Program-made: the position numbers and the translations under genes
In this document: positions 1 through 60,362 of the stretch, piece after piece
Numbering within the stretch: the first letter of the stretch is position 1
How the letters are laid out: each line of letters opens with the position of its first letter
Assembly: GCA_009840575.1 (NCBI GenBank)
Contig: VXNO01000066.1
Span: forward strand, 1 to 60,362
DNA: 60,362 bases
Reading direction: 5' to 3'
Origin: Chloroflexota bacterium
GTDB lineage: Bacteria > Chloroflexota > Anaerolineae > Aggregatilineales > Phototrophicaceae
The notes under the pieces: generated by a model
The model's input: the letters and a program-made list of their open reading frames with translations, nothing else
The model's database searches: none
Told to the model about the DNA's origin: nothing

Positions 1-645
1 CATCGCTGCCTCAAACGTCATGGCATCAGCCGTTTGCCCGAAACCGAGAGCAAGCCGCCCAAGAAGCAGCGCTTCAAAAAGTACCCTATCGGCTATTTTC
101 ACCTGGACATCTGCCAGGTCAGAACCGAGCAAGGCAAGCTCTATCTCTTTGTAGCCATTGACCGCACTTCCAAGTTTGCCTTCGCCGAGCTGTTTGAAAG
201 GTCGAGACGCAAAGACGCTTGCGCCTTTCTGCGCCGGCTGATCAAAGCTGTCCCTTACAACATCCACACCATCCTGACCGACAATGGCGCTCAGTTTACG
301 CATCAGGCGCGGGTCAAGCAGAAAAGTCAGTTGGAATTTGATAAGATATGTGAAGCGCATGGCATTGACCATCGCTTGACCAAACCCTATCATCCGTGGA
401 CAAATGGGCAAGTTGAGCGTATGAACCGCAGTATCAAAGAAAGTACGGTGTATAGCTACTTCTACCAGAGCCATGCCGAGTTGCGAGAGCATCTGGAGAT
501 GTTTTTGCAAGCCTACAATTTTGCCAAGCGGCTCAAGACTTTGAAGGGGCGAAGTCCCTATGAGTACATCTGGGATCGCTGGCGAGAGACCCCCGAGCGA
601 TTTCACCAAAAACCCACCCATCTTACTCTGGGACCACACAGCTAG
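1..645 (+). CDS. IS481-like transposase, 3' part (5' end outside window)
   Basis: The reading frame is open from base 1, so the gene begins before the window. The protein is the catalytic core of an rve/DDE integrase-type transposase. The first Asp is in HLDICQV, the second in LTDNGAQFT and the Glu in GQVERMNRSIKE, with the usual D-D-35-E spacing. This suits IS481 and related IS3-like families that cut and paste a short insertion sequence. The stop lies only 27 bases before the next gene, so the right end of the element must be very close. The catalytic triad is intact in the visible part. Whether the N-terminal helix-turn-helix exists cannot be seen. The family assignment is from motif recognition. 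Confidence 0.85.
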   Translation, partial: HRCLKRHGISRLPETESKPPKKQRFKKYPIGYFHLDICQVRTEQGKLYLFVAIDRTSKFAFAELFERSRRKDACAFLRRLIKAVPYNIHTILTDNGAQFTHQARVKQKSQLEFDKICEAHGIDHRLTKPYHPWTNGQVERMNRSIKESTVYSYFYQSHAELREHLEMFLQAYNFAKRLKTLKGRSPYEYIWDRWRETPERFHQKPTHLTLGPHS

Positions 646-672
646 CGGCGTCCGGCTCGCCGAGGCGCGCTG

Positions 673-1638
673 ATGATCCTTAACATCCTCCTGCTGGTGG
701 CTGGACTGGCTGGCTTGTTTTATGGCGGCAACTGGCTGGTGCGCGGTGCCTCCAATCTGGCGCTGTCTGCTGGCGTATCGGTGCTCGTCATCGGCATGAC
801 CATCGTCGCGCTGGGTACATCCATGCCCGAGCTGCTAGTGAGCCTGCAGGCGGCGCTGGCTGGCAAGAGCGACTTGGCGATTGGCAATGTCATCGGCTCT
901 AACATCGCCAATATCGGCCTCATCCTGGGCGCGACCGGCTTAATAACCCCGCTGGTCGTGCAAGCCAGCTTGCTGCGGCGCGAAATCCCCATCATGCTGC
1001 TCATCACCGCTGGCAGTTTTGCCTTTGCCGCCGATGGACAAATCAGCCGGCTGGATGGCGCTGTGCTGCTGGCGGGCTTCGTAGCATTCAACCTGGCCTT
1101 TTATCTGCGCGCGCGGGACGAACAAAGGTCGCGGCAAGACGCGGAACCAGCAGCGCCAAGCGACAAGATCAGCCGCTGGCGGGAGCTGGCTTTCCTGGTC
1201 GCGGGCATCGCCGTGTTGGTCATCAGCTCGCGCATGATGGTGGAAGGCGCAGTCAACCTGGCGCGCATGATCGGCATCAGTGAGCTGGTCATCGCCATTA
1301 CCTTGGTGGCATTCGGCACATCCCTGCCTGAGCTGGCGGCATCGCTTTCGGCGGCTTGGCACAAAGAAACTGACCTGGCCATCGGCAATATCGTCGGCTC
1401 GAATATCGCCAATTTGCTGCTGATCCTGGGCGCGACCGCGCTGGTGCAGCCTATCCAGGTCAACCGCAGTGAGGTGCAGTTGGAATTTCTGGTTATGTTC
1501 GCTTTCGCGGCTGTGTTGATTCCCTGCGCCCGCCAGCAAGTCTTGAACCGGCGCTTGTCGCTGGTTCTGCTGCTGGCTTATGCCGGCTTCATCGTCTACA
1601 GCTTGGCTTCAGGCAGCGCGCCCAATCTGCTACAATAA
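673..1638 (+). CDS. yrbG: calcium/sodium antiporter, YrbG family
   Basis: A 321-residue membrane exchanger of the CaCA superfamily, expected to move Ca2+ against Na+ (or H+) across the cytoplasmic membrane. Two inverted homologous halves are visible, each with a signature alpha-repeat: GTSMPELLVS followed by GNVIGSNIANI in the first half, and GTSLPELAAS followed by GNIVGSNIANL in the second. These Glu, Ser and Asn residues form the ion site in the family. About ten hydrophobic segments are separated by a short charged cytoplasmic loop near residues 150-170. The ATG follows the transposase stop by 27 bases, so native upstream control may have been lost or replaced by the insertion. Confidence 0.93.
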   Translation: MILNILLLVAGLAGLFYGGNWLVRGASNLALSAGVSVLVIGMTIVALGTSMPELLVSLQAALAGKSDLAIGNVIGSNIANIGLILGATGLITPLVVQASLLRREIPIMLLITAGSFAFAADGQISRLDGAVLLAGFVAFNLAFYLRARDEQRSRQDAEPAAPSDKISRWRELAFLVAGIAVLVISSRMMVEGAVNLARMIGISELVIAITLVAFGTSLPELAASLSAAWHKETDLAIGNIVGSNIANLLLILGATALVQPIQVNRSEVQLEFLVMFAFAAVLIPCARQQVLNRRLSLVLLLAYAGFIVYSLASGSAPNLLQ

Positions 1639-1671
1639 TTGCGCCATCTCGTGGCGAAACAGGACACAACC

Positions 1672-2697
1672 ATGCCCCAGCATCCGCCAGTTGCGCATTT
1701 TCGCAGCAGCAGCGGCGTTGATATCTATCAATTGCCTATGCTGCTCTTCTCACCGGATTTCAGCGGTCATGCCTACTTGCTGGATGGCGCGGGACCGCTC
1801 ACCCTGGTCGATACCGGCTCGGGCATGCCGCAGAGCAATGCCGACCTGCTAGCGGGCTTCGCGGCATTGGGCGAGCGCTTTGGCAAGTCTTATGCGCTGG
1901 GCGATATTGAGCGCGTCATCCTCACACATGGGCATATCGACCATTTTGGCGGCTTGGCATTTGTGAAGTCGCGCGCCCATGCCGAAGTCGCTATCCACGA
2001 GCTGGATCGGCGCGTGCTGACCAATTATGAAGAGCGACTGGTGGTGGCGTCCAAGGCGCTGGGCATCTATTTTGACCGCGCTGGCATCGACCGCGAGCGC
2101 CGCGAAGAATTGTTCGCCATCTACGGCTTCGCCAAACAGCATGTAACTTCTATCGAAGTCGATATCAACCTGCGCGATGAGCAAACGCTGGACGGCTTGG
2201 AGTTCATTCATACGCCGGGACATTGCCCGGGCCAAGTCTGCATCCGCCTGGGCGATGTGCTGCTGAGCGCCGACCACGTGCTTTCGCGGACGACGCCGCA
2301 TCAATCGCCCGAAAGCATCACGCATTATATGGGCTTGGATCATTATGCCGATTCCTTGCGCAAGCTGCTGAAAGCGCCGGGTATTCGCCTGGCGCTGGGT
2401 GGCCATGAAGACCCCATAGACGATCTCTACAGGCGCATCCAGGAAATCCGCGCCAGCCACAACCGCAAGCTCGAGCGTATCCGCACGATCATGCGCGCCC
2501 AAGGCAGACCCATGACCATCAGCCAGATATCCTCTCGGATGTACCCCGATGTACAAGGCTATCATGTGCTGCTGGCGCTGGAAGAAGCCGGCGCGCATAT
2601 CGAATACCTCTATCAACACGCCCAGCTGCGCATTGCCAACCTGCGTCAGTTCGAACGCGAGGATAACCCCGCCATTCTGTATGAACTTTGGGAATAG
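1672..2697 (+). CDS. MBL-fold metallo-hydrolase
   Basis: A cytoplasmic metallo-beta-lactamase-fold hydrolase of 341 residues. The zinc-binding signature THGHIDHFGG (HxHxDH) is followed by HTPGHCPGQ, an Asp in LSADHVL and a late GGHED, the standard set of metal ligands. The C-terminal 80 residues resemble the winged-helix tail of LACTB2/glyoxalase-II-like MBL proteins. The frame is open from 1639, but the ATG at 1672 is preceded by AGGA at good spacing and gives the usual N-terminus, so it was chosen. Substrate is unknown; thioester or glyoxalase-like hydrolysis is typical. Confidence 0.85.
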   Translation: MPQHPPVAHFRSSSGVDIYQLPMLLFSPDFSGHAYLLDGAGPLTLVDTGSGMPQSNADLLAGFAALGERFGKSYALGDIERVILTHGHIDHFGGLAFVKSRAHAEVAIHELDRRVLTNYEERLVVASKALGIYFDRAGIDRERREELFAIYGFAKQHVTSIEVDINLRDEQTLDGLEFIHTPGHCPGQVCIRLGDVLLSADHVLSRTTPHQSPESITHYMGLDHYADSLRKLLKAPGIRLALGGHEDPIDDLYRRIQEIRASHNRKLERIRTIMRAQGRPMTISQISSRMYPDVQGYHVLLALEEAGAHIEYLYQHAQLRIANLRQFEREDNPAILYELWE

Positions 2698-2853
2698 GCT
2701 GCGCAGCAAGTTTTTACCATCGAGTTGAAACGGGCGAGTCTCCGCCTGTCCCCCTACAGCAAATCTCTATGCTGTGGCAAGTTATTTTTGACGCCAGCGT
2801 CTATTTCCATGTACACTAGGCAGGGAGCGCAACAGATGCAGGGAGGACAAGCC

Positions 2854-3330
2854 ATGGGCAAGAAATCAAAACAGGGTGCCGCCGCCGCCGCCGCCGAGAC
2901 TGTGCATGAACTCGCTGGCATCGTGCCGCGTTTTTTGGCTGGCATCATCGACGGTTTTTTGCTGCTGCTGCTCTTGCTGCTGCTGATGGTGGCGCTTTCT
3001 TCCAGCGGCCATCTCTTCCCGCCGGCGCTGGCGAACTTTTTCGGCTTAGCGGTGCCCGTCTTCTATTTCTGGTACTTCTGGACGCGCCGCGATGGCCAGA
3101 CGCCGGGCAAGTTCGCGCTGAGCATCCGCGTCGTCAAAGCCGATGGCACCGCAATCAGCGATGTAGACGCTGTCATCCGCGCGATCGGCTACCAGGTCAG
3201 CGGCGCGCTCTTCGGGCTGGGCTACCTGTGGGCGCTGATCGACCGCAAGAATCAAGCCTGGCACGACAAACTCGCCCGCACTTATGTCGTGCGCAGCCAG
3301 TCACAGCGCCGCACGGTCGAAATCGGCTGA
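2854..3330 (+). CDS. RDD family membrane protein
   Basis: A small membrane protein of 158 residues with an RDD domain: PRFLAGIIDG opens the first transmembrane helix and RRDGQTPGKFALSIRVV follows the second, with a third hydrophobic stretch before the end. The N-terminus is a short Ala-rich, charged cytoplasmic tail containing a run of GCC codons. The ATG at 2854 has GGAGG seven bases upstream, so it is preferred over upstream start codons in the same frame. RDD proteins are proposed to be transporters or accessory membrane proteins; the function here is unknown. Confidence 0.85.
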   Translation: MGKKSKQGAAAAAAETVHELAGIVPRFLAGIIDGFLLLLLLLLLMVALSSSGHLFPPALANFFGLAVPVFYFWYFWTRRDGQTPGKFALSIRVVKADGTAISDVDAVIRAIGYQVSGALFGLGYLWALIDRKNQAWHDKLARTYVVRSQSQRRTVEIG

Positions 3331-3362
3331 GGCGCGTATGTTGACGCGGCTGAGCTAGGGCA

Positions 3363-3893
3363 ATGACGAAGCTGGCGCAATGGCTGGGCATCCCGCGCTA
3401 TCGGGCGGATGAGTGTTATATGCTGGCGCTGCGAGCCTTCAGCCAGCGCAAGTTGGCAGCCGCGCAAGCACATATTGACGAGGCTTTGGAATTGCTGCCC
3501 GGGCACGCCGAATACCACGCCGTGCAAGGCTTCTTCGCTCACGAAGATAAGGCCTCGGAGCGCGCGGAAGCCTGTTACGAGCGCGCCATCCAGTTGAATG
3601 CCTACGAGATGCTGGCGAATTATGGGCGTGGCAGGCTCGCCTATCACAACCGAGACTGGGCTGCTGCCGCTGAGCGCTTTGTGAATGCGCTGGCTGCCCA
3701 GCCCCAGCGACCGGAAACGCTCTACTTCCTGGCGATGACGCAGCATCGTCTAGGCAAAAATGACGAAGCCGCGCGCTGGATGTCCGCCGCCGCTGCCGGT
3801 TTCGCCAGCTCCGCCGACCACCGCGAACGCCACTGTCATAGCTGGCTGCGCGAATTCGAAAAACTAAATGCAGTCGAGGCAGACATACCATGA
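3363..3893 (+). CDS. tetratricopeptide-repeat protein
   Basis: A soluble 176-residue helical protein with about four TPR-like units (for example ALELLPGHAEYHAVQGFFAH and CYERAIQLNAYEMLANYGRG), each with the W/L-G-Y-A-F-A pattern of the family. No signal peptide is visible. It starts 32 bases after the RDD gene and its stop codon overlaps the ATG of the following secreted glycoside hydrolase (ATGA), so the two are translationally coupled. TPR proteins are scaffolds; the partner is not evident. Confidence 0.75.
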   Translation: MTKLAQWLGIPRYRADECYMLALRAFSQRKLAAAQAHIDEALELLPGHAEYHAVQGFFAHEDKASERAEACYERAIQLNAYEMLANYGRGRLAYHNRDWAAAAERFVNALAAQPQRPETLYFLAMTQHRLGKNDEAARWMSAAAAGFASSADHRERHCHSWLREFEKLNAVEADIP

Positions 3894-5509
3894 CCAGTCT
3901 ATCTCGCGCAATAGTCGCCGCGCTACTCTGCTGCCTGCTGGGCATGGCTGTCTTGCCCGCGCAGGCGCAGGAAAGCCCGCTAACCTATTGGTGGAACGAC
4001 CGCGTCTTTTACGAAGTTTTCATCCGCAGCTTTCAAGACAGCGATGGCGATGGCATCGGCGATATCCAAGGCTTGATCTCGCGGCTGGATTACCTCAACG
4101 ATGGCGACCCAAACACCAGCCAGGACCTGGGCATCACCGGTATCTGGCTGATGCCGCCAGCCGAAGCGCACAGCTATCATGGCTACGACGTTACTGATTA
4201 TTATGCGGTTGAGCGCGATTATGGCACACTGGCGGATATGCGGCAGTTGATGGCAGAGGCGCATAAACGCGGCATCGCCATCATCATTGATATGGTGCTC
4301 AACCATACCTCCAGCCGCCACCCGTGGTTCCTTGCCGCGCGCAGTGGCGACCCAGCCTGGCGCGACTGGTACATCTGGCAGGACGAAGACCCCGGCTACC
4401 GCGGGCCCTGGGGCGCTGTCGCATGGCACCCGGCTGGTGGCGACTACTATTACGGCGTGTTTTGGGATGGCATGCCGGATTTGAACTTTCTCAACCCCGA
4501 AGTAACGCAGGAGATGAAAAACATCGCGTCATTCTGGCTGCGGGATGTCGGCGTGCATGGCTTCCGGCTGGATGCTATCAAGCATTTGATCGAAGCTGGC
4601 GAAATCCAGGAAAACCTGCCCGAAAGCCGCCAGTGGCTGACCGGCTACGAGGCGCGCCTGGAAGAAATCAAACCGGACAGCTTCACAGTCGGCGAGATAT
4701 TTAACGGGCCCTCCTTTGTTGTGGCTCGTTATGTCAACGAGCGCTCCATCGATATCGGCTTCGACTTCAAGCTGGCGGGGGAAATGATCGAAGCGGCATC
4801 GCGCGGCAGCAACCGCGATATCATCCGCGCCCAGCGAGCGGCTATGCGCGATTATCCCTTTAATCAATTCGCTACTTTCCTGACCAACCACGACCAGAAT
4901 CGACTGGCGAGTACACTGCGAGAAGACATCGAGCGCAACAAAGTCGCCGCCTCGCTCTTGCTGACTAGCCCGGGCCTGCCCTTCCTGTATTATGGCGAAG
5001 AAATCGGCATGATTGGCACCAAACCCGATGAGCGTATCCGCACGCCGATGCAATGGGATGATTCGCCCAGCGCTGGTTTCACTGAGGCAGAGCGCCCTTG
5101 GCAGCCCCTGCAAGCGGCGGAGCATATCGCCAGCGCCAATGTCGCGCGTCAGATTGACGAGGCCGATTCGCTGCTGAGCCACTACCGCGAGCTCGTGCAT
5201 CTGCGCAACCGCCATTCTGCCCTGCGGCGCGGCGATTGGAGGCTTGTGGAGAGTTCGGCGCGCGGCATCTATGCTTTCCTGCGCAGCGACGAGCAGGAGC
5301 GGCTGATGGTGATTATCAACCTGGACGACGAGCCTGTGGAAGGCTTCACGCTCAGCCTGGTGGAAAGTGAGTATGATTTATCCGCGCCGACGCTTGTCTT
5401 TGGCGATGCTGAGCTCAGCGCGCCGGTTTTGAACGCTGCCGGCGGCTTCGAGGCTTATGCGCCACTGCCCGCTTTGGACGCGCACAGCACGGTCGTCCTG
5501 GCATTTTGA
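3890..5509 (+). CDS. secreted alpha-glucosidase/alpha-amylase, GH13
   Basis: A 539-residue GH13 glycoside hydrolase with an N-terminal signal peptide ending near AQAQ (residue 27), so exported. The four GH13 signature regions are present: region I DMVLNHT (about 134-140), region II GFRLDAIKH with nucleophile Asp about 228, region III TVGEIF with acid/base Glu about 269, and region IV FLTNHDQNR with Asp about 335. The C-terminus forms a beta-sandwich domain. The pattern resembles oligo-1,6-glucosidase or trehalose synthase-like hydrolases acting on alpha-glucosides. It retains all catalytic residues. It is coupled to the TPR gene upstream by a 4-base overlap. Confidence 0.92.
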   Translation: MTSLSRAIVAALLCCLLGMAVLPAQAQESPLTYWWNDRVFYEVFIRSFQDSDGDGIGDIQGLISRLDYLNDGDPNTSQDLGITGIWLMPPAEAHSYHGYDVTDYYAVERDYGTLADMRQLMAEAHKRGIAIIIDMVLNHTSSRHPWFLAARSGDPAWRDWYIWQDEDPGYRGPWGAVAWHPAGGDYYYGVFWDGMPDLNFLNPEVTQEMKNIASFWLRDVGVHGFRLDAIKHLIEAGEIQENLPESRQWLTGYEARLEEIKPDSFTVGEIFNGPSFVVARYVNERSIDIGFDFKLAGEMIEAASRGSNRDIIRAQRAAMRDYPFNQFATFLTNHDQNRLASTLREDIERNKVAASLLLTSPGLPFLYYGEEIGMIGTKPDERIRTPMQWDDSPSAGFTEAERPWQPLQAAEHIASANVARQIDEADSLLSHYRELVHLRNRHSALRRGDWRLVESSARGIYAFLRSDEQERLMVIINLDDEPVEGFTLSLVESEYDLSAPTLVFGDAELSAPVLNAAGGFEAYAPLPALDAHSTVVLAF

Positions 5510-5555
5510 GCGGGGCGGGGCGCAGGCGAAACAGCCTCATGAAAGCAGACCTGCT

Positions 5556-6458
5556 TTGGGAAACTTCATTGGCGAGCTGATGGCGCTGGGCGCGGCATTC
5601 AGTTTCTGCCTGGCATCCACCACCTATACTTTGGCGGGTCGCAAATTTGGCGCGAGCGTCTCCATGGCTTTGAGCCTGGCTGTTTCGCTGATCTTCCTGC
5701 TGCCGCTGCACCAAGCCCTGTATGGAGAGTTTTTCCCTATGGCTGCTTCTGGCCAGCGCTGGCTGCTGCTCGGCGCATCGAGTCTGGCTGGTTTCGTGAT
5801 GTCGGCGCTGTTTTTGCTGCGCGCCTTCCAGATGATTGGTCCCCGCTTGACCATGTTGCTCGGCGCGACCTCACCGATATTCGCGGCGCTTTTGGCTTGG
5901 TTGCTGCTGGGGCAGCGCTTGCCGCCATACGCCGTGCTGGGTATTGCGCTTGTGCTGGCTGGTGTGCTCACCGTTGTTTCTGGCGATGCCCAGACCAACA
6001 GGCAAAACACGCGCGTGGGGTACAGGCGCGGCTTGCTGATGGCGCTTGCGGCCGCCGTTATGCAAGGAACGTCCTATGTGCTGATGGCGGAGGGCGTGAC
6101 CGATGATTTCCCCGTTATGAGCGCCAGCATCATGCGCACAGTCTTTGCTTTGGTGGTCTTGTGGCTTGCCATAGTGCTGCGTGGCAACCTGCAGCAAAAC
6201 CTGCGCCTGATTGTTGACCAGCCGCTCGCCTTGTTTCACATCGCGCTGGCTGCCTTGACGGGGCCGGTGCTGGGCGCGACACTTGTGTTGGCCTCGCTGC
6301 AATTCACCAGCGTGGGCATTTCGTCTACCTTGACCGGCACAACGCCGATTTTGATGCTACCTATTGGCTTTGTGGTCTTCGGTGATTACATCACCAAGCG
6401 CGCGATCAGCGGCACTTGCGTGGCAGTGACGGGTGTGGCGCTGCTCTTCGCCGCCTAG
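5556..6458 (+). CDS. EamA/DMT-family transporter
   Basis: An integral membrane protein of about 300 residues with ten predicted transmembrane helices in two EamA repeats; typical repeat ends are LLGATSPIFAALLAWLLLGQ and LTGTTPILMLPIGFVVFGD. Family members export small metabolites or amino acids. The frame is open from 5457 inside the GH13 gene. The TTG at 5556 is chosen because it yields a family-like start (GNFIGELMALGAAFSF); the ATG at 5580 is the alternative. Substrate unknown. Confidence 0.85.
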   Translation: MGNFIGELMALGAAFSFCLASTTYTLAGRKFGASVSMALSLAVSLIFLLPLHQALYGEFFPMAASGQRWLLLGASSLAGFVMSALFLLRAFQMIGPRLTMLLGATSPIFAALLAWLLLGQRLPPYAVLGIALVLAGVLTVVSGDAQTNRQNTRVGYRRGLLMALAAAVMQGTSYVLMAEGVTDDFPVMSASIMRTVFALVVLWLAIVLRGNLQQNLRLIVDQPLALFHIALAALTGPVLGATLVLASLQFTSVGISSTLTGTTPILMLPIGFVVFGDYITKRAISGTCVAVTGVALLFAA

Positions 6459-6537
6459 CATAGGTTCTGAGGCATGGAGAGCGCAGAGAAATGCCTCGCC
6501 AGGCTAAGGCTTTTTCGCCGTCCGCGCGTGGCTGCGC

Positions 6538-6543
6538 TATAAT
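6538..6543 (+). promoter_or_regulatory. putative -10 box TATAAT
   Basis: A perfect TATAAT preceded by GC lies 38 bases before the ATG of the GNAT gene. No clear -35 was seen. The same GC-TAtAAT context recurs before other genes in the window. Confidence 0.5.
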
Positions 6544-6580
6544 CGGGGACAAGCCGACCGCAAGCGCAGAGGTCTCTTTG

Positions 6581-7099
6581 ATGTCCACTATGATTATCCG
6601 CCCCTTGGAACGAGCCGACCGCGAATGGGTCGCCCATTTTCTGGACGACCGCTGGGGCACGACAACCATCGTCTCGCGTGGCAAAATGCGTTATGGACAT
6701 TTGCTTGAAGGCTTGGTTGCCCTTCGCGCCGAGGCGGAATCCGATTCCGAAAATACCGATGCGCCGACTGAGCGGATCGGTTTGCTGACCGTCGAATACG
6801 ATGCAAAGGAATGCGAAATCCTCACGTTGGACAGCCTGGTTGAAGGCATGGGCGTTGGCTCGGCTTTGCTGGATGCGCTGGAAGAACGGGCGCGCGAGGC
6901 TGGTTTGCAGCGCTTGTGGCTGGTTACCACCAACGACAACCTGGCTTCGCTGCGATTTTGGCAAAAACGCGGCTACGAGCTGGTCGCGGTGCATCGCAAT
7001 GCCATCGCCGCTGCCCGCCGCATCAAGCCGCAAATCCCCATCACCGGGCGACACGGCATCCCCATCCGTGATGAGATCGAGCTGGAAAAAAATCTCTAA
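6581..7099 (+). CDS. GNAT-family N-acetyltransferase
   Basis: A 172-residue acetyltransferase. The acetyl-CoA-binding motif A is recognisable in VEGMGVGSALLDALEERAREAG, followed by LWLVTTNDNLASLRFWQKRGY, the beta4-alpha3 and motif B regions. It begins IIRPLERADREWVAHF, typical of GNAT enzymes. The ATG at 6581 has AGAGG upstream; the frame is open from 6491 but the earlier start is less likely. The substrate is unknown. Its stop overlaps the stop of lspA, which is convergent. Confidence 0.87.
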   Translation: MSTMIIRPLERADREWVAHFLDDRWGTTTIVSRGKMRYGHLLEGLVALRAEAESDSENTDAPTERIGLLTVEYDAKECEILTLDSLVEGMGVGSALLDALEERAREAGLQRLWLVTTNDNLASLRFWQKRGYELVAVHRNAIAAARRIKPQIPITGRHGIPIRDEIELEKNL

Positions 7100-7569
7100 G
7101 CCCGCCGCGAGCGCCAGAAATTTTCGGCGATGATCAACAGCACGCCCAAGACAATGGCGTGATCAGCCGGGTTGGACACATTCGATATCACTTCGGGTAT
7201 CTGGTAATGAATGAAGTCGATGACATGTCCGTGCTGCAGGCGATCCAGCATATTGCCGATTGCGCCGCCGATGACCAACCCGGTGGCAAAAGGCGCGAGT
7301 CGCGCATCCGCCGCCACCGCGCGCAGGCTCAGCAGCAAGCCCGCGATAATCAGCAGCGCCGCCACCAGGAAGACATCACCCGCCATGGGCAAGATGCCAA
7401 AAGCCGCGCCACTGTTGCTGACCAAAGTCAACTGGAAGAATGGCACCAGCGCGGGGATGGGCTGCGCTGTTTCGTAAAGCTGCAAATTGTGCAGCGCCCA
7501 GGCTTTGGCAGCTTGGTCAATTGTGGCGGTCAGGCACAACGCCGCCAGCAGCATCAGCCATTTTCGCAT
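7096..7569 (-). CDS. lspA: lipoprotein signal peptidase (signal peptidase II)
   Basis: An integral membrane aspartyl protease of 157 residues that removes signal peptides from lipidated prolipoproteins. Four hydrophobic segments are seen. The two catalytic Asp motifs are present: GNMLDRLQHGHVIDF (first Asp) and NPADHAIVLG (second Asp), with the conserved SNSGAAFG between helices 1 and 2. The ATG at 7569 (MRKWLML) was preferred over a longer frame starting at 7593. A minus-strand -10 box lies upstream at 7608-7613. Convergent with the GNAT gene. Confidence 0.93.
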   Translation of the reverse strand: MRKWLMLLAALCLTATIDQAAKAWALHNLQLYETAQPIPALVPFFQLTLVSNSGAAFGILPMAGDVFLVAALLIIAGLLLSLRAVAADARLAPFATGLVIGGAIGNMLDRLQHGHVIDFIHYQIPEVISNVSNPADHAIVLGVLLIIAENFWRSRRA

Positions 7570-7607
7570 CGCGCGCGCTCCCCACGCCGACAAATCAGCC
7601 TAGCGCC

Positions 7608-7613
7608 ATTGTA
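7608..7613 (-). promoter_or_regulatory. putative -10 box TACAAT for lspA
   Basis: Read on the minus strand this is GC-TACAAT, 38 bases before the lspA ATG. It lies in the short divergent gap between lspA and the phosphotransferase gene. Confidence 0.45.
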
Positions 7614-7628
7614 GCAGACAAGTCGCGC

Positions 7629-8675
7629 ATGACAGCCTACAGTGAATGGACACTGGCGCAGCAGAAAACGTTTTGGCAAGAGCTGGCGGATGTCGCACTG
7701 GCGCGCTGGGGGATGGCCGCGGCGGCGATAAGCTGGCTGGGCTACAGCAGCAACGCCGTCTTCAAAGCGCGGTCGGACGCGGGCGACTTTGTTCTGCGAC
7801 TGCAACCGGCTTGGCGCGCCAACCGTGCCCAGGCGCAAAGTGAATTGACTTGGCTGCGCGCGATCCGCCGGGACAGCGATTTGCAAGCGCCCTTTCCGAT
7901 TGTGGCGGCTGGCGAAGATGGCGATGCGCTGCTGGTCGAGGTCACCCATCCGCAATTGCCGCCGCCACACGTCGCGTTGGCTTGCCTGTTTGAGTTCATC
8001 CCCGGCCAGAGCAAAGCCGCATCCGCCCTGAGTAAGGAAGATATGTATATGATCGGACGCTACCTGGCGCAGTTGCACAGCCAGGCGCAGGTTGAGCCAC
8101 TCGCGGATATTGACCGCCCGCGCCTTGCTGATGCGCAGGGGCTTTTTGGCGATGAATCGCCCTATGCGGCACAGCACGATGCCCGTTTGCTGACGAAAGC
8201 GCAGCGTGATATCTGCCGGGCTGTCGAGCGCGCGGTGGGCAATGTTATGTCGCAGCTGCAAAAACACCCCGCCGCTTTTGGTTTGGTCCATGCCGACCTG
8301 CTGGCGAAAAATATCCTCTTCACCGAGGCGGGCATTGCCGCGCTGGACTTTGAATACTGCGCTTGGGGCTGCTTTCTCTACGACCTTGCGCCGCTGCTCT
8401 GGCAGCTCAAAGGCGAGCGAGCGCAGGATTATACGCAGCTGGAAGCGAGTTTGTGGGCTGGGTATACCGCATCGCTAACCAGCGCCTGTCCGCCGCGCGA
8501 CACCTTGGAGACCTTCATCGCTGCCCGCCAGTTGGCCTCCTGCCGCTGGCTGTTGAATAACCGCGATCATCCGCAGATTCGGGCATTGACGCCGGCGCTG
8601 CTGAAAGGGCGCATCGAAGAACTGCGCGACTTCTTGGAATGCGGCAAGTTGCAGCGGCGCACAGCAACCTTGTGA
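7629..8675 (+). CDS. aminoglycoside phosphotransferase (APH)-family kinase
   Basis: A 348-residue protein of the APH/choline kinase-like fold. The catalytic loop GLVHADLLAKNILF (HxDxxxxN, Brenner motif) and the metal-binding Asp in ALDFEYCAWG are present; the N-lobe contains an FKARSDAGDFVLRL strand. Such enzymes phosphorylate small hydroxylated metabolites (homoserine, fructosamine, methylthioribose, antibiotics); the substrate cannot be chosen from sequence. ATG 7629 is preferred because it clears the divergent lspA promoter. Its stop overlaps the next ATG (TGATG). Confidence 0.85.
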   Translation: MTAYSEWTLAQQKTFWQELADVALARWGMAAAAISWLGYSSNAVFKARSDAGDFVLRLQPAWRANRAQAQSELTWLRAIRRDSDLQAPFPIVAAGEDGDALLVEVTHPQLPPPHVALACLFEFIPGQSKAASALSKEDMYMIGRYLAQLHSQAQVEPLADIDRPRLADAQGLFGDESPYAAQHDARLLTKAQRDICRAVERAVGNVMSQLQKHPAAFGLVHADLLAKNILFTEAGIAALDFEYCAWGCFLYDLAPLLWQLKGERAQDYTQLEASLWAGYTASLTSACPPRDTLETFIAARQLASCRWLLNNRDHPQIRALTPALLKGRIEELRDFLECGKLQRRTATL

Positions 8676-9919
8676 TGCGGGCGCTCTTCTCGTCGCGAAA
8701 GGCAGCTGCCTACCCGCTATACCTGTTTATGATGGCGACGCAAGCCTGCGCGCTGACCATGGTCTTCACCGTCAACCTTGTCTATCAGGTGCAGCAGGTA
8801 GGCTTGAACCCGCTGCAGTTGGTGCTGGTGGGCACGACGCTGGAATTGACAGCCTTCTTATTCGAGATTCCAACCGGCGTCGTCGCGGATGTGCACAGCC
8901 GGCGGCTTTCTGTCATCATCGGCTTCGCCTTGTTGGGCTTCGGCTTCCTGGTCGAGGGCGGGCTGCCGGTCTTTGAGGCGCTGCTGGTCGCGCAGGTGAT
9001 CATGGGCTTGGGTTATACCTTTCTCAGTGGCGCGACATCCGCCTGGATCGCCGATGAAATCGGGCAAGAGCGAGCCCCCAACGCCTTTTTGCGCGGCTCG
9101 CAGGTTTCGCAAGTGGTCAGCTTTGTCAGCATCTTCTTCAGCGTCGCCATCGCCAGCCACAGCCTGCAAGCCGCCATCATCGCCGGCGGCGTTATGCTAC
9201 TTTGCCTGTCGCTGCTGCTGCTGATCGTAATGCCCGAAGCCGGTTTTGCGCGGCGTCCGAAAGGGGAACGGGAAAACTGGCGCGCTTTGTTTGATACTTT
9301 CCGCGCCGGGCTAGCCATGATTTGCGGCAGCCGCTTCTTGCTGCTTATCCTGCTAGCGACCGTTTTTCACGGCGCATTCTCGGAAGGCTTCGACCGTTTG
9401 TGGACGGCGCATCTCCTGGCTAACTTCGAGTTTCCGCCGCTGGGCGGGCTGGACCAGATCATTTGGTTCGGCATCATCAGCGCGGTATCCATGCCGCTGT
9501 GCCTGGCTGCCACCGAAGTGTTGCGGCGGCGGCTCGACTTTGCCGATGGCCGGCGCGTGGCGGCTGCTTTGATCGTGGTTTATGTCACCATGATCGGCAG
9601 TGTGCTGCTATTCGTTTATGGCGGCAGCTTTGCCTGGGCGCTGGTCGGGCTCTGGCTGGCGCAAGCGATGCGCGGCATCCGCAACCCGCTGATGGAAGCC
9701 TGGATCAACCAGCACACCGCCTCCGCCGTGCGCGCGACGGTGCTTTCGGTGCAGGGGCAGGCGGACGCGCTGGGGCAGATTGCGGGCGGCCCGCTGGTGG
9801 GCGCGGTCGCTTTGTTGTCTTCGCTGCGCCTGGCGATATCCCTGTCGGCGCTGATGCTGCTGCCAGTCCTACCTGTATTCCGCCGTTCGATTCGTTATAC
9901 TAGCGCCAGCGAAACATAA
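8675..9919 (+). CDS. MFS transporter
   Basis: A 414-residue major facilitator with about twelve transmembrane segments. The motif-A-like loop between helices 2 and 3 reads GVVADVHSRRLSVIIG. The second half includes FVYGGSFAWALVGLWLAQAMRG. Translationally coupled by one base to the APH-type kinase, suggesting joint handling of a small molecule such as an antibiotic or sugar. A truncated paralogue of the C-terminal part lies 750 bases downstream. Confidence 0.88.
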   Translation: MRALFSSRKAAAYPLYLFMMATQACALTMVFTVNLVYQVQQVGLNPLQLVLVGTTLELTAFLFEIPTGVVADVHSRRLSVIIGFALLGFGFLVEGGLPVFEALLVAQVIMGLGYTFLSGATSAWIADEIGQERAPNAFLRGSQVSQVVSFVSIFFSVAIASHSLQAAIIAGGVMLLCLSLLLLIVMPEAGFARRPKGERENWRALFDTFRAGLAMICGSRFLLLILLATVFHGAFSEGFDRLWTAHLLANFEFPPLGGLDQIIWFGIISAVSMPLCLAATEVLRRRLDFADGRRVAAALIVVYVTMIGSVLLFVYGGSFAWALVGLWLAQAMRGIRNPLMEAWINQHTASAVRATVLSVQGQADALGQIAGGPLVGAVALLSSLRLAISLSALMLLPVLPVFRRSIRYTSASET

Positions 9920-9924
9920 AGGAG
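9896..9924 (+). promoter_or_regulatory. putative -10 box TATACT and strong Shine-Dalgarno for the RraA-like gene
   Basis: TATACT at 9896-9901 lies within the last codons of the MFS gene, and AGGAGG at about 9919-9924 is one of the strongest ribosome-binding sites in the window. The RraA-like gene can therefore be expressed apart from the MFS gene. Confidence 0.45.
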
Positions 9925-9936
9925 GCAGCCGCGGCG

Positions 9937-10662
9937 ATGGACAGACGGATGATGCTGGAAGAGCTAAAGAACTTTGATACGCCATCAATCACCAATGTGG
10001 TGGCGACTTATCCCGATTCGCCACTGTGCCTGGGGCTGTATAACCCCTGGAGCGAGAATTGGTATACCGACCAGCGCATCCGCTGTATGTATCCGCAGTT
10101 GGGGCGGCGCATCGGCTATGCGGTAACGGCGGTCTACAGCCAGCCCGACCCCAACTTCAATCGGCTGAGCTTTCTGGATGTGTTGGATGCGCTGGAAGCC
10201 TCGCCACAGCCGACCATCCTGGTCATCCAGCAGAAGTTTCCGCGCCGCTTGCAAGGCAAAGTCGGGCTGGCTGGCGGCAACATGGTCTCCGCCATGCGCG
10301 CGCTGGGCTGCCAGGGGCTGATTTCCAACGGACCTTCGCGGGATTTGGACGAAGTGCGCGAGATGGACTTTCAATATATGCTCAGTGGCGTCACGCCCGG
10401 GCATGGCGCGATGGCTGTGCAGGCAGTGAATGTACCGGTTTCTGTCGGCGGCATGGATGTCGCGCCGGGCGAGCTGATCCACATGGACGAGAACGGCGCT
10501 TGCAAGTTCCCAGCCGACAAGCTGGCAGCCGTCCTGGAGAATGCCCGCGCCTTGCAAAAAGAAGAAGCCGCCCGCATGGCTGCCCTGCAAAATGCTAAAT
10601 CCGCCGCCGAGTTGCGCGCTATATTCTCCGGGCACAGCTATGCCGATGCCGACGAATCATGA
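9937..10662 (+). CDS. RraA-family protein (aldolase/regulator-like)
   Basis: A 241-residue RraA-fold protein, a family that includes RNase E inhibitors and 4-hydroxy-4-methyl-2-oxoglutarate/oxaloacetate lyases, often misnamed demethylmenaquinone methyltransferases. The characteristic GGNMVSAMRALGCQGLISNG and metal/substrate-binding SRDLDEVREM are seen, followed by VPVSVGGMDVAPGELIHMDENG, the usual C-terminal block. Length is typical. A metal-dependent aldolase is more likely than an RNase E regulator outside Proteobacteria, but this is inference. Confidence 0.85.
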   Translation: MDRRMMLEELKNFDTPSITNVVATYPDSPLCLGLYNPWSENWYTDQRIRCMYPQLGRRIGYAVTAVYSQPDPNFNRLSFLDVLDALEASPQPTILVIQQKFPRRLQGKVGLAGGNMVSAMRALGCQGLISNGPSRDLDEVREMDFQYMLSGVTPGHGAMAVQAVNVPVSVGGMDVAPGELIHMDENGACKFPADKLAAVLENARALQKEEAARMAALQNAKSAAELRAIFSGHSYADADES

Positions 10663-11103
10663 GGGCGCTGCGCCCCCCGCCGGCTCATTGATGTGAGCGG
10701 CAGCATCCAACGCGCTCACCTTACATTCTACACCTTGCGCGTGATCGCGCCGCTCGTCTTCGCTATGTGGCTGGCGATTGGCACCAGCCTGGGCAACCTG
10801 GTTTTTGTCTGGGCGGGCGCATTTCCTGTGGCTGCCAGCGCTTATATTTTCAGCCAGGTCTTGCGCACAGCAACCAAACCCCTGTTCATGATTTGGATAA
10901 ACCGCCACGCGCCGTCCGCCGTCCGCGCCACGGTCATCTCTATGTACTGGCAAGCCAACGCATCGGGGCACATCATCGGCGCGCCCATCCTTGGCGCAAT
11001 CGGCTCGCTGCACAGTTTACGTAGCGCCTTAACCGCCGCCAGCTTGGCGCTCTTGCCGGTTGTCCCACTTTATCGCCGCCAGCCGGATGAGCCGCCTGGT
11101 TGA
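10663..11103 (+). pseudogene. truncated MFS transporter remnant (C-terminal part only)
   Basis: The open frame, in phase with the preceding RraA stop, encodes only the last four or so transmembrane helices of an MFS protein. It matches the C-terminus of the intact MFS at 8675-9919 segment by segment: MIWINRHAPSAVRATVIS versus EAWINQHTASAVRATVLS, then GHIIGAPILGAIGSLHSLRSA versus GQIAGGPLVGAVALLSSLRLA. A GTG at 10693 is the only reasonable start and no N-terminal half exists upstream, so it is read as a degraded duplicate. Identity is moderate, so the duplication is old or the fragment came from another paralogue. Confidence 0.75.
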
Positions 11104-11169
11104 GCTGTTTATTTGGGGGCGGAACCACTGTATCATGGCGCATAACAGTCAATTCAGGGAAAACACAGC

Positions 11170-12021
11170 ATGAACGGCAAACGAGTTCTCATCACAGGCG
11201 CGACCGACGGCATCGGCAAACAAGCCGCCTTGGCGATTGCGGGCATGGGCGCAGCGGTTACGTTGGTCGGGCGCAACCAAACCAAAACCCGCGCTGTCTG
11301 CGAAGAATTGCAGAAGCAGACAGGCAGCGAAGCCATCGACTGGCTGCTGGGCGATTTGTCGTCCATGGTGGAGATTCGGCGCGTCGCCGATGAGTTTCGC
11401 CATCGGCATAACAACCTGGATGTCTTGCTGAACAATGCCGGCGCCATCTTCTCGGAATATCAGCAGTCGGCAGATGGTTTTGAGATGACCTTCGCGCTCA
11501 ACCACCTGAGCTACTATTTGTTGACCAACCTGCTGCTGGATATGCTCCGTGAAACGGCGGCGGCAAAGGGCGAAGCGCGCATCATCAACGTGTCATCCAG
11601 CGCCCACCGCAATGGCACGATGCGGCTGGACAACCTGCGTGAAGCCAGCAGCTTTAGCATGATGAACAGCTACGGCGCTAGCAAGTTGATGAATGTGCTT
11701 TTCACTTACGAGATGGCGCGGCGACTGGAAGATACCGACATCACCGTGAACGCTGTGCACCCCGGCGTGGTCAGGACGCGCTTCGGGCACGATACCTCGC
11801 GTATATGGTCAGCCCTGGTCAAGCTCTTTCAGACCTTCGCGCTTTCGCCAGAAAAAGGCGCGCAGACCCTGATCTATCTGGCGACTTCGCCCGATGCCGG
11901 CGGCATCAGTGGCAAGTACTGGAATCAAAAGCAGCAGAAGCGCTCCAGCCAGAGTTCTTATGACCGCGAGCAGCAGCGCGCCCTGTGGCAATACAGCGCG
12001 GAAGTCACCGGCGTCGGCTAG
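11170..12021 (+). CDS. SDR-family oxidoreductase, copy 1
   Basis: A 283-residue short-chain dehydrogenase/reductase. The NAD(P)-binding TGATDGIGKQ (TGxxxGIG), the LNNAG motif, the Ser in NVSSSAH and the catalytic YGASK are all present. The extended C-terminus and the LVGRN after beta-2 place it among retinol dehydrogenase/WWOX-like SDRs using NADP(H). AGGGA lies nine bases before the ATG. It is the first of two tandem paralogues; see 12064-12927. Confidence 0.9.
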   Translation: MNGKRVLITGATDGIGKQAALAIAGMGAAVTLVGRNQTKTRAVCEELQKQTGSEAIDWLLGDLSSMVEIRRVADEFRHRHNNLDVLLNNAGAIFSEYQQSADGFEMTFALNHLSYYLLTNLLLDMLRETAAAKGEARIINVSSSAHRNGTMRLDNLREASSFSMMNSYGASKLMNVLFTYEMARRLEDTDITVNAVHPGVVRTRFGHDTSRIWSALVKLFQTFALSPEKGAQTLIYLATSPDAGGISGKYWNQKQQKRSSQSSYDREQQRALWQYSAEVTGVG

Positions 12022-12063
12022 CGGAAAGTCGCTCGGCAAACAGGCCCTGAGGGGGCGAAACTT

Positions 12064-12927
12064 ATGCAAGGCAAACGGGCGCTCATCACCGGCGCGACCG
12101 ACGGCATCGGCAAACAAGCCGCGCTGGAGATCGCGAGTATGGGCGCGGCGGTTACGCTGGTCGGGCGCAACGAAGCCAAAACCCGCGCTGTCTGTGGCGA
12201 ATTGCAGAAGCAAACAGGCAACCCCGACATCAACTGGCTGCTGGGCGACCTCTCGTCTATGGATGCAGTGCGGCGCATCGCTGGTGAGTTTCGTGAGCGG
12301 CACGACCGCCTAGATGTGCTGCTGAACAATGCCGGCGCGTCCTTTTCGTCTTATTATGAATCCGTCGATGGCATTGAGATGACCATCGCGCTCAATCACT
12401 TCAGCTATTACCTGCTAACCAACCTGCTGCTGGATATGCTGGTTGATACGGCGGCGGCAAGTGGCGAAGCGCGCATCGTCAATGTGTCATCCAGCGCCCA
12501 CAAGTCAGCCGGTTCGGACGGTATGCACTTTGATGCCCTGAACGATCCCAGCCAGTTCAAGCCCTTTCCCGCCTATGGGCGCAGCAAGCTGGCCAACTTG
12601 CTCTTCACCTACGAGCTGGATCTCCGCCTGGCTGGCACAGGCGTCAGCGTCAATGCTGTGAATCCCGGTTTGGTCAATACCAGCATTGGCGACAATATGT
12701 CCGGCTGGATTCGCCACTTCTTCAAGCTGATGAAAATCGTCATGGGGCAGACACCAAAGAAAGGCGCGGAAACCTTGGTCTACCTGGCCACCGCGCCCGA
12801 AGTCGCTGGCATCAGCGGCAAATACTGGGCTTTTCTGCAGCAGCATGACTCCAGCGACATCTCCTATGACCGCGAGCAGCAGCGGAAATTGTGGCAATAC
12901 AGCGCGGCTGCCAGCGGCGTCGGCTAA
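12064..12927 (+). CDS. SDR-family oxidoreductase, copy 2
   Basis: A 287-residue paralogue of the preceding SDR, 42 bases downstream. It has TGATDGIGKQ, LNNAG, NVSSSAH and YGRSK, so Tyr and Lys of the active site are kept. The first 100 codons are very similar at DNA level to copy 1, while the substrate-loop region (residues 155-180 and 225-260) has diverged, suggesting a recent tandem duplication with changing specificity. A GAGGGGG stretch gives the ribosome-binding site. It ends overlapping a convergent DUF952 gene by four bases. Confidence 0.9.
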   Translation: MQGKRALITGATDGIGKQAALEIASMGAAVTLVGRNEAKTRAVCGELQKQTGNPDINWLLGDLSSMDAVRRIAGEFRERHDRLDVLLNNAGASFSSYYESVDGIEMTIALNHFSYYLLTNLLLDMLVDTAAASGEARIVNVSSSAHKSAGSDGMHFDALNDPSQFKPFPAYGRSKLANLLFTYELDLRLAGTGVSVNAVNPGLVNTSIGDNMSGWIRHFFKLMKIVMGQTPKKGAETLVYLATAPEVAGISGKYWAFLQQHDSSDISYDREQQRKLWQYSAAASGVG

Positions 12928-13277
12928 GCCAAGACAAAACCATCCCGCCCCTCGCGCAGGCATTTCACCGCCAGCACAGCATCCAGGTTAAGCGCGCCGT
13001 AGATATGCGGAAACTCGCTATCGCTGCCTGTGAATTCGCTTATTTCGGGGTTGGGGTGCGCTGGCGCTTCCCAGGCCAGCGGCGCAGTTAGCTGGCTCTC
13101 GTCAATGCACAGCAGCAGCAAATCTCCCTGCCCGCGATAAAACTGCTGTGCCACCGGCAGGGTTTGACGCTTGCTCGAACAATGAATGAAGCCTTCGCTG
13201 TCCAGTGATGCCGCCCGGTAGCTGCCGGTGGCTTGCGCCGCCGCCCAGTCGTCGCGCGTGGCGATGTGATAAATCAT
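12924..13277 (-). CDS. DUF952 domain-containing protein
   Basis: A 117-residue protein matching DUF952, recognised by GFIHCSSKRQT, the central LLLLCIDESQL strand and the C-terminal FPHIYGALNLDAV. The fold resembles ADP-ribosyltransferase-like toxins, but the family has no settled function. It overlaps the PLP enzyme upstream by four bases (ATGA), so the two form an operon. Confidence 0.85.
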   Translation of the reverse strand: MIYHIATRDDWAAAQATGSYRAASLDSEGFIHCSSKRQTLPVAQQFYRGQGDLLLLCIDESQLTAPLAWEAPAHPNPEISEFTGSDSEFPHIYGALNLDAVLAVKCLREGRDGFVLA

Positions 13278-14398
13278 GCCAGCGCTTGCCGCAAATCGGC
13301 GATCAAGTCGGCTGGATGCTCCAAACCTATGGCGATGCGCAGCAGATTGGCGGGTGTGGCCGAGCCTTCTTCTATTGATTCGCGGTGCTCAATCAAGCTA
13401 TGGGTGCCGCCGAAGCTGGTGGCGCTGGTGAAAAGCCGCGTATTATTAACCAGGTCGATGGCATGTTGCCGCCCGCCCGCGACAAGGATCGACATCAAAC
13501 CGCTGCCCACGTGCATCTGCCGCCGCGCCAGCTCGTATTGCGGATGGCTGGGGTGATGCGGATACAGCACTTGGGCGATTTTTTCATGCTCCGCCAGATA
13601 CTCCGCCACTTTTAAGGCATTTTCGCTGATGCCGCGCAGCCGATAGGCCATGCTCTGCAAGCCGCGCAAAGCCAGCCAGCTATTCAAGGGCGATAACACC
13701 GCGCCGCCAATGCGCACCAGCCGGTTCACGCGCTCGGCAAACTCATCTTCCTGCGCGAAGATAATCACCCCGCCCAGCACATCATGGTGCCCGGCGATGA
13801 ACTTGGTCAGCGCCATGACAACAATATCCGCGCCCAGAGCCAGCGGATTCTGCGCTACCGGCGTGGCGACTGTGTTGTCCACCATCAACTGCGCGCCAGC
13901 CGCATGGGCGATCTCGGCCACCGCGGCGATGTCCGCCAGGCGAATCAGCGGATTGGTCGGCGACTCCAAAATGACCAGTTTCGTCTGCGGGCGCATGGCA
14001 GCCTGCACAGCTTCCAGGTCGCTCATATCGACATAGCTGGTTCGCAAACACCAGGGCGCAAAGAATTCGTTGAGCTGCACGCGGATACCGAAGTACATAT
14101 CATCGCTGGCGACGATATGGTCGCCGGGCCGCAGCGCCTGGAACAAGGTCAGCATAGCCACCGAGCCGCTGGCAACCGCATGCGCCACAGCCCCGCCTTC
14201 CAACTTCGCCAGAGTCGCCTCGAGCGCGGCGCGGTTGGGGTTTTGATAGCGCGTATAGATTAATTCGTCCGGCTCGTGTTCGCGCCCGGTCGTTTCGTAT
14301 TGGAAGGTGGTGCTCAGCACAATCGGCGATACGATTGCGCCGCTGCCGCCGTCGATTGGCGAATTGTGCACGGCGGCGGTTTCTGGTCGCAGCTTCAC
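13274..14398 (-). CDS. PLP-dependent trans-sulfuration enzyme (cystathionine gamma-synthase/lyase family)
   Basis: A 374-residue Cys/Met-metabolism PLP enzyme. Seen are YTRYQNPN (phosphate/substrate site), ASGSVAML, ESPTNPL (PLP ring Asp region VDNTVATP) and the lysine in ALTKFIAGHHDVLGG that binds PLP. Members interconvert cystathionine, homocysteine, cysteine and homoserine esters, or eliminate methanethiol; the exact reaction cannot be told. The GTG at 14398 has AGGGG upstream and gives the normal N-terminus KLRPETAAVH; the longer frame to 14485 crosses the promoter. It is co-operonic with DUF952. Confidence 0.88.
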   Translation of the reverse strand: MKLRPETAAVHNSPIDGGSGAIVSPIVLSTTFQYETTGREHEPDELIYTRYQNPNRAALEATLAKLEGGAVAHAVASGSVAMLTLFQALRPGDHIVASDDMYFGIRVQLNEFFAPWCLRTSYVDMSDLEAVQAAMRPQTKLVILESPTNPLIRLADIAAVAEIAHAAGAQLMVDNTVATPVAQNPLALGADIVVMALTKFIAGHHDVLGGVIIFAQEDEFAERVNRLVRIGGAVLSPLNSWLALRGLQSMAYRLRGISENALKVAEYLAEHEKIAQVLYPHHPSHPQYELARRQMHVGSGLMSILVAGGRQHAIDLVNNTRLFTSATSFGGTHSLIEHRESIEEGSATPANLLRIAIGLEHPADLIADLRQALA

Positions 14399-14441
14399 GC
14401 GGATCCCCTTATGTTTGCGAAAAATATCCGATTCCGCGCGG

Positions 14442-14447
14442 ATTGTA
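14442..14447 (-). promoter_or_regulatory. putative -10 box TACAAT for the PLP enzyme
   Basis: On the minus strand this reads GC-TACAAT, about 44 bases before the GTG start at 14398; it argues against the longer N-terminal extension. Confidence 0.45.
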
Positions 14448-14477
14448 GCACAGCAAATACAAGCAAGCCCTGAAACA

Positions 14478-14537
14478 TTAACCACAAAGACTCAAAAGCT
14501 CACAAAAGGGCAAAGGCTCTGTGCTTCTGTGGTGAAT
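14478..14537. repeat. small inverted-repeat element with CTGTGGTGAAT motif
   Basis: ATTAACCACAAAG on the left faces CTTCTGTGGTGAAT on the right, so the stretch can fold as an imperfect hairpin. The right arm belongs to a short motif that recurs in intergenic regions at about 25280, 29741, 40241, 41307 and 60231. It lies between a divergent pair of genes. Confidence 0.5.
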
Positions 14538-14619
14538 AAAGAAGGCATGACTCGCCAGCAGGAGCGCGCCGCGAGTAAAATGGAATTGCCTTGGTCGTAT
14601 CGGAAAAAGGAAGCGCGCC

Positions 14620-15144
14620 ATGCCCGACATGCTGGTAAAACTCTATGACCTGCCGTCTTTGCAGCCAGCCTTGGATCGTCAGCGCGCGCGTGGCATCCAC
14701 ATACGCCGCGGCATGGCACCCGAAAAAGCGCTGACTCTGCCTTGGATTCGCGAGCGCTTCAGCGAATACTGGGTCAGCGAGGCGGATGTCGCCTTCTCTC
14801 ACCAGCCGCCCACGATCATGCTGGCGCAACGCGGCGAGCAGCTACTGGGTTTCGCCTGCTATGACACCACGCACAAGAATTTCTTTGGTCCGACCGGCGT
14901 CGATGAAGCCGAACGCGGGCAAGGGATTGGCGCGGCGCTGCTATTGGCGGCATTACACGCGATGCGGGGGGACGGTTATATGTATGGCATCATCGGCTGG
15001 GCGGGTCCGACCACCTATTATGAGAAAATCGTCGGCGCGACCATCATCCCCGAGAGCGAGCCGCCCGGCAGCTACCGCGGCATGTTAGGCACGGACGCGG
15101 TCTTTAACGCCGGCGCGCCCAGCGGCTCATACCTGGAGCGCTAG
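14620..15144 (+). CDS. GNAT-family N-acetyltransferase
   Basis: A 174-residue acetyltransferase with motif A visible as DEAERGQGIGAALLLAALHAM (Q/RxxGxG/A), followed by the aromatic YYEKIVGA of motif B. AAGGAA precedes the ATG. The substrate is unknown. Its stop codon directly abuts the stop of sufE with no intervening base, a tight convergent junction. Confidence 0.85.
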   Translation: MPDMLVKLYDLPSLQPALDRQRARGIHIRRGMAPEKALTLPWIRERFSEYWVSEADVAFSHQPPTIMLAQRGEQLLGFACYDTTHKNFFGPTGVDEAERGQGIGAALLLAALHAMRGDGYMYGIIGWAGPTTYYEKIVGATIIPESEPPGSYRGMLGTDAVFNAGAPSGSYLER

Positions 15145-15579
15145 CTACAAGCGTTGACGAGCGTGATAGACAACGGCGTTGATCAGCTCAGTCAGCCCGC
15201 GCCCCTTGCCCATGGAGATATCACGCCCGAAGAAGGCAAATACAACATCGCCGCTGATGTTCGCCACCTGTTCCAGTGGCGCGCCCGAACAAGCCTCGTC
15301 CAGGATGGCGCTCATAGCCATCGCTGAAAGCCCCTGCGGGTTCAGCACATCAAAATAATAATCCAGCCGACCATCGGCGCGCTCGACCGCCCAAACGAAG
15401 GCCTCGGATTCGCAGCCGATGACGCGGTGCGCCTCGTCATACGGTTTGCTGGCGACCCTGGCTGGCACCGGCTGGAAGCTGTCGGCGATGTCAATCAAGA
15501 AGTCGGCGCGCTCTTCACGCGTGGTGATGAAACTGAAGTCGTCCAGGTAGTCTTGCAGTTTCGGCGGAAGAGCGGTCAT
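15145..15579 (-). CDS. sufE: SufE-family sulfur-acceptor protein
   Basis: A 144-residue SufE protein, which accepts persulfide sulfur from a cysteine desulfurase and stimulates Fe-S cluster assembly. The acceptor Cys lies in [12 protein letters not shown], matching the family V-x-G-C-x-S pattern, and the C-terminal GRGLTELIN is typical. It lies 36 bases downstream of a sulfurtransferase gene on the same strand; both follow a Cys-rich leader peptide and terminator, so sulfur supply is probably controlled by cysteine. No sufS or sufBCD is nearby. Confidence 0.9.
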
Positions 15580-15615
15580 CGTTGCCTCGCTGATACCGAC
15601 TGGCTTGCGATGCGC

Positions 15616-16476
<861 letters not shown>

Positions 16477-16541
16477 GGTCTTTGCTCCTTGTCCATTTCT
16501 TGCTTGCATGGTCGGCTTGCTATCTTTGACGCTGCCTCCAT

Positions 16542-16570
16542 AAAAAAAGCCAACCGCCGTTGGGTTGACT
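16542..16570 (-). terminator. intrinsic terminator/attenuator before the sulfurtransferase
   Basis: On the minus strand AGTCAACC (16570-16563) pairs with GGTTGGCT (16555-16548), eight base pairs with one G-T, loop of seven, followed by a run of seven T. It stands between the Cys leader ORF and the sulfurtransferase gene on the same strand with no other gene upstream that it could terminate except the leader itself, so it is read as an attenuator. Confidence 0.8.
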
Positions 16571-16618
16571 CCGTTGCTGCTCGACCAGTGTTTATGCGCA
16601 GAAACGCAGCGCGCTCGC

Positions 16619-16651
16619 CTAGCAGCCGGCGCTCCTACAACAGCAGTTCAT
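16619..16651 (-). CDS. Cys-rich leader peptide [10 protein letters not shown] (putative attenuator peptide)
   Basis: A ten-codon ORF on the minus strand: ATG AAC TGC TGT TGT AGG AGC GCC GGC TGC TAG. Four of ten residues are Cys, three in a row. It ends 48 bases before the terminator that precedes the sulfurtransferase-sufE operon, and a promoter-like pair lies about 30-65 bases upstream. Ribosome stalling at the Cys codons when charged tRNA-Cys is scarce would alter folding of the following RNA. Cys-rich leader ORFs before sulfur genes are described in Actinobacteria; I infer the same principle here. No strong ribosome-binding site is visible. A chance origin cannot be excluded without comparison. 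Confidence 0.65.
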
Positions 16652-16687
16652 GTTGCTTTGACTGTTCTGTATTCTACGCATAATGCA

Positions 16688-16716
16688 AAAATAGCACAGC
16701 AGCCGACACAGTTCAA
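16688..16716 (-). promoter_or_regulatory. putative promoter of the Cys leader-sulfurtransferase-sufE operon
   Basis: On the minus strand TTGAAC (16716-16711), a 17-base spacer and TATTTT (16693-16688). The start would fall near 16681, about 30 bases before the leader ATG. An alternative -10, TAGAAT, lies at 16671-16676. Confidence 0.45.
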
Positions 16717-16732
16717 GACCCCTTGGGCGAGT

Positions 16733-17140
16733 CTAAGGCGATTCATATACATCGGGGGGAAATTCAATCTCCCCGTTCAAGTCATCCATGCGCAGCCGAC
16801 AATGCGCCAAAGCCAGCGACAGGCGCAGCCCTGGCGGCAGCAAGATATGCAACTTGCCGCGCCCGATGCTACCGACGATGGCTTTGCGCCGCGCGATGAT
16901 ATAGACGCCAGCTTCGTCCTGGTCGGTCGCAATCTGCCAGCCAAATCCGCCGCGCAGCTCGATAGTCGCCACGATGCGCGCTTCATCATGCGGCTTTAGA
17001 TGGATATCGGATTGCTCAACAGCAAGAAACAAGCTCTTGGGCGGCTGTACAGCCCACTCATAGCGACGGCGTTCTACTGCCAGGTCGCGTGCCGATCCAA
17101 GTAGATTCAGCGCTCGCCATAACCCGCCCAGCCGCGCCAT
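16733..17140 (-). CDS. hypothetical protein
   Basis: A 135-residue soluble protein I do not recognise. The N-terminal 30 residues are basic and hydrophobic, and the rest alternates short beta-like strands (ARIVATIELRGG, GVYIIARRKAIVGSI, GKLHILLPPGLRLSLALAHC), reminiscent of putative-adhesin DUF4097-like beta-helices. The ATG overlaps the stop of the aminotransferase gene upstream by one base (TGATG), so it is the last gene of that operon. Confidence 0.6.
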   Translation of the reverse strand: MARLGGLWRALNLLGSARDLAVERRRYEWAVQPPKSLFLAVEQSDIHLKPHDEARIVATIELRGGFGWQIATDQDEAGVYIIARRKAIVGSIGRGKLHILLPPGLRLSLALAHCRLRMDDLNGEIEFPPDVYESP

Positions 17141-17970
17141 CAGAGTTCTTCCCGATGCGCCGCCACCCAGTGTTGATAGGCTCCACGCAATTGCCGGGTT
17201 GTCGCGCCGGGCAGTCCCGCGCCGATTTTTTGTCCATTGATCTCCACAACGGGGATGATGCCGCGGCTGCTGCTGCTCAAGAAGGCTTCGTCAAAACGCG
17301 CCAGGTCACGCAGCTTGGGCGCAATCTGCCGCGCGGGTATGATGCCAGTGCAGACATCAAGCACGATGCGCCGCGCGATGCCAGCCAACACACCGCTGCC
17401 AGCCGTGTGCAGTTCGCCACCAACGATGGCATAAAAATTGCTGCCTAGCCCTTCCAGGATAGCGCCTTCGTTATCCAGCAGGAAGGTCTCGTACAAGCCG
17501 GCGGGTCGATCCGTCTCCAGACCCCGCCGCCGGTGCATCCAATCGCTGGATTTCGCGCCGGGGTTATGGCGCGCCAGCCGCGACGAGGTATTGCAGCGGA
17601 CGCCCTGCTGTATGAGATCATCAGTCGGCGGATGATATGGTTCAATGGACAAAATCAATGCTTTGGGCTGCGCGGCTGCTACCGAAATGCGAAAGCGCGC
17701 GTCGCCAAAACCGGATTCAAGGATCATCTCCCGCAGCGCCACACGCAGCGATTTGCGGTCAAACCGCAGCGGAATGCCCTCGCGCCGAGCCGAATCAACC
17801 AGCCGATCCAGATGGGCATCAAAGAGCAAAGTCTGTGTGCGATTGACCGTGTTGCTGACGGTGTAGACGCCGGCGCGGGCTTCGAATTTCGCCGCCGCCG
17901 CCAGACTGTCGGCATGGTAGCTGACTTCGCGCAGACCGCTCTTGTGCAGGGCTTTGATGAGTGCCGGCAT
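17140..17970 (-). CDS. class IV PLP aminotransferase/4-amino-4-deoxychorismate lyase family
   Basis: A 276-residue fold-type IV PLP enzyme. The Schiff-base Lys is in HNPGAKSSDW, and the family blocks LLDNEGAILEGLGSNFYAI and GSGVLAGIARRIVLDVC follow. Members are branched-chain or D-amino-acid aminotransferases and PabC; the sequence does not separate them with certainty. It starts three bases after the stop of the gene at 17974 and is coupled to a small hypothetical gene downstream. PabC would fit the presence of folate genes elsewhere in the window but is only a guess. Confidence 0.85.
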   Translation of the reverse strand: MPALIKALHKSGLREVSYHADSLAAAAKFEARAGVYTVSNTVNRTQTLLFDAHLDRLVDSARREGIPLRFDRKSLRVALREMILESGFGDARFRISVAAAQPKALILSIEPYHPPTDDLIQQGVRCNTSSRLARHNPGAKSSDWMHRRRGLETDRPAGLYETFLLDNEGAILEGLGSNFYAIVGGELHTAGSGVLAGIARRIVLDVCTGIIPARQIAPKLRDLARFDEAFLSSSSRGIIPVVEINGQKIGAGLPGATTRQLRGAYQHWVAAHREEL

Positions 17971-17973
17971 CGC

Positions 17974-19077
17974 TCAGCTACGTAGCCAGCCCGCGCGGAA
18001 GGCGCTCCAGTCGGCTTCGGAAAGTCGCCGGTCGGCGTAAATTGCCACGCCTGTGAGCAGCGAGCGGGAATCTTCGCTCAGCCGCTGCAAGCCTTGATAG
18101 ATGCCTTGCAGCGCATTTGTCATCGTCTCAATGTCGGGGTTATGCGCGGCGCTGGCGCTGGCATAGTGGGGGATGCTGGCATAGACCTCGGTGGTGGTCT
18201 CCAGCAAATTGACATAGGTTTCGATATGATAGGCAACCCATTCGAAATACTCCTGCGTCTGCTGCCGGTAGCTCTGATACAGCATCAGCACGATTTCATC
18301 GGCAGAGACGGCGACGCGCTTCTTGAAATTGTCCGTCCACATGGTGCCCGGCGCGATGGCGGCGATATTCTGCGTGCGCAAGTTATGCGGCGTCAGGTCG
18401 GCGGTAACCGCGATGCCGATAGGTTTATCCAGCCCGACTGCTGAACGCACGCGCCGAATCAAACTGATGACATCGCCGTTGTCGGTGAACATCGGCTTGA
18501 TCTCCAGCAGCAGACCATCGAAGCCCATCTGGTCGACAAGCAGCTTGCTGAAGTCGGCGATGTTCTCGTGCAAAGCCTCGTCATCCAGTCGATAACCATC
18601 GGCGCTGTTGTCATGCGTCCACACCTCAACCCAGGCATAAACAGCCAAAGACTCATCCGCGTTGCGCAGAGCCGCGACAAAGTTCGAGATATCGCCCCGG
18701 GAGTCCATGAAGCTTCTGCCATCCGCGCTGCTCTCCCAACGACCTGCCAAGCCAAGCGTACTGACATAGGCATAGATCTTGCCGATGCCATTGGCAGTCA
18801 TTTCGGCAACCGACGCATTCAGTTGGTCTGAGTCCAGGCCGCCAAATGTCCAGGCGCGGTCCAGCCAGATGGCATGGTCGCGGGGCAGCGCCTCACTTTC
18901 AGGCAGCAGCAGGCTGCTCACCACCACGCCAAGCAGCGCAATGCCCAGCAAGGCGGCGGCTATCGGCAAGGTCCTGCGCAAAGTTGCCCCCGTGGGCATA
19001 AACTGCACCTTGATGCGCCGCCATAGCCCGAAACGAGGCTGGGATTGCGCTTGGCGTGGCCTGCTTGTCATCGACAT
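17974..19077 (-). CDS. membrane-anchored protein with putative TIM-barrel glycosidase-like domain
   Basis: A protein of about 367 residues with an N-terminal basic cytoplasmic segment, one transmembrane helix (LPIAAALLGIALLGVVVSSLL) and a large extracellular domain. Segments such as GIGKIYAYVSTLG, LAVYAWVEVWTH, FDGLLLEIKPMF and GIAVTADLTP look like successive beta-strands of an alpha/beta barrel with acidic strand ends, as in glycoside-hydrolase-like families. This is inference; no family is named. The ATG at 19077 is chosen; a GTG at 19089 is possible. A -10 box lies at 19116-19121. Confidence 0.6.
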   Translation of the reverse strand: MSMTSRPRQAQSQPRFGLWRRIKVQFMPTGATLRRTLPIAAALLGIALLGVVVSSLLLPESEALPRDHAIWLDRAWTFGGLDSDQLNASVAEMTANGIGKIYAYVSTLGLAGRWESSADGRSFMDSRGDISNFVAALRNADESLAVYAWVEVWTHDNSADGYRLDDEALHENIADFSKLLVDQMGFDGLLLEIKPMFTDNGDVISLIRRVRSAVGLDKPIGIAVTADLTPHNLRTQNIAAIAPGTMWTDNFKKRVAVSADEIVLMLYQSYRQQTQEYFEWVAYHIETYVNLLETTTEVYASIPHYASASAAHNPDIETMTNALQGIYQGLQRLSEDSRSLLTGVAIYADRRLSEADWSAFRAGWLRS

Positions 19078-19115
19078 AGGAATATCCACGAATCCATTCT
19101 AGCGACCGTAACGCC

Positions 19116-19121
19116 AGTATA
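19116..19121 (-). promoter_or_regulatory. putative -10 box TATACT
   Basis: On the minus strand TATACT lies 38 bases before the ATG at 19077, in the gap after the divergent end of the dgkA-like gene. Confidence 0.4.
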
Positions 19122-19174
19122 ACATGAATGGCGCATCAGGCAGGCGCTGGCTGGGTTATTTGATTGCCTGCGCG

Positions 19175-19606
19175 CTAGGCAAGCCGATCCAGCAGTGGCG
19201 GCAGCAGAATCAGCATACCAACCAACGCGGCGACCAGCGCAGCCAGCAGCACCGCCGCAGCCGCTACATCTTTTGCCAGGCGCGCCAGGGGATGAATCTG
19301 CGGGGCGCTCAAATTAACTGTCGCTTCTATGGCGGCATTGATGAATTCGCCGAACCATACCAGCCCATTCGCCAATGCCAACATCGCCCAATCGCGCCAA
19401 TCAATCTCCAGCCAAGCGCCCAGAGCAGTGACCGTTGCGCTGGCAACCAGCATGATGCGCGTATTCTTCTGATGCCGCAGCATATAGGCGCAGCCGGCTA
19501 TCGCAAAAGCCAAACTTTCTCGGCGCGCTTCGCTGATTAGCGGGCTGTGCAGGCGCGGGTCGGCGCTTTGCCCACGCCGCCATTCCCGCCGCAGCCGCCT
19601 AAACAT
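19175..19606 (-). CDS. dgkA: diacylglycerol/undecaprenol kinase family protein
   Basis: A 143-residue small integral membrane kinase. The family core is clear: ESLAFAIAGCAYMLRHQKNTR, then FGEFINAAIEATVNLSAPQIHPLARLAKDVAAAAVLL with the catalytic Glu and the Glu/Asn and Lys-Asp residues that bind Mg-ATP. Gram-positive members phosphorylate undecaprenol and feed the lipid carrier pool for cell-wall synthesis. The ATG at 19606 overlaps the ybeY stop by eight bases, the order pgpH-ybeY-dgkA seen in many Firmicutes and Chloroflexi. The longer frame upstream is a shadow of ybeY. Confidence 0.88.
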   Translation of the reverse strand: MFRRLRREWRRGQSADPRLHSPLISEARRESLAFAIAGCAYMLRHQKNTRIMLVASATVTALGAWLEIDWRDWAMLALANGLVWFGEFINAAIEATVNLSAPQIHPLARLAKDVAAAAVLLAALVAALVGMLILLPPLLDRLA

Positions 19607-20075
19607 CGCCGCCGTAGCGAGCCACGATGCCCGCGTCAATGCCCAATTGCCGCAACGCCTCTGCCTGCGCCGCCCACATGATTGCCCGTTCAGCCGCTGT
19701 CTCGTGCCCGTAGCCCAGCAAGTGCAAGGTCGCATGCGCCACCAGCAAGCAGACCGTATCGCCGAGGTCGCTGCCGCATTTCCGCGCGCGCGCCGCTGCA
19801 TAATCCAGCCCGATCACGATATCGCCGAAGTATTGCGCCTCAGCTGCGATTGGCTCGGGCAGGCTCGCTGCGGGGAAAGCCAGCACATCGGTCGGCGCGT
19901 CTACGCTACGATGCTGGCGATTCAGCGCCGCCACGCTAGCCTGGATGACGATGCTCAGGCTGCCCGCCCGCGCATGTTGATCAAGCACGACCTGGGCTGC
20001 TCCTTGCAGGCGCGCTTCATCAATGTCAACTTGGGCAAGTGCCTCGTCAACTTGCAGCGAGAAAAAAACGGTCAC
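19599..20075 (-). CDS. ybeY: rRNA maturation RNase YbeY
   Basis: A 158-residue zinc-dependent endoribonuclease for 16S rRNA 3'-end maturation and ribosome quality control. The three-His signature HATLHLLGYGHE (HxxxHxxxxxH) is intact, preceded by APTDVLAFPA and YFGDIVIG. It overlaps the pgpH-like gene upstream by four bases and the dgkA-like gene downstream, a conserved operon order. Confidence 0.94.
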   Translation of the reverse strand: MTVFFSLQVDEALAQVDIDEARLQGAAQVVLDQHARAGSLSIVIQASVAALNRQHRSVDAPTDVLAFPAASLPEPIAAEAQYFGDIVIGLDYAAARARKCGSDLGDTVCLLVAHATLHLLGYGHETAAERAIMWAAQAEALRQLGIDAGIVARYGGDV

Positions 20076-22501
20076 TTGGGCGTTTCGGCTGTTTCGGATG
20101 GTGTCGTCAGCTTGCTGTGGCTATTGGACTGGCTGCCATTGCGTTTGGGCAGCGGCGGCACCTCAAAGATCGGCTCGTCGTCGTCCAGCGCCTTCGCAGC
20201 AATTGCGCCGCCTTCCGGGCTGGCTGCTGTTTCTGCTGATGAGGCATCTACACCGGCTTGCGCTGCGCTTGTATTCCCCTCGCTGGCTGCTGGCTGGCTG
20301 GCGGATTCGCGATGCGCCTCCGCAGGCGCTGAACGGGGCGGCTCGGAGCGCTGGCTCGTGGCTGGCTCAGGGCGCTGGCTGCTGGCGGGACGGATGGCGC
20401 GCGCATAATCAATCCGCGGGTGGAACAAGCCGCGGAAGATATCGATGAAGGTGTCTTCAATTTTCTTGAGGTCGTTGAGGGTCAGGTTACTGGCATCCAG
20501 TTGACCGCCATTGCGCTTGCTATCGATGATGCCATGCACGACTTCAGCGATTTTTTTGTTGCTCTCCGGCTTGACAGCGCGGATGGCTGATTCGCAGCTA
20601 TCCGCCATCATCAAAATGGCTGTCTCACGACTTTGGGGGATGGGTCCTGGATAGGTGAAATCGGCGGGATCAACGCTGTTCTCGTCGCCGGACTCGGCAA
20701 GCGCTCGCTGATGAAAGACGAAGACTTGCGTCGTGCCGTGGTGCTCGCGGATAAAATCGCGGATGCGGTTGGGCAGGTTGTACATTTTGGCGATTTGGTC
20801 GCCTTCGGTCGCGTGATTAATGATGATGGCGGCGCTGCGGTAAGGATCATTCAAGGTGTCGTGCGGGTTGTGAATATGCTGTTGATTTTCGGTGAAAAAG
20901 AAAGGGTCTTTCATCTTGCCGATGTCATGATACAGCGAAGCCACGTGGGTGAGTTGCGTATCCGCGCCGATGGCGGCAGCGGCTTGTTCAGCCAGATTCG
21001 CCACTTGCAGTGAATGCTGGTAAGTGCCCGGCGCCTCGCGCAATAGCCGCTGCAAGAGCGGTTTGCTGGGCTGGCTCAATTCCATGAGCTTGAAGGGCGT
21101 AGGCAGGTTCAGCGAAATTGTCAGCGCGTACATGACAGCAAAAGCGGTCGTCGGCACCAGCGCCAAGCCACTCAGAAAAGCCTGCCCGATATTGGTGATG
21201 TCAGCCGCTTCTACACCCACTTGCAGCGCGAATATGGCGACGATGAAGGTATTTGCCAAGCCGACGACCGCGCCGGCGATGAAGTAATTGTTCAGCCGCC
21301 CGGCATTGCGCAATGTCAATACCGCCCCGATGCCGCCCGCCGCAATCAAACTGACGATCTCCAGCGATGGGCTGCGGCTCAGCAAGCCACACAGAAATGC
21401 GAAGCCGATGGTGGCGATGATCGCCAGATTGGGCGTGCTGATAGCTACATAAACGATGCTCAAAGCCGCCGCCGGCATCAGGTAGATGTTGTTGATGCCA
21501 AAGCCGCGCATCAATGCCAAGGCCAGCAAGAAGAGCGCGCCAATCAAGAGCAGGTCGCGGGCGCTGCGCAGGACCTGCGGCTCGAAGCGCAACATATACA
21601 AACCCAGCAGCATGGTCACCATCAGGCTGGCCATCAAGGCGCGCAGGATGCGGATGTTGCGGTTGCTGGGTTGGGTGAGCAAGCCCAGCTCGTTCAAAGC
21701 CTCGAAGGACAGCGCGTCGATAGGCTGGTTGGCGGGCGCGACCGTCTGCCCGGCGATGAACTGCCGCTGCTGGTCTTGCACATTTTCCAGCGCCGCCGCC
21801 AGGTCAACCGCTGTTTGTTCCGGGTTGGCGAAGGTATTGGCGCGCAGCACATCGGCGGTGATGCGCGTGACGATTTGACTCTCCCGTGGCGTCATGTGCA
21901 GGCTGACTTGCGCCGGCAATTGGTCGCGTTCGCGCTCCAGGTCGCCTTCGCGGATTTCATCGCGCATCACGCGCTCCAGCACGGAGATGATGTCGTTGCG
22001 CACTTGCAGCCAGCTATCTTCGGGCAGCTGCAAAATGGCGTTGATGGTGTCTTCGTCTTCGTTGAGCTGCAGTGAAGTGATGGCTTTGATGTCGTCTACT
22101 TGCTGCTCGAGCGTGGCAAAGCTATCGCCGCGCACATTGTCAATATACGCCAGAATCTTCACCGCCAGCTCGCGCTGCTGCCGCGCTACATTCGGGTCGG
22201 GCGGGTAAAACACAGTCGGCACATTCGCTTCGACTTGCGCCCGCTCCTGCTCGGTGAGGATGGCGCTGACGAAGGAGCCTTCTTCGCGGGCGATAATATC
22301 TTCGGTGGGCACAGAGCCCAATGTCAGGCTGGCGACACTATTGAAGCCGGGCGCAATTTCATCAAATGCCACGATCAAGGTGCACAGCAGCGCAAAAACG
22401 CCGCCGACCAGGCAGGGGATTACATAGGTCAAAACCCCGCCGCGCCGCGCCGGCAGGAAATTGAAGCGCCCCCCAAACCAGTTCGACAGTTGGTAAGCCA
22501 C
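20072..22501 (-). CDS. 7TM HD-domain phosphohydrolase (PgpH-like c-di-AMP phosphodiesterase)
   Basis: An 809-residue membrane protein. One N-terminal helix (YVIPCLVGGVFALLCTLIVAF) is followed by an extracellular 7TMR-HDED sensor of about 280 residues, seven transmembrane helices, and a cytoplasmic HD domain starting near APGTYQHSLQVANL with the metal pair in ASLYHDIGKMKDP. The family member PgpH of Listeria degrades c-di-AMP. A disordered Ser/Glu/Pro/Ala-rich tail of about 100 residues (about 700-809) is longer than usual. Sits upstream of ybeY as in many bacteria. It implies c-di-AMP signalling. Confidence 0.9.
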   Translation of the reverse strand: MAYQLSNWFGGRFNFLPARRGGVLTYVIPCLVGGVFALLCTLIVAFDEIAPGFNSVASLTLGSVPTEDIIAREEGSFVSAILTEQERAQVEANVPTVFYPPDPNVARQQRELAVKILAYIDNVRGDSFATLEQQVDDIKAITSLQLNEDEDTINAILQLPEDSWLQVRNDIISVLERVMRDEIREGDLERERDQLPAQVSLHMTPRESQIVTRITADVLRANTFANPEQTAVDLAAALENVQDQQRQFIAGQTVAPANQPIDALSFEALNELGLLTQPSNRNIRILRALMASLMVTMLLGLYMLRFEPQVLRSARDLLLIGALFLLALALMRGFGINNIYLMPAAALSIVYVAISTPNLAIIATIGFAFLCGLLSRSPSLEIVSLIAAGGIGAVLTLRNAGRLNNYFIAGAVVGLANTFIVAIFALQVGVEAADITNIGQAFLSGLALVPTTAFAVMYALTISLNLPTPFKLMELSQPSKPLLQRLLREAPGTYQHSLQVANLAEQAAAAIGADTQLTHVASLYHDIGKMKDPFFFTENQQHIHNPHDTLNDPYRSAAIIINHATEGDQIAKMYNLPNRIRDFIREHHGTTQVFVFHQRALAESGDENSVDPADFTYPGPIPQSRETAILMMADSCESAIRAVKPESNKKIAEVVHGIIDSKRNGGQLDASNLTLNDLKKIEDTFIDIFRGLFHPRIDYARAIRPASSQRPEPATSQRSEPPRSAPAEAHRESASQPAASEGNTSAAQAGVDASSAETAASPEGGAIAAKALDDDEPIFEVPPLPKRNGSQSNSHSKLTTPSETAETPK

Positions 22502-22505
22502 GCGC

Positions 22506-22952
22506 TTATCCCAGCAGCTCCCTCACAATTGCGTTGACCGCTCGGCCATCGGCGCGCCCCTGCACGCGCGGCATGACGACCCGCATGACTTCGCCCATCT
22601 GCTTGCGGGATGTCGCGCCGACCTCCGCAATCGCCGCCGCTACGATAGGCATGAGTTCTTCGCGGGTCAATTGCTGCGGCAAAAAAGTTTCAATCAAGCG
22701 CAGTTCGTAGCGCGCGTCGGCAGCGCCCTCAGCGCGCCCAGCCGCTTCCAACTCGCTGATGGTTTCGCGGCGCTGCTTTGCCTCGCGCCGCAGGATCTTC
22801 AATTCGGTTTCTTCATCCAAATCCGAGCGGCTATCGATCTCGACTTGCTTGATGGCGCTCTGCAGCAAGCGGATGGCGTTGCGGCGCTGGCTATCCCGCG
22901 CGCGCATGGCGTCTTTGAGTTCGTCGTTCAACCTAGCTTTGATTGATGGCAT
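22506..22952 (-). CDS. GatB/YqeY domain-containing protein
   Basis: A 148-residue YqeY protein, related to the C-terminal tRNA-binding domain of GatB. Typical features are LKDAMRARDSQRRNAIRLLQSAIKQ at the start, the basic coiled region around LKILRREAKQRRETI, and FLPQQLTREEL. The C-terminus ends with VQGRADGRAVNAIVREL. Function unproven; a tRNA-amidation-related role is inferred from homology. Its start overlaps the mtaB stop by one base. Confidence 0.9.
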   Translation of the reverse strand: MPSIKARLNDELKDAMRARDSQRRNAIRLLQSAIKQVEIDSRSDLDEETELKILRREAKQRRETISELEAAGRAEGAADARYELRLIETFLPQQLTREELMPIVAAAIAEVGATSRKQMGEVMRVVMPRVQGRADGRAVNAIVRELLG

Positions 22953-24274
22953 CAGCCCGCGCCCATTGGGTGAGTTTTCTTGGGAATATGCACAACTTCT
23001 TTCACTTTACCATGAATCGCGCCATCTATGAACTTATTCAGTTCAAAGCGCGTAATCACATTGGACAAATCGCGCGGATGCGTCGTGCGCGCGCGCATAT
23101 AGTTGTCTGTATAGCCGCTGAGCAGGAAGCCTTCCGGTGTCGCGCCGATGACTTGCTCCCACAAGACCTCTTGCGCGCTGCCCAGCAGGCTGGCCGCGAA
23201 GTCGCGCTCCGTTCTAGCCGAAAGTTCCAGCAGGCGGGCGCTGCGCCGCTTCTTTACCGCGCTGCTGACTTGGTCGCGCATGCGGCTGGCGGGCGTACCG
23301 GGCCGGCTGCTGTAGCGAAAGACATGCAAACCAGCGAAGTTCATTTCACGGACGAACGATGCGGATTCTGTGAATTCCTGCTCGGTCTCGCCCGGGAAGC
23401 CGACGATGACATCGCTGGTGATGCGCACTTGCGGGATGGCGGCGCGGGCTGCGTTTACGAGCGCGCGGAATCTTTTCTGGTCGGTGTTGCGCCGCATCCG
23501 CCGCAATGTGGCATCGCAGCCGCTTTGCAAGGGCAGGTGCAGGTGGCGGCACAAACGCCGATCTTGCCACAGCGCGAAGAAGTCCGGCGATAGATCCCAA
23601 GGCTCCAGCGACGACAGGCGGATGCGCGGCAGGTCGGTATCAGTTAAGAGCGCCTTCACCAGCTTGATAAGCTCCTCGCGCTCGCCTAGATCATGCCCAT
23701 AGCTGCCCAGATGAACGCCGGTCAGCACCGCCTCCTGGTAACCGCTTCGGTGCAGGGCATCCACCTCGCGCACAATGTCGCGCAGTTGTCGGCTGCGGCT
23801 CGCCCCTCGCGCGATGGTGGTGACGCAGAAGGTACAGGCATTGTCGCAGCCGTCTTGCACTTTGACGAAGGCGCGCGTCCGCCCCAACGTTCCCGCCCCC
23901 CAACCGCGCTCAAACGGTTCGCTATCGAAAATATCTAGCGGCTGGCCGGTAATCTGCGTTACCAATCTGTCTTTTTCCTGGTTGCCGATGACGCGGCGCA
24001 CCCCGGGCAAAGCAGCCATCTCTCCCGGCGCAATCTGTGCATAGCAGCCGGTCACCGTCGTTTCGCCGTTGGGGTTGGCGCGTTGAAAGTCGCGGATTAG
24101 CTTGCGGCTGGTCTTGGTGGCTTCTTGCGTGACGGCGCAGCTATTCAGCACAAAGTGGTCAGCATCCTCAGGAGAATCGACCACCTCATGCCCCTGTTGC
24201 TGGAATTGCCGCGCCATTGTTTCTATCTCGCTCTGGTTGAGTCGGCAGCCAACCATGCGCAAATGCACTTTCAT
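22952..24274 (-). CDS. mtaB: tRNA t6A37 methylthiotransferase MtaB
   Basis: A 440-residue radical-SAM enzyme that converts t6A to ms2t6A at tRNA position 37. The N-terminal UPF0004 domain carries the three cluster Cys (GCRLNQSE, NSCAVT, GCYAQ); the radical-SAM core has CDNACTFC (CxxxCxxC) near residue 148; a TRAM domain ends the protein. The start MKVHLRMVGCRLNQ is typical of MtaB rather than MiaB or RimO. Its ATG overlaps the stop of the gene upstream by four bases. Confidence 0.93.
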   Translation of the reverse strand: MKVHLRMVGCRLNQSEIETMARQFQQQGHEVVDSPEDADHFVLNSCAVTQEATKTSRKLIRDFQRANPNGETTVTGCYAQIAPGEMAALPGVRRVIGNQEKDRLVTQITGQPLDIFDSEPFERGWGAGTLGRTRAFVKVQDGCDNACTFCVTTIARGASRSRQLRDIVREVDALHRSGYQEAVLTGVHLGSYGHDLGEREELIKLVKALLTDTDLPRIRLSSLEPWDLSPDFFALWQDRRLCRHLHLPLQSGCDATLRRMRRNTDQKRFRALVNAARAAIPQVRITSDVIVGFPGETEQEFTESASFVREMNFAGLHVFRYSSRPGTPASRMRDQVSSAVKKRRSARLLELSARTERDFAASLLGSAQEVLWEQVIGATPEGFLLSGYTDNYMRARTTHPRDLSNVITRFELNKFIDGAIHGKVKEVVHIPKKTHPMGAG

Positions 24275-25185
24275 AACTTTGCCGCCTCGCTGTATTCGCC
24301 GGGCGCATAGACCAACACATCATCGAAGCGCAGGACCACGCCGCCGCCACTGGCTGTTGATTGGGCGATCAAGCCCAGCGCCCCCGCAGCCAGCGAGGCG
24401 TCCACAAATACCTCGCTCATCGTCCCACCCACGCATTCGCCAGCATAATAGGTGCTCACACCAGCGGCATCATCGGGCAGGCAGAGCAGCGCCGGCGCGC
24501 CGTTGATAAAAAAGCGAAATGCCGAGCCAGCGCCAATCACGCGGATGTCATTCTGCGCGTCAAGCCCCTGGCGGATATGCGGCGAGGCGATCCAGGCGCT
24601 GCGCAAGCGCGTAGAATCAGCATCTGCCTGCCAAAGCGAATAATAGCCATCGCTGCTGAGCAAAAAAGCATAATAGCGGTCGCCAGTGGGCTCGTCCAGC
24701 GCCTGGCGAATGGCCGCGCCCACCAATGGAAAAAGCGCCTCCACGCCGCAAAGGACGATTGCCGGCAGGCTGCATCCATCAGCGCGCGGGGCGTCGTTCA
24801 GGCGAAACACGATGCCAAATGCGTTGTCAATTGGACCGCCAACCGCGCGCGCCCTGACTCGCAGGTCGAAATCGCCAAAATTGGGCAGCGCTGTTGACCA
24901 GACAGCCATCTGCGCCGCACTGACAGCCAACTCCAGTTCGCCATCCACAACCGCCGCCCGCTGCCGACCGGCGTAGAGCGTCCAATCGTCCAGGAAGCCA
25001 TCAAATGCGGCGGCGAAGAGCAAATCGCCGGGCGCGCCCGTATAGGGATTTTCCGCGCGTGCCAGCGCAGCATACAGCAAGTTGACCCCGACCAAGGCAA
25101 TCAGCAGCGTGAAGCACAGCAGCAGCAACCTGCGCGCCGATAGTGCGCCTAAGCTCCTTGCCGAGGGGATGGCTGCTGCCGCCAC
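24271..25185 (-). CDS. membrane-anchored protein with LamG/concanavalin-like domain
   Basis: A protein of about 304 residues with a short basic N-terminus, one transmembrane or signal-anchor helix (LLLLCFTLLIALVGVNLLYA) and a beta-rich extracellular domain. It resembles the jelly-roll domains (DUF1080/LamG-like) seen in Chloroflexi surface proteins: WTLYAGRQRAAVVDGELEL, FDLRVRARAVGG and GVVLRFDDVLVYA. No catalytic residues are assigned. The open frame reaches a TTG at 25233, but that codon overlaps the -10 box, so the GTG at 25185 is preferred. It is coupled to mtaB. Confidence 0.65.
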   Translation of the reverse strand: MAAAAIPSARSLGALSARRLLLLCFTLLIALVGVNLLYAALARAENPYTGAPGDLLFAAAFDGFLDDWTLYAGRQRAAVVDGELELAVSAAQMAVWSTALPNFGDFDLRVRARAVGGPIDNAFGIVFRLNDAPRADGCSLPAIVLCGVEALFPLVGAAIRQALDEPTGDRYYAFLLSSDGYYSLWQADADSTRLRSAWIASPHIRQGLDAQNDIRVIGAGSAFRFFINGAPALLCLPDDAAGVSTYYAGECVGGTMSEVFVDASLAAGALGLIAQSTASGGGVVLRFDDVLVYAPGEYSEAAKL

Positions 25186-25218
25186 TTGGGTATGCCTGTG
25201 ACTGCTAATGGGAGCCTG

Positions 25219-25224
25219 ATTGTA
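25219..25224 (-). promoter_or_regulatory. putative -10 box TACAAT
   Basis: Minus-strand GC-TACAAT, 34 bases before the GTG at 25185. It would drive the operon of LamG-like protein, mtaB, yqeY, the PgpH-like gene, ybeY and the dgkA-like gene, whose junctions are all overlapping or within a few bases. Confidence 0.45.
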
Positions 25225-25360
25225 GCACAACAATTCCGCGCCTCATTAGTTCTAAGCGAATCGTGAAACATAATTCATCTCTGTGCCTTCTGTGTACCTT
25301 CGTTTCCTCAGTGAGTGCGGGTAAGTCTTGCGGCTACAGCTCCCATCCCCCGGCTCCTTT

Positions 25361-25499
25361 CCCCCAGAACGAGGGAAGGGGAGTTTTTCCAGCGATTCCG
25401 TAGTATTAAAGCTCCTCCCTCGTTTTGGGGGAGGGGTTTGAGGTGGGGGTAAAATGGGCATGCTAGAGTCTCATTACTTACCTGAACTTACTTCTGTGG
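25361..25499. repeat. dispersed palindromic repeat, copy A
   Basis: The gap 25234-25568 holds no gene but contains this repeat. The left arm, beginning CCCCCAGAACGAGGG (25361), can pair with the right arm CTCCTCCCTCGTTTTGGGGG (25412-25431) around a 28-base loop. A conserved tail follows, including GTGGGGGTAAAA and CTAGAGTCTCATTACTTAC. The right arm and tail recur in inverse orientation at 60238-60350 and the left arm recurs at 51402-51468. A CTCTGTGCCTTCTGTG motif precedes it at about 25280-25297. Confidence 0.8.
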
Positions 25500-25535
25500 C
25501 AAAATCATTTTGCCGCGCCTACTACTGTTTCATCC

Positions 25536-25564
25536 TTGACAGGGTGGGCAAATGACGCTAGGCT
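25536..25564 (+). promoter_or_regulatory. putative promoter of leader peptide-lysC
   Basis: A perfect -35 TTGACA (25536-25541), a 17-base spacer and a weak -10 TAGGCT (25559-25564). Transcription would begin near 25571, ahead of the ATG at 25596 of the Thr/Met leader peptide. Confidence 0.5.
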
Positions 25565-25568
25565 CACA

Positions 25569-25691
25569 ATGAAGCAACGGACGGCGGACGGAAGTATGAG
25601 TTTGTATAGCGCGACGACAGGCACAACTAGCAGCATGATGATGACTATGATGCGCATAGCCGCGCGCCGTGGGGGTTTCCGCTTGTTGTAA
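25569..25691 (+). CDS. Thr/Met-rich leader peptide (putative attenuator peptide for lysC)
   Basis: A 40-codon ORF (31 codons if the in-frame ATG at 25596 is used) ending with TAA at 25689-25691. Its middle reads TTGTTSSMMMTMM, giving five Thr and five Met within 13 codons (25614-25652). The next gene is aspartate kinase, whose pathway makes Thr and Met. An intrinsic terminator (25713-25750) separates the two. This layout matches classical ribosome-mediated attenuation as in enterobacterial thrL, but is an independent sequence. The promoter position favours the ATG at 25596. Known: family logic of thr leader peptides. Inferred: regulation here. Confidence 0.7.
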   Translation: MKQRTADGSMSLYSATTGTTSSMMMTMMRIAARRGGFRLL

Positions 25692-25712
25692 GTCCGAGAC
25701 AGACAAAGCAGC

Positions 25713-25750
25713 AAAAGGGCGTGTGGAGAACCTCCAGACGCCCTTTTTTT
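25713..25750 (+). terminator. strong intrinsic terminator/attenuator before lysC, with alternative antiterminator
   Basis: AAAAGGGCGT (25713-25722) pairs with ACGCCCTTTT (25738-25747); an inner TGGAG/CTCCA adds five pairs around loop AAC after one mismatch; seven T (25744-25750) follow. The segment GGCGTGTGG (25718-25726) of its 5' arm can instead pair with CCGCGCGCC (25660-25668) inside the leader ORF, nine pairs with two G-U, which would prevent the terminator. The antiterminator strand begins eight bases after the last Met codon of the Thr/Met cluster. Confidence 0.85.
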
Positions 25751-25781
25751 GTTTATTGGCAGGAAAGACGAGGGCAGGGCA

Positions 25782-27227
25782 ATGGCAAGACTAACCTTGA
25801 AATTCGGTGGCACGTCGGTCGGGTCGCCAGCGGCAATCGACCAGGTGGCGCAGATAATCTGCGAGCAGCGACGTCAGGGACACTTGCTGGCGGTGGTTGT
25901 CTCGGCGATGTCGGGCGTTACCGACCAGCTTCTCCAGGCGGCGGCTGCGGCAGCGGCGGGCGACCAGCCTGCCTATCAAGGCATCAATGCTGAGCTGCTA
26001 GCCCGCCACGAAGCTGTCATCAACCAGCTTGTTGCTAGTCCCGCGGCGCGTGAAGAAGCGCTGGAACCCTTGCGCGACTTGTTGCGGCAGCAGTTGGAAT
26101 TGTGCGATGCGGTGCGCATCCTGGGAGAAGCCAGCCCGCGCATCACGGACGCGATTGTGTCCTTTGGCGAGCGGCTGAGCAGCCGGGTGATTGCGGCGGC
26201 GTTGCGCGAACGCGGGGTCGATGCGCTGCAAGTCGATTCGCATACTTGCATCGTAACCGACAACAACTTCCAGCAGGCTGAGCCGCTGTGGGCAGAGACG
26301 GAGGCGCGCCTCCGCCGCCAGTTGCTGCCCGCCTACGAAGCCGGGCGCGCGCTCATCATCACAGGCTTCATCGGCGCGACGCCCGATGGCACCGTGACGA
26401 CGCTGGGGCGCGGCGGCAGCGACTTTAGCGCGTCTATCTTCGCTGCCTGCCTGGATAGCGACGAGCTGCATATCTACACCGATGTCGAAGGCGTGATGAC
26501 CACCGACCCGCGCCTTGACCCCCGCGCGCGTGTGCTGCCCTATGTTTCTTACCGAGAAATCGGCGAACTGGCATTTTATGGCGCGAAAGTGCTGCACCCC
26601 AAGACGGTGCAGCCGATTATCAATCGCGGCATCCCCATGCGCGTGCGCAGCACTTTTCAGCCTGCCCGCCAAGGCACGCTCATCGGCGAGCGCACCCGAC
26701 CCAGCGCCACCATCATCAAAGCTGTAACCAGCATCCGCGATGTGTCTATGCTGACGGTCAGCGGCCGCGGCATGTTGGGCGTGCCGGGCATCGCCGGGCG
26801 CACCTTTATCGCCACCGCCCAAGCCGGCGCCAGTATCCTGATGATCTCGCAATCTTCCTCCGAGCAGAGCTTCTGCTTCACCGTCGTGGACCCGCTGGCG
26901 GAGCGGGTGAAAGCGGCTGTCGAGGCGGAGCTACGGCGCGAGATTCAGCACAAAGCCATCGATAGTGTAGAAACACTGCCCGACATCGTCATCATCACAG
27001 TGGTGGGCAGCGGCATGCGCGGGACGCCGGGCGTGGCTGGCCGCGTATTCTCGCTCTTGGGCGAGCAGGAAATCAATGTGCTGGCAATCGCGCAAGGCTC
27101 GTCCGAATGCAGCATTTCTTTTGTAGTCTCCGAAGCCGACCTGGAAAGAGCGGTTTACGAACTGCACTCGCTGGCTCTGGAAACTGCCGCGATTGATCGC
27201 GCTAACGGGCAGGGCAGTTATTACTAG
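25782..27227 (+). CDS. lysC: aspartate kinase
   Basis: A 481-residue monofunctional aspartokinase, first step of the Lys, Thr and Met pathway. The N-terminal amino-acid kinase domain has KFGGTSVGS, the VSAMSGVTD loop, GFIGATPDG and TLGRGGSDFSA; two ACT domains follow (for example VSMLTVSGRGMLGVPGIAG and IVIITVVGSGMRGTPGVAG) that normally bind Thr or Lys for feedback inhibition. The ATG at 25782 is family-like (MARLTLKFGG); an in-frame TTG at 25749 overlaps the terminator. It is preceded by a Thr/Met leader peptide and attenuator, so expression is probably coupled to amino-acid supply. Ends overlapping a convergent hydrolase gene by four bases. Confidence 0.95.
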   Translation: MARLTLKFGGTSVGSPAAIDQVAQIICEQRRQGHLLAVVVSAMSGVTDQLLQAAAAAAAGDQPAYQGINAELLARHEAVINQLVASPAAREEALEPLRDLLRQQLELCDAVRILGEASPRITDAIVSFGERLSSRVIAAALRERGVDALQVDSHTCIVTDNNFQQAEPLWAETEARLRRQLLPAYEAGRALIITGFIGATPDGTVTTLGRGGSDFSASIFAACLDSDELHIYTDVEGVMTTDPRLDPRARVLPYVSYREIGELAFYGAKVLHPKTVQPIINRGIPMRVRSTFQPARQGTLIGERTRPSATIIKAVTSIRDVSMLTVSGRGMLGVPGIAGRTFIATAQAGASILMISQSSSEQSFCFTVVDPLAERVKAAVEAELRREIQHKAIDSVETLPDIVIITVVGSGMRGTPGVAGRVFSLLGEQEINVLAIAQGSSECSISFVVSEADLERAVYELHSLALETAAIDRANGQGSYY

Positions 27228-28114
27228 GCGGGCGCAATCAACTGGCGCAAGATGGCTTCCCAATGCGTGAACAAGATGAGGTGGCCGGCATTGGCTTCCA
27301 GGCGCAGCTTGGCATCGGGGATTAGCTCCGCCATGCGCTTGCCCACAACAGGCGAGGAGTACACATCCGCCTCGCCCCACCAGATATCCACTGGCACACG
27401 CAGCGCTTGCAGATGAAAGCCCCAGGAGCGCGTCAATGCCGCCAGATCATCGGCAATTCCCTCACTGCCCACTTGACGGATTTCTTCCCAGATATCCCGC
27501 CGCAGGTTGAATAATGGCAACTGGCTCAGCGCGTGGCGGTCGACCTGCGCCAGCAGCCCCCCATAATCGCGGATGAATTGCTCGGGGCTGCGCTGCGAAT
27601 CATAGAAGAAAAAGCCGCGCAGCAGCCAGCGAAACAAAGTTTCATTGCCGCGCGCCAACTGCATCAGCCGCCCGTAAACCGGGTGAATGACGCGAAAGCT
27701 CTGCGCTTGGTCCAGCGGCGGCAGGCTGGCGACAACGGCGCAGCGGCTGACATGCTGGGGATAGCGATGCGCAAAAGCGAGGGCATAGGGCGCGCCCGCT
27801 GAATAACCCAGCACGGCGCAGCGCTCCAGCCCCATCGCGCGGAAGAGCGCATCCATGTCGATAGCGCCAGCCAAAATATCGCGACCGGCTTTGCGCGCGG
27901 ACAGCCCATAACCAGGCCGGTCGATGCCGATGAGCCGAATGCCCAGCCGCTTGAGGATGCTGTCATCGGGATGACGCAGGCCGCGCCCCCCAAACAGGTC
28001 ATGGCAGAAGAAGACGGGTGCCCCTTCCGAATCGCCATGTTCCACGAATCCCAACTGCCGCCCATCGCTGAGCTTGGCAGTGCGCGCTGTCGCTACCTGC
28101 GCCAAATGCGGCAT
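27224..28114 (-). CDS. alpha/beta-hydrolase
   Basis: A 296-residue alpha/beta-fold hydrolase. The oxyanion region FFCHDLFGGRG, the IGIDRPGYGLS strand, the nucleophile elbow GYSAGAP (Ser), the late Asp in WWGEADVYSSP and the His in EANAGHLILF form the expected catalytic triad. The cap region (about 140-210) is helical. Substrate unknown; similar proteins are annotated as esterases or haloperoxidase-like. It has no close operon partner. Confidence 0.85.
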   Translation of the reverse strand: MPHLAQVATARTAKLSDGRQLGFVEHGDSEGAPVFFCHDLFGGRGLRHPDDSILKRLGIRLIGIDRPGYGLSARKAGRDILAGAIDMDALFRAMGLERCAVLGYSAGAPYALAFAHRYPQHVSRCAVVASLPPLDQAQSFRVIHPVYGRLMQLARGNETLFRWLLRGFFFYDSQRSPEQFIRDYGGLLAQVDRHALSQLPLFNLRRDIWEEIRQVGSEGIADDLAALTRSWGFHLQALRVPVDIWWGEADVYSSPVVGKRMAELIPDAKLRLEANAGHLILFTHWEAILRQLIAPA

Positions 28115-28278
28115 GTCCTATCCATCCGCCCTTATGCCGCCAGCAGGGTAACTGAACTTGCCCAAGCGCGAAAGTCCAAAGGCAACAGCGCTCAGGGCAA
28201 TCGCATCAAAGTAGTTTTGGCGCAGGGGCACAGAAATTTGGTCTAAGGACGAGGCGGCGACTCGCTTGATTCATGCCC

Positions 28279-28836
28279 CTAGCGGTCATTCTCCAGGACA
28301 CCGACCACCTGGCACCAGGCTGGTTTATCCAGTGGATTGCGCCGCAGCCGCATGCCCAGCTTTTGCATGACCCGCTGGGACGCCAGATTGTCATGCTCGG
28401 TCGTGGCGACCACCCGCCGCAAGCGCAGCTCCCCAAACAGGAAGTCCAGCAGGGACCTGGCGGCTTCGGTCGCATAACCCAGGCAGCGATATTCGGGCAG
28501 CAGTCCCCAAAACAAACCGACCTCCGGGCTGAGCAAATCGTCGCTCGCATCGCCTTTTAGCGCGCCCCAGGGTAGGACTGTTGGCACGATGCCCACCGCG
28601 CCTAAAAACCCGCCGGTGTCGCGGCGCTCGATCGCATAATCCGCATAGGGTGGCTGCCCCAAGCCCGCCAACTCGCGGTAGCTGGCGACCGTCCAGCGCA
28701 ACCAGCGCCGGGTGGCCTCCGCATCGTCATCCAGTTGGAAAACCCGACGGCGGAAGTCGCTGCATGCGGCAAAGTCGCCTTCGTTAAAATGGCGGATGCG
28801 CAGGCGCTGGCTGGTCAGCTCGAGGCGGTCGATCAT
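28279..28836 (-). CDS. GNAT acetyltransferase, RimJ/RimL-like
   Basis: A 185-residue acetyltransferase of the RimJ/RimL group. It opens RLELTSQRLRIRHFNEGDF, has GLFWGLLPEYRCLGYATEAARSLLDF (motif A) and VVATTEHDNLASQRVMQKLGM (motif B), all standard for this subfamily, which acetylates N-termini of ribosomal proteins or antibiotics. The target here is unknown. It starts 12 bases after the SDR gene stop on the same strand, so the two are co-transcribed. Confidence 0.87.
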   Translation of the reverse strand: MIDRLELTSQRLRIRHFNEGDFAACSDFRRRVFQLDDDAEATRRWLRWTVASYRELAGLGQPPYADYAIERRDTGGFLGAVGIVPTVLPWGALKGDASDDLLSPEVGLFWGLLPEYRCLGYATEAARSLLDFLFGELRLRRVVATTEHDNLASQRVMQKLGMRLRRNPLDKPAWCQVVGVLENDR

Positions 28837-28848
28837 TTTGCGCGCCGC

Positions 28849-29607
28849 TCAACTGCGCAGGTAGGATGCGCCGTTGACATCGATGATGGTGCCGGTGCTG
28901 AATTCCGCGCCAGCCGATGCCAGGAAGAGCGCGGCATAAGCGACTTCTTGCGGTTTGGCGACGCGACCCAGCGGCGACTGCGCGCGGATTTCATCGCCAT
29001 CGGCAGCGGCCAATCGCTCGGCAGCCATGTCGGTTTCCACAAAGCCGGGCGCGACTGTGCCGACGAAGATATTGTGTGGCGCAAGCAGCTTCGCCAGAGA
29101 CTGTCCCAGGCTGTTAAGTGCTGCTTTGCTGGCACCATAAGCCGGCGCGGTGGGCTCGCCACGGAATGCGCCCCGCGATGAGATATTGACGATGCGCCCG
29201 CCGCCTTGTTGGATCATGTGCTGCGCGGCGCAGTGCATGGCCTTGGCTGCCCCCAACAGGTTGACCCCCAAAATGCGCGCGAAATGAGCCCGCCATTCTT
29301 CATAGCTGCATTCGCTCAGCAGGCATTCTTCGTGGATGCCGGCGTTGTTGACCAGGATGTCCAGCCGCCCCAGGCGCGCGGCAGCTTCATCGATCATGCG
29401 CTGCACCTGGGCGCTGTCGGACAAGTCGGCGGACAAGGCGAAGTGCCCATCACCAGCTAGTTGGTCGAGCGTCGCCTGCGCAGCTTTCACATTGCTGTTG
29501 TAGTGGACAGCCACTTTCGCCCCGCGCGCGGCAAACCCTTCGGCGATTGCGCGCCCGATGCCGCGGGAGCCGCCCGTGACCAAAACTGTCTGTCCATCAA
29601 ATCGCAT
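28849..29607 (-). CDS. SDR-family oxidoreductase, FabG-like
   Basis: A 252-residue classical short-chain dehydrogenase. TGGSRGIGRAIAEGFAARG binds NADP(H), NNAGIHEE, NISSRGAF (Ser) and YGASKAALN (Tyr, Lys) form the active site, and VAPGFVETDMA follows. It resembles 3-oxoacyl-ACP reductases but many SDRs share this look, so the substrate is not fixed. It is the first gene of a pair with a GNAT enzyme. Confidence 0.88.
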   Translation of the reverse strand: MRFDGQTVLVTGGSRGIGRAIAEGFAARGAKVAVHYNSNVKAAQATLDQLAGDGHFALSADLSDSAQVQRMIDEAAARLGRLDILVNNAGIHEECLLSECSYEEWRAHFARILGVNLLGAAKAMHCAAQHMIQQGGGRIVNISSRGAFRGEPTAPAYGASKAALNSLGQSLAKLLAPHNIFVGTVAPGFVETDMAAERLAAADGDEIRAQSPLGRVAKPQEVAYAALFLASAGAEFSTGTIIDVNGASYLRS

Positions 29608-29684
29608 GGCAATTCTCGCTTCTGAGTAAACGCAAGGTAGCCCTTCCTTACAAGCCTATTCGCCACTGAGTACACTGAGGGTTT

Positions 29685-29690
29685 ATTATA
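29685..29690 (-). promoter_or_regulatory. putative -10 box TATAAT for the FabG-like gene
   Basis: A minus-strand TATAAT about 78 bases before the SDR ATG at 29607. No matching -35 was picked. Confidence 0.35.
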
Positions 29691-29740
29691 CCGCCATGCT
29701 GAAAATAGCTACAGGCTTGTGCGATTGCCCTGCCAGGATT

Positions 29741-29760
29741 CTGCGCCTCTGTGGTGAATC
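29741..29760 (+). repeat. CTGTGGTGAAT dispersed motif
   Basis: CTGCGCCTCTGTGGTGAATC lies in the divergent gap between the SDR and the PfkB gene; the same phrase occurs at 40241-40263 and, with variations, at 14516-14537, 41307-41318 (inverse) and 60231-60245 (inverse). Confidence 0.6.
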
Positions 29761-29772
29761 TTCCGCTTGCGC

Positions 29773-29778
29773 TACAAT
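29773..29778 (+). promoter_or_regulatory. putative -10 box TACAAT for the PfkB-family kinase
   Basis: GC-TACAAT, 38 bases before the proposed CTG start at 29816. Confidence 0.45.
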
Positions 29779-29815
29779 CAGGGCTCGGGCTTGTCTTTCT
29801 GAGAGGAGAAGAAAA

Positions 29816-30736
29816 CTGAGCAAACCGTTGAATCCCGCGCCCGACATCATCGGCATCGGCGTCTGCACGGTCGATTATCTGGTCATCGTACCGCGTCTGC
29901 CGCAGCGCAACGAAAATATGCGCGCTCGCCGCTTCGCCCGCGAGCTGGGTGGCCTGGCTTCCATCGCTTTGGTCGCCGCCGCGCGTTTGGGCGCTCGCGC
30001 CAGGCTGATTGCGCGCATCGGCGATGATGAGGCTGGCGCTTATATCCGCGCCGCGCTGCGGAAAGAAGGCATTGATGTATCGCAGCTGCTGGTCGAGGCG
30101 GGCGGTGAATCGCAGGTATCGGTCATCGTCGTGGATGAGCCATCGGGCGACCGCAGCATCATGACTCGCCTGCCAACGAGCCAAAGGCTGGCTGCGGGGG
30201 AGCTGCGGCGTGAAGACTTTGCGGCTGCTCGCGTTCTCTTCGTGGACAATTGCAATGCGGCGACACTGCAAGCGGCGCAATGGGCGCGGGCGGCGGGCGC
30301 GCATGTCCTGCTGGATCCCTCCCAGCCCTATGCCGAGATCGCGCCGCTGCTGGAGCATGTTACTGTGCCTATTGTGCCTGAAGCCTGGGCGCGCGCCTGG
30401 CTGCCCGACCAGCCCCCCAGCGCGGTTGCCGAGCGCCTCTGCCAGCAGGGGGCGGAGATCGCCATCGTAACGCGGGGAGAGCGCGGCGCGGTGGCGAGCT
30501 GGGACGGACAGACGCAAAGTTTCCCCGCCTTTGCGGTGGATGTGGTCGATACGACGGGCGCGGGCGATGCCTATCATGGCGCATTTATGTACGCGCTGCT
30601 GCAAGGCTGGGATGTGCCGCGCATGGCGAGCTTCGCAGCGGCTGTTGGCGCATTGAACTGCCGGGCGCTGGGCGGCCGCAGCGCCTTGCCAAGCCTGGAC
30701 GAGGTCGAGCGCTTCCTGGCGCGGTCTATCGACTGA
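29816..30736 (+). CDS. PfkB-family carbohydrate kinase
   Basis: A sugar kinase of about 306 residues in the ribokinase fold. IGIGVCTVDYLVIVP opens the protein, GGLASIALVAAARLGA and ARLIARIGDDEAG follow, and the C-terminal signature DTTGAGDAYHGAFMYAL contains the catalytic Asp and anion hole. Natural substrates of the family include ribose, fructose and 2-keto-3-deoxygluconate. No ATG or GTG is well placed: a CTG at 29816 is seven bases after AGGAG, while the TTG at 29828 is 19 bases away, so an unusual CTG start is proposed; the TTG is the conservative alternative. Confidence 0.88.
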   Translation: MSKPLNPAPDIIGIGVCTVDYLVIVPRLPQRNENMRARRFARELGGLASIALVAAARLGARARLIARIGDDEAGAYIRAALRKEGIDVSQLLVEAGGESQVSVIVVDEPSGDRSIMTRLPTSQRLAAGELRREDFAAARVLFVDNCNAATLQAAQWARAAGAHVLLDPSQPYAEIAPLLEHVTVPIVPEAWARAWLPDQPPSAVAERLCQQGAEIAIVTRGERGAVASWDGQTQSFPAFAVDVVDTTGAGDAYHGAFMYALLQGWDVPRMASFAAAVGALNCRALGGRSALPSLDEVERFLARSID

Positions 30737-30777
30737 AAATCTTATACCATTCTCACTGCAAGAATAAAAATACTCGC

Positions 30778-30783
30778 TATACT
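30778..30783 (+). promoter_or_regulatory. putative -10 box TATACT for HU
   Basis: TATACT preceded by GC, 35 bases before the HU ATG. Confidence 0.45.
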
Positions 30784-30817
30784 AACGGCTGAATTTGAAT
30801 TTGAAGGAGTGAGAGCG

Positions 30818-31090
30818 ATGAACAAAGCAGGATTGATTGATGCGATCGCCGCAAAGTCGGGCTTGGACAAGAAGCAGTCGGGCGCGGCGCTGGCGGCAAT
30901 GCTCGAGGCGGTCGAAGAAGCGCTGGTCGCTGGTGACCGTGTGCAGTTGATTGGCTTTGGCACCTGGTCGGTCAACGAACGCAGCGCGCGCACGGGGCGA
31001 AATCCTAGCAACAACGAAGTAATTGAGATCCCCGCCAAGAATGTCGTCAAGTTCAAGCCGGGCGCCAGCTTGGCAAAGGCAGTGAATTGA
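30818..31090 (+). CDS. hup: HU-family DNA-binding protein
   Basis: A 90-residue histone-like protein that bends and compacts DNA as a dimer. The start MNKAGLIDAIAAKSGLDKKQ and the GDRVQLIGFGTW strand are classic HU; the beta-arm carries RTGRNPSNNEVIEIPAKN, whose Asn-Pro tip would intercalate into DNA. AAGGAG lies nine bases before the ATG at 30818. A terminator-like hairpin follows at 31156-31184, so it is monocistronic. Confidence 0.95.
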   Translation: MNKAGLIDAIAAKSGLDKKQSGAALAAMLEAVEEALVAGDRVQLIGFGTWSVNERSARTGRNPSNNEVIEIPAKNVVKFKPGASLAKAVN

Positions 31091-31155
31091 GGCTGCCCCA
31101 GCGTTTTCAGGATTGCAACGCAATGTGATCCCGCTGGTAAACGAATACGCCACAT

Positions 31156-31184
31156 CAGCCTGTTGACTATAGGTCGACAGGCTG
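31156..31184 (+). terminator. putative terminator after HU
   Basis: CAGCCTGTTGAC (31156-31167) pairs with GTCGACAGGCTG (31173-31184), twelve pairs including one G-T, loop TATAG. The following sequence TTTGCTTTGC is only moderately T-rich, so termination strength is uncertain. Confidence 0.6.
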
Positions 31185-31228
31185 TTTGCTTTGCTAATCC
31201 TGCTGCAAAGCCGAGGTGGAGCCTCATC

Positions 31229-32221
31229 TTAGACCAGTTTCGGCACAGTTTTCAGCGCATCATCAACGAGGTCATCAGCGCTGATGCCCTCGGCTTGGGC
31301 ATCAAAGTTGAGCAGGATGCGGTGGCGCAGGGCGGCGTGGGCGATTGCCGCGACATCGTCAAAAGCGACATTGCTGCGACCATCCAGCAGCGCGTTGATC
31401 TTCGCGCCGATGATGAGCGCCTGCGCCCCGCGTGGACTGGCTCCATAACGGGCATAGCGCTTGATGAGTGAATCGCCAGCGGCTTGCTCCGGATGCGTGG
31501 CCACCACCAGGCGAGCCACATAGGCGCTGACATGGCTGGCGATGGGCGTGCTTAATGCCAGCTTGCCCATGCCCAGAACCTGCGCGCCATCAGCGACTTT
31601 GCTGGCTTGCGGCAGCTCTGCGCCGGTTGTGCGCTCCAGGATGTCCACGAGTTCTTGCACAGCGGGGAATTGCACATTCACCTTGAATAGGAAGCGGTCC
31701 AGTTGCGCTTCGGGCAAGGGATAGGTGCCTTCCATCTCCAGCGGATTTTGGGTAGCGAGTACAAAAAAGGGCGCATCCAGTTCATAGCGGCGGCCCGCGA
31801 CGGTGACCGTCTTCTCTTGCATGGCTTCGAGCATGGCGGATTGTGTCTTGGGCGTGGCGCGGTTGATTTCATCAGCCAGCACGAGGTTGGCAAAAATGGG
31901 TCCCGACTGAAAGCGAAACTGACGCCGCCCGTCTTCGGTATCTTCCAGGATGTCTGTGCCGACGATATCGGCGGGCATCAGGTCGGGCGTGAACTGGATG
32001 CGCGCAAATTGCAGATCAAGCACATCGCCCAAAGTGCGGATGAGCATGGTCTTACCCAAGCCAGGCACGCCTTCCAGCAGGGCATGTCCGCCAGCCAGGA
32101 CGCAGATTAAGGCGCTTCGCAAAACATCGCGCTGCCCAACGATGACCTTGCCGACCTCCGCCTCGATGCTGCGCGCCAGTTCGCCAAACTGCTCCAGTCC
32201 GATTTCTGCCGCATCACTCAT
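31229..32221 (-). CDS. MoxR-family AAA+ ATPase
   Basis: A 330-residue MoxR ATPase. Walker A LLEGVPGLGKTML, Walker B LVLADEINRATPKTQSAMLEAM, sensor 1 VLATQNPLEMEGTYPLPEAQLDRF and the C-terminal sensor 2 region (SPRGAQALI) are present. MoxR proteins act as chaperones for metal-centre or protein-complex assembly, usually with a DUF58/VWA partner, which is not seen next door here. ATG 32221 is preferred; a -10 box lies 38 bases upstream. Confidence 0.9.
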   Translation of the reverse strand: MSDAAEIGLEQFGELARSIEAEVGKVIVGQRDVLRSALICVLAGGHALLEGVPGLGKTMLIRTLGDVLDLQFARIQFTPDLMPADIVGTDILEDTEDGRRQFRFQSGPIFANLVLADEINRATPKTQSAMLEAMQEKTVTVAGRRYELDAPFFVLATQNPLEMEGTYPLPEAQLDRFLFKVNVQFPAVQELVDILERTTGAELPQASKVADGAQVLGMGKLALSTPIASHVSAYVARLVVATHPEQAAGDSLIKRYARYGASPRGAQALIIGAKINALLDGRSNVAFDDVAAIAHAALRHRILLNFDAQAEGISADDLVDDALKTVPKLV

Positions 32222-32258
32222 GCCGCTCGCCTTGTCCGTGGTCTTGGCAATGCCGCCG

Positions 32259-32264
32259 ATTATA
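32259..32264 (-). promoter_or_regulatory. putative -10 box TATAAT for moxR
   Basis: Minus-strand TATAAT 38 bases before the MoxR ATG. It excludes the longer open frame reaching 32317. Confidence 0.45.
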
Positions 32265-32368
32265 AACCCGCTCGGGGCATTGCTGTAGGGCTGAATATGC
32301 CCCGCGACTCTTTGCAAAGTCCTTTTGCGTTTGGACTTTTAGCGGCTTACTTGCTGCGTCTGTTGCGC

Positions 32369-32374
32369 TATACT
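32369..32374 (+). promoter_or_regulatory. putative -10 box TATACT, implying a leaderless integrase mRNA
   Basis: GC-TATACT ends only seven bases before the ATG at 32382, so a start at the usual distance would coincide with the start codon. No ribosome-binding site is visible between them. Confidence 0.4.
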
Positions 32375-32381
32375 AGGTAGC

Positions 32382-33482
32382 ATGACAGGGTTATCCGCCA
32401 GCCAGCAGGCTGATTTGTCCCAGCGCCAGGCGCGTTTGCTGCGTGAAAACACGGCGGTATTGATGCCGCCCGCGCCGGGCAAAGACCAAAAATCACGACT
32501 GGGCTTCTTCATTAACTGGCTGACGCGGGCTGGGCTGCATTGGTATCAACCCGATCTGCGCGCCTATCGAGATTACCTGCTGCACAAGCGAACGCGCGCC
32601 AACAAACGTAATCAGGTCAAGATTGCCACGCTCTCGCCGCAGACCGCCTTGGCCCACCTCGCCACCATCCGCGGCCGCTATAAAGAACTGGCGCGCAGCA
32701 ACGACATCCGCGACCGCTTGTACGAGCTGGCGAATCCCGACGCCAGCGAATCCGAACAGCGCGCTTTGGTGGATGAATTTTTACTGCGCCTGGCAAATGA
32801 CCTGCATCCGACCGCCGCGCCAATCGCCGTGGTCGAGCTGCAAGACCGCGCCGATAGCGAGCATCTGCGCTTGAAACCCTACCAGGTCAGCACGCTGCTG
32901 GGCGCGCCGGGCATCAGCAACCTGCGTGGCCTGCGCGATACGGCGCTGATGACGCTGATGGTCTGCACGGGCATCCGCGCGGCTGAGGCGGCGGCTGTGC
33001 ATGTTGATGACCTGCGCCAGCGACTGGGTGGCGAATTGGCGCTGCGTGTGCGCGAGGGCAAGGGCGGCAAGCAGCGGCTGATTCCTTATGGTCCGCTGAA
33101 TTGGTGCCTCATGTATGCGGATGCCTGGCAGGCTGCCGCGCAGATTAAGGCGGGAGCCGTCTTCCGCCGGATTCTCAAGGGCAATCGGTCAATCGGCGCG
33201 CGGGGCATCGGTGCCTGGACTGTCAATGACATCATGAACAACTACCCAATCGGGATTGACGGGGCGCTGCGCCTGGTCAAGCCCCACGATCTGCGCCGCA
33301 CCTATGCGCGCAACGCCTACGACTTTGGCATGGATCTGGAGCGCATCCGCCAAAATCTGGGGCATGCCAGCTTGCAGACCACGCAGGCTTACATCGGCGC
33401 GCTGGATGGGCGCGACCGGCACCCGCCCAACATGTTCCAGCCGCCGCATGAACTGGCGCAGTTGATGCCACAGCTTGGCTAA
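32382..33482 (+). CDS. tyrosine-type site-specific recombinase/integrase
   Basis: A 366-residue tyrosine recombinase. The N-terminal core-binding (SAM-like) domain spans about 30-160. The catalytic residues are seen: Arg in CTGIRAAEAAAV, Lys in REGKGGKQRLIPYG, His-x-x-Arg in HDLRRTYARNA, His in LGHASLQTT and the nucleophile Tyr in QAYIGALDG. It resembles XerC/D or phage-type integrases. It lies next to a low-GC restriction-modification pair, so it may mobilise that island. The start is the ATG only seven bases after a -10 box. Confidence 0.9.
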   Translation: MTGLSASQQADLSQRQARLLRENTAVLMPPAPGKDQKSRLGFFINWLTRAGLHWYQPDLRAYRDYLLHKRTRANKRNQVKIATLSPQTALAHLATIRGRYKELARSNDIRDRLYELANPDASESEQRALVDEFLLRLANDLHPTAAPIAVVELQDRADSEHLRLKPYQVSTLLGAPGISNLRGLRDTALMTLMVCTGIRAAEAAAVHVDDLRQRLGGELALRVREGKGGKQRLIPYGPLNWCLMYADAWQAAAQIKAGAVFRRILKGNRSIGARGIGAWTVNDIMNNYPIGIDGALRLVKPHDLRRTYARNAYDFGMDLERIRQNLGHASLQTTQAYIGALDGRDRHPPNMFQPPHELAQLMPQLG

Positions 33483-33492
33483 GCTTTCGCAG

Positions 33493-34071
33493 CTATCCAG
33501 CGTCAAGCCCATAAATCATTACTGGCACATCTATATTGGACACGCCGCGTTGTTCCAAGTCCCAAACGAACTGTTCAAAATAGGACACACCGGTGGACAT
33601 CTCGTCCGCTAGGGCTTTCACTGGAACAATTTCTACCCCAAAGTCAATATGTCCAAGATTGTGGAAGATCGTCATCTTGGCGCAGACGTTATAGACCATG
33701 AAAGCATATTTGCCGAATTGCACTTCAACACCGACTCTATCCTTAATGAAATCCATCTCTCGAAACGCGCCCCGTCGCATCGGCTTGGGAGAATATCCGT
33801 CGCTATAGTAGCTCGTGGGGTAGTCGCATCGCACCTGCAGGCTTGTCCAGCCTCTTTTGGTAAACCCAGCCTTAAACTCCGCATTTAAGGCTCGCGGCGA
33901 AAATAGAACTTTGCCGAGCATCGTGATTTCGTCGCTCACCTTCTTCTTGCAGGCATGCGCATCTACGGAAGAAACAATCGAGTTGATTTCGCCTACAAGG
34001 GAAGGAAAGTTTTCTTCAATGATTCTGCCGCCATTGAAGGCGTATTTCGCGGCAATAATCACCGCTTCCAC
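33493..34071 (-). CDS. type II restriction endonuclease, BglII/BstYI family
   Basis: A 192-residue endonuclease matching the BglII/BstYI family. The active site is visible: Asp in FREMDFIKD followed by Glu and Gln in VGVEVQFGKYAF, the D-x9-E-x-Q arrangement of BglII (Asp84, Glu93, Gln95), then VYNVCAKMTIFHN. The C-terminus carries SYFEQFVWDLEQRGVSNIDVPV. Family members cut within GATC-containing hexamers (AGATCT or RGATCY); this specificity is likely but not shown. It overlaps the methylase gene by 13 bases and has visibly lower GC than the neighbourhood. Confidence 0.9.
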   Translation of the reverse strand: MEAVIIAAKYAFNGGRIIEENFPSLVGEINSIVSSVDAHACKKKVSDEITMLGKVLFSPRALNAEFKAGFTKRGWTSLQVRCDYPTSYYSDGYSPKPMRRGAFREMDFIKDRVGVEVQFGKYAFMVYNVCAKMTIFHNLGHIDFGVEIVPVKALADEMSTGVSYFEQFVWDLEQRGVSNIDVPVMIYGLDAG

Positions 34072-35027
34072 TCCTCAGGAACTTGCGACACTTTTTCCCT
34101 GCCAGAAGGGGAATGGATCGCTTTGCCCAATGGTCTGGTTTTGAGCGTGCCCTGCGCTAGCTTGTTCAGCCGTTCAATGGTCAAATCAATATACCGTTCT
34201 TCTTTATCCGCGCCGATGCCGTGTCGATTGTGTTTCACGGCGGCAAGTATCGTCGAGCCTACCCCACAATATGGGTCAAGCACGATATCGTTCTCGTTGG
34301 TCAAAGCGAGAATGCAGCGCTCGACCAACTCGATAGGAAATTGACAAGGATGTTCGGTCTTTTCCGGGTGATTGGCTTTGACATTTGGGATTTCCCAAAC
34401 ACAAGACTCCCAGTCTTTTTCAATGACGCGCCAAAAATCCGACGGGTTCTTGCCTAACGGATTGCCAGACGGTTTGCCTTTGTTGGGGCCTTTGAAATGG
34501 CGCTTGCCTGGATACTTCGCCGGGACGCGTACACTATCAAGGTTAAATGTATACGAGTCTGATTTTGTAAACCACAATATCGTTTCGTAACGCCCTGAGA
34601 ATCGCTTCCGGGCATGCAAGCCATGATTGAATTGCCAAATTATTCTGTTGCGCAGTTTCAGATGAAGCGCTTTGAAAATGGGATAAAAATAGATGTCGAG
34701 CGGGTAGACTTCGCCTTTGTCGACATAGTTGCCAACCTGCCAGCAGACGTTGCCACTCGGCGCGAGTATTCTTTTTATCTCACTGAGTACTGACTCAAAG
34801 TTAGCCAGGTATGCGCTCAGCGAAGTCTGTATTTCATAGGCTTTGCCGACATTATAAGGTGGTGAAGAAATCACCAATTCTACGCTCTCCGATGGGATTG
34901 ATTTGAGCAAATCCAGACAATTTCCATCGAACAGGTAAGCGCCGCCACTAAATTGCTCTAGGGATTCCGCAGCGCTAGACCTGGTTATAGGAAAGTGGCG
35001 ATGCTGCATCTCCAAGGATAGCTGCAT
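34059..35027 (-). CDS. DNA methyltransferase (N4-cytosine/N6-adenine, beta class), cognate of BglII-like enzyme
   Basis: A 322-residue amino-DNA methyltransferase. Catalytic motif IV SPPYNVGKAYE comes first and the SAM-binding motif I DPYCGVGSTILAA comes near the C-terminus, the beta-class order. SPPY is most common in N4-cytosine enzymes, and BglII-family methylases are of this type, so N4-cytosine is favoured. The ATG at 35027 is taken; a TTG at 35045 and an ATG at 35009 are alternatives. It is the upstream gene of the pair, so host DNA is protected before the nuclease is made. Low GC suggests horizontal transfer. Confidence 0.9.
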   Translation of the reverse strand: MQLSLEMQHRHFPITRSSAAESLEQFSGGAYLFDGNCLDLLKSIPSESVELVISSPPYNVGKAYEIQTSLSAYLANFESVLSEIKRILAPSGNVCWQVGNYVDKGEVYPLDIYFYPIFKALHLKLRNRIIWQFNHGLHARKRFSGRYETILWFTKSDSYTFNLDSVRVPAKYPGKRHFKGPNKGKPSGNPLGKNPSDFWRVIEKDWESCVWEIPNVKANHPEKTEHPCQFPIELVERCILALTNENDIVLDPYCGVGSTILAAVKHNRHGIGADKEERYIDLTIERLNKLAQGTLKTRPLGKAIHSPSGREKVSQVPEEWKR

Positions 35028-35051
35028 TTCTTTGTTCCATATCAATCATCA

Positions 35052-35801
35052 TTACGAAGGACGGTTGGGGGCTGGCGCGCCAGCCGCTGGCACATCCAGC
35101 GCAATGGCTTGCGTGATCAAGTCGCGGAAAGAGGCTTCGGGCAGAGCGCCGGGCTGCATGAAGATCAACTGCCCGGCCTTGAACATGGCGATGGTCGGGA
35201 TGCTGCGGATTTGGAATGCCTGGCTCAAGCCCGGGTTGGCATCGGTATCCACCTTGACGACGCGGATCTGCCCGGCGAACTCAGCCGCCAGCTTCTCCAA
35301 GACGGGCGCGACTTGACGGCAGGGCCCACACCACTCTGCCCAGAAATCCACCAGCACCGGCAGATCGTTCGAGGCGGCGATGGCTTCTTTTTCGAAAGTG
35401 GCGTCGGTGACATCCAGTGGCTTGCTGAGGATTTTGCGCCTTGCTTTGGCTTTCTTGGCCGGCTTCGCAGGGGGCGCATCGGCTTCGCGGGCGGCATGAA
35501 GCTGCTGGATGAAGTCGGGCAGGTCGCTGGACCAGGGGCGCGAACGCCGCAGCAATGGTTGGCTCCGATACATGCCAATCAGCAGCGCCCTGTTCTGATA
35601 GTCAAAGCGCGCGCAAAGCTGCGGGTTGCTGGCGGGGTCGACCTGGGCGAATAAGATGCCATCTTCTTCATCCGCGGCTTTGACGAAGGCGGTTTTGAAA
35701 TCGCTGCGCAATTTGTCGCCGCCGCTGGAGATCAGGATGAGCGCAGGCGCGCGGCGCGTCCGGCGGGCGAAGGTGGCGTCTGTCAAGGTTTGCAATGGCA
35801 T
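35052..35801 (-). CDS. thioredoxin-family protein with two thioredoxin folds
   Basis: A 249-residue cytoplasmic protein. The C-terminal domain (about 140-240) is a true thioredoxin: DFWAEWCGPCRQVAPVLEKL with CGPC, then VVKVDTDANPGL and the cis-Pro in IRSIPTIAMFKAGQ. The N-terminal 105 residues look like a second thioredoxin fold that lacks a CxxC pair, and a basic KKAKARRK linker joins them. Such fusions often act as chaperone-like oxidoreductases. AAGGAA lies five bases before the ATG. It lies 24 bases downstream of the restriction-modification island's boundary but has host-like GC. Confidence 0.87.
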   Translation of the reverse strand: MPLQTLTDATFARRTRRAPALILISSGGDKLRSDFKTAFVKAADEEDGILFAQVDPASNPQLCARFDYQNRALLIGMYRSQPLLRRSRPWSSDLPDFIQQLHAAREADAPPAKPAKKAKARRKILSKPLDVTDATFEKEAIAASNDLPVLVDFWAEWCGPCRQVAPVLEKLAAEFAGQIRVVKVDTDANPGLSQAFQIRSIPTIAMFKAGQLIFMQPGALPEASFRDLITQAIALDVPAAGAPAPNRPS

Positions 35802-35833
35802 ATGATTTCCTTAGATAATGCGAAATATACCGG

Positions 35834-36184
35834 TTAGACGATGCGAAGATACTCAAAGTGATTTGTCATTTCGTCAGCTGTATAGGTTGCGTGCATCCAT
35901 ACCAGGGATCGAACCCATGTTCCAATCTCCCGCCGGTCTTTCCGAGACCCAAAAACAATGCCAGAATGAGACATACCTGCTTTAACCAGATCAAAATAAC
36001 CGTCGTCCAATGTGCATAAAACGCGTCCCATTGAATGCGCCTGTCGCAGCTGAAAAGCGTCCGAGCGGCCTTTATGTCTCAAGTCTTGCACTGTTTTGGT
36101 GTCAATGCCCCTACGGTTTAGCTGTTCAGCGATAGCGACAGGCATTAGCTCATCGAGATAAAATCGCAACTCGCGGTCTTCCAT
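35834..36184 (-). CDS. DUF5615 family PIN-like toxin
   Basis: A 116-residue protein matching DUF5615, a PIN-like fold. FYLDELMPVAIAEQLNRRGID begins with the conserved Asp-Glu; TVQDLRHKGRSD, ALCTLDDGYFDL-like CTLDDGYFDL and SGIVFGSRK complete the pattern of acidic residues expected for a metal-dependent RNase. It overlaps the DUF433 gene upstream by 35 bases, the standard toxin-antitoxin-like arrangement. Toxicity and RNase activity are inferred only. Confidence 0.87.
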   Translation of the reverse strand: MEDRELRFYLDELMPVAIAEQLNRRGIDTKTVQDLRHKGRSDAFQLRQAHSMGRVLCTLDDGYFDLVKAGMSHSGIVFGSRKDRREIGTWVRSLVWMHATYTADEMTNHFEYLRIV

Positions 36185-36449
36185 AGCCGGTTGCCGAGTG
36201 CCTCTCGAATGTTTCGTCCTGTAATTTGATATCCGCGTCTATCGCAGCTTTGTTAAGCTGGTAATAGGCAAGCGCTGCGTCTACCTGCTCACGGCTTATG
36301 TCAAAATCTGCTGCGATTTCACTGCGACTGTAATCGAGTTGAACCGCCGTGACAATGTCGGTTACGCGCAAACGGGTACCCGCGATGCAGGGGCGTCCGC
36401 CGCAAATCCTCTCGATTCTGGTGATGCCGGGCGACTGAATCTCTATCAT
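36150..36449 (-). CDS. DUF433 family antitoxin-like protein
   Basis: A 99-residue protein with a DUF433 domain: RIERICGGRPCIAGTRLRVTDIV followed by the helix-turn-helix-like DYSRSEIAADFDISREQVDAALAYY. DUF433 proteins (VapB45-like) pair with PIN-like DUF5615 toxins and probably bind their own promoter. The C-terminal 30 residues, which would contact the toxin, lie in the 35-base overlap zone. A -10 box sits at 36482-36487. Confidence 0.88.
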   Translation of the reverse strand: MIEIQSPGITRIERICGGRPCIAGTRLRVTDIVTAVQLDYSRSEIAADFDISREQVDAALAYYQLNKAAIDADIKLQDETFERHSATGYGRPRVAILSR

Positions 36450-36481
36450 CGCCTTTACCCTACTATGCTTATTTGAGGGTG

Positions 36482-36487
36482 ATTATA
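36482..36487 (-). promoter_or_regulatory. putative -10 box TATAAT for the DUF433-DUF5615 pair
   Basis: Minus-strand GC-TATAAT, 33 bases before the DUF433 ATG. It lies in the short gap after the ABC exporter operon stop. Confidence 0.45.
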
Positions 36488-36516
36488 GCGTCAAGCGCCA
36501 ATTTATTCAATCGTCG

Positions 36517-38322
36517 CTAGCCAGCCAGCCGCTCGATATACTCCAGGCTTTGATGCCGGAAGTAAGAATCGTATAGCGTGGCGTAGTGTCCGCCATTCAT
36601 CATCAACTGGTCATGCGTGCCCGATTCGATGATTGCGCCATGGTCGAGCACGATGATGCGGTCGGCATGCTGGATGGTCGACAGGCGGTGGGCGATGACG
36701 ATGGAGGTGCGGTCGCCCAGCAGGGTATCCAAGCCTTCCTGGATGAGCGCCTCAGTCAGGGGGTCAACGCTGGCGGTGGCTTCGTCCAGGATGAAGATGG
36801 CTGGGTCTTGCAGCAGCACGCGCGCGATGGCCACCAGTTGCCGCTGCCCCATGGACAGGTTGCCGCCCCGCTCGCCCACTTGCGTCTGCAAGCCATCCTG
36901 CAAGCTGACCAGCCAATCGCCGCGGCCGACCATGTTGGCGGCTTGCGCCACTTGCTCGTCCGTGGCGTCGGGCTTGCCATAGCGGATATTGTCCATGACG
37001 GTGCCATCAAAGAGAAACGGCGTCTGCGTTACCATGCCTAGCTGGGCGCGGTAACTAGGCAGGTTGAAGTAGCGGATGTCGCGCCGGTCGATGAACAGGT
37101 CGCCGCGCTGGTATTCATAAAAGCGGTTGATGAGCTTGGCAATGCTGGACTTTCCACTGCCCGTATGCCCGACCAGCGCCAAAGTCTCGCCCGGCTGGAT
37201 GCGCAGGCTGAAGTCACGCAGGACCGGCTCGCCCTCGTTATATTGGAAATCCAGCGAAGCGAACTCAATCTCGCCCTGCAAAGCCGGCGCTTGTTCATCG
37301 GCTTTCTGTTTAACCAGCGCCTCGGCATCCAGCAGGGCGAAGACCCGTTCGCCAGCCGCCAACCCCAGTTGAAATTGGCTCCAAAATGAAGAAATGCTGG
37401 TCAGCGGGAACCATATCATGCCCATGCCCTGGATGAACAAGAACCACTCGCCAGCCGTCAGCACGTCTTCCAGCGCCAGGTTGATGCCAAACCAGACCAC
37501 GGCCGCCACACCAATGCCGGCAATCGTAACCAGGATGGGGAAGATACTGCCGAAGACGAAGCCGTTGATCTTCTCGACCTCGTAAGATTCTTGATTGACC
37601 GCCTTGAACTCATCGTAAATCATCTGCTCGCGGCGGAAGGCTTTGGCGACGGCAATGCCGCTGATCGATTCCTGGATGTGCGCGTTGACTGTCGCCAATT
37701 GCCGGCGCGAGTTGGTCACGGTGTGGCGCGCGACATTGCGGAACTTCAGCGCGGTGTAGATGATGAAAGGCATGATTGCCATCAAGACAAGCGTCATATT
37801 CACATTGACTGTGAACAAGTAGACCATCAGCAGGACGACCAACAGCAGGCGGCTCATCAAGTTGATACTCAGGCGCACCGTCTCGCTGAAAGCCTGCGTA
37901 TCGGAGAGCACGCGGCTGACCACCTTGCCGGTGGCAAATTGGTCATAGAAGGACATGTCGCGCTCGGTTACCGCGTTGAAAGCGTCTTCACGCATATCAA
38001 AAGTAACATCGCCCACCGCCTCTGCCGAAAGCCACTGGCGGACCATGTTTGCCACCCAGCCGGCGCTCGCCGCCAAGCCCAGGATAACCGCCGTGCCAAC
38101 CGGGTCAAATGCCTCGGGGCGGAACTGCAGCTGGTCCAGCGCTTGCGAGACGACCACCGGCAGGATCAAATCCATCACCGAGCTGAAGAAGACGACAGCG
38201 GCGACCACCAGCATCTTCCCGGCTTGCGGTCGGAAGTAACCGAGGATGCGCTTGACCAGCGCCCAATCGGTATATTGGCGGTCGTAATCTTCGGCGTCCA
38301 GCCCATCCATTATGAAGCCCAT
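36517..38322 (-). CDS. ABC exporter subunit, canonical catalytic half
   Basis: A 601-residue fused permease-ATPase half-transporter with six transmembrane helices (about 35-325) and a C-terminal nucleotide-binding domain. Walker A GHTGSGKSS, Walker B FILDEATASVD with the catalytic Glu, and H-loop IAHRLSTI are intact; the signature is LSMGQRQ rather than LSGGQ. Together with the gene upstream it makes a heterodimeric multidrug/lipid-type exporter (BmrCD, TM287/288, TmrAB style). It begins 52 bases after the partner gene on the same strand with AGGAG close to the ATG. Confidence 0.92.
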   Translation of the reverse strand: MGFIMDGLDAEDYDRQYTDWALVKRILGYFRPQAGKMLVVAAVVFFSSVMDLILPVVVSQALDQLQFRPEAFDPVGTAVILGLAASAGWVANMVRQWLSAEAVGDVTFDMREDAFNAVTERDMSFYDQFATGKVVSRVLSDTQAFSETVRLSINLMSRLLLVVLLMVYLFTVNVNMTLVLMAIMPFIIYTALKFRNVARHTVTNSRRQLATVNAHIQESISGIAVAKAFRREQMIYDEFKAVNQESYEVEKINGFVFGSIFPILVTIAGIGVAAVVWFGINLALEDVLTAGEWFLFIQGMGMIWFPLTSISSFWSQFQLGLAAGERVFALLDAEALVKQKADEQAPALQGEIEFASLDFQYNEGEPVLRDFSLRIQPGETLALVGHTGSGKSSIAKLINRFYEYQRGDLFIDRRDIRYFNLPSYRAQLGMVTQTPFLFDGTVMDNIRYGKPDATDEQVAQAANMVGRGDWLVSLQDGLQTQVGERGGNLSMGQRQLVAIARVLLQDPAIFILDEATASVDPLTEALIQEGLDTLLGDRTSIVIAHRLSTIQHADRIIVLDHGAIIESGTHDQLMMNGGHYATLYDSYFRHQSLEYIERLAG

Positions 38323-38374
38323 GTCGCTCCTCTCCTGTCTGCCGCGGAACTGTGTACTGTCGAGAAACTGACCA

Positions 38375-40156
38375 TCAGGCGAAAGCAGGCGCTAGCTCGG
38401 GCACGTCATAGCGGGCGAATATGCGCCGATAATGTGGCGAGCTGCCCAGCAGTTCTTCGTGTCTGCCATTGGCGATGACACGGCCATTTTCCAGCACGAT
38501 GATGCGGTCTGCCCAGCGGATCTGCGATAGGCGATGCGTAATCAGGATGGTGGTCCGCCCCTCCTGGGCGCGGCGCATGGCTTTTTGGATTTCATCTTCG
38601 GTAGCGCTGTCGATGGCGCTGGTGGAGTCATCCAGGATTAAGATGCGCGGCTGCCGCAAGAATGCCCGCGCCAAAGCCAGCCGTTGCCGCTGCCCGCCCG
38701 ATAGCATCACGCCCCGCTCGCCGATTTCGCTGTCGTAGCCCTCGTTAAAGGACATGATGAAGTCATGCGCCTGGGCTTCTTTGGCGGCGGCGACAATATC
38801 GTCATGCGTGGCATCTTGTACGCCAAAGGCGATATTCTCCGCCACCGAGCGCGAAAACAGGAAGATATCCTGCTCGATCCGGCCCATCTGTGAGCGCAGC
38901 CGGTCGAGGTTCCAGTCGCGCACATCCACGCCATCGATGAGCACGCGCCCGGCATCGACATCGTAGGTGCGCCCCACCAACTGCGTCAGTGTCGTTTTGC
39001 CGCTGCCCGTCTGCCCGACGATTGCGACTGTCTGCCCAGGCTCGACGCGGAAGGACACATCCTCCAAGACCGTCTTGCCATGGAACTTGAACGTGATGTT
39101 GTCGAACTCGATCGCGCCATCTACCGCGGCTCTGTGCCCCGCCAGGTTTTCGTCGATGTCGGTGCGCTGGTCGATCAGCTCGAGGATGCGGCGCGCGCCG
39201 GCGATGCCCAGTTGGATCATGCTGATTGAAAATAGCGAGATGAACACCGGGAAGGAAAGCACTTGCATCAAGCCGGTCACAGCGATGATATCGCCGATGC
39301 TGAGGATGCCGCGCCCGTACATATTCAGGCAATGCAGGAAGAAGAACCCGAAGGCGATGCCGAACATCAACAAGGGCAGGTAAGCTGCTTCAATCTTGCC
39401 CTGCTGGACGAAAAAGTCGCGGAACTTCCAGGCGTTGCGTTTGAACTTGCGGCGCTCTTCAACCTCCTGCGCCGCCACCTTGACGATCTCGATGCCGCTG
39501 ATGGTCTCTTCCAGGCGCGCGCTGAGGGTGCCGTATTGCTGCCTTTGCTTCATCATCACCGGCTGCAGCCGGCGCATATAACGGCGCACGACAACGATAT
39601 ACACGATGACGAAGATAACTGGCACCAGCAGCAATTCCAGGTTGATAACCGCGATGTAAACCATCGGCACCGCGAAACCCAGCACCATATCAAAGATGAA
39701 CATGATGCCCGGGTGGATGACAAAATTGAGCTGGCGCACATCATCGGTGGCGCGCGCCATGATATCGCCCACCCGCTGTTGGTCATGGAAAGTCTGGCTC
39801 TTGCCTAACAAGCTAATATACAACTCATGGCGGGAGTCGCGTTCGACTCGCGTCGAAAGGATGACCATCGCCATCGAGCCCATCAGCGAGAATAGCCCGT
39901 CCGCCACCGACAAGACCAATACGGCGAGGCTCACCGCGATTACCGCCTGGGCATCGCCGCCCTCGATGATGATCTCCGCGCCGCGCCCAAACATCACCCG
40001 CGCGCCCGAAAAAGAGATATAGGTCAAGGCGAAACCGACCAAGCCGACAAAGAAATACAGCTTGTGCTCGAAGCAATGCGAGATGATCCAGCGGACGGCG
40101 GATTTACGGTTGTATTCGCGCAAGCCTGCAATGGCAAATTCGCTCTTCTGCGCCAA
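38375..40156 (-). CDS. ABC exporter subunit, degenerate-site half
   Basis: A 593-residue permease-ATPase half-transporter. Walker A GQTGSGKTT and signature LSGGQRQR are canonical, but Walker B ends ILILDDSTSAID, replacing the catalytic Glu by Asp, as in the degenerate half of heterodimeric exporters. Its degenerate Walker B would face the partner's unusual LSMGQ signature, so one ATP site is hydrolytically weak and the other active. A TTG start at 40156 is used, with AGGAG six bases upstream; no ATG is nearby. First gene of the pair. Confidence 0.92.
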   Translation of the reverse strand: MAQKSEFAIAGLREYNRKSAVRWIISHCFEHKLYFFVGLVGFALTYISFSGARVMFGRGAEIIIEGGDAQAVIAVSLAVLVLSVADGLFSLMGSMAMVILSTRVERDSRHELYISLLGKSQTFHDQQRVGDIMARATDDVRQLNFVIHPGIMFIFDMVLGFAVPMVYIAVINLELLLVPVIFVIVYIVVVRRYMRRLQPVMMKQRQQYGTLSARLEETISGIEIVKVAAQEVEERRKFKRNAWKFRDFFVQQGKIEAAYLPLLMFGIAFGFFFLHCLNMYGRGILSIGDIIAVTGLMQVLSFPVFISLFSISMIQLGIAGARRILELIDQRTDIDENLAGHRAAVDGAIEFDNITFKFHGKTVLEDVSFRVEPGQTVAIVGQTGSGKTTLTQLVGRTYDVDAGRVLIDGVDVRDWNLDRLRSQMGRIEQDIFLFSRSVAENIAFGVQDATHDDIVAAAKEAQAHDFIMSFNEGYDSEIGERGVMLSGGQRQRLALARAFLRQPRILILDDSTSAIDSATEDEIQKAMRRAQEGRTTILITHRLSQIRWADRIIVLENGRVIANGRHEELLGSSPHYRRIFARYDVPELAPAFA

Positions 40157-40190
40157 GATGATCTCCTGCTGCCTAGCTTGGGGGCAGACA

Positions 40191-40196
40191 AGTATA
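40191..40196 (-). promoter_or_regulatory. putative -10 box TATACT for the ABC exporter operon
   Basis: Minus-strand TATACT about 35 bases before the TTG start at 40156. Confidence 0.4.
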
Positions 40197-40240
40197 CATG
40201 AGAAATTCCGTTCGGGTAAGGGGCGATAAAATCTCTGAGC

Positions 40241-40263
40241 CCTCTGCGTCTCTGTGGTGAATC
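40241..40263 (+). repeat. CTGTGGTGAAT dispersed motif
   Basis: CCTCTGCGTCTCTGTGGTGA followed by ATC, in the gap between divergent genes. Closely matches 29741-29760 and 14516-14537. Confidence 0.6.
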
Positions 40264-40334
40264 AAGCATTTGCCTGCCAGTTGCAAGTCTGGCAAAATCC
40301 ATATCTTGTGCACTTATAAGCTCTGAGGCAGACC

Positions 40335-41288
40335 ATGCAAGCGATCCGAGCGGCTGTTTGCGATGCCGCCAGACTCTGCCAACTGGTGCAGGAGCGCTAC
40401 CTGAGCGCCAGCGCCAAGACAACTGGCGAGCACACTGAGCCGGTGACAATCGCCGATTATGGCTCCCAAGCCATCATCGGCCGCGCCCTGCAGCAGCATT
40501 ACCCGCAGGACGCCGTCATCGCCGAAGAATCAGGCACGCAATTCCAGCAACTGGTATCGGAAGAACAATGCGCGCAGGTACTGCAATTGCTGGCGGCGGT
40601 GCTGGGCGAGAGAGTGAGCGAGGCGCAGCTACTGGCTTGGCTCGATTTCGGCGCGGGGCGGGCTTCGCGGCGCACTTGGGTGATCGACCCCATCGATGGC
40701 ACAAAAGGTTTCCTGGCGCGGCGACATTATGCAATCGCTTGTGGTCTGCTGGTCGATGGGCGAGTTACTGATGGCATCGTGGCGGCGCCAGGCTACAACG
40801 GTGGCGAGGGCGCGCTTTTTTATACGCAGGCTGGCGAGACCTGGCGGTCGAAATTGGCGGGCGGCGCTGTGCAGCGCTTGACCGTCTCGGCGCGGCAGGA
40901 TGTCGCTGACTTCGTTGTTGTGCAGAGCTACGAGCGGGCGCATGCCAGCAAATCGCGCATGGGGCGGGCGCGTGAACTGGCGGGCGTGGGCAGCGCGCGC
41001 ATCATCGAGCTGGATAGCATGGAGAAATATGCGCTGGTGGCTGGTGGCGATGCTGATTTGTATATGCGTTTACCGCGCCCGGGCAGCGACTATGCGCACA
41101 AAGTCTGGGACCATGCGGCGGGGGTGGCGCTGGTGCAGGCGGCGGGCGGCATGGCAACGGGGCTGGACGGCGAAGAGTTGGATTTCTCACGCGGCGAGAC
41201 CCTGCCCAATGCCGGCATGATCATCAGCAACAGCCAGCGGCATGACCAGGTGGTCGCGGCGGTGGGGCGGGTCCTGCGCGATTATTGA
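40335..41288 (+). CDS. 3'(2'),5'-bisphosphate nucleotidase-like inositol monophosphatase family protein
   Basis: A 317-residue Mg2+-dependent, Li+-sensitive-type phosphatase. Metal-binding motifs are seen as VIAEESG, WVIDPIDGTKGFLARRHYAI and KVWDHAAGVALVQAAGG. The KGFLRG/ARR-like continuation after DPIDGT is typical of HAL2/CysQ enzymes that remove the 3'-phosphate of PAP, the by-product of sulfate activation, rather than inositol phosphatases. Function by homology. It is divergent from the ABC exporter. Confidence 0.85.
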   Translation: MQAIRAAVCDAARLCQLVQERYLSASAKTTGEHTEPVTIADYGSQAIIGRALQQHYPQDAVIAEESGTQFQQLVSEEQCAQVLQLLAAVLGERVSEAQLLAWLDFGAGRASRRTWVIDPIDGTKGFLARRHYAIACGLLVDGRVTDGIVAAPGYNGGEGALFYTQAGETWRSKLAGGAVQRLTVSARQDVADFVVVQSYERAHASKSRMGRARELAGVGSARIIELDSMEKYALVAGGDADLYMRLPRPGSDYAHKVWDHAAGVALVQAAGGMATGLDGEELDFSRGETLPNAGMIISNSQRHDQVVAAVGRVLRDY

Positions 41289-41501
41289 AAGTAGTCCATA
41301 AACCGTATTCACCACAGCGCTATTTGTGTCGATCTCTTGGGCATCAGCGAACGCGAAAGAGTAACCGAGTCCGCGCTTCGTACGTGCCTGTCAATATGAC
41401 ACAAGCAGCTATTCTATCGCCGCGCTCTCGCAGCAGATAGGTGTTTGTAAGCCAAGCCGCCGCTTTTCTTGAAGTGGTGAATAACTCGGTTCCAGCGCGC
41501 C

Positions 41502-42452
41502 TCATCTCCGTGTGAGCAAGCTGTCGATATGCGCATCGCTGGCGCGCCGCTGAGCCTGGATTTCGCCCCGCTTCGCCAGGCAACCGCGCAGGCTCAGCAA
41601 GCCTGCCGCCATGCCGCGCAGCCTAGCTCGCGCCGCCTCGCCACGCCAAGCCCGCAGCGCCTCCCAAAATAGCCCCGCCTGCCGCGCCAGGATGCGCCGC
41701 CAGTATTTCCGCAGCAGCGTCGCCGGCATATTCTTGGCAATCAGCCAGAGACCATTGCGCCCAGCGTAATAACTGGCGGTCTTGCCACCGCCGGTCGCCG
41801 ATATATGATGATAGACAACCGCGCCCGGCGCAAACCACACCGCATAACCCGCCAGTTGCGCGCGCCATGCGATATCGACATCCTCCAGCAAAAAGAAAAA
41901 GTCATCATCCAAATAGCCAATCTCGTCCAGCAGGCTGCGCCGATACACCGCCGCGCCGCCACAAGCCGAGAAAACATAATCGCCAGCATCATATTGCCCC
42001 TGGTCCAGCTCGCCAAAGCCGCGATTGCCCGCGCTGCCGTCTGTGGCGAAATAATCGCCAGCGGTGTGAAATCTATCCCGTTGGTTGTGCATGAGCATCT
42101 TGCAGGCGATGATGCCGGCGGCGGGTTTCGCATCCAGCGCCTGGAGGACTTGCGCCGCCCAGTCACGGGCGACTTCCGTATCGTTGTTCAGCAGCGCGAT
42201 AAATTCCCCAGTTGCCGCGCGCATGCCCCGGTTGCAAGCGCCGGTGAAGCCCTGATTATCGGGCAATTCGATCAGATGTACATCCGCGTAGGCAGTCTTC
42301 ACAAAGCCCTGCGAGCCATCGCTGGAGCCGTTATCGACGATGATGATTTCGATATTGGGCTCAGTTTGCGCGCGCAGGGAATCAAGGCAGGGAGCCAGGA
42401 ACCGTTTGCCGTTCCAATTGGGGATGACCACCGACAGCCGCGGCGCAGTCAT
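41502..42452 (-). CDS. glycosyltransferase family 2 (rhamnosyltransferase-like)
   Basis: A 316-residue GT-A glycosyltransferase. LSVVIPNWNGKRFLAPCLDSL, then EIIIVDNGSSDGS, the metal-binding LLNNDTEV (DxD-like) and LEDVDIAWRAQLAGY (catalytic ED). It matches the WbbL/rhamnosyltransferase-like subfamily that adds sugars to cell-surface polymers, fitting its place after rmlA, rmlB and rmlD. A C-terminal amphipathic region (about 270-310) may bind membrane. The ATG at 42452 overlaps the rmlD stop (ATGA). The gap 41289-41501 downstream holds no supported gene. Confidence 0.88.
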   Translation of the reverse strand: MTAPRLSVVIPNWNGKRFLAPCLDSLRAQTEPNIEIIIVDNGSSDGSQGFVKTAYADVHLIELPDNQGFTGACNRGMRAATGEFIALLNNDTEVARDWAAQVLQALDAKPAAGIIACKMLMHNQRDRFHTAGDYFATDGSAGNRGFGELDQGQYDAGDYVFSACGGAAVYRRSLLDEIGYLDDDFFFLLEDVDIAWRAQLAGYAVWFAPGAVVYHHISATGGGKTASYYAGRNGLWLIAKNMPATLLRKYWRRILARQAGLFWEALRAWRGEAARARLRGMAAGLLSLRGCLAKRGEIQAQRRASDAHIDSLLTRR

Positions 42453-43294
42453 GCCAGCCCTTCGGCAGCCAGGAAGTCGCGCAGCGCCTCTTGCCAAGGG
42501 CGTAGGCGGATCCCCAGCCCCGCGGCGGCGATATTTGCCAATGGCCCGTGCTCGGGCGGCTGCGATGGCCGTTGCCACTGCTGGCTGCTGATGCGCGTGA
42601 TGGGAATGTCCGCGAAGCCGGCCGCATCCAAAGCGAAGCGCGCCAAAGCCCAGCGGCTGACCGCGCCTTCATTGACCAGGTGATAGGTCCCGTAGCGCTG
42701 GCTTTCGATGAGCTGTCCTATTGCCTCCGCCAAATCACTCGTGGAGGTGGGGTTGCTGATTTCATTGGTGACGACGCGCAGGTCTCGTCCTTGCCGCGCT
42801 GCGTTGAGGATAGCGTGAATGAAGTTCTGCCCGCCGGGCGCGTATAGCCAGGCGGTGCGCACGATATAATGGCGCGGATTGACTTGCGCCAATGCGCGTT
42901 CGCCATAGAGCTTGCTGACGCCATAGGCATTGATGGGCTTGGCAACATCATATTCATGATAGGCGCGCCCCAGCTTGCCATCAAAGACTTCGTTGCTGCT
43001 GACATAGAGCATGGCGATGTCACGTCGCGCGCTGACAGCGGCGAGGTTATGCGTGCCTAGTCCATTGACGCGCAAGGCCTTTTGCGGGTCCAGCGCGCAG
43101 CCATTCACATCGGTATAGGCGGCGCTATGCAGCAGCAACTCCGGGCGCGCTTCGGCAATAAACCACCCACATGCCGCATAATCCGTGATGTCTAATGTAG
43201 ACCTGTCTGTACCGATGACATCGTGCTCAGCCTGCAAGACATTTTGCAGCGCGCCGCCCAGCTTGCCGCCCGCGCCTGTGATGAGGATTCTCAT
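42449..43294 (-). CDS. rmlD: dTDP-4-dehydrorhamnose reductase
   Basis: A 281-residue extended SDR that makes dTDP-L-rhamnose using NAD(P)H. ITGAGGKLGGAL binds cofactor, LLHSAAYTDVNGC is the family signature, and INAYGVSKLYGERAL contains the Tyr-Lys pair; VRTAWLYAPGGQNF follows. Length is normal. It lies between rmlB and the glycosyltransferase with 4-base overlaps on both sides. Confidence 0.93.
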   Translation of the reverse strand: MRILITGAGGKLGGALQNVLQAEHDVIGTDRSTLDITDYAACGWFIAEARPELLLHSAAYTDVNGCALDPQKALRVNGLGTHNLAAVSARRDIAMLYVSSNEVFDGKLGRAYHEYDVAKPINAYGVSKLYGERALAQVNPRHYIVRTAWLYAPGGQNFIHAILNAARQGRDLRVVTNEISNPTSTSDLAEAIGQLIESQRYGTYHLVNEGAVSRWALARFALDAAGFADIPITRISSQQWQRPSQPPEHGPLANIAAAGLGIRLRPWQEALRDFLAAEGLA

Positions 43295-44322
43295 GGGGCT
43301 GCGGTCGCCGCTGCCAGCCGGTCGCTATATTGCTGTTGATAATAGGCCAGGTAGTCGCCGGTCTTTATCTTGCGCCACCACCATTCGTTGTCCACATACC
43401 AGCGCACGGTCGCCGCCAAGCCGCTCTCAAAGTCGTATTCCCGCTCCCAGCCCAGGGCGCGCGCTTTGGCGGCTGTCATCGCATAGCGCCGGTCATGCCC
43501 TTCGCGGTCGGGCACATGGCGGATTAGCGTAGGTGGCTTGCCCAGTTGCTCAAGGATCTGCCGTGTTACATCAATGTTGTGGCGCTGGTTTTCGCCCGCC
43601 AGGTTGTAGGCTTCGCTCGATGCGCCTTTGTGCAAGATGCAATCAACGCCGCGCGCGTGGTCATCAACATAGAGCCAGTCGCGGATTTGCAAGCCATCGC
43701 CATACACGGGCAGGGGGCGGTCATCCAGCGCCTCGGTAGTAAAAAATGGAATTAACTTTTCGGGATATTGATACGGTCCATAGGTGTTGCTGCCGCGGGT
43801 TACAACTGTGTCCATGCCATAGGTAACCTGGTAGGCGCGCAGCATCAGCTCGCCGCCGGCTTTGCTGGCTGCATAGGGGCTGTTGGGCAGGAAGCGGTCG
43901 CCTTCGCTAGACAAGCCCTCTTCAATATCGCCGTAGACTTCGTCGGTCGAGACCTGGCAGAAGCGGCCGATGCCATGCTTGCGCCCTTCGTCCAGCAGGA
44001 TATAGGTGCCGACGACGTCGGTGTGGATGAAGGCGTCTGGTGCCAGGATGCTGCGGTCGACATGGCTCTCGGCGGCGAAGTTGACGATGGTGTCGATCTT
44101 GTGGCGCTGCAGCACGGTATGCACAGCGGCGCGGTCGGCGATATCGCCGCGCTCAAAGCGATAATTTGGCTCATCGCTGACGGGCAGGAGGTTGTCGATA
44201 TTGCCGGCGTAGGTCAGTTTGTCATAGCAGATGATATTGTAGTCGGGGTACGTCGCTACCATGTGGCGGATGAATGCGCTGCCGATGAAGCCGGCTCCAC
44301 CCGTAACCAGAATGTTCTTCAT
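43291..44322 (-). CDS. rmlB: dTDP-glucose 4,6-dehydratase
   Basis: A 343-residue NAD+-dependent dehydratase. The glycine motif VTGGAGFIGSAFIRH, the STDEVYGDI active-site strand (Thr-Asp-Glu), and YAASKAGGELML (Tyr-x-x-x-Lys) are all present. It converts dTDP-glucose to dTDP-4-keto-6-deoxyglucose. ATG overlaps none upstream but lies 15 bases after rmlA; its stop overlaps rmlD. Confidence 0.95.
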   Translation of the reverse strand: MKNILVTGGAGFIGSAFIRHMVATYPDYNIICYDKLTYAGNIDNLLPVSDEPNYRFERGDIADRAAVHTVLQRHKIDTIVNFAAESHVDRSILAPDAFIHTDVVGTYILLDEGRKHGIGRFCQVSTDEVYGDIEEGLSSEGDRFLPNSPYAASKAGGELMLRAYQVTYGMDTVVTRGSNTYGPYQYPEKLIPFFTTEALDDRPLPVYGDGLQIRDWLYVDDHARGVDCILHKGASSEAYNLAGENQRHNIDVTRQILEQLGKPPTLIRHVPDREGHDRRYAMTAAKARALGWEREYDFESGLAATVRWYVDNEWWWRKIKTGDYLAYYQQQYSDRLAAATAAP

Positions 44323-44337
44323 CGCGCCCCCTGTGGG

Positions 44338-45408
44338 TCATACCCAGATGTTGCTGTGGTCGCCCAGGTTCATCTTCATGCCGGTGGGCTTGCCGGCGCT
44401 GTGTTTGATTGACGCATGGCGACCGATCAGGCTGTCGCGCAGGGTGGCGTCAATATCGCAGACGCGGCTGTTTTCCAGGATGATGCTGCGTTCAATCTCG
44501 CAATTGCTGATCTGGCAGCTGTGATAAATGCTCGTGAAAGGACCGATGTAACTATTTTCTACGAGGCAATTCTCACCAATGATGGTCGGTCCGCGTAGGA
44601 CGCTGTTGATGATGCGCGCCCCAGCTTGCAAGGTCACCCGCGCATCGACCGACGACTGTTCATCAACCTCGGCGCTCGCGGCGATGGTCGGCTCAATCTC
44701 TTCCAGTACATGGCTGTTGGCTTCCAGCATGTCGGTGGGTTTGCCGGTGTCAATCCACCAGCCGCGATGCACATGCGGGAAGACGCGCCGCCCATGGTCG
44801 ACCAGCCACTGGATGGCATCGGTGATTTCGTATTCGCCGCGCGCCGAGGGATGGATTGCGTCCACCGCTTCAAAGACATGCCGGTCAAACATATAGATGC
44901 CTACCAGCGCCAGGTTGCTGGGCGGGTTGGCGGGTTTTTCTATCAATTGCGCGATGCTGCCATCCGCGCGCAGTTTGGCCACGCCATAAGCCGAGGGATT
45001 TTCCACTTCCTTCAAGACAATCTGGCTGTTCCAGTCGCTTGCTGCGAAGTCGCGGATGAGCTGGCTGATGCCGCCTTGGATGACATTGTCGCCCAGGAAC
45101 ATCACAAAGGGATCATCACCCAAGAAGTCGCGCGAGATTTTGACGGCGTGCGCCAAGCCATCCGGGCTGTCCTGGTGAATGTAAGTGAGCGAGACATCCC
45201 ACTGCGCGCCATCGCCCAGCGCGGAGCGGATTTCGGGCGCGGTATGCCCGACCACGATGCCGATTTCGCGCACGCCCGCTTCACGAATGGCTTCGATGAC
45301 GCGCACCAGCACCGGCTTGTTGGCGACGGGGATGAGCTGCTTGGCGCGGGTATAGGTCAGCGGATAGAGCCGTGTGCCTTTGCCGCCACTGAGGATGAGT
45401 CCCTTCAT
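44338..45408 (-). CDS. rmlA: glucose-1-phosphate thymidylyltransferase, long form
   Basis: A 356-residue nucleotidyltransferase. GLILSGGKGTRLYPLTYTRAKQLIP is the nucleotide-binding signature; FLGDNVIQGG carries the metal-binding Asp; ALVGIYMFD and EYEITDAIQWLV complete the RmlA core. From about residue 245 a left-handed beta-helix of hexapeptide repeats follows (for example SVDARVTLQAGARIINS), the long RmlA found in Gram-positives and archaea and also in GlmU-like enzymes. ATG 45408 is chosen over a TTG at 45420. It begins nine bases after the cpsD-like stop. Confidence 0.93.
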   Translation of the reverse strand: MKGLILSGGKGTRLYPLTYTRAKQLIPVANKPVLVRVIEAIREAGVREIGIVVGHTAPEIRSALGDGAQWDVSLTYIHQDSPDGLAHAVKISRDFLGDDPFVMFLGDNVIQGGISQLIRDFAASDWNSQIVLKEVENPSAYGVAKLRADGSIAQLIEKPANPPSNLALVGIYMFDRHVFEAVDAIHPSARGEYEITDAIQWLVDHGRRVFPHVHRGWWIDTGKPTDMLEANSHVLEEIEPTIAASAEVDEQSSVDARVTLQAGARIINSVLRGPTIIGENCLVENSYIGPFTSIYHSCQISNCEIERSIILENSRVCDIDATLRDSLIGRHASIKHSAGKPTGMKMNLGDHSNIWV

Positions 45409-45416
45409 CGCCGCGC

Positions 45417-46070
45417 TCAATAGGCCACTTGGTTTTCACGCGGGGCATTCGTCAGCACCGCGCCAACGATGCGCACATGCACCCGTTCCAGCGCTTGACG
45501 GGCTTGGGCGGTATGGTCGCGGCGGGTATCGCCAGCGCGCACCGCCAGCAGCGCCGCATCCAGCTTGATGCCCAGCAACGCCGCGTCGGTGGCGGCCAGT
45601 ACCGGCGGGCTATCAAAAAGCACATAGTCCGCCCGTTGTTTCAGCGCGGCGATGATATCGCTCATGCGCTTGCCACCGAGCAGGTCGGCTGGGTTGGGCG
45701 GCAGCTCGCCCGTGCAAAGCAGCTGCAAGTTGTCAACGGGGCTGTCCTGCAGGGGCGGGTCCTTCAAAGCGGCATCATCGACCATCATTTGGCTGAGCCC
45801 CCGTTGGTTTTCCAGAGTCCAGATTGTGTGCTGCTGTGGCTGGCGCAGGTCGGCATCAACCAGGATGGTGCGGTTGCCGCCTTGCGCGAAAGTAACCGCC
45901 AGGTTGGCCAAGGTAGCGCTCTTGTGGTCTTCGCGCGCCGCCGAGGTGACCAGCAGAGTCTTGATTGGCTTCTCGACGCTGCTGAACATGAGGTTGGTGC
46001 GCAGGCTGCGATAGGCTTCCGCCGCGGCTGAGCGAGGCTGGCTGAGTGTGATTAGCGCCGGCATGGCCAT
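45417..46070 (-). CDS. CpsD/CapB-type ATPase (BY-kinase-like) with altered P-loop
   Basis: A 217-residue cytoplasmic ParA/MinD-like ATPase of the CpsD family that regulates capsular or exopolysaccharide export. The N-terminal EAYRSLRTNLMFSS, Walker A' VDADLRQP and Walker B DYVLFDSPPVLAATDA are normal, but the P-loop reads TSAAREDHKSATLANLA instead of the usual PGEGKST, losing the glycines while keeping Lys-Ser. The C-terminus has only one terminal Tyr, so a Tyr-cluster autokinase function is doubtful. First gene of the rhamnose operon; a strong promoter lies upstream. Confidence 0.85.
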   Translation of the reverse strand: MAMPALITLSQPRSAAAEAYRSLRTNLMFSSVEKPIKTLLVTSAAREDHKSATLANLAVTFAQGGNRTILVDADLRQPQQHTIWTLENQRGLSQMMVDDAALKDPPLQDSPVDNLQLLCTGELPPNPADLLGGKRMSDIIAALKQRADYVLFDSPPVLAATDAALLGIKLDAALLAVRAGDTRRDHTAQARQALERVHVRIVGAVLTNAPRENQVAY

Positions 46071-46102
46071 GGTTTGTCCAGTCTTTCCGCGTGCTGCGCA
46101 TA

Positions 46103-46133
46103 GTTATAAGCGACATTCTAACGCAGCTGTCAA
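46103..46133 (-). promoter_or_regulatory. promoter of the exopolysaccharide operon
   Basis: Minus-strand TTGACA (46133-46128), a 19-base spacer and TATAAC (46108-46103), about 33 bases before the cpsD-like ATG. The spacer is slightly long; TTATAA with 18 bases is the alternative. Confidence 0.55.
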
Positions 46134-46194
46134 ATTCGCGTCAGGGTGCAATCGCTTCACCCCTGGGGGGATACATTTCCCAAGCGCAAAAGCC

Positions 46195-47109
46195 TCAGTC
46201 GAGTTTCTCGTCAAAATCAAAATCCAGCTTTTTCATGCCGTTTGCATCGAGCCGGGCAGCGATTTTGCGCAGACTCTCGCCCGTCTGTGGATGCCGATAC
46301 CCCGGCGCGAGCTCCGCCAATGGCACAGCCACATGCGCATAGCGGACGATATCGGGGTCGGGGATGCGCCAGGGCTTGCCGCCATATTCGAGCGCTTCTT
46401 CATTCCAAAGCGCGATATCCAGGTCGATGCTGCGCGGCGCATTGACATTGTGCGGGGCGCGTTGGCGCTTCAAGGCTGTTTCGATGCGATCGATGACGCG
46501 GCGTTTGAACTCAAGCGGCGCGCGCACTGTGTGCAGCTTGACAGCCATGTTCAAAAAATCCGCTTGTTGCCTATCCCCTTGTGGCGGGCTGCGGTACACC
46601 GGCGACAACGCCAGCACAGTTGTCCAGGCGCGCAGCAGCGCAATAGCAGCGCGCAGGTTCTGCTCTGGCGCGATATTGCTGCCCAGCGCGATATAAGCGA
46701 TGTTGCGGGCATAATCGGCAGGCTGCCGCGCAATGCGAACCCCGACCGAATCCGAATGCCGCAGCGCGCCCGGTTTGTGCACGCTGACCTCCACACAGGC
46801 CGCGCCGAACCTGCCTATTGCCAGGCAGGCAACCTCTTCCGCCAGCTTTTCTAGCAAGGCAAAGCGCCGACTGCTGACGAGCTGGATGATTGCCTTGCTG
46901 ATTGGTTTGTAATTCAGCGCGTCGGCCGGGTCATCGCTTTCGCCAGCCAGCCGCGCTATGCTACCCAAACGCAGGTTGATAACGACATCCTGCCAGGTAT
47001 CCAGCTCATGCGGGCTGAAACCAATGCGCGCGCGCAAACGCAGATTCAGGATTTCAATGCTATCTATCGGGCTATCCATCGGCGGGGCAGTCTGTTCCCG
47101 TCTGTCCAT
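46195..47109 (-). CDS. folB-folK: bifunctional dihydroneopterin aldolase/HPPK (FolB-FolK fusion)
   Basis: A 304-residue fusion for two consecutive folate steps. Residues about 16-125 are FolB (IEILNLRLRARIGFSPHE, then ALLEKLAEEVA and VEVSVHKPGALRHSDSVGV). Residues about 135-290 are FolK (IAYIALGSNIAPEQNLRAAI, VYRSPPQGDRQQADFLNMAV, and the metal-binding RSIDLDIALWNE with IPDPDIVRYAHVAVPLAEL). Both active-site sets look complete. The gene is divergent from folE across a 155-base region. ATG start at 47109; an in-frame ATG 11 codons later is possible. Confidence 0.93.
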   Translation of the reverse strand: MDRREQTAPPMDSPIDSIEILNLRLRARIGFSPHELDTWQDVVINLRLGSIARLAGESDDPADALNYKPISKAIIQLVSSRRFALLEKLAEEVACLAIGRFGAACVEVSVHKPGALRHSDSVGVRIARQPADYARNIAYIALGSNIAPEQNLRAAIALLRAWTTVLALSPVYRSPPQGDRQQADFLNMAVKLHTVRAPLEFKRRVIDRIETALKRQRAPHNVNAPRSIDLDIALWNEEALEYGGKPWRIPDPDIVRYAHVAVPLAELAPGYRHPQTGESLRKIAARLDANGMKKLDFDFDEKLD

Positions 47110-47175
47110 TCATCTGTTTTTGCGGCGCATCTGCGGCATAGTCACGCGGCATCTTGCCCGGCAACGGCAAAAGGC

Positions 47176-47205
47176 TTGCAATTTAATGATTTCTTGCCTA
47201 GTATA
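47176..47205. promoter_or_regulatory. overlapping divergent promoters of folE and folB-folK
   Basis: For folE: TTGCAA (47176-47181), 17-base spacer, TAGTAT (47199-47204). For folB-folK on the minus strand: GC-TATACT at 47205-47200, in the same bases. The two directions therefore share or compete for one RNA-polymerase site. Confidence 0.4.
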
Positions 47206-47217
47206 GCAGAAAGGCAA

Positions 47218-47268
47218 ATGAGCGATTCTTCAAGGAGTCTATTTAATACACGAAGGATACCCCAATGA
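47218..47268 (+). CDS. small uORF overlapping the folE start
   Basis: A 16-codon ORF ([16 protein letters not shown]) with AAAGG just before its ATG; its TGA overlaps the folE ATG (ATGA). Four of sixteen residues are Ser. Its location would couple folE translation to upstream translation, or it may be chance. Confidence 0.35.
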
Positions 47269-47960
47269 CGCAGCCTGGAAACAGATTGGTTGAAGCAATT
47301 GTCAGCCATGAAACGCAAGTGGCAAGCGCAAAGAACAACGGCATTCAGCAATTGCTGGAGTCACCAGAATTACAAAGCCGCTACGGATTATCTAGCCAGT
47401 GGGTTGACGAAACGGCTGTGAAGCGCGCTGTTGTCGACCTGCTGTTTGCGATTGGCGAAGAGCCGAGCCGCGAAGGCTTACTGGATACGCCCAAGCGCGT
47501 CGCCAAAGCCTATAGCGAGCTGGTCAGCGGCTATACGACCGACCCTGTCAAGTTGTTGAACGAAGCCATCTTCCATGTCAAATACGGCGATATGGTCATC
47601 GTCAACGACATTGAGTATTACAGCTTGTGCGAGCATCACCTGTTGCCCTTCATCGGCCGCGCTCATGTCGCTTACATCCCGGATGGCAAGATCATCGGAC
47701 TTAGCAAGATCCCGCGCATCGTCGATATGTTTGCGCGCCGCTTGCAGGTGCAGGAGCGGCTCACCCAGCAAGTTGCCGAATTTCTCAATGAAGTGCTTTC
47801 ACCGCGTGGCGTGGCGGTGGCGATGACAGCCCAGCATATGTGCTCGATGATTCGCGGCGTCAAGAAGTACCACCCCAGCCTGACCACCAAAGCCATGTTC
47901 GGCGAGTTCAACAGCAACCGCGACCTGCGCAGCGAGTTCCTTTCGCAAATCCCGCGTTAG
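47265..47960 (+). CDS. folE: GTP cyclohydrolase I
   Basis: A 231-residue GTP cyclohydrolase I, first step of folate/tetrahydropterin synthesis. The zinc site is visible as [10 protein letters not shown] (Cys, His) and QHMCSMIRG (Cys); [23 protein letters not shown] is the family's most conserved stretch. The N-terminal 50 residues before the conserved [21 protein letters not shown] are longer than in the short forms. AAGGA precedes the ATG by eight bases. Divergent from folB-folK. Confidence 0.95.
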
Positions 47961-47992
47961 CCTTGTTGATTAGCCGAATGCCTGCCTGGCGC

Positions 47993-48022
47993 TTGGCGCG
48001 ATTTTTCAGCCTGTGCTATACT
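47993..48022 (+). promoter_or_regulatory. putative promoter of the SAM riboswitch-metK transcript
   Basis: TTGGCG (47993-47998), 18-base spacer, GC-TATACT (48017-48022). A start near 48029 would be about 25 bases before the aptamer. Confidence 0.5.
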
Positions 48023-48052
48023 GCTATTTGTCGCGCCACTTGGAACTGCGGC

Positions 48053-48157
48053 ACTCATCAAGAGCGAGTGAGAGAACCGGCTCTTTGAACTCGCGGCAAC
48101 CCCCGAAGCGCTCGGGACGGTGCTAACTCCGGCAGGGTCGACACTCTGGCAGATGAG
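48053..48157 (+). promoter_or_regulatory. SAM-I (S-box) riboswitch
   Basis: CTCATC (48054-48059) pairs with GATGAG (48152-48157) as P1. The conserved core is recognised in order: ATCAAGAG, GAGAACCGGCTCTTTGAA, CGGCAACC, then GGTGCTAACTCC and GGCAG before P1 closes. These match the S-box consensus (kink-turn and GCUAAAUCC-like J3/4 region). It stands directly before metK, whose product is SAM, so it should give feedback repression. The core TGCTAACTCC has C where A is usual. The expression platform follows at 48173-48224. Confidence 0.92.
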
Positions 48158-48172
48158 CGTATCCTACCGATG

Positions 48173-48224
48173 GACTTCTGCGCCCGCTGCCCCGCATGGC
48201 GTTTTTTGTTGCCGCAGAAAGGTC
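48173..48224 (+). promoter_or_regulatory. expression platform hairpin of the SAM riboswitch
   Basis: GAC-TTCTGCG (48173-48182 region) can pair with CGCAGAA (48213-48219) and, after a two-base bulge, GTC (48222-48224). The 3' arm includes the AAAGG ribosome-binding site of metK, so closure would block initiation. The loop holds CGCC/GGCG followed by six T (48202-48207), so a weak terminator is also possible; translational control is favoured. Confidence 0.5.
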
Positions 48225-48228
48225 TAGC

Positions 48229-49443
48229 ATGCCCAGCACTTTCATGACTTCGCCCCAGTACTTTTTCACTTCCGAGTCCGTCTCCGAGGGGCATCCCGAC
48301 AAAATATGCGACCAGATCAGCGATGCGGTGCTGGATGCTATCCTGACGCAAGACCCGCTGGCGCGCGTGGCTTGTGAAGCCGCGACCACCACCGGATTGA
48401 TCATCGTCATCGGCGAAATCACCACCAGGGCCTATGTCGATATTGAGTCGGTCGCCCGCCAGACACTCGCCGATATCGGCTATACATCCGCCAACTATGG
48501 CTTTGACGCGCAGACCTGCGGCGTGCTGATCTCGGTGCATGAGCAATCGCCCGATATCAAAGCCGGCGTCGATACCGCCCTGGAAGACCGCGGCGACGCC
48601 CTGCGCCAAGACGAACTGGAAAATACCGGCGCTGGCGACCAAGGCATGATGATCGGCTTTGCCTGCGATGAAACCCCCGAGCTGATGCCACTGACGGCGT
48701 CCTTATCCCATCGTGTGATGCGGCGGCTGGCGGCGGCGCGCAAAGCTGGCGAGATGCCTTGGCTACGTCCCGATTCCAAATGCCAAATCACGGTCGAATA
48801 TGCGCATGGGCAGCCCCAGCGCGTGGATACCATCGTCGTTTCGACCCAACACGCGCCGGATATCACGCAAGCCGAAATCCGCCGGCAGATTATCGATTTC
48901 ATCCAGCGTGATGCCGAATGCGCCCGCTGGATCGATGCTGATACGATTTATCATATCAATCCCACCGGGCGCTTTGTAACCGGCGGTCCCATGGGCGACG
49001 CCGGTTTGACCGGGCGCAAAATCGTCGTCGATACCTACGGCGGCGTGGCGCGGCATGGCGGCGGCGCATTCTCTGGCAAAGACGCCACCAAAGTCGACCG
49101 CAGCGCTGCCTATATGGCGCGTTATGTCGCCAAGAATGTAGTGGCGGCTGGCTTGGCGCGGCGCTTTGAATTGCAGGTATCCTATGCTATCGGCAAAGCC
49201 GAGCCGACTTCGCTGGCCGTCGAAACCTTCGGCACCGCCACAGTCAGCGATGCGCGGATCGAAGACTTGATCCGTCAACATTTTGATATGCGCCCGGCAG
49301 CTATCATCCGCCAGCTAGGCTTGCGCCAGCCCATCTTTAAGCAAGTTGCCGCCTACGGACATTTCGGGCGCGAAGATGTGGAAGTGCCTTGGGAGCGTAC
49401 TGACAAAGCCGACTTGCTGCGAGATATGGCGCAACTGGACTGA
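48229..49443 (+). CDS. metK: S-adenosylmethionine synthetase
   Basis: A 404-residue methionine adenosyltransferase that forms SAM from Met and ATP. The family blocks are intact: [46 protein letters not shown] and the P-loop-like [20 protein letters not shown]. The ATG at 48229 with AAAGG six bases upstream is used; the longer frame to 48196 runs into the expression platform. It is under a SAM-I riboswitch, and a methyltransferase gene follows seven bases later. Confidence 0.96.
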
Positions 49444-49449
49444 CGGCGC

Positions 49450-50337
49450 ATGAGCGGTCCACGCATCTGCGATTATGGCGATTCGACCTATCGCACCGAC
49501 TTTTGGGAAGGGCGGGGGCGTGAATACGAAGATGCTGTGGAGCGGCTGGCGCTGCGCCGCTTGCTGAAAGAGCCCGGCAAACGCCTGCTGGAAATCGGCG
49601 CGGGCTTCGGCAGGCTGGCCAGCGAGTACAGCATGTACGAGCAGGTCACGCTGCTGGATTATTCGCTGGAGCAGCTGCAATTCGCTCGCCAGCGCTATGG
49701 CGATGATGCCTATATCTATGTCGCGGCGGATGCCTACCAGATGCCTTTCTGTATAGCTGCCTTCGACGGCGCGACCATGATCCGCGTCATTCACCATTTC
49801 GTCGATGTGCCGGCTGTCTTGGCGCAGGTCAATCGCGTTGTGGCGGGCGGCGGGCAATTCATCCTGGAGTTCGCCAATAAGCGCAACCTCAAAGCCATGC
49901 TGCGGCATGCGCTGGGCCGCAACGATTGGGACCCTTACGCGCCTGAAGCGGTAGAGTTTGTTGAGTTGAATTTCAACTTTCATCCCAAGGGCATGATTCA
50001 GCAGACGGCGGCGGCTGGCTTCAACCTGCGCGGGCAGATTCCCGTATCCTGGCTGCGGCTGGGCGCGCTGAAACGCAGCCTGCCCACCGGTCTGCTGGTC
50101 GCGCTGGATAGATTTTTTCAGCGCAGCGCTCTTTTATATTCGCCTAGCATCTTTCTTGACTTGCGGCGCGGCGGCCGTCGGTCTTTGGCTGCGGCGGATA
50201 GCGATGCTCCGCTGGCTTTCTTGCGCTGCCCACGCACAGGCTCGGCATTGCAGCGCCAGGTCGATTGCCTGGTCAGCCAGGATGGGCTGCGTTGGGGCAT
50301 CAAGTCGGGCGTGTATGACTTTCGTCAGCCGCTATAA
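49450..50337 (+). CDS. class I SAM-dependent methyltransferase with Trm112-like C-terminus
   Basis: A 295-residue methyltransferase. Motif I LLEIGAGFGRLASEY, post-I VTLLDYSLEQLQFAR, DAYQMPF (motif II) and ATMIRVIHHF are clear. The last 50 residues carry LRCPRTGSALQRQVDCLVSQDGLRWGIKSGVYDF, resembling the Trm112 zinc-ribbon-like protein (here with a single Cys before Pro). The target may be a lipid, small molecule or RNA. It begins seven bases after metK and so is under the same riboswitch, gaining SAM supply and use in one transcript. Confidence 0.82.
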   Translation: MSGPRICDYGDSTYRTDFWEGRGREYEDAVERLALRRLLKEPGKRLLEIGAGFGRLASEYSMYEQVTLLDYSLEQLQFARQRYGDDAYIYVAADAYQMPFCIAAFDGATMIRVIHHFVDVPAVLAQVNRVVAGGGQFILEFANKRNLKAMLRHALGRNDWDPYAPEAVEFVELNFNFHPKGMIQQTAAAGFNLRGQIPVSWLRLGALKRSLPTGLLVALDRFFQRSALLYSPSIFLDLRRGGRRSLAAADSDAPLAFLRCPRTGSALQRQVDCLVSQDGLRWGIKSGVYDFRQPL

Positions 50338-50338
50338 T
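50333..50338 (+). promoter_or_regulatory. putative -10 box TATAAT for the DUF368 gene
   Basis: GC-TATAAT, overlapping the methyltransferase stop and 44 bases before the GTG start at 50382, which has AGGAG seven bases upstream. Confidence 0.5.
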
Positions 50339-50381
50339 TGCGCAGCCAGTTCCCGATACCAGACCTGCCAGGAGCAAAATT

Positions 50382-51350
50382 GTGAAACCGACCGAAACCG
50401 ACCTTTCCCAGCCGCGCACGCTCGCCCAATACCTGCGCTTGTTCTTGACTGGCTTTGCCATGGGCGCGGCGGATATCGTGCCCGGTGTCAGCGGCGGCAC
50501 GATGGCATTCATCCTGGGCGTGTATGAAAGCCTCATCAATGCGATCAAGTCCTTCAATATACAGGCGCTGCGGCTGGCGCTCAGCCTGAAGCTCGCGCGG
50601 CTATTCGAACACATATCGCTGCGCTTTTTGCTGGCGCTGGGGCTGGGCTTGCTGACGGCGGTGCTGTTGCTATCCAGCTTCTTGAGCGCGACTTTGGATG
50701 ATGAAACTGGACGGGCGCTGCTCTTCGCTTTTTTCTTCGGGCTGGTGCTGGCTTCTATCCTGTCTATCGGCGTGAAAGTAAGCTGGGAAGCCTCATCCGC
50801 GCTGACATTCGCGCTGGGGGCGCTTGCCGCATTCATCATCGTGAATATCGTGCCCGCCCAAGCCGATCATTCTACGCCGATGCTATTTGTCAGCGGCATG
50901 ATCGCCATCACCGCTATGATACTGCCCGGCATCTCCGGCTCCTTTATGTTGTTGATCCTCGGGCAATACGATTATGTGCTGACCGCAGTCAGCGAGCGCG
51001 ACTTGCAGACAGTCATCACAGTCGGGCTGGGCGCGGTCGTTGGCATCATCGCTTTCTCGCGCGTGTTGAGCTACCTGCTGGCGCATTATTACAACTTGAC
51101 GGTCGCGCTGCTGGTCGGCTTTATGGCCGGCTCGCTATGGAAAATCTACCCGTGGAAAGAATGCCTGGAGAGCGACCTCGACCGTCATGGCGACTTCCGC
51201 TGCCTGGTAGAGGCGAATGTCGTGCCCAACCCCGCCGATGACAGTTTCGCGCTGGCTTTGCTCTTGATGCTGGCGGGCTTCCTGCTGGTGAATGCGCTGG
51301 ATCACATGCAGACGCGCGCCAATCCCTTTTTCCGCCTGTTTGCCAGGTGA
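50382..51350 (+). CDS. DUF368 family polyprenyl-phosphate translocase (PopT-like)
   Basis: A 322-residue membrane protein with about nine helices. The family signature FAMGAADIVPGVSGGTMAFILGVYE is near the N-terminus and a second related repeat, MILPGISGSFMLLILGQYDYVL, lies in the middle, an inverted-repeat architecture. DUF368 proteins (PopT) are known to recycle undecaprenyl phosphate across the membrane. GTG start with a strong ribosome-binding site. It matches the polymer-making genes nearby (rml operon, dgkA-like). Confidence 0.9.
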   Translation: MKPTETDLSQPRTLAQYLRLFLTGFAMGAADIVPGVSGGTMAFILGVYESLINAIKSFNIQALRLALSLKLARLFEHISLRFLLALGLGLLTAVLLLSSFLSATLDDETGRALLFAFFFGLVLASILSIGVKVSWEASSALTFALGALAAFIIVNIVPAQADHSTPMLFVSGMIAITAMILPGISGSFMLLILGQYDYVLTAVSERDLQTVITVGLGAVVGIIAFSRVLSYLLAHYYNLTVALLVGFMAGSLWKIYPWKECLESDLDRHGDFRCLVEANVVPNPADDSFALALLLMLAGFLLVNALDHMQTRANPFFRLFAR

Positions 51351-51401
51351 GCGCATTTGCTTGATAGGGATGTAGACCTTGCGGGCTTATGTTCTGATTT
51401 G

Positions 51402-51468
51402 TCCCTAGAACGAGGGTAGGGGAGTTTTCCAGCGAATAAGGCTGATTAAAAGTCCCTCCCTCACAAGG
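51402..51468. repeat. dispersed palindromic repeat, copy B (degenerate)
   Basis: Starts CCCTAGAACGAGGGTAGGGG and continues with AGTTTTCCAGCGA, matching the left arm and loop of copy A at 25361; the right arm is shortened to CCCTCCCTC. It lies between the convergent DUF368 and mrpG genes. The 205-base gap 51351-51554 otherwise holds two terminator-like hairpins. Confidence 0.75.
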
Positions 51469-51491
51469 AAAAAGCAAAATACGCTACTAGA

Positions 51492-51514
51492 GTCGCCGAA
51501 AGGCGGCTTTTTTT
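51492..51514 (+). terminator. intrinsic terminator downstream of the DUF368 gene
   Basis: GTCGCC (51492-51497), GAAA tetraloop, GGCGGC (51502-51507), then seven T (51508-51514). One G-T pair in a six-pair stem. Confidence 0.8.
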
Positions 51515-51517
51515 CGC

Positions 51518-51548
51518 AACTCGCAAAATGCGAGTTAGCCCTTTTTTT
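51518..51548 (+). terminator. second hairpin with T-run
   Basis: AACTCGCA (51518-51525) pairs with TGCGAGTT (51529-51536) around loop AAA; AGCCC then seven T (51542-51548) follow. The T-run is five bases from the stem, so it may be a back-up terminator. Confidence 0.55.
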
Positions 51549-51554
51549 GGGGCA

Positions 51555-51989
51555 TCATTCCGTATCTGTGGGGTCGCGCCGCTGCTGCGTGCGTTCCAGC
51601 GCTTCCATAATTTCATCCAGCTGCGACCGTGCCAGAACCGCCGTTACATCGACGCTGTAAGGCATGTCGGCTTCGGCAGCGCCCGCCGCGTGTTCCTCGT
51701 CCAGTTGCTGGGCGATCTCGCGGCGTCTATGCACAGCTGCGGCGATGGCGTGCGTGGCGACAGGGCTGGTCAGCAGCACGAATAGCCCCAGCACCAGCAG
51801 TCGCAAAGCGGTGGCCGGCACCAGCAGAGCCGCGCCAATCAGCAGCCCAAACAAGCCCAGGATAGCCACCTTGCCCGAGGCATGCAGGCGAGACAAGGTA
51901 TCGGGCATGCGGATTACCCCTATCACGCCGACAGCGCAGAAAAACACCCCAAAAACCAAAGCCGCCACGCCCAGCATTTCCAACAGCAC
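51555..51989 (-). CDS. mrpG: Mrp antiporter subunit G
   Basis: A 144-residue small membrane subunit of the Na+/H+ antiporter. The family stretch GVIGVIRMPDTLSRLHASGKVAILG is clear, with three hydrophobic helices and a charged 45-residue C-terminal tail that is longer than usual. A GTG start two bases after the mrpF stop is used; ATG 51977 is possible. Last gene of the mrp operon. Confidence 0.9.
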   Translation of the reverse strand: MLLEMLGVAALVFGVFFCAVGVIGVIRMPDTLSRLHASGKVAILGLFGLLIGAALLVPATALRLLVLGLFVLLTSPVATHAIAAAVHRRREIAQQLDEEHAAGAAEADMPYSVDVTAVLARSQLDEIMEALERTQQRRDPTDTE

Positions 51990-52271
51990 TTAGAAATACC
52001 TGCCTTCGGAGATATAGCGAGCGATTGTGATGGTGCCGACGAAGGCGAATGCCGCCAGCGCAATCGCCATTTCGACCACCACCGGCGTTTCTTCAATCAG
52101 CGCCAGCAGCACGATGATGCCCACCAGCAAGGTGGTGATGAGGTCGACCGCGCTCAGCCGATCCGGCAAGGATGGACCTACGACGACCCGATACGAAGCT
52201 GGTATCAGCAAGATGACCATCGCCAGCAAAATCAAACTGACGGCGCTTTGGGCGAATTCGCTTTCAATCAT
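51990..52271 (-). CDS. mrpF: Mrp antiporter subunit F
   Basis: A 93-residue membrane subunit with three helices. YRVVVGPSLPDRLSAVDLITTLLVG is the characteristic segment. The ATG at 52271 overlaps the mrpE stop by eight bases; the open frame to 52322 is a shadow. Confidence 0.92.
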   Translation of the reverse strand: MIESEFAQSAVSLILLAMVILLIPASYRVVVGPSLPDRLSAVDLITTLLVGIIVLLALIEETPVVVEMAIALAAFAFVGTITIARYISEGRYF

Positions 52272-52809
52272 ATCCCAATATCCCCAAGATTCGGCGCAAA
52301 CGAGTCTGTTGGTCGGCAGCAAGCGCTTGAGCGGCTTCTTCGATATTCAGGCTGTGCACGATCATAATAACCCCCGCCGGGCTTTCATCGAAGTCAACGA
52401 CTAGCTCGCCCGGCGTGATTGTGATGCCATGCGCGCTGATGGCGGAGATTAACTCGCTTTGCGTACTGTCCTGCGTGGCGACGCGTGACAAACCTGGCTT
52501 GATAGGCAGGCTGGGGCTGAGGATGATGCGCGCTACATCAATGCCCGCCAACAGCACCTCGCGCGCCATGTACAGGGTGTAGATGAGCAGATTGTAGAGC
52601 TGCCGTAGCGGGTTCTTCAGGCGAAATGAGTCGCCATGGAAGCTGGTCGCGCTGACCGCCGCGATGCCAAAGATATAGCCCAGCAGCAGATTGCCCGGCG
52701 TCGGTTGCGCAGTATAGATCGTCCAGCCCAGCGCCAGTGGCAGCGCCATGACCAGCCGCTTGCCGATGCCGCTTGGCTTCCCGCGATTTGCCGTATTTTC
52801 AGCCGCCAT
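52264..52809 (-). CDS. mrpE: Mrp antiporter subunit E
   Basis: A 181-residue subunit with two N-terminal membrane helices and a cytoplasmic domain. The pattern LPLALGWTIYTAQPTPGNLLLGYIFG, YTLYMAREVLLAGIDVARIIL and TPGELVVDFDE near the middle is typical of MnhE/MrpE. Its start overlaps the end of mrpD by 11 bases. Confidence 0.9.
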   Translation of the reverse strand: MAAENTANRGKPSGIGKRLVMALPLALGWTIYTAQPTPGNLLLGYIFGIAAVSATSFHGDSFRLKNPLRQLYNLLIYTLYMAREVLLAGIDVARIILSPSLPIKPGLSRVATQDSTQSELISAISAHGITITPGELVVDFDESPAGVIMIVHSLNIEEAAQALAADQQTRLRRILGILGYD

Positions 52810-54307
52810 TGCCTAAGCCTACCCCCGCAATATAAATCTGTGGATCCAGCATCTGACGCACTGTTTCGCCGGCCAGTTGCAGCAGTGGCTCGGCGAAGAC
52901 TGTGCCCAGCAGCAAGCAGATCGTGATGAGCAAAAATGGCGCAATAATGCTATCGCCGGTCGGCTTGGTTTCGGCGGTGCTCGGCAGCGGCGCTTGCTGG
53001 AAGATCTGCTGCCAGGCGCGGATCATATACATCAGTGTCAAAATGCCCGCCGCCACGACGATGATCAGGTTCACCCAATCGCCATTGTCCACGCCCCCTC
53101 GGATGAGCGCCAGCTTGCTGATGAAGCCGTTCAGAGGCGGCACGCCCGCCAGCGACAAACCGCCCAGCAGCACCAGCCAGCCTAGCAGCGGCGGCAGCCT
53201 CTTGCCCAGCCCATGCACATACGCGAAGTCGGCAGTCTTGATTTTGGTGTAGCTGGCTACGACGCCCATCAGCATCAGCAGCGCTGACTTAATGAAGGCA
53301 TGGTTAAAAGCGTAGACGAGCGCGCCAACCAGCGCCACCGTCCCGCCCCAGCCGATGCCCACCAGGATGAAGCCGATCTGCGCGAATGTCGAGTAAGCCA
53401 GCATCCGTTTGGCATTGTAGGTGCGCAGCGCGCCCAGGCTGCCGAAGACGATGCCGATGACGCCCAGCACGCTCAGCAGCCGCTCTAGCGAATCGGCTTC
53501 TTCTCCAACGAAGAGCAGCGTCACCAGGCGGAAGATGCCATAGACGCCGACCTTGACCACGATGGACGAGAGCATGGCGCTGAGCGGTGTCGGCGCGGTG
53601 GTATGGAAGTCGGGCTGCCAAAAGTGAAAGGGGAAGACGGCGCTCTTCAGCAAGAAGGCGCAGAGCAGCATCAACGCGGCGGCTGGCGCAAGGAATGGAC
53701 GCTCGCCGCTTTGCAGGGTCTGGGCGATATCCGCCATGTTCAAGGTGCCAAAAGTAGCGTACATCGCCGCGATGCCCAGCAGCAGGAAGAGCGTGCCCAT
53801 GGAGCTGATGAGGATGTATTTGAGCGCCGCTTCCAGTCCAAATTGATCATCGGAGATCGCCGTCAGCGATACCGAAGCCAAGACCATCAGCTCCATAGAG
53901 ACGAAGAGTGTGAACAAATCGCCCGTCAGCATCGCGCCGACCAAGCCGACTTCCATCAGCAGGAAAAGCGGCAGAAAGGCGGGGTAGGTCATGCACTTGT
54001 CGTTGCAATGATAGGTATACAGCAAGCCCGCCACCATGATGGTCGTTACCATGAAGGCGAAGAGCGCGCCAAAAGCATCCGCCACCAGCACGATGCCATA
54101 GGGCGGCTGCCACCCGCCCAGGGCGTAGGTTTGCACGCCGTATTCATGCACCTGCGCCAGTAACCCTGCCGAGAACAGCCAGGCGATCGCCCCGGTCGCC
54201 ACGCCGATGAGTCGCTGCCTGTGGTTGGAGCGCGCCGCGAGCAGCGCCAAAATCGCCCCGATTAGCGGTGTCGCCAGCGCGCCCAGCAGCAGCGCGTTCC
54301 CCGTCAT
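52799..54307 (-). CDS. mrpD: Mrp antiporter subunit D
   Basis: A 502-residue proton-translocating subunit homologous to NuoM/NuoN. Fourteen hydrophobic segments; the key Glu in FLLMEVGLVGA (helix 5), the Lys in LKSAVFPFHFWQPDFHTTAPTP (helix 7-8 region) and NAFIKSALLML are conserved. The enzyme complex exports Na+ in exchange for H+. Confidence 0.93.
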   Translation of the reverse strand: MTGNALLLGALATPLIGAILALLAARSNHRQRLIGVATGAIAWLFSAGLLAQVHEYGVQTYALGGWQPPYGIVLVADAFGALFAFMVTTIMVAGLLYTYHCNDKCMTYPAFLPLFLLMEVGLVGAMLTGDLFTLFVSMELMVLASVSLTAISDDQFGLEAALKYILISSMGTLFLLLGIAAMYATFGTLNMADIAQTLQSGERPFLAPAAALMLLCAFLLKSAVFPFHFWQPDFHTTAPTPLSAMLSSIVVKVGVYGIFRLVTLLFVGEEADSLERLLSVLGVIGIVFGSLGALRTYNAKRMLAYSTFAQIGFILVGIGWGGTVALVGALVYAFNHAFIKSALLMLMGVVASYTKIKTADFAYVHGLGKRLPPLLGWLVLLGGLSLAGVPPLNGFISKLALIRGGVDNGDWVNLIIVVAAGILTLMYMIRAWQQIFQQAPLPSTAETKPTGDSIIAPFLLITICLLLGTVFAEPLLQLAGETVRQMLDPQIYIAGVGLGNGG

Positions 54308-54330
54308 AAGCTGTCGCCGCCCGCCTCAAC

Positions 54331-54675
54331 CTAATGCTTCAAATTGGTAACATCGTTGGAATCGACTGTGTCATACCGTTTTGATATGATATTGACGATG
54401 CCCAAGACCAGCGAAAAACTGCCGAAGCTGACGACAATGGCGGTCAATATCAAGGCTTGCACGAGCGGGTCGCTGGTGGCGCGCCCAGCCAGCACATTGC
54501 TGAGATAAGGCGGGGCTTCGCCTTCAAAAGCGCCCGCCGCCACAAAGAACAGGTTGATGGCAGAGAACAAAATGGCAAAGCCGATTGCCGCTTTAATCAA
54601 GTCGCGGCGCAGCAACTGAAACACGCCGATGCCAAATAAAATGCCGATAGCCAGCGCAAACATAAACTCAGTCAT
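54331..54675 (-). CDS. mrpC: Mrp antiporter subunit C
   Basis: A 114-residue NuoK-like subunit with three helices: FALAIGILFGIGVFQLLRRDLIKAAIGFAILFSAINLFFV followed by DPLVQALILTAIVVSFGSFSLVLG, where the conserved Pro-Leu-x-Gln-Ala-Leu is the family hallmark. The ATG at 54675 is used; the open frame to 54753 overlaps mrpA and is not real. Confidence 0.92.
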   Translation of the reverse strand: MTEFMFALAIGILFGIGVFQLLRRDLIKAAIGFAILFSAINLFFVAAGAFEGEAPPYLSNVLAGRATSDPLVQALILTAIVVSFGSFSLVLGIVNIISKRYDTVDSNDVTNLKH

Positions 54676-54688
54676 GCCAGTCCGCCTC

Positions 54689-57598
54689 TCATGATTTGCC
54701 GCCCACAGCGGATAACCCTTCGTCCACCGTCGCGCGACTCTGTGGATAGGCAATCGCTTCGATGATGAGCCCCAAGCCGCCCATCACCGTGACGGCAATG
54801 GCGATTTCAAAGATCAGCGATGAGGTGATATGCAATCCAAAAGCGCTGACCAGGTCATAAATCCCCAGCGCCTTGTCAAATTGTACATGCCCCGTGAAGC
54901 CCTTGCCGAGCAATATGGGGAAGAGCGCGTTGACGATGCCGATGACCAAGCCCAGCCGCACAAAATGCGCCGGGCGGAACCAAGGCAGTTGCCGCCGCGC
55001 TTCGTCATAACCCAGCACCACATACCACAGCGAAACCGCCAAGCCGATGGTAACGCCCGCCGTGAAGCCATCGCCGGGACCAGCGCCGCCGTACAGTATC
55101 TGAGCGATGCCGATTAATATGGCGACAGGCAACACAAAATTCGTAACCAGCCGCGTGAAGGGCGTCGACAAGCTGGTGGCATCCTGGATCGCTTCGCCCG
55201 CCTGCGCAGCCTGTTCGGGTGAGTCGCCCGGCGCTTTCTTGACCGAGCTGCCATCGGCTCGTCCGCTTGCCAGCAGGGTCAGCACGCCCAGCGCCGCCGT
55301 CGTGAATACCGCTATCTCCAGCAAGGTATCCGTGCCGCGGAAGTCAGCCACGATCGCACCGACCGCGTCTTCGCTGTTGACGAGGCTGGTATTTTCCAGA
55401 TGCCACTGGGCGATGCTGCGCCGCTCCGGGCGGTTTTGCAGCGCAATCAGCGAGAAGACAAATACCGCCAAGCCAATCACGATGGAAATACCCAAGTCGC
55501 GCAGCAAGCCAACATGGTTATCGTGACGGCCATCCCACAAATTGCGGATGACTTTTAGCCGAGCGCCCGGGCGGATCTGCCCCAGCATGATGATGACCAG
55601 CACAGTCGCCATCGTCTCGACCAGCAACTGCACCAAGGCGACATCGGGCGCGTGGTTGATTAAAAAGATGACGCCGATGGCATAGCCAATCACACCATAG
55701 GCGATTGCTGCCTTGACATGCTCGCGCAGCACGACCGTCAGCGCCGCCGCCGCAACCGCCAGCGCAAGCATGAATATCTTCGCCAGGTCGGTCGCGGTAA
55801 CGGACAAATCCTGCGGGAACAGGGTCTGCCCGGCGGTCATGGCCGGCAATATCCCCGAAGCGATCAACATCAGCGATACAGAACCGAGAATCCAGACCAG
55901 ATAATAGCGCACATAGCCGGACTGAAAGCTCAGCAAGGCGCTGCCCGCCCAATCAATATATCGAATGAGCTCATCAAAGACGGCATCGCCAGACACAGGC
56001 AAACTGATGCGCTGGATGAGCGGCTTGCGGACGCGGTAGAGCAACGCGCCAGCCACCAATACACCCATGCTCATCCAGAAGACTTCGTTGAAACCGGCGA
56101 AGAGCGGCAAAACAAATGACTTCGGCACAGCCAGCCGCAGCAGCGGGATGACCAGCGGCTCCAGCAAGAAGCCCATGACCAGTGAGCAAAATGCCAGCAG
56201 CGCCGGACCATAATAGATGGGGCTTGGCGGCAGGTGGATCTGCAATTCACTACGCCGCCGCCCCAAGAAGACATCCCCAATCAGCATATAGGCAGCCAAA
56301 GCCGTGAGCGCGGCGCTGGCCAAAGTCACCAGCATGACCAGCTCTGCCCAGGGAGAATAATGCAGCAGCGCGTCCAGCAAGGTTTCTTTGGCTACGAAGC
56401 CCATCAGGAAAGGCATACCCGCCATGGAAAGCGCGGAAATCACCGTGACCCAGAACAAGGCGGGCAGCTCTTTGCGCAAGCCGCCCAGGCGGCTGATTTG
56501 TCGGGTATGCGCGACGTGGTCAATTGTGCCAGCGACCATGAAGAGCGCTGATTTGTAGAGCGCGTGGGCGATAATGCCGACCAGCGCCGCCTTTAGCCCC
56601 GCTTGCCCCGGCAAGCCCAGCAGCGCCATGATCGCGCCCAGTTTGCTCACAGTCGCATAAGCCAGCAAGCCCTTGAGGTCAGTTTGCCTGATGGCGAAAA
56701 CTGCCCCGACCAGCATGGTCAGCAAACCGATTGACAGCAAGGCGTTCGTCCAGAGTTCGTTTTTGTACATGGCTGGCGAAAGCCGCGCCACCAGGTAGAT
56801 GCCCGCCTTGACCATAGTGGCGCTGTGCAGGTAGGCGCTGGCTGGCGTTGGCGCGCTCATCGCCCCCGGCAGCCAAAAATGGAAAGGGAATTGCGCGCTT
56901 TTTGTGAAGCAGCCTAACAAAATCAGGAAGGAAAATAAGGGGAACCAGACGTGCTCGTGCAGGCTCTCCAGCCCCAGCACGACATCCAGCTCGGCGACAA
57001 ATCCTCCTGTGCCAGGGGCGATGAGTTGCCCGGCGGCAGCGCCCAGCATCACCAGCCCGATGATCAGCGCCAGCGCCCCGCCACTGGTAACAAAAAGCGC
57101 CTTGAATGCCCCCGCGCGCGCGGATTTTTCTTTTGCGCCTTTGAAGCCGATGAGCAAAAACGAGGTCACGCTGGTCAGCTCCCAGGCGATGAAGAGCATC
57201 AGCAGGTTGCCCGATAGCACCAGCGCCAGCATCGCGCCGGCGAAGCCAGCCAGCCAGACCATGAAGCGGTTGTATTCGGCAGCATCATCAAAATAGTAAC
57301 CGGCGAAAAAGAAGATTAGCGCGCCGATGCCGGTGATGATTAACCCGAAGAGCAGCGACAAGCCGTCCAGGTAAAAGGACAAGCTAATGCCCAGCGCCGG
57401 CATCCACTCCAGGCTTTGGATGACCGCCCCCTCAGCTTGCACCAGCGGGAAGCTGCTGACCAGCCAAGCGAACAGCCCCGCCATCAGCGCGCTGCTCAGC
57501 AAGGTCTGCGCAGTTTTGCTCAGCTGCGCGCGGGTCTGCGGCAATGTCAGCAGCAATGCCAGGCAAAATGGCGCTGCGGCGATGAAGGCTAAGGGCAT
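54689..57598 (-). CDS. mrpA: Mrp antiporter subunit A with fused B domain
   Basis: A 969-residue fused subunit. The N-terminal two thirds are NuoL-like with helices carrying the Glu in LFIAWELTSVTSFLLIG, and the His/Lys in SAQFPFHFWLPGAMSAPTPASAYLHSATMVKAG. The MnhA-specific middle (DUF4040-like) follows, and the last 140 residues form an MrpB domain (IGIAQILYGGAGPGDGFTAGVTIG and GLGLIIEAIAYP). The operon thus covers Mrp A to G in six genes. A strong promoter lies 45-73 bases upstream. Confidence 0.94.
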   Translation of the reverse strand: MPLAFIAAAPFCLALLLTLPQTRAQLSKTAQTLLSSALMAGLFAWLVSSFPLVQAEGAVIQSLEWMPALGISLSFYLDGLSLLFGLIITGIGALIFFFAGYYFDDAAEYNRFMVWLAGFAGAMLALVLSGNLLMLFIAWELTSVTSFLLIGFKGAKEKSARAGAFKALFVTSGGALALIIGLVMLGAAAGQLIAPGTGGFVAELDVVLGLESLHEHVWFPLFSFLILLGCFTKSAQFPFHFWLPGAMSAPTPASAYLHSATMVKAGIYLVARLSPAMYKNELWTNALLSIGLLTMLVGAVFAIRQTDLKGLLAYATVSKLGAIMALLGLPGQAGLKAALVGIIAHALYKSALFMVAGTIDHVAHTRQISRLGGLRKELPALFWVTVISALSMAGMPFLMGFVAKETLLDALLHYSPWAELVMLVTLASAALTALAAYMLIGDVFLGRRRSELQIHLPPSPIYYGPALLAFCSLVMGFLLEPLVIPLLRLAVPKSFVLPLFAGFNEVFWMSMGVLVAGALLYRVRKPLIQRISLPVSGDAVFDELIRYIDWAGSALLSFQSGYVRYYLVWILGSVSLMLIASGILPAMTAGQTLFPQDLSVTATDLAKIFMLALAVAAAALTVVLREHVKAAIAYGVIGYAIGVIFLINHAPDVALVQLLVETMATVLVIIMLGQIRPGARLKVIRNLWDGRHDNHVGLLRDLGISIVIGLAVFVFSLIALQNRPERRSIAQWHLENTSLVNSEDAVGAIVADFRGTDTLLEIAVFTTAALGVLTLLASGRADGSSVKKAPGDSPEQAAQAGEAIQDATSLSTPFTRLVTNFVLPVAILIGIAQILYGGAGPGDGFTAGVTIGLAVSLWYVVLGYDEARRQLPWFRPAHFVRLGLVIGIVNALFPILLGKGFTGHVQFDKALGIYDLVSAFGLHITSSLIFEIAIAVTVMGGLGLIIEAIAYPQSRATVDEGLSAVGGKS

Positions 57599-57642
57599 AG
57601 CAGGTTGAGTCTGCCTATCTTTGTTCCAAGGCGGGGCGCGCG

Positions 57643-57671
57643 CGTATAACTTCTGTGGAGAGGCTTGTCAA
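57643..57671 (-). promoter_or_regulatory. promoter of the mrp operon
   Basis: Minus-strand TTGACA (57671-57666), a 17-base spacer, TATACG (57648-57643), 45 bases before the mrpA ATG. The -35 is perfect. The mrp operon is thus separate from etfBA, which runs in the same direction upstream. Confidence 0.6.
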
Positions 57672-57764
57672 AACCTAATCCTGGCCTGCGCATTTCACTA
57701 TGGCGGAATGCGCCAAATACTAGATTAGCGAATCTGTCAGAACTTGACAACAACTGAACCGTCA

Positions 57765-58799
57765 TCAACCAAGCCGCCGCCGCAATGCCGCTGTCAAAGC
57801 CGGCACGACTTCGTACAAATCGCCGACGATGCCATAGCGCGCCAGCTTGAATATGGGCGCTTGGGTATCTTTATTGATAGCCACGATGATCTTGCTGTTG
57901 CGCATGCCCGCCTGATGCTGGATCGCGCCGCTAATCCCGCAGGCGATATACAGGTCGGGGCTGACCACCTTGCCTGTCTGCCCGACTTGATGCGCATAGG
58001 GGATGTAACCCGCATCCACCGCCGCGCGACTCGCTCCTAGCGCCGCCCCCAACGTCTCCGCCAGTGGCGTCAAGGTATTGGCGAAGCCGTCTTTGGCTTT
58101 CCAGATCGCCGCTGCTTCGCCTTTCAGTCCGTCCGGGGCGCTGCGCGGGTTGTTCGCCATGCCACGCCCGCCGCTGACGATGATGGCTGCGTCCGTCAGG
58201 TTGACCGTGCCGCTTTCCAGCGCGAAGCCTTCGACCAGGCTGCTAATCGCCGCGGGCGCATCCACCGTCGACACTGGCTGGATCATTGGCGCTATGCCCT
58301 CTACGGCGGCTGCGGACGGGAAGGCGCGGGCGCGCAGCGTCGCAAAGGTCGTCTGCGTGCTCGCTCGCATCTCCATCAGCACCTTGCCGGCGTAGGCGGG
58401 ACGAGCGCCGATGATGTTCTCGCCATCCAGCCGCAGCGCGATAACATCCGAAATCAGTCCATTGCCGGTATCCCCGGCGGCGCAAGCCAACAATTCTCGT
58501 CCGAGGTTGCTGGCGATGGCCAGCACAGCTTTGGGTTTGCGCTCGGCGACTAGCTGGCTTAGCAGGGCGGCATAGGTCTCCGGGCGATACTCTTTTAAAC
58601 TGGCATCGCTGCAAATGAATGCCCCGCGCGCGCCATAGCCGGCAGCTTCCGCGGCGATTGCCTGGGCATTTTCGCCAAATACGATCGCGGTTACCGCGCA
58701 ACCCAGCTCGGATGCCAGCGCATTGGCAGCCCCCAGCGCTTCCCAACTGCTCGGCAAGGCGCGCCCGGCGAAGCTCTCGATCCAGACAAAGACGGTCAC
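57765..58799 (-). CDS. etfA: electron transfer flavoprotein alpha subunit
   Basis: A 344-residue FixB/EtfA protein. The C-terminal FAD-binding block has GGRGMANNPRSAPDG, GASRAAVDAGYIPYAHQVGQTGKVVSPDLYIACGISGAIQHQAGM and IVAINKDTQAPIFKLARYGIVGDLYEVVPAL, all diagnostic. Passes electrons from acyl-CoA or other dehydrogenases to quinone. A GTG start overlaps the etfB stop (GTGA). Confidence 0.95.
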   Translation of the reverse strand: MTVFVWIESFAGRALPSSWEALGAANALASELGCAVTAIVFGENAQAIAAEAAGYGARGAFICSDASLKEYRPETYAALLSQLVAERKPKAVLAIASNLGRELLACAAGDTGNGLISDVIALRLDGENIIGARPAYAGKVLMEMRASTQTTFATLRARAFPSAAAVEGIAPMIQPVSTVDAPAAISSLVEGFALESGTVNLTDAAIIVSGGRGMANNPRSAPDGLKGEAAAIWKAKDGFANTLTPLAETLGAALGASRAAVDAGYIPYAHQVGQTGKVVSPDLYIACGISGAIQHQAGMRNSKIIVAINKDTQAPIFKLARYGIVGDLYEVVPALTAALRRRLG

Positions 58800-59578
58800 A
58801 ATACTTTCTCCTCAAACAAGCGCGTAGCCAATGTTTCGACTTTGTCGTCCACCCCTTCGCCGGCGATGATTTCATTGCTGACGGCGCGCGGCGGCGGGTT
58901 GAAATAACGCAGGACAGACGTCGCGGACGCTGGCAGCTCGACCCCCAGATCCGCCGCTGTCCAGACGGGTATTCTGGCTTTGGCGGCTTTGCGGATGCCT
59001 AGAAAGTTGGGATAACGCGGCTCGTTAATGCCTTTCAGCACGGAGATGACAGCAGGCAAAGGCGCGCTGACGAGCTGCTTGCCTTGTTCGAAAGTCCTCT
59101 CGACCTTGATCCTGCCCGCCGCGGTATCCAGGTCGACTATCGCCGAGACGAAGCTGAGCAGTGTCCAGCCCATGCGCCGCGCCAACTGCATGCTGTGCTG
59201 GTCGGTGGCGACATCAATGCTTTCTTTGCCAAAGATGACCAGGTCGACATCGCCCAGTTTTTGTATTGCGCCGGCCGCCAGCGCCGACCACACCAGGCTG
59301 TCGTGGCTGTCCGCGCCAACTTCTTCCACGCGGATGGCGGCGTTGATGCCCATAGCCAGGCTGTGCTTCAAGGCGTCGTTGTGCAAGTCCGCGCCAATCG
59401 CGATGACCGTCGACTTGCCGCCGCCGCTCTTTGCAATCGCGATCGTCTCTTCCAGCGAGTATTCGTCCCAGGGATTGACCACAGTGGCGACATCGCCCCA
59501 GCTAACTGCGCCGCCCGCATCCACCCAGACTTTGGCGGCTGTATCGGGCGTGCTGCGCGTAAAGGTAACTACATGCAC
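58796..59578 (-). CDS. etfB: electron transfer flavoprotein beta subunit
   Basis: A 260-residue FixA/EtfB protein. The start HVVTFTRSTPDTAAKVWVDAGG, NPWDEYSLEETIAIA and the AMP/FAD-binding VIFGKESIDVATDQHSMQLARRMGW are typical. The GTG at 59578 is chosen because GGAGG lies nine bases upstream and it gives the normal beta-subunit start; the open frame to 59605 is longer. Typical C-terminus GDDKVETLATRLFEEKVL-like (GVDDKVETLATRLFEE). Confidence 0.94.
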   Translation of the reverse strand: MHVVTFTRSTPDTAAKVWVDAGGAVSWGDVATVVNPWDEYSLEETIAIAKSGGGKSTVIAIGADLHNDALKHSLAMGINAAIRVEEVGADSHDSLVWSALAAGAIQKLGDVDLVIFGKESIDVATDQHSMQLARRMGWTLLSFVSAIVDLDTAAGRIKVERTFEQGKQLVSAPLPAVISVLKGINEPRYPNFLGIRKAAKARIPVWTAADLGVELPASATSVLRYFNPPPRAVSNEIIAGEGVDDKVETLATRLFEEKVL

Positions 59579-59615
59579 TTGGCTTGACCTCCTCCTATTC
59601 GCCATCGCGGTGATT

Positions 59616-60203
59616 TTACTCGCTGGCTGCGGAAAGGTGCATGCCCATCTGCCGCAGCGTGTTTAACTGGTCCGCGCAGAAATGCGCCCCGTCCAATTTC
59701 GCTCCCCAGAGGTTGATGCCGCGCATATCGGCATCGCGCAGGTCGGCAGCACGCAGGTCGGCGCGCGCGAAATTGACCTGCCGCAAGTCCGCCCCATGAA
59801 AATCCGCCCCCGTCAATTGCGCCTCTCGGAAGTGCGCATCCCGCAGGTTTGCGCCGCGAAAATTTGCCCCCGCCATCTGCGAATAGGCGAAGTAGCCACC
59901 CGGCAAGTTTGCCGCCGCAAAGTCCGCGTCTTGCAGTTGCCAGGCAGCCATCTGCGCTCGCGGCAGGTTTAAGCCTGCCCAGCCCACGCCGCGCAGGCTG
60001 CCATCTTGATGCGCCAGCCGCTCTTGCAGCGCATGCAGCGCAGCTTCGGCAGCAGCGCCAGTCAGCAGTGGCAAGTGCGCCGCCAGCTTGTCTGTCGGCT
60101 GCAGCGCGTACCAGCGTCTGCGTAGTCTGCGTTGGACGCCATAGAGCAGGGGCATCGCCGTATCCGGGAAGAGAGCCGCCACACAATCATAACTTTGCGG
60201 CAA
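59616..60203 (-). CDS. pentapeptide-repeat protein
   Basis: A 195-residue protein. The N-terminal 85 residues are helical and basic (RRLRRRWYALQ), and from about 87 to 180 there are some eighteen tandem A(D/N)LxX pentapeptides forming a right-handed quadrilateral beta-helix. It has no signal peptide. Pentapeptide proteins sometimes mimic DNA (Qnr) but most are unassigned. Its stop lies 37 bases before the etfB start on the same strand. Confidence 0.88.
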   Translation of the reverse strand: MPQSYDCVAALFPDTAMPLLYGVQRRLRRRWYALQPTDKLAAHLPLLTGAAAEAALHALQERLAHQDGSLRGVGWAGLNLPRAQMAAWQLQDADFAAANLPGGYFAYSQMAGANFRGANLRDAHFREAQLTGADFHGADLRQVNFARADLRAADLRDADMRGINLWGAKLDGAHFCADQLNTLRQMGMHLSAASE

Positions 60204-60237
60204 AGCAGCGACAAGGCGAAGTCAAGGCGATGATTCA

Positions 60238-60362
60238 CCACAGAAGTAAGACCAAGTAAGTAATGAGACTCTAGAATGCCCGTTTTACCCCCACCCCAAA
60301 TCCCTCCCCCAAAATGAGGGAGGGGCTTTAATACTACAGAATCACTGCAAAGACTTGATCTT
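60238..60362. repeat. dispersed palindromic repeat, copy C (inverse, cut by window end)
   Basis: Read on the minus strand it shows GTAGTATTAAAG, CCCCTCCCTCATTTTGGGGG, GTGGGGGTAAAA and CTAGAGTCTCATTACTTAC in the same order as copy A at about 25399-25481, followed by ACTTCTGTGG. The other arm would lie beyond the window. The motif CACCACAGAAG at 60236-60246 links it to the short CTGTGGTGAAT repeat family. Confidence 0.8.

Follow-up and report, generated by a model that had tools for sequence, protein, structure and literature searches.

The lysC gene of a Chloroflexota metagenome-assembled genome, from a family in the class Anaerolineae, is very likely preceded by a ribosome-mediated transcription attenuator, which would set the synthesis of aspartate kinase according to how much threonine and methionine is available. 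The gene lies in a stretch of 60,362 nucleotides, analyzed as a whole and referred to here as the window. The attenuation reading, proposed in an initial annotation of this DNA, gains support from the conservation of the alternative RNA structures and from their predicted folding, which follows what attenuation would require; that the leader senses both threonine and methionine is what we infer from sequence.

The lysC locus and its leader reading frame

25536-25564, plus strand: sigma-70-type promoter, TTGACA (25536-25541), 17-nt spacer, TAGGCT (25559-25564), from sequence and orthologue comparison
25596-25691, plus strand: leader ORF of 31 codons, MSLYSATTGTTSSMMMTMMRIAARRGGFRLL and stop, with a weak ribosome-binding site, GGAAG, just 5' of it, from the ORF list and an ATG aligned in the four closest relatives
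25614-25652, plus strand: Thr/Met control codons, 5 Thr and 5 Met in 13 codons, from the sequence
25782-27227, plus strand: lysC, aspartate kinase of 481 aa with AA_kinase and ACT domains, from the ORF and domain/model matches

Along the plus strand the promoter, the leader ORF, a spacer, a GC-rich terminator and a ribosome-binding site succeed each other before the lysC ATG at 25782. Among the 78 orthologue upstream regions, 73 contain a TTGAC located 90-210 nt 5' of the leader stop, and in most of them TANNNT comes 17 nt later; TTGACA-17-TAGGCT was not listed by a consensus promoter scan. The downstream gene had been named as aspartate kinase, and domain and model matches agree, the best model matches of the protein being PRK06291 and the kinase half of the bifunctional kinase/homoserine dehydrogenase I. 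The next gene being convergent, lysC is apparently monocistronic. On the minus strand, a 102-codon open frame (25505-25813) runs antisense to the whole attenuator. No match was returned by a plasmid collection searched with the leader DNA.

The leader reading ends with ATTGTTSSMMMTMMRIAARRGGFRLL and a TAA stop (25689-25691). As to its start, relatives point to the ATG at 25596 rather than to that at 25569, which lies at or 5' of the predicted transcription start. Thr codons begin at 25614, 25617, 25623, 25626 and 25644, and Met codons at 25635, 25638, 25641, 25647 and 25650. This clustering, already remarked upon in the initial annotation, holds in the sequence and against shuffles: the best Thr plus Met count per 13 codons is 10 for any ORF in the 400 bases upstream of lysC, the maximum being 6 in 5000 dinucleotide shuffles of the upstream region and 7 in 1181 other 400-base tiles of the window, both strands included.

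In the 34 members of the genus, codons -21 to -13 from the stop comprise 149 Thr, 121 Met and 36 others, so that 270 out of 306 are Thr or Met; Ile accounts for 5 of the 306. All four third bases occur in the Thr codons (ACT 76, ACC 39, ACG 26, ACA 8), indicating that the amino acid is what is kept. Distinct single-base codon changes within the run are silent or exchange Thr and Met in 34 of 57 cases, versus 32% expected (binomial P 1.5e-5). As judged from these comparisons, the control codons are under selection as codons.

It is unlikely, in our view, that the attenuator senses threonine only, the AUGs being alternative starts or codons suited to the hairpin P1 described below. Such a reading would fit the Thr-dominated or Thr-only leaders found for some loci of another family of the class (f34) and for locus L156, as well as the location of Met codons -13 and -14 within the 5' arm of P1. 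Met is, however, spread through the run, also upstream of P1, where it makes up 65 of 170 codons at -16 to -20, and the two amino acids replace each other at given positions: at codon -14, 21 of the 34 sequences carry Met and 13 carry Thr; moreover, the Met codons are separated by ACN codons, which leave no room for ribosome-binding sites. We thus retain sensing of both amino acids, with methionine the less certain of the two, because Met codons double as start codons.

Alternative RNA structures and ribosome position

Conservation of helices was scored on the 34-sequence genus alignment, as percentage of cells paired.

25645-25672, plus strand: hairpin P1 (anti-antiterminator or 1:2 helix), arms 25645-25655 and 25662-25672, 92.6% of cells paired in 34 sequences
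25670-25680, plus strand: segment 2, the antiterminator 5' arm, within the leader ORF end, from pairing comparison and folding
25683-25714, plus strand: inner antiterminator helix, 25683-25689 with 25708-25714, across the leader stop codon, 95% of cells paired
25717-25750, plus strand: intrinsic terminator, stem 25717-25743, A-U extension and U-run to 25750, 96.5% of cells paired
25725-25736, plus strand: antiterminator 3' arm, comprising the end of the terminator 5' arm, the loop and the start of the terminator 3' arm, from pairing comparison and folding

The 5' arm of P1 falls within the last Thr/Met codons, while its 3' arm extends into the beginning of segment 2; its fourth pair varies among U-G, C-G and U-A. 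The intrinsic terminator expected before lysC is indeed present, with about 15 pairs and one internal mismatch ahead of the U-run, and features 8 double-change cells, a figure reached in 1 of 500 shuffles; a simple terminator scan did not list it. The antiterminator as a whole (25670-25680 with 25725-25736, plus 25683-25689 with 25708-25714) has 93.1% of cells paired, with little double-sided covariation within the genus, where shuffles were not exceeded.

Because sequences of the genus differ too little for the antiterminator to covary strongly, genera were compared with each other. Segment 2 and the terminator change together, as GGAGGUUUC/GAAAACCUCC in the host genus, GGGGGA/UCCCCC in genus g3 and GGAGAGU/ACUCUCC in genus g21. 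When each genus is represented by a single sequence, cognate pairing of segment 2 and terminator averages -20.8 kcal/mol versus -18.0 (sd 0.86) for permuted pairs; the evidence is strong, not extreme, since the lowest of 2000 cross-genus permutations reached -21.1 kcal/mol. An antiterminator which overlaps the terminator and is mutually exclusive with it is thus found, its covariation being weak within the genus and better across genera.

The antiterminator originally proposed was a different one, CCGCGCGCC (25660-25668) paired with GGCGTGTGG (25718-25726). The 9-base complementarity is there in the window, forming eight to nine pairs at -14.7 kcal/mol, and some partial transcripts of the window do fold in this way. 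It is not conserved, however: 65% of cells are paired in the 34 sequences, versus 92-97% for the three conserved helices, four of the nine pairs are broken in 14 to 29 of the 34, shuffles are not exceeded, and outside the genus the pairing is no better than in shuffled sequence. We regard it as hardly credible that this is the functional structure; the conserved pairing is instead that of 25670-25680 with 25725-25736, and the upstream hairpin P1 has been added to the model.

Pairing of RNA also bears on the end of the leader peptide, which is strongly conserved throughout the genus as GGF.LL followed by the stop. This would fit a peptide that arrests its own ribosome in response to a small molecule, a nascent-chain arrest of the TnaC or Erm leader type. 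In other genera, however, the C-terminus reads FRLP, FRLS, CTP, LLR or otherwise, and base pairing with the terminator is kept. Conservation of GGAGGTTTC is explained by RNA pairing, rather than by nascent-chain arrest, which we deem very unlikely.

Growing transcripts of 75 leaders were folded with a mask in place of the ribosome; masks and class thresholds were set by us, and the outcomes are predictions. For a ribosome placed on the Thr/Met codons, the antiterminator ranks first in 73, 72 and 68 of the 75 leaders with RNA exposure ending 10, 8 and 6 nt short of the U-run, respectively. For a ribosome at the stop codon, these exposures yield the antiterminator in just 3, 3 and 1 of the 75; extending the exposure of the 3' arm to 2 nt short of the U-run makes the terminator the best fold in all 75. 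At full length, all 75 fold as terminators, whether the ribosome sits at the stop codon or is absent. Even in the stalled state the terminator is still the more stable full-length fold in 65 of 75 leaders; antitermination would therefore be kinetic.

In the mechanism that we propose, RNA polymerase would transcribe the leader with a ribosome close behind. Were charged tRNA-Thr and tRNA-Met both plentiful, the ribosome would reach the stop codon and cover segment 2, allowing the terminator hairpin to form and leaving lysC untranscribed. Were either charged tRNA scarce, the ribosome would stall on the run and open P1, and the freed segment 2 would pair with the last part of the terminator 5' arm, together with the loop, before the 3' arm is complete, resulting in read-through into lysC. 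As Thr and Met codons are intermixed, shortage of either amino acid should suffice; lysine, the third branch of the pathway, would not be sensed.

The position of the conserved codons seems to match what ribosome geometry would demand. Thr or Met occupies codons -13, -14, -15 and -16 in 33, 34, 34 and 32 of the 34 sequences, declines upstream, and stops abruptly at codon -12 (Arg/Pro). With the A site at -13 to -18, a ribosome would reach into P1 and leave segment 2 free; further on, it would cover segment 2.

The terminator, by itself, could as well serve a riboswitch, a T-box or a protein sensor, the leader ORF being incidental. Against this, the leader is short, its ORF is conserved as a protein, and an Rfam search found no match at the lysC leader, including RF00506 Thr_leader (at the gathering threshold), the RF00168 lysine riboswitch and T-box, while the same search does detect a SAM riboswitch before metK in the window. 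We consider such alternatives highly improbable. The SAM riboswitch (RF00162, 87 bits) spans window positions 48052-48159, directly before metK, whose ORF begins at 48196; together with the lysC leader, this riboswitch may give the host genome two different RNA devices for reading methionine supply.

Distribution in Anaerolineae and sister leaders

A comparison of homologous loci had been suggested as a check on the attenuator. In the family, covered by 98 genomes, leader ORF, Thr/Met enrichment, promoter and terminator are kept together in 75 of 78 lysC orthologue upstream regions, 74 of which have a Thr plus Met count of at least 6, L100 having been added by eye; L087, L103 and L124 have lysC and no leader. 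Within the genus the element is found in all 34 genomes, with a strong match 5' of lysC in each. No such leader precedes the second aspartate kinase paralogue (36% identity) at 12 loci, where the best count is 4, nor, in the host genome, hom, the thrC candidates or the second aspartate kinase.

The element was not found at lysC orthologues of other families of the same order. It reappears elsewhere in the class, with Thr/Met codons in family f28 (L160 and L167), Thr or Thr/Met in f34 (seven loci) and Thr only in f21 (L156), each leader with a terminator and a segment pairing into it. No Thr/Met leader was found at lysC orthologues of the phylum outside Anaerolineae. Either the attenuator is old in Anaerolineae and has been frequently lost, or it has arisen more than once.

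When the whole class was searched with the covariance model, many weak matches were obtained. Four of them (L207, L210, L211 and L216) were rejected as leaders, being repetitive coding repeats read in another frame; others were discarded as unrelated terminators. Read in one frame, these four repeats show extended Thr/Met runs ahead of a terminator, which can mislead searches for leader peptides.

One weak match corresponds, in the genus, to a sister leader ending with FRYYYYPNCIDRSG and a stop, which precedes an aroH-type chorismate mutase and tyrA. Its counterpart in the host genome is:

G000:C30, about 150 bases before the chorismate mutase at 790 (L233): Tyr (and Phe) leader of aroH-tyrA, ASFGYYPYPNGIVRSGSLLAGN and stop

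A Tyr/Phe attenuator of the same build is also present at L220-L226, L229 and L230. In the same folding procedure, all 10 Tyr leaders examined are predicted to form the antiterminator with a stalled ribosome, at exposures of -10 to -2; at full length all 10 form the terminator, with the ribosome at the stop codon or without a ribosome. With lysC and aroH-tyrA leaders carrying codons suited to their genes, the leader-terminator design is found for at least two pathways in one genome.

In other families of the class, further leader ORFs with a run of Tyr or Phe/Tyr codons, each with a terminator, were observed before tyrS (FNYYYG; L203:1501-1637) and before chorismate mutase (FAFYFYGYFYFYAG at L206:1501-1616, and also L205:1501-1621), the gene names for L203 and L206 being read from the protein. 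A sequence just 5' of trpE, GGTGGCACCGCGGG (L277, G000:C89), resembles the T-box antiterminator motif, so that the host genome seems to have both tRNA-sensing T-boxes and ribosome-mediated attenuators.

The Anaerolineae architecture, made of control codons, a hairpin and a G-rich ORF end pairing into the terminator, might be a platform in which codons are swapped between pathways: a mixture of Thr and Met at lysC, and Tyr/Phe at aroH-tyrA and possibly also at tyrS. In that case, the lysC leader would be the first known natural Met-codon attenuator, with either-or integration of two end products of the aspartate pathway. To this broader proposal we give an even chance. A single base separates ACG from AUG, which allows the run to shift between Thr and Met and stay functional; dual control would thus be easy to evolve, and is testable by sequence alone. 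If correct, these findings would add Chloroflexota, whose gene regulation has been little described, to the phyla in which textbook attenuation operates, and provide a case of two amino acids from one pathway being read in one leader. They would also suggest a tight coupling of transcription and translation in these uncultured bacteria, and give a function to short ORFs that annotation ignores.

Comparison with known attenuators

In enterobacteria, the thrL leader contains Thr and Ile codons and precedes thrABC. The lysC leader resembles the thrL attenuator (RF00506) in having a leader peptide with Thr codons, alternative hairpins, an intrinsic terminator and an aspartate kinase gene downstream. 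It differs in that Thr is combined with Met in place of Ile, and a lone lysC takes the place of thrABC; phylum, sequence and structural positions also differ. With the L-box (RF00168) found before lysC, it shares the control of lysC aspartate kinase by a 5' leader RNA; the L-box is, however, a lysine-binding RNA, and none was found at the host lysC leader.

A survey of RNA control in Actinobacteria assigns Met to the S-box, Lys to the L-box and Tyr to T-boxes, and names attenuators elsewhere for His, Thr and Phe, with no Met-codon attenuator (PMC1262725); in Shewanella, Thr_leader is found at thrA and the lysine riboswitch at lysC (PMC2659441). Our literature search found neither Thr/Met leaders nor Chloroflexota attenuators; its coverage of subscription journals is thin, and such absence is unproven. 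The initial annotation did not recognize control of lysC by Thr and Met from any described system, a fair statement in view of the Rfam and literature searches. Ribosome-mediated attenuation is an old and familiar mechanism; the Thr and Met pair, the lysC target and the Chloroflexota lineage are apparently undescribed.

As far as sequence allows, the leader appears to have the features expected of a member of the attenuator class. Control codons, anti-antiterminator, antiterminator, terminator and the predicted logic of ribosome position are those of the classic trp, his, leu, ilv and phe attenuators of gamma-proteobacteria and Actinobacteria, and of Shewanella leuA. Unlike these amino-acid attenuators, the lysC leader has Thr plus Met as control codons, and its stop codon lies 3' of segment 2, so that a terminating ribosome would cover segment 2 from behind.
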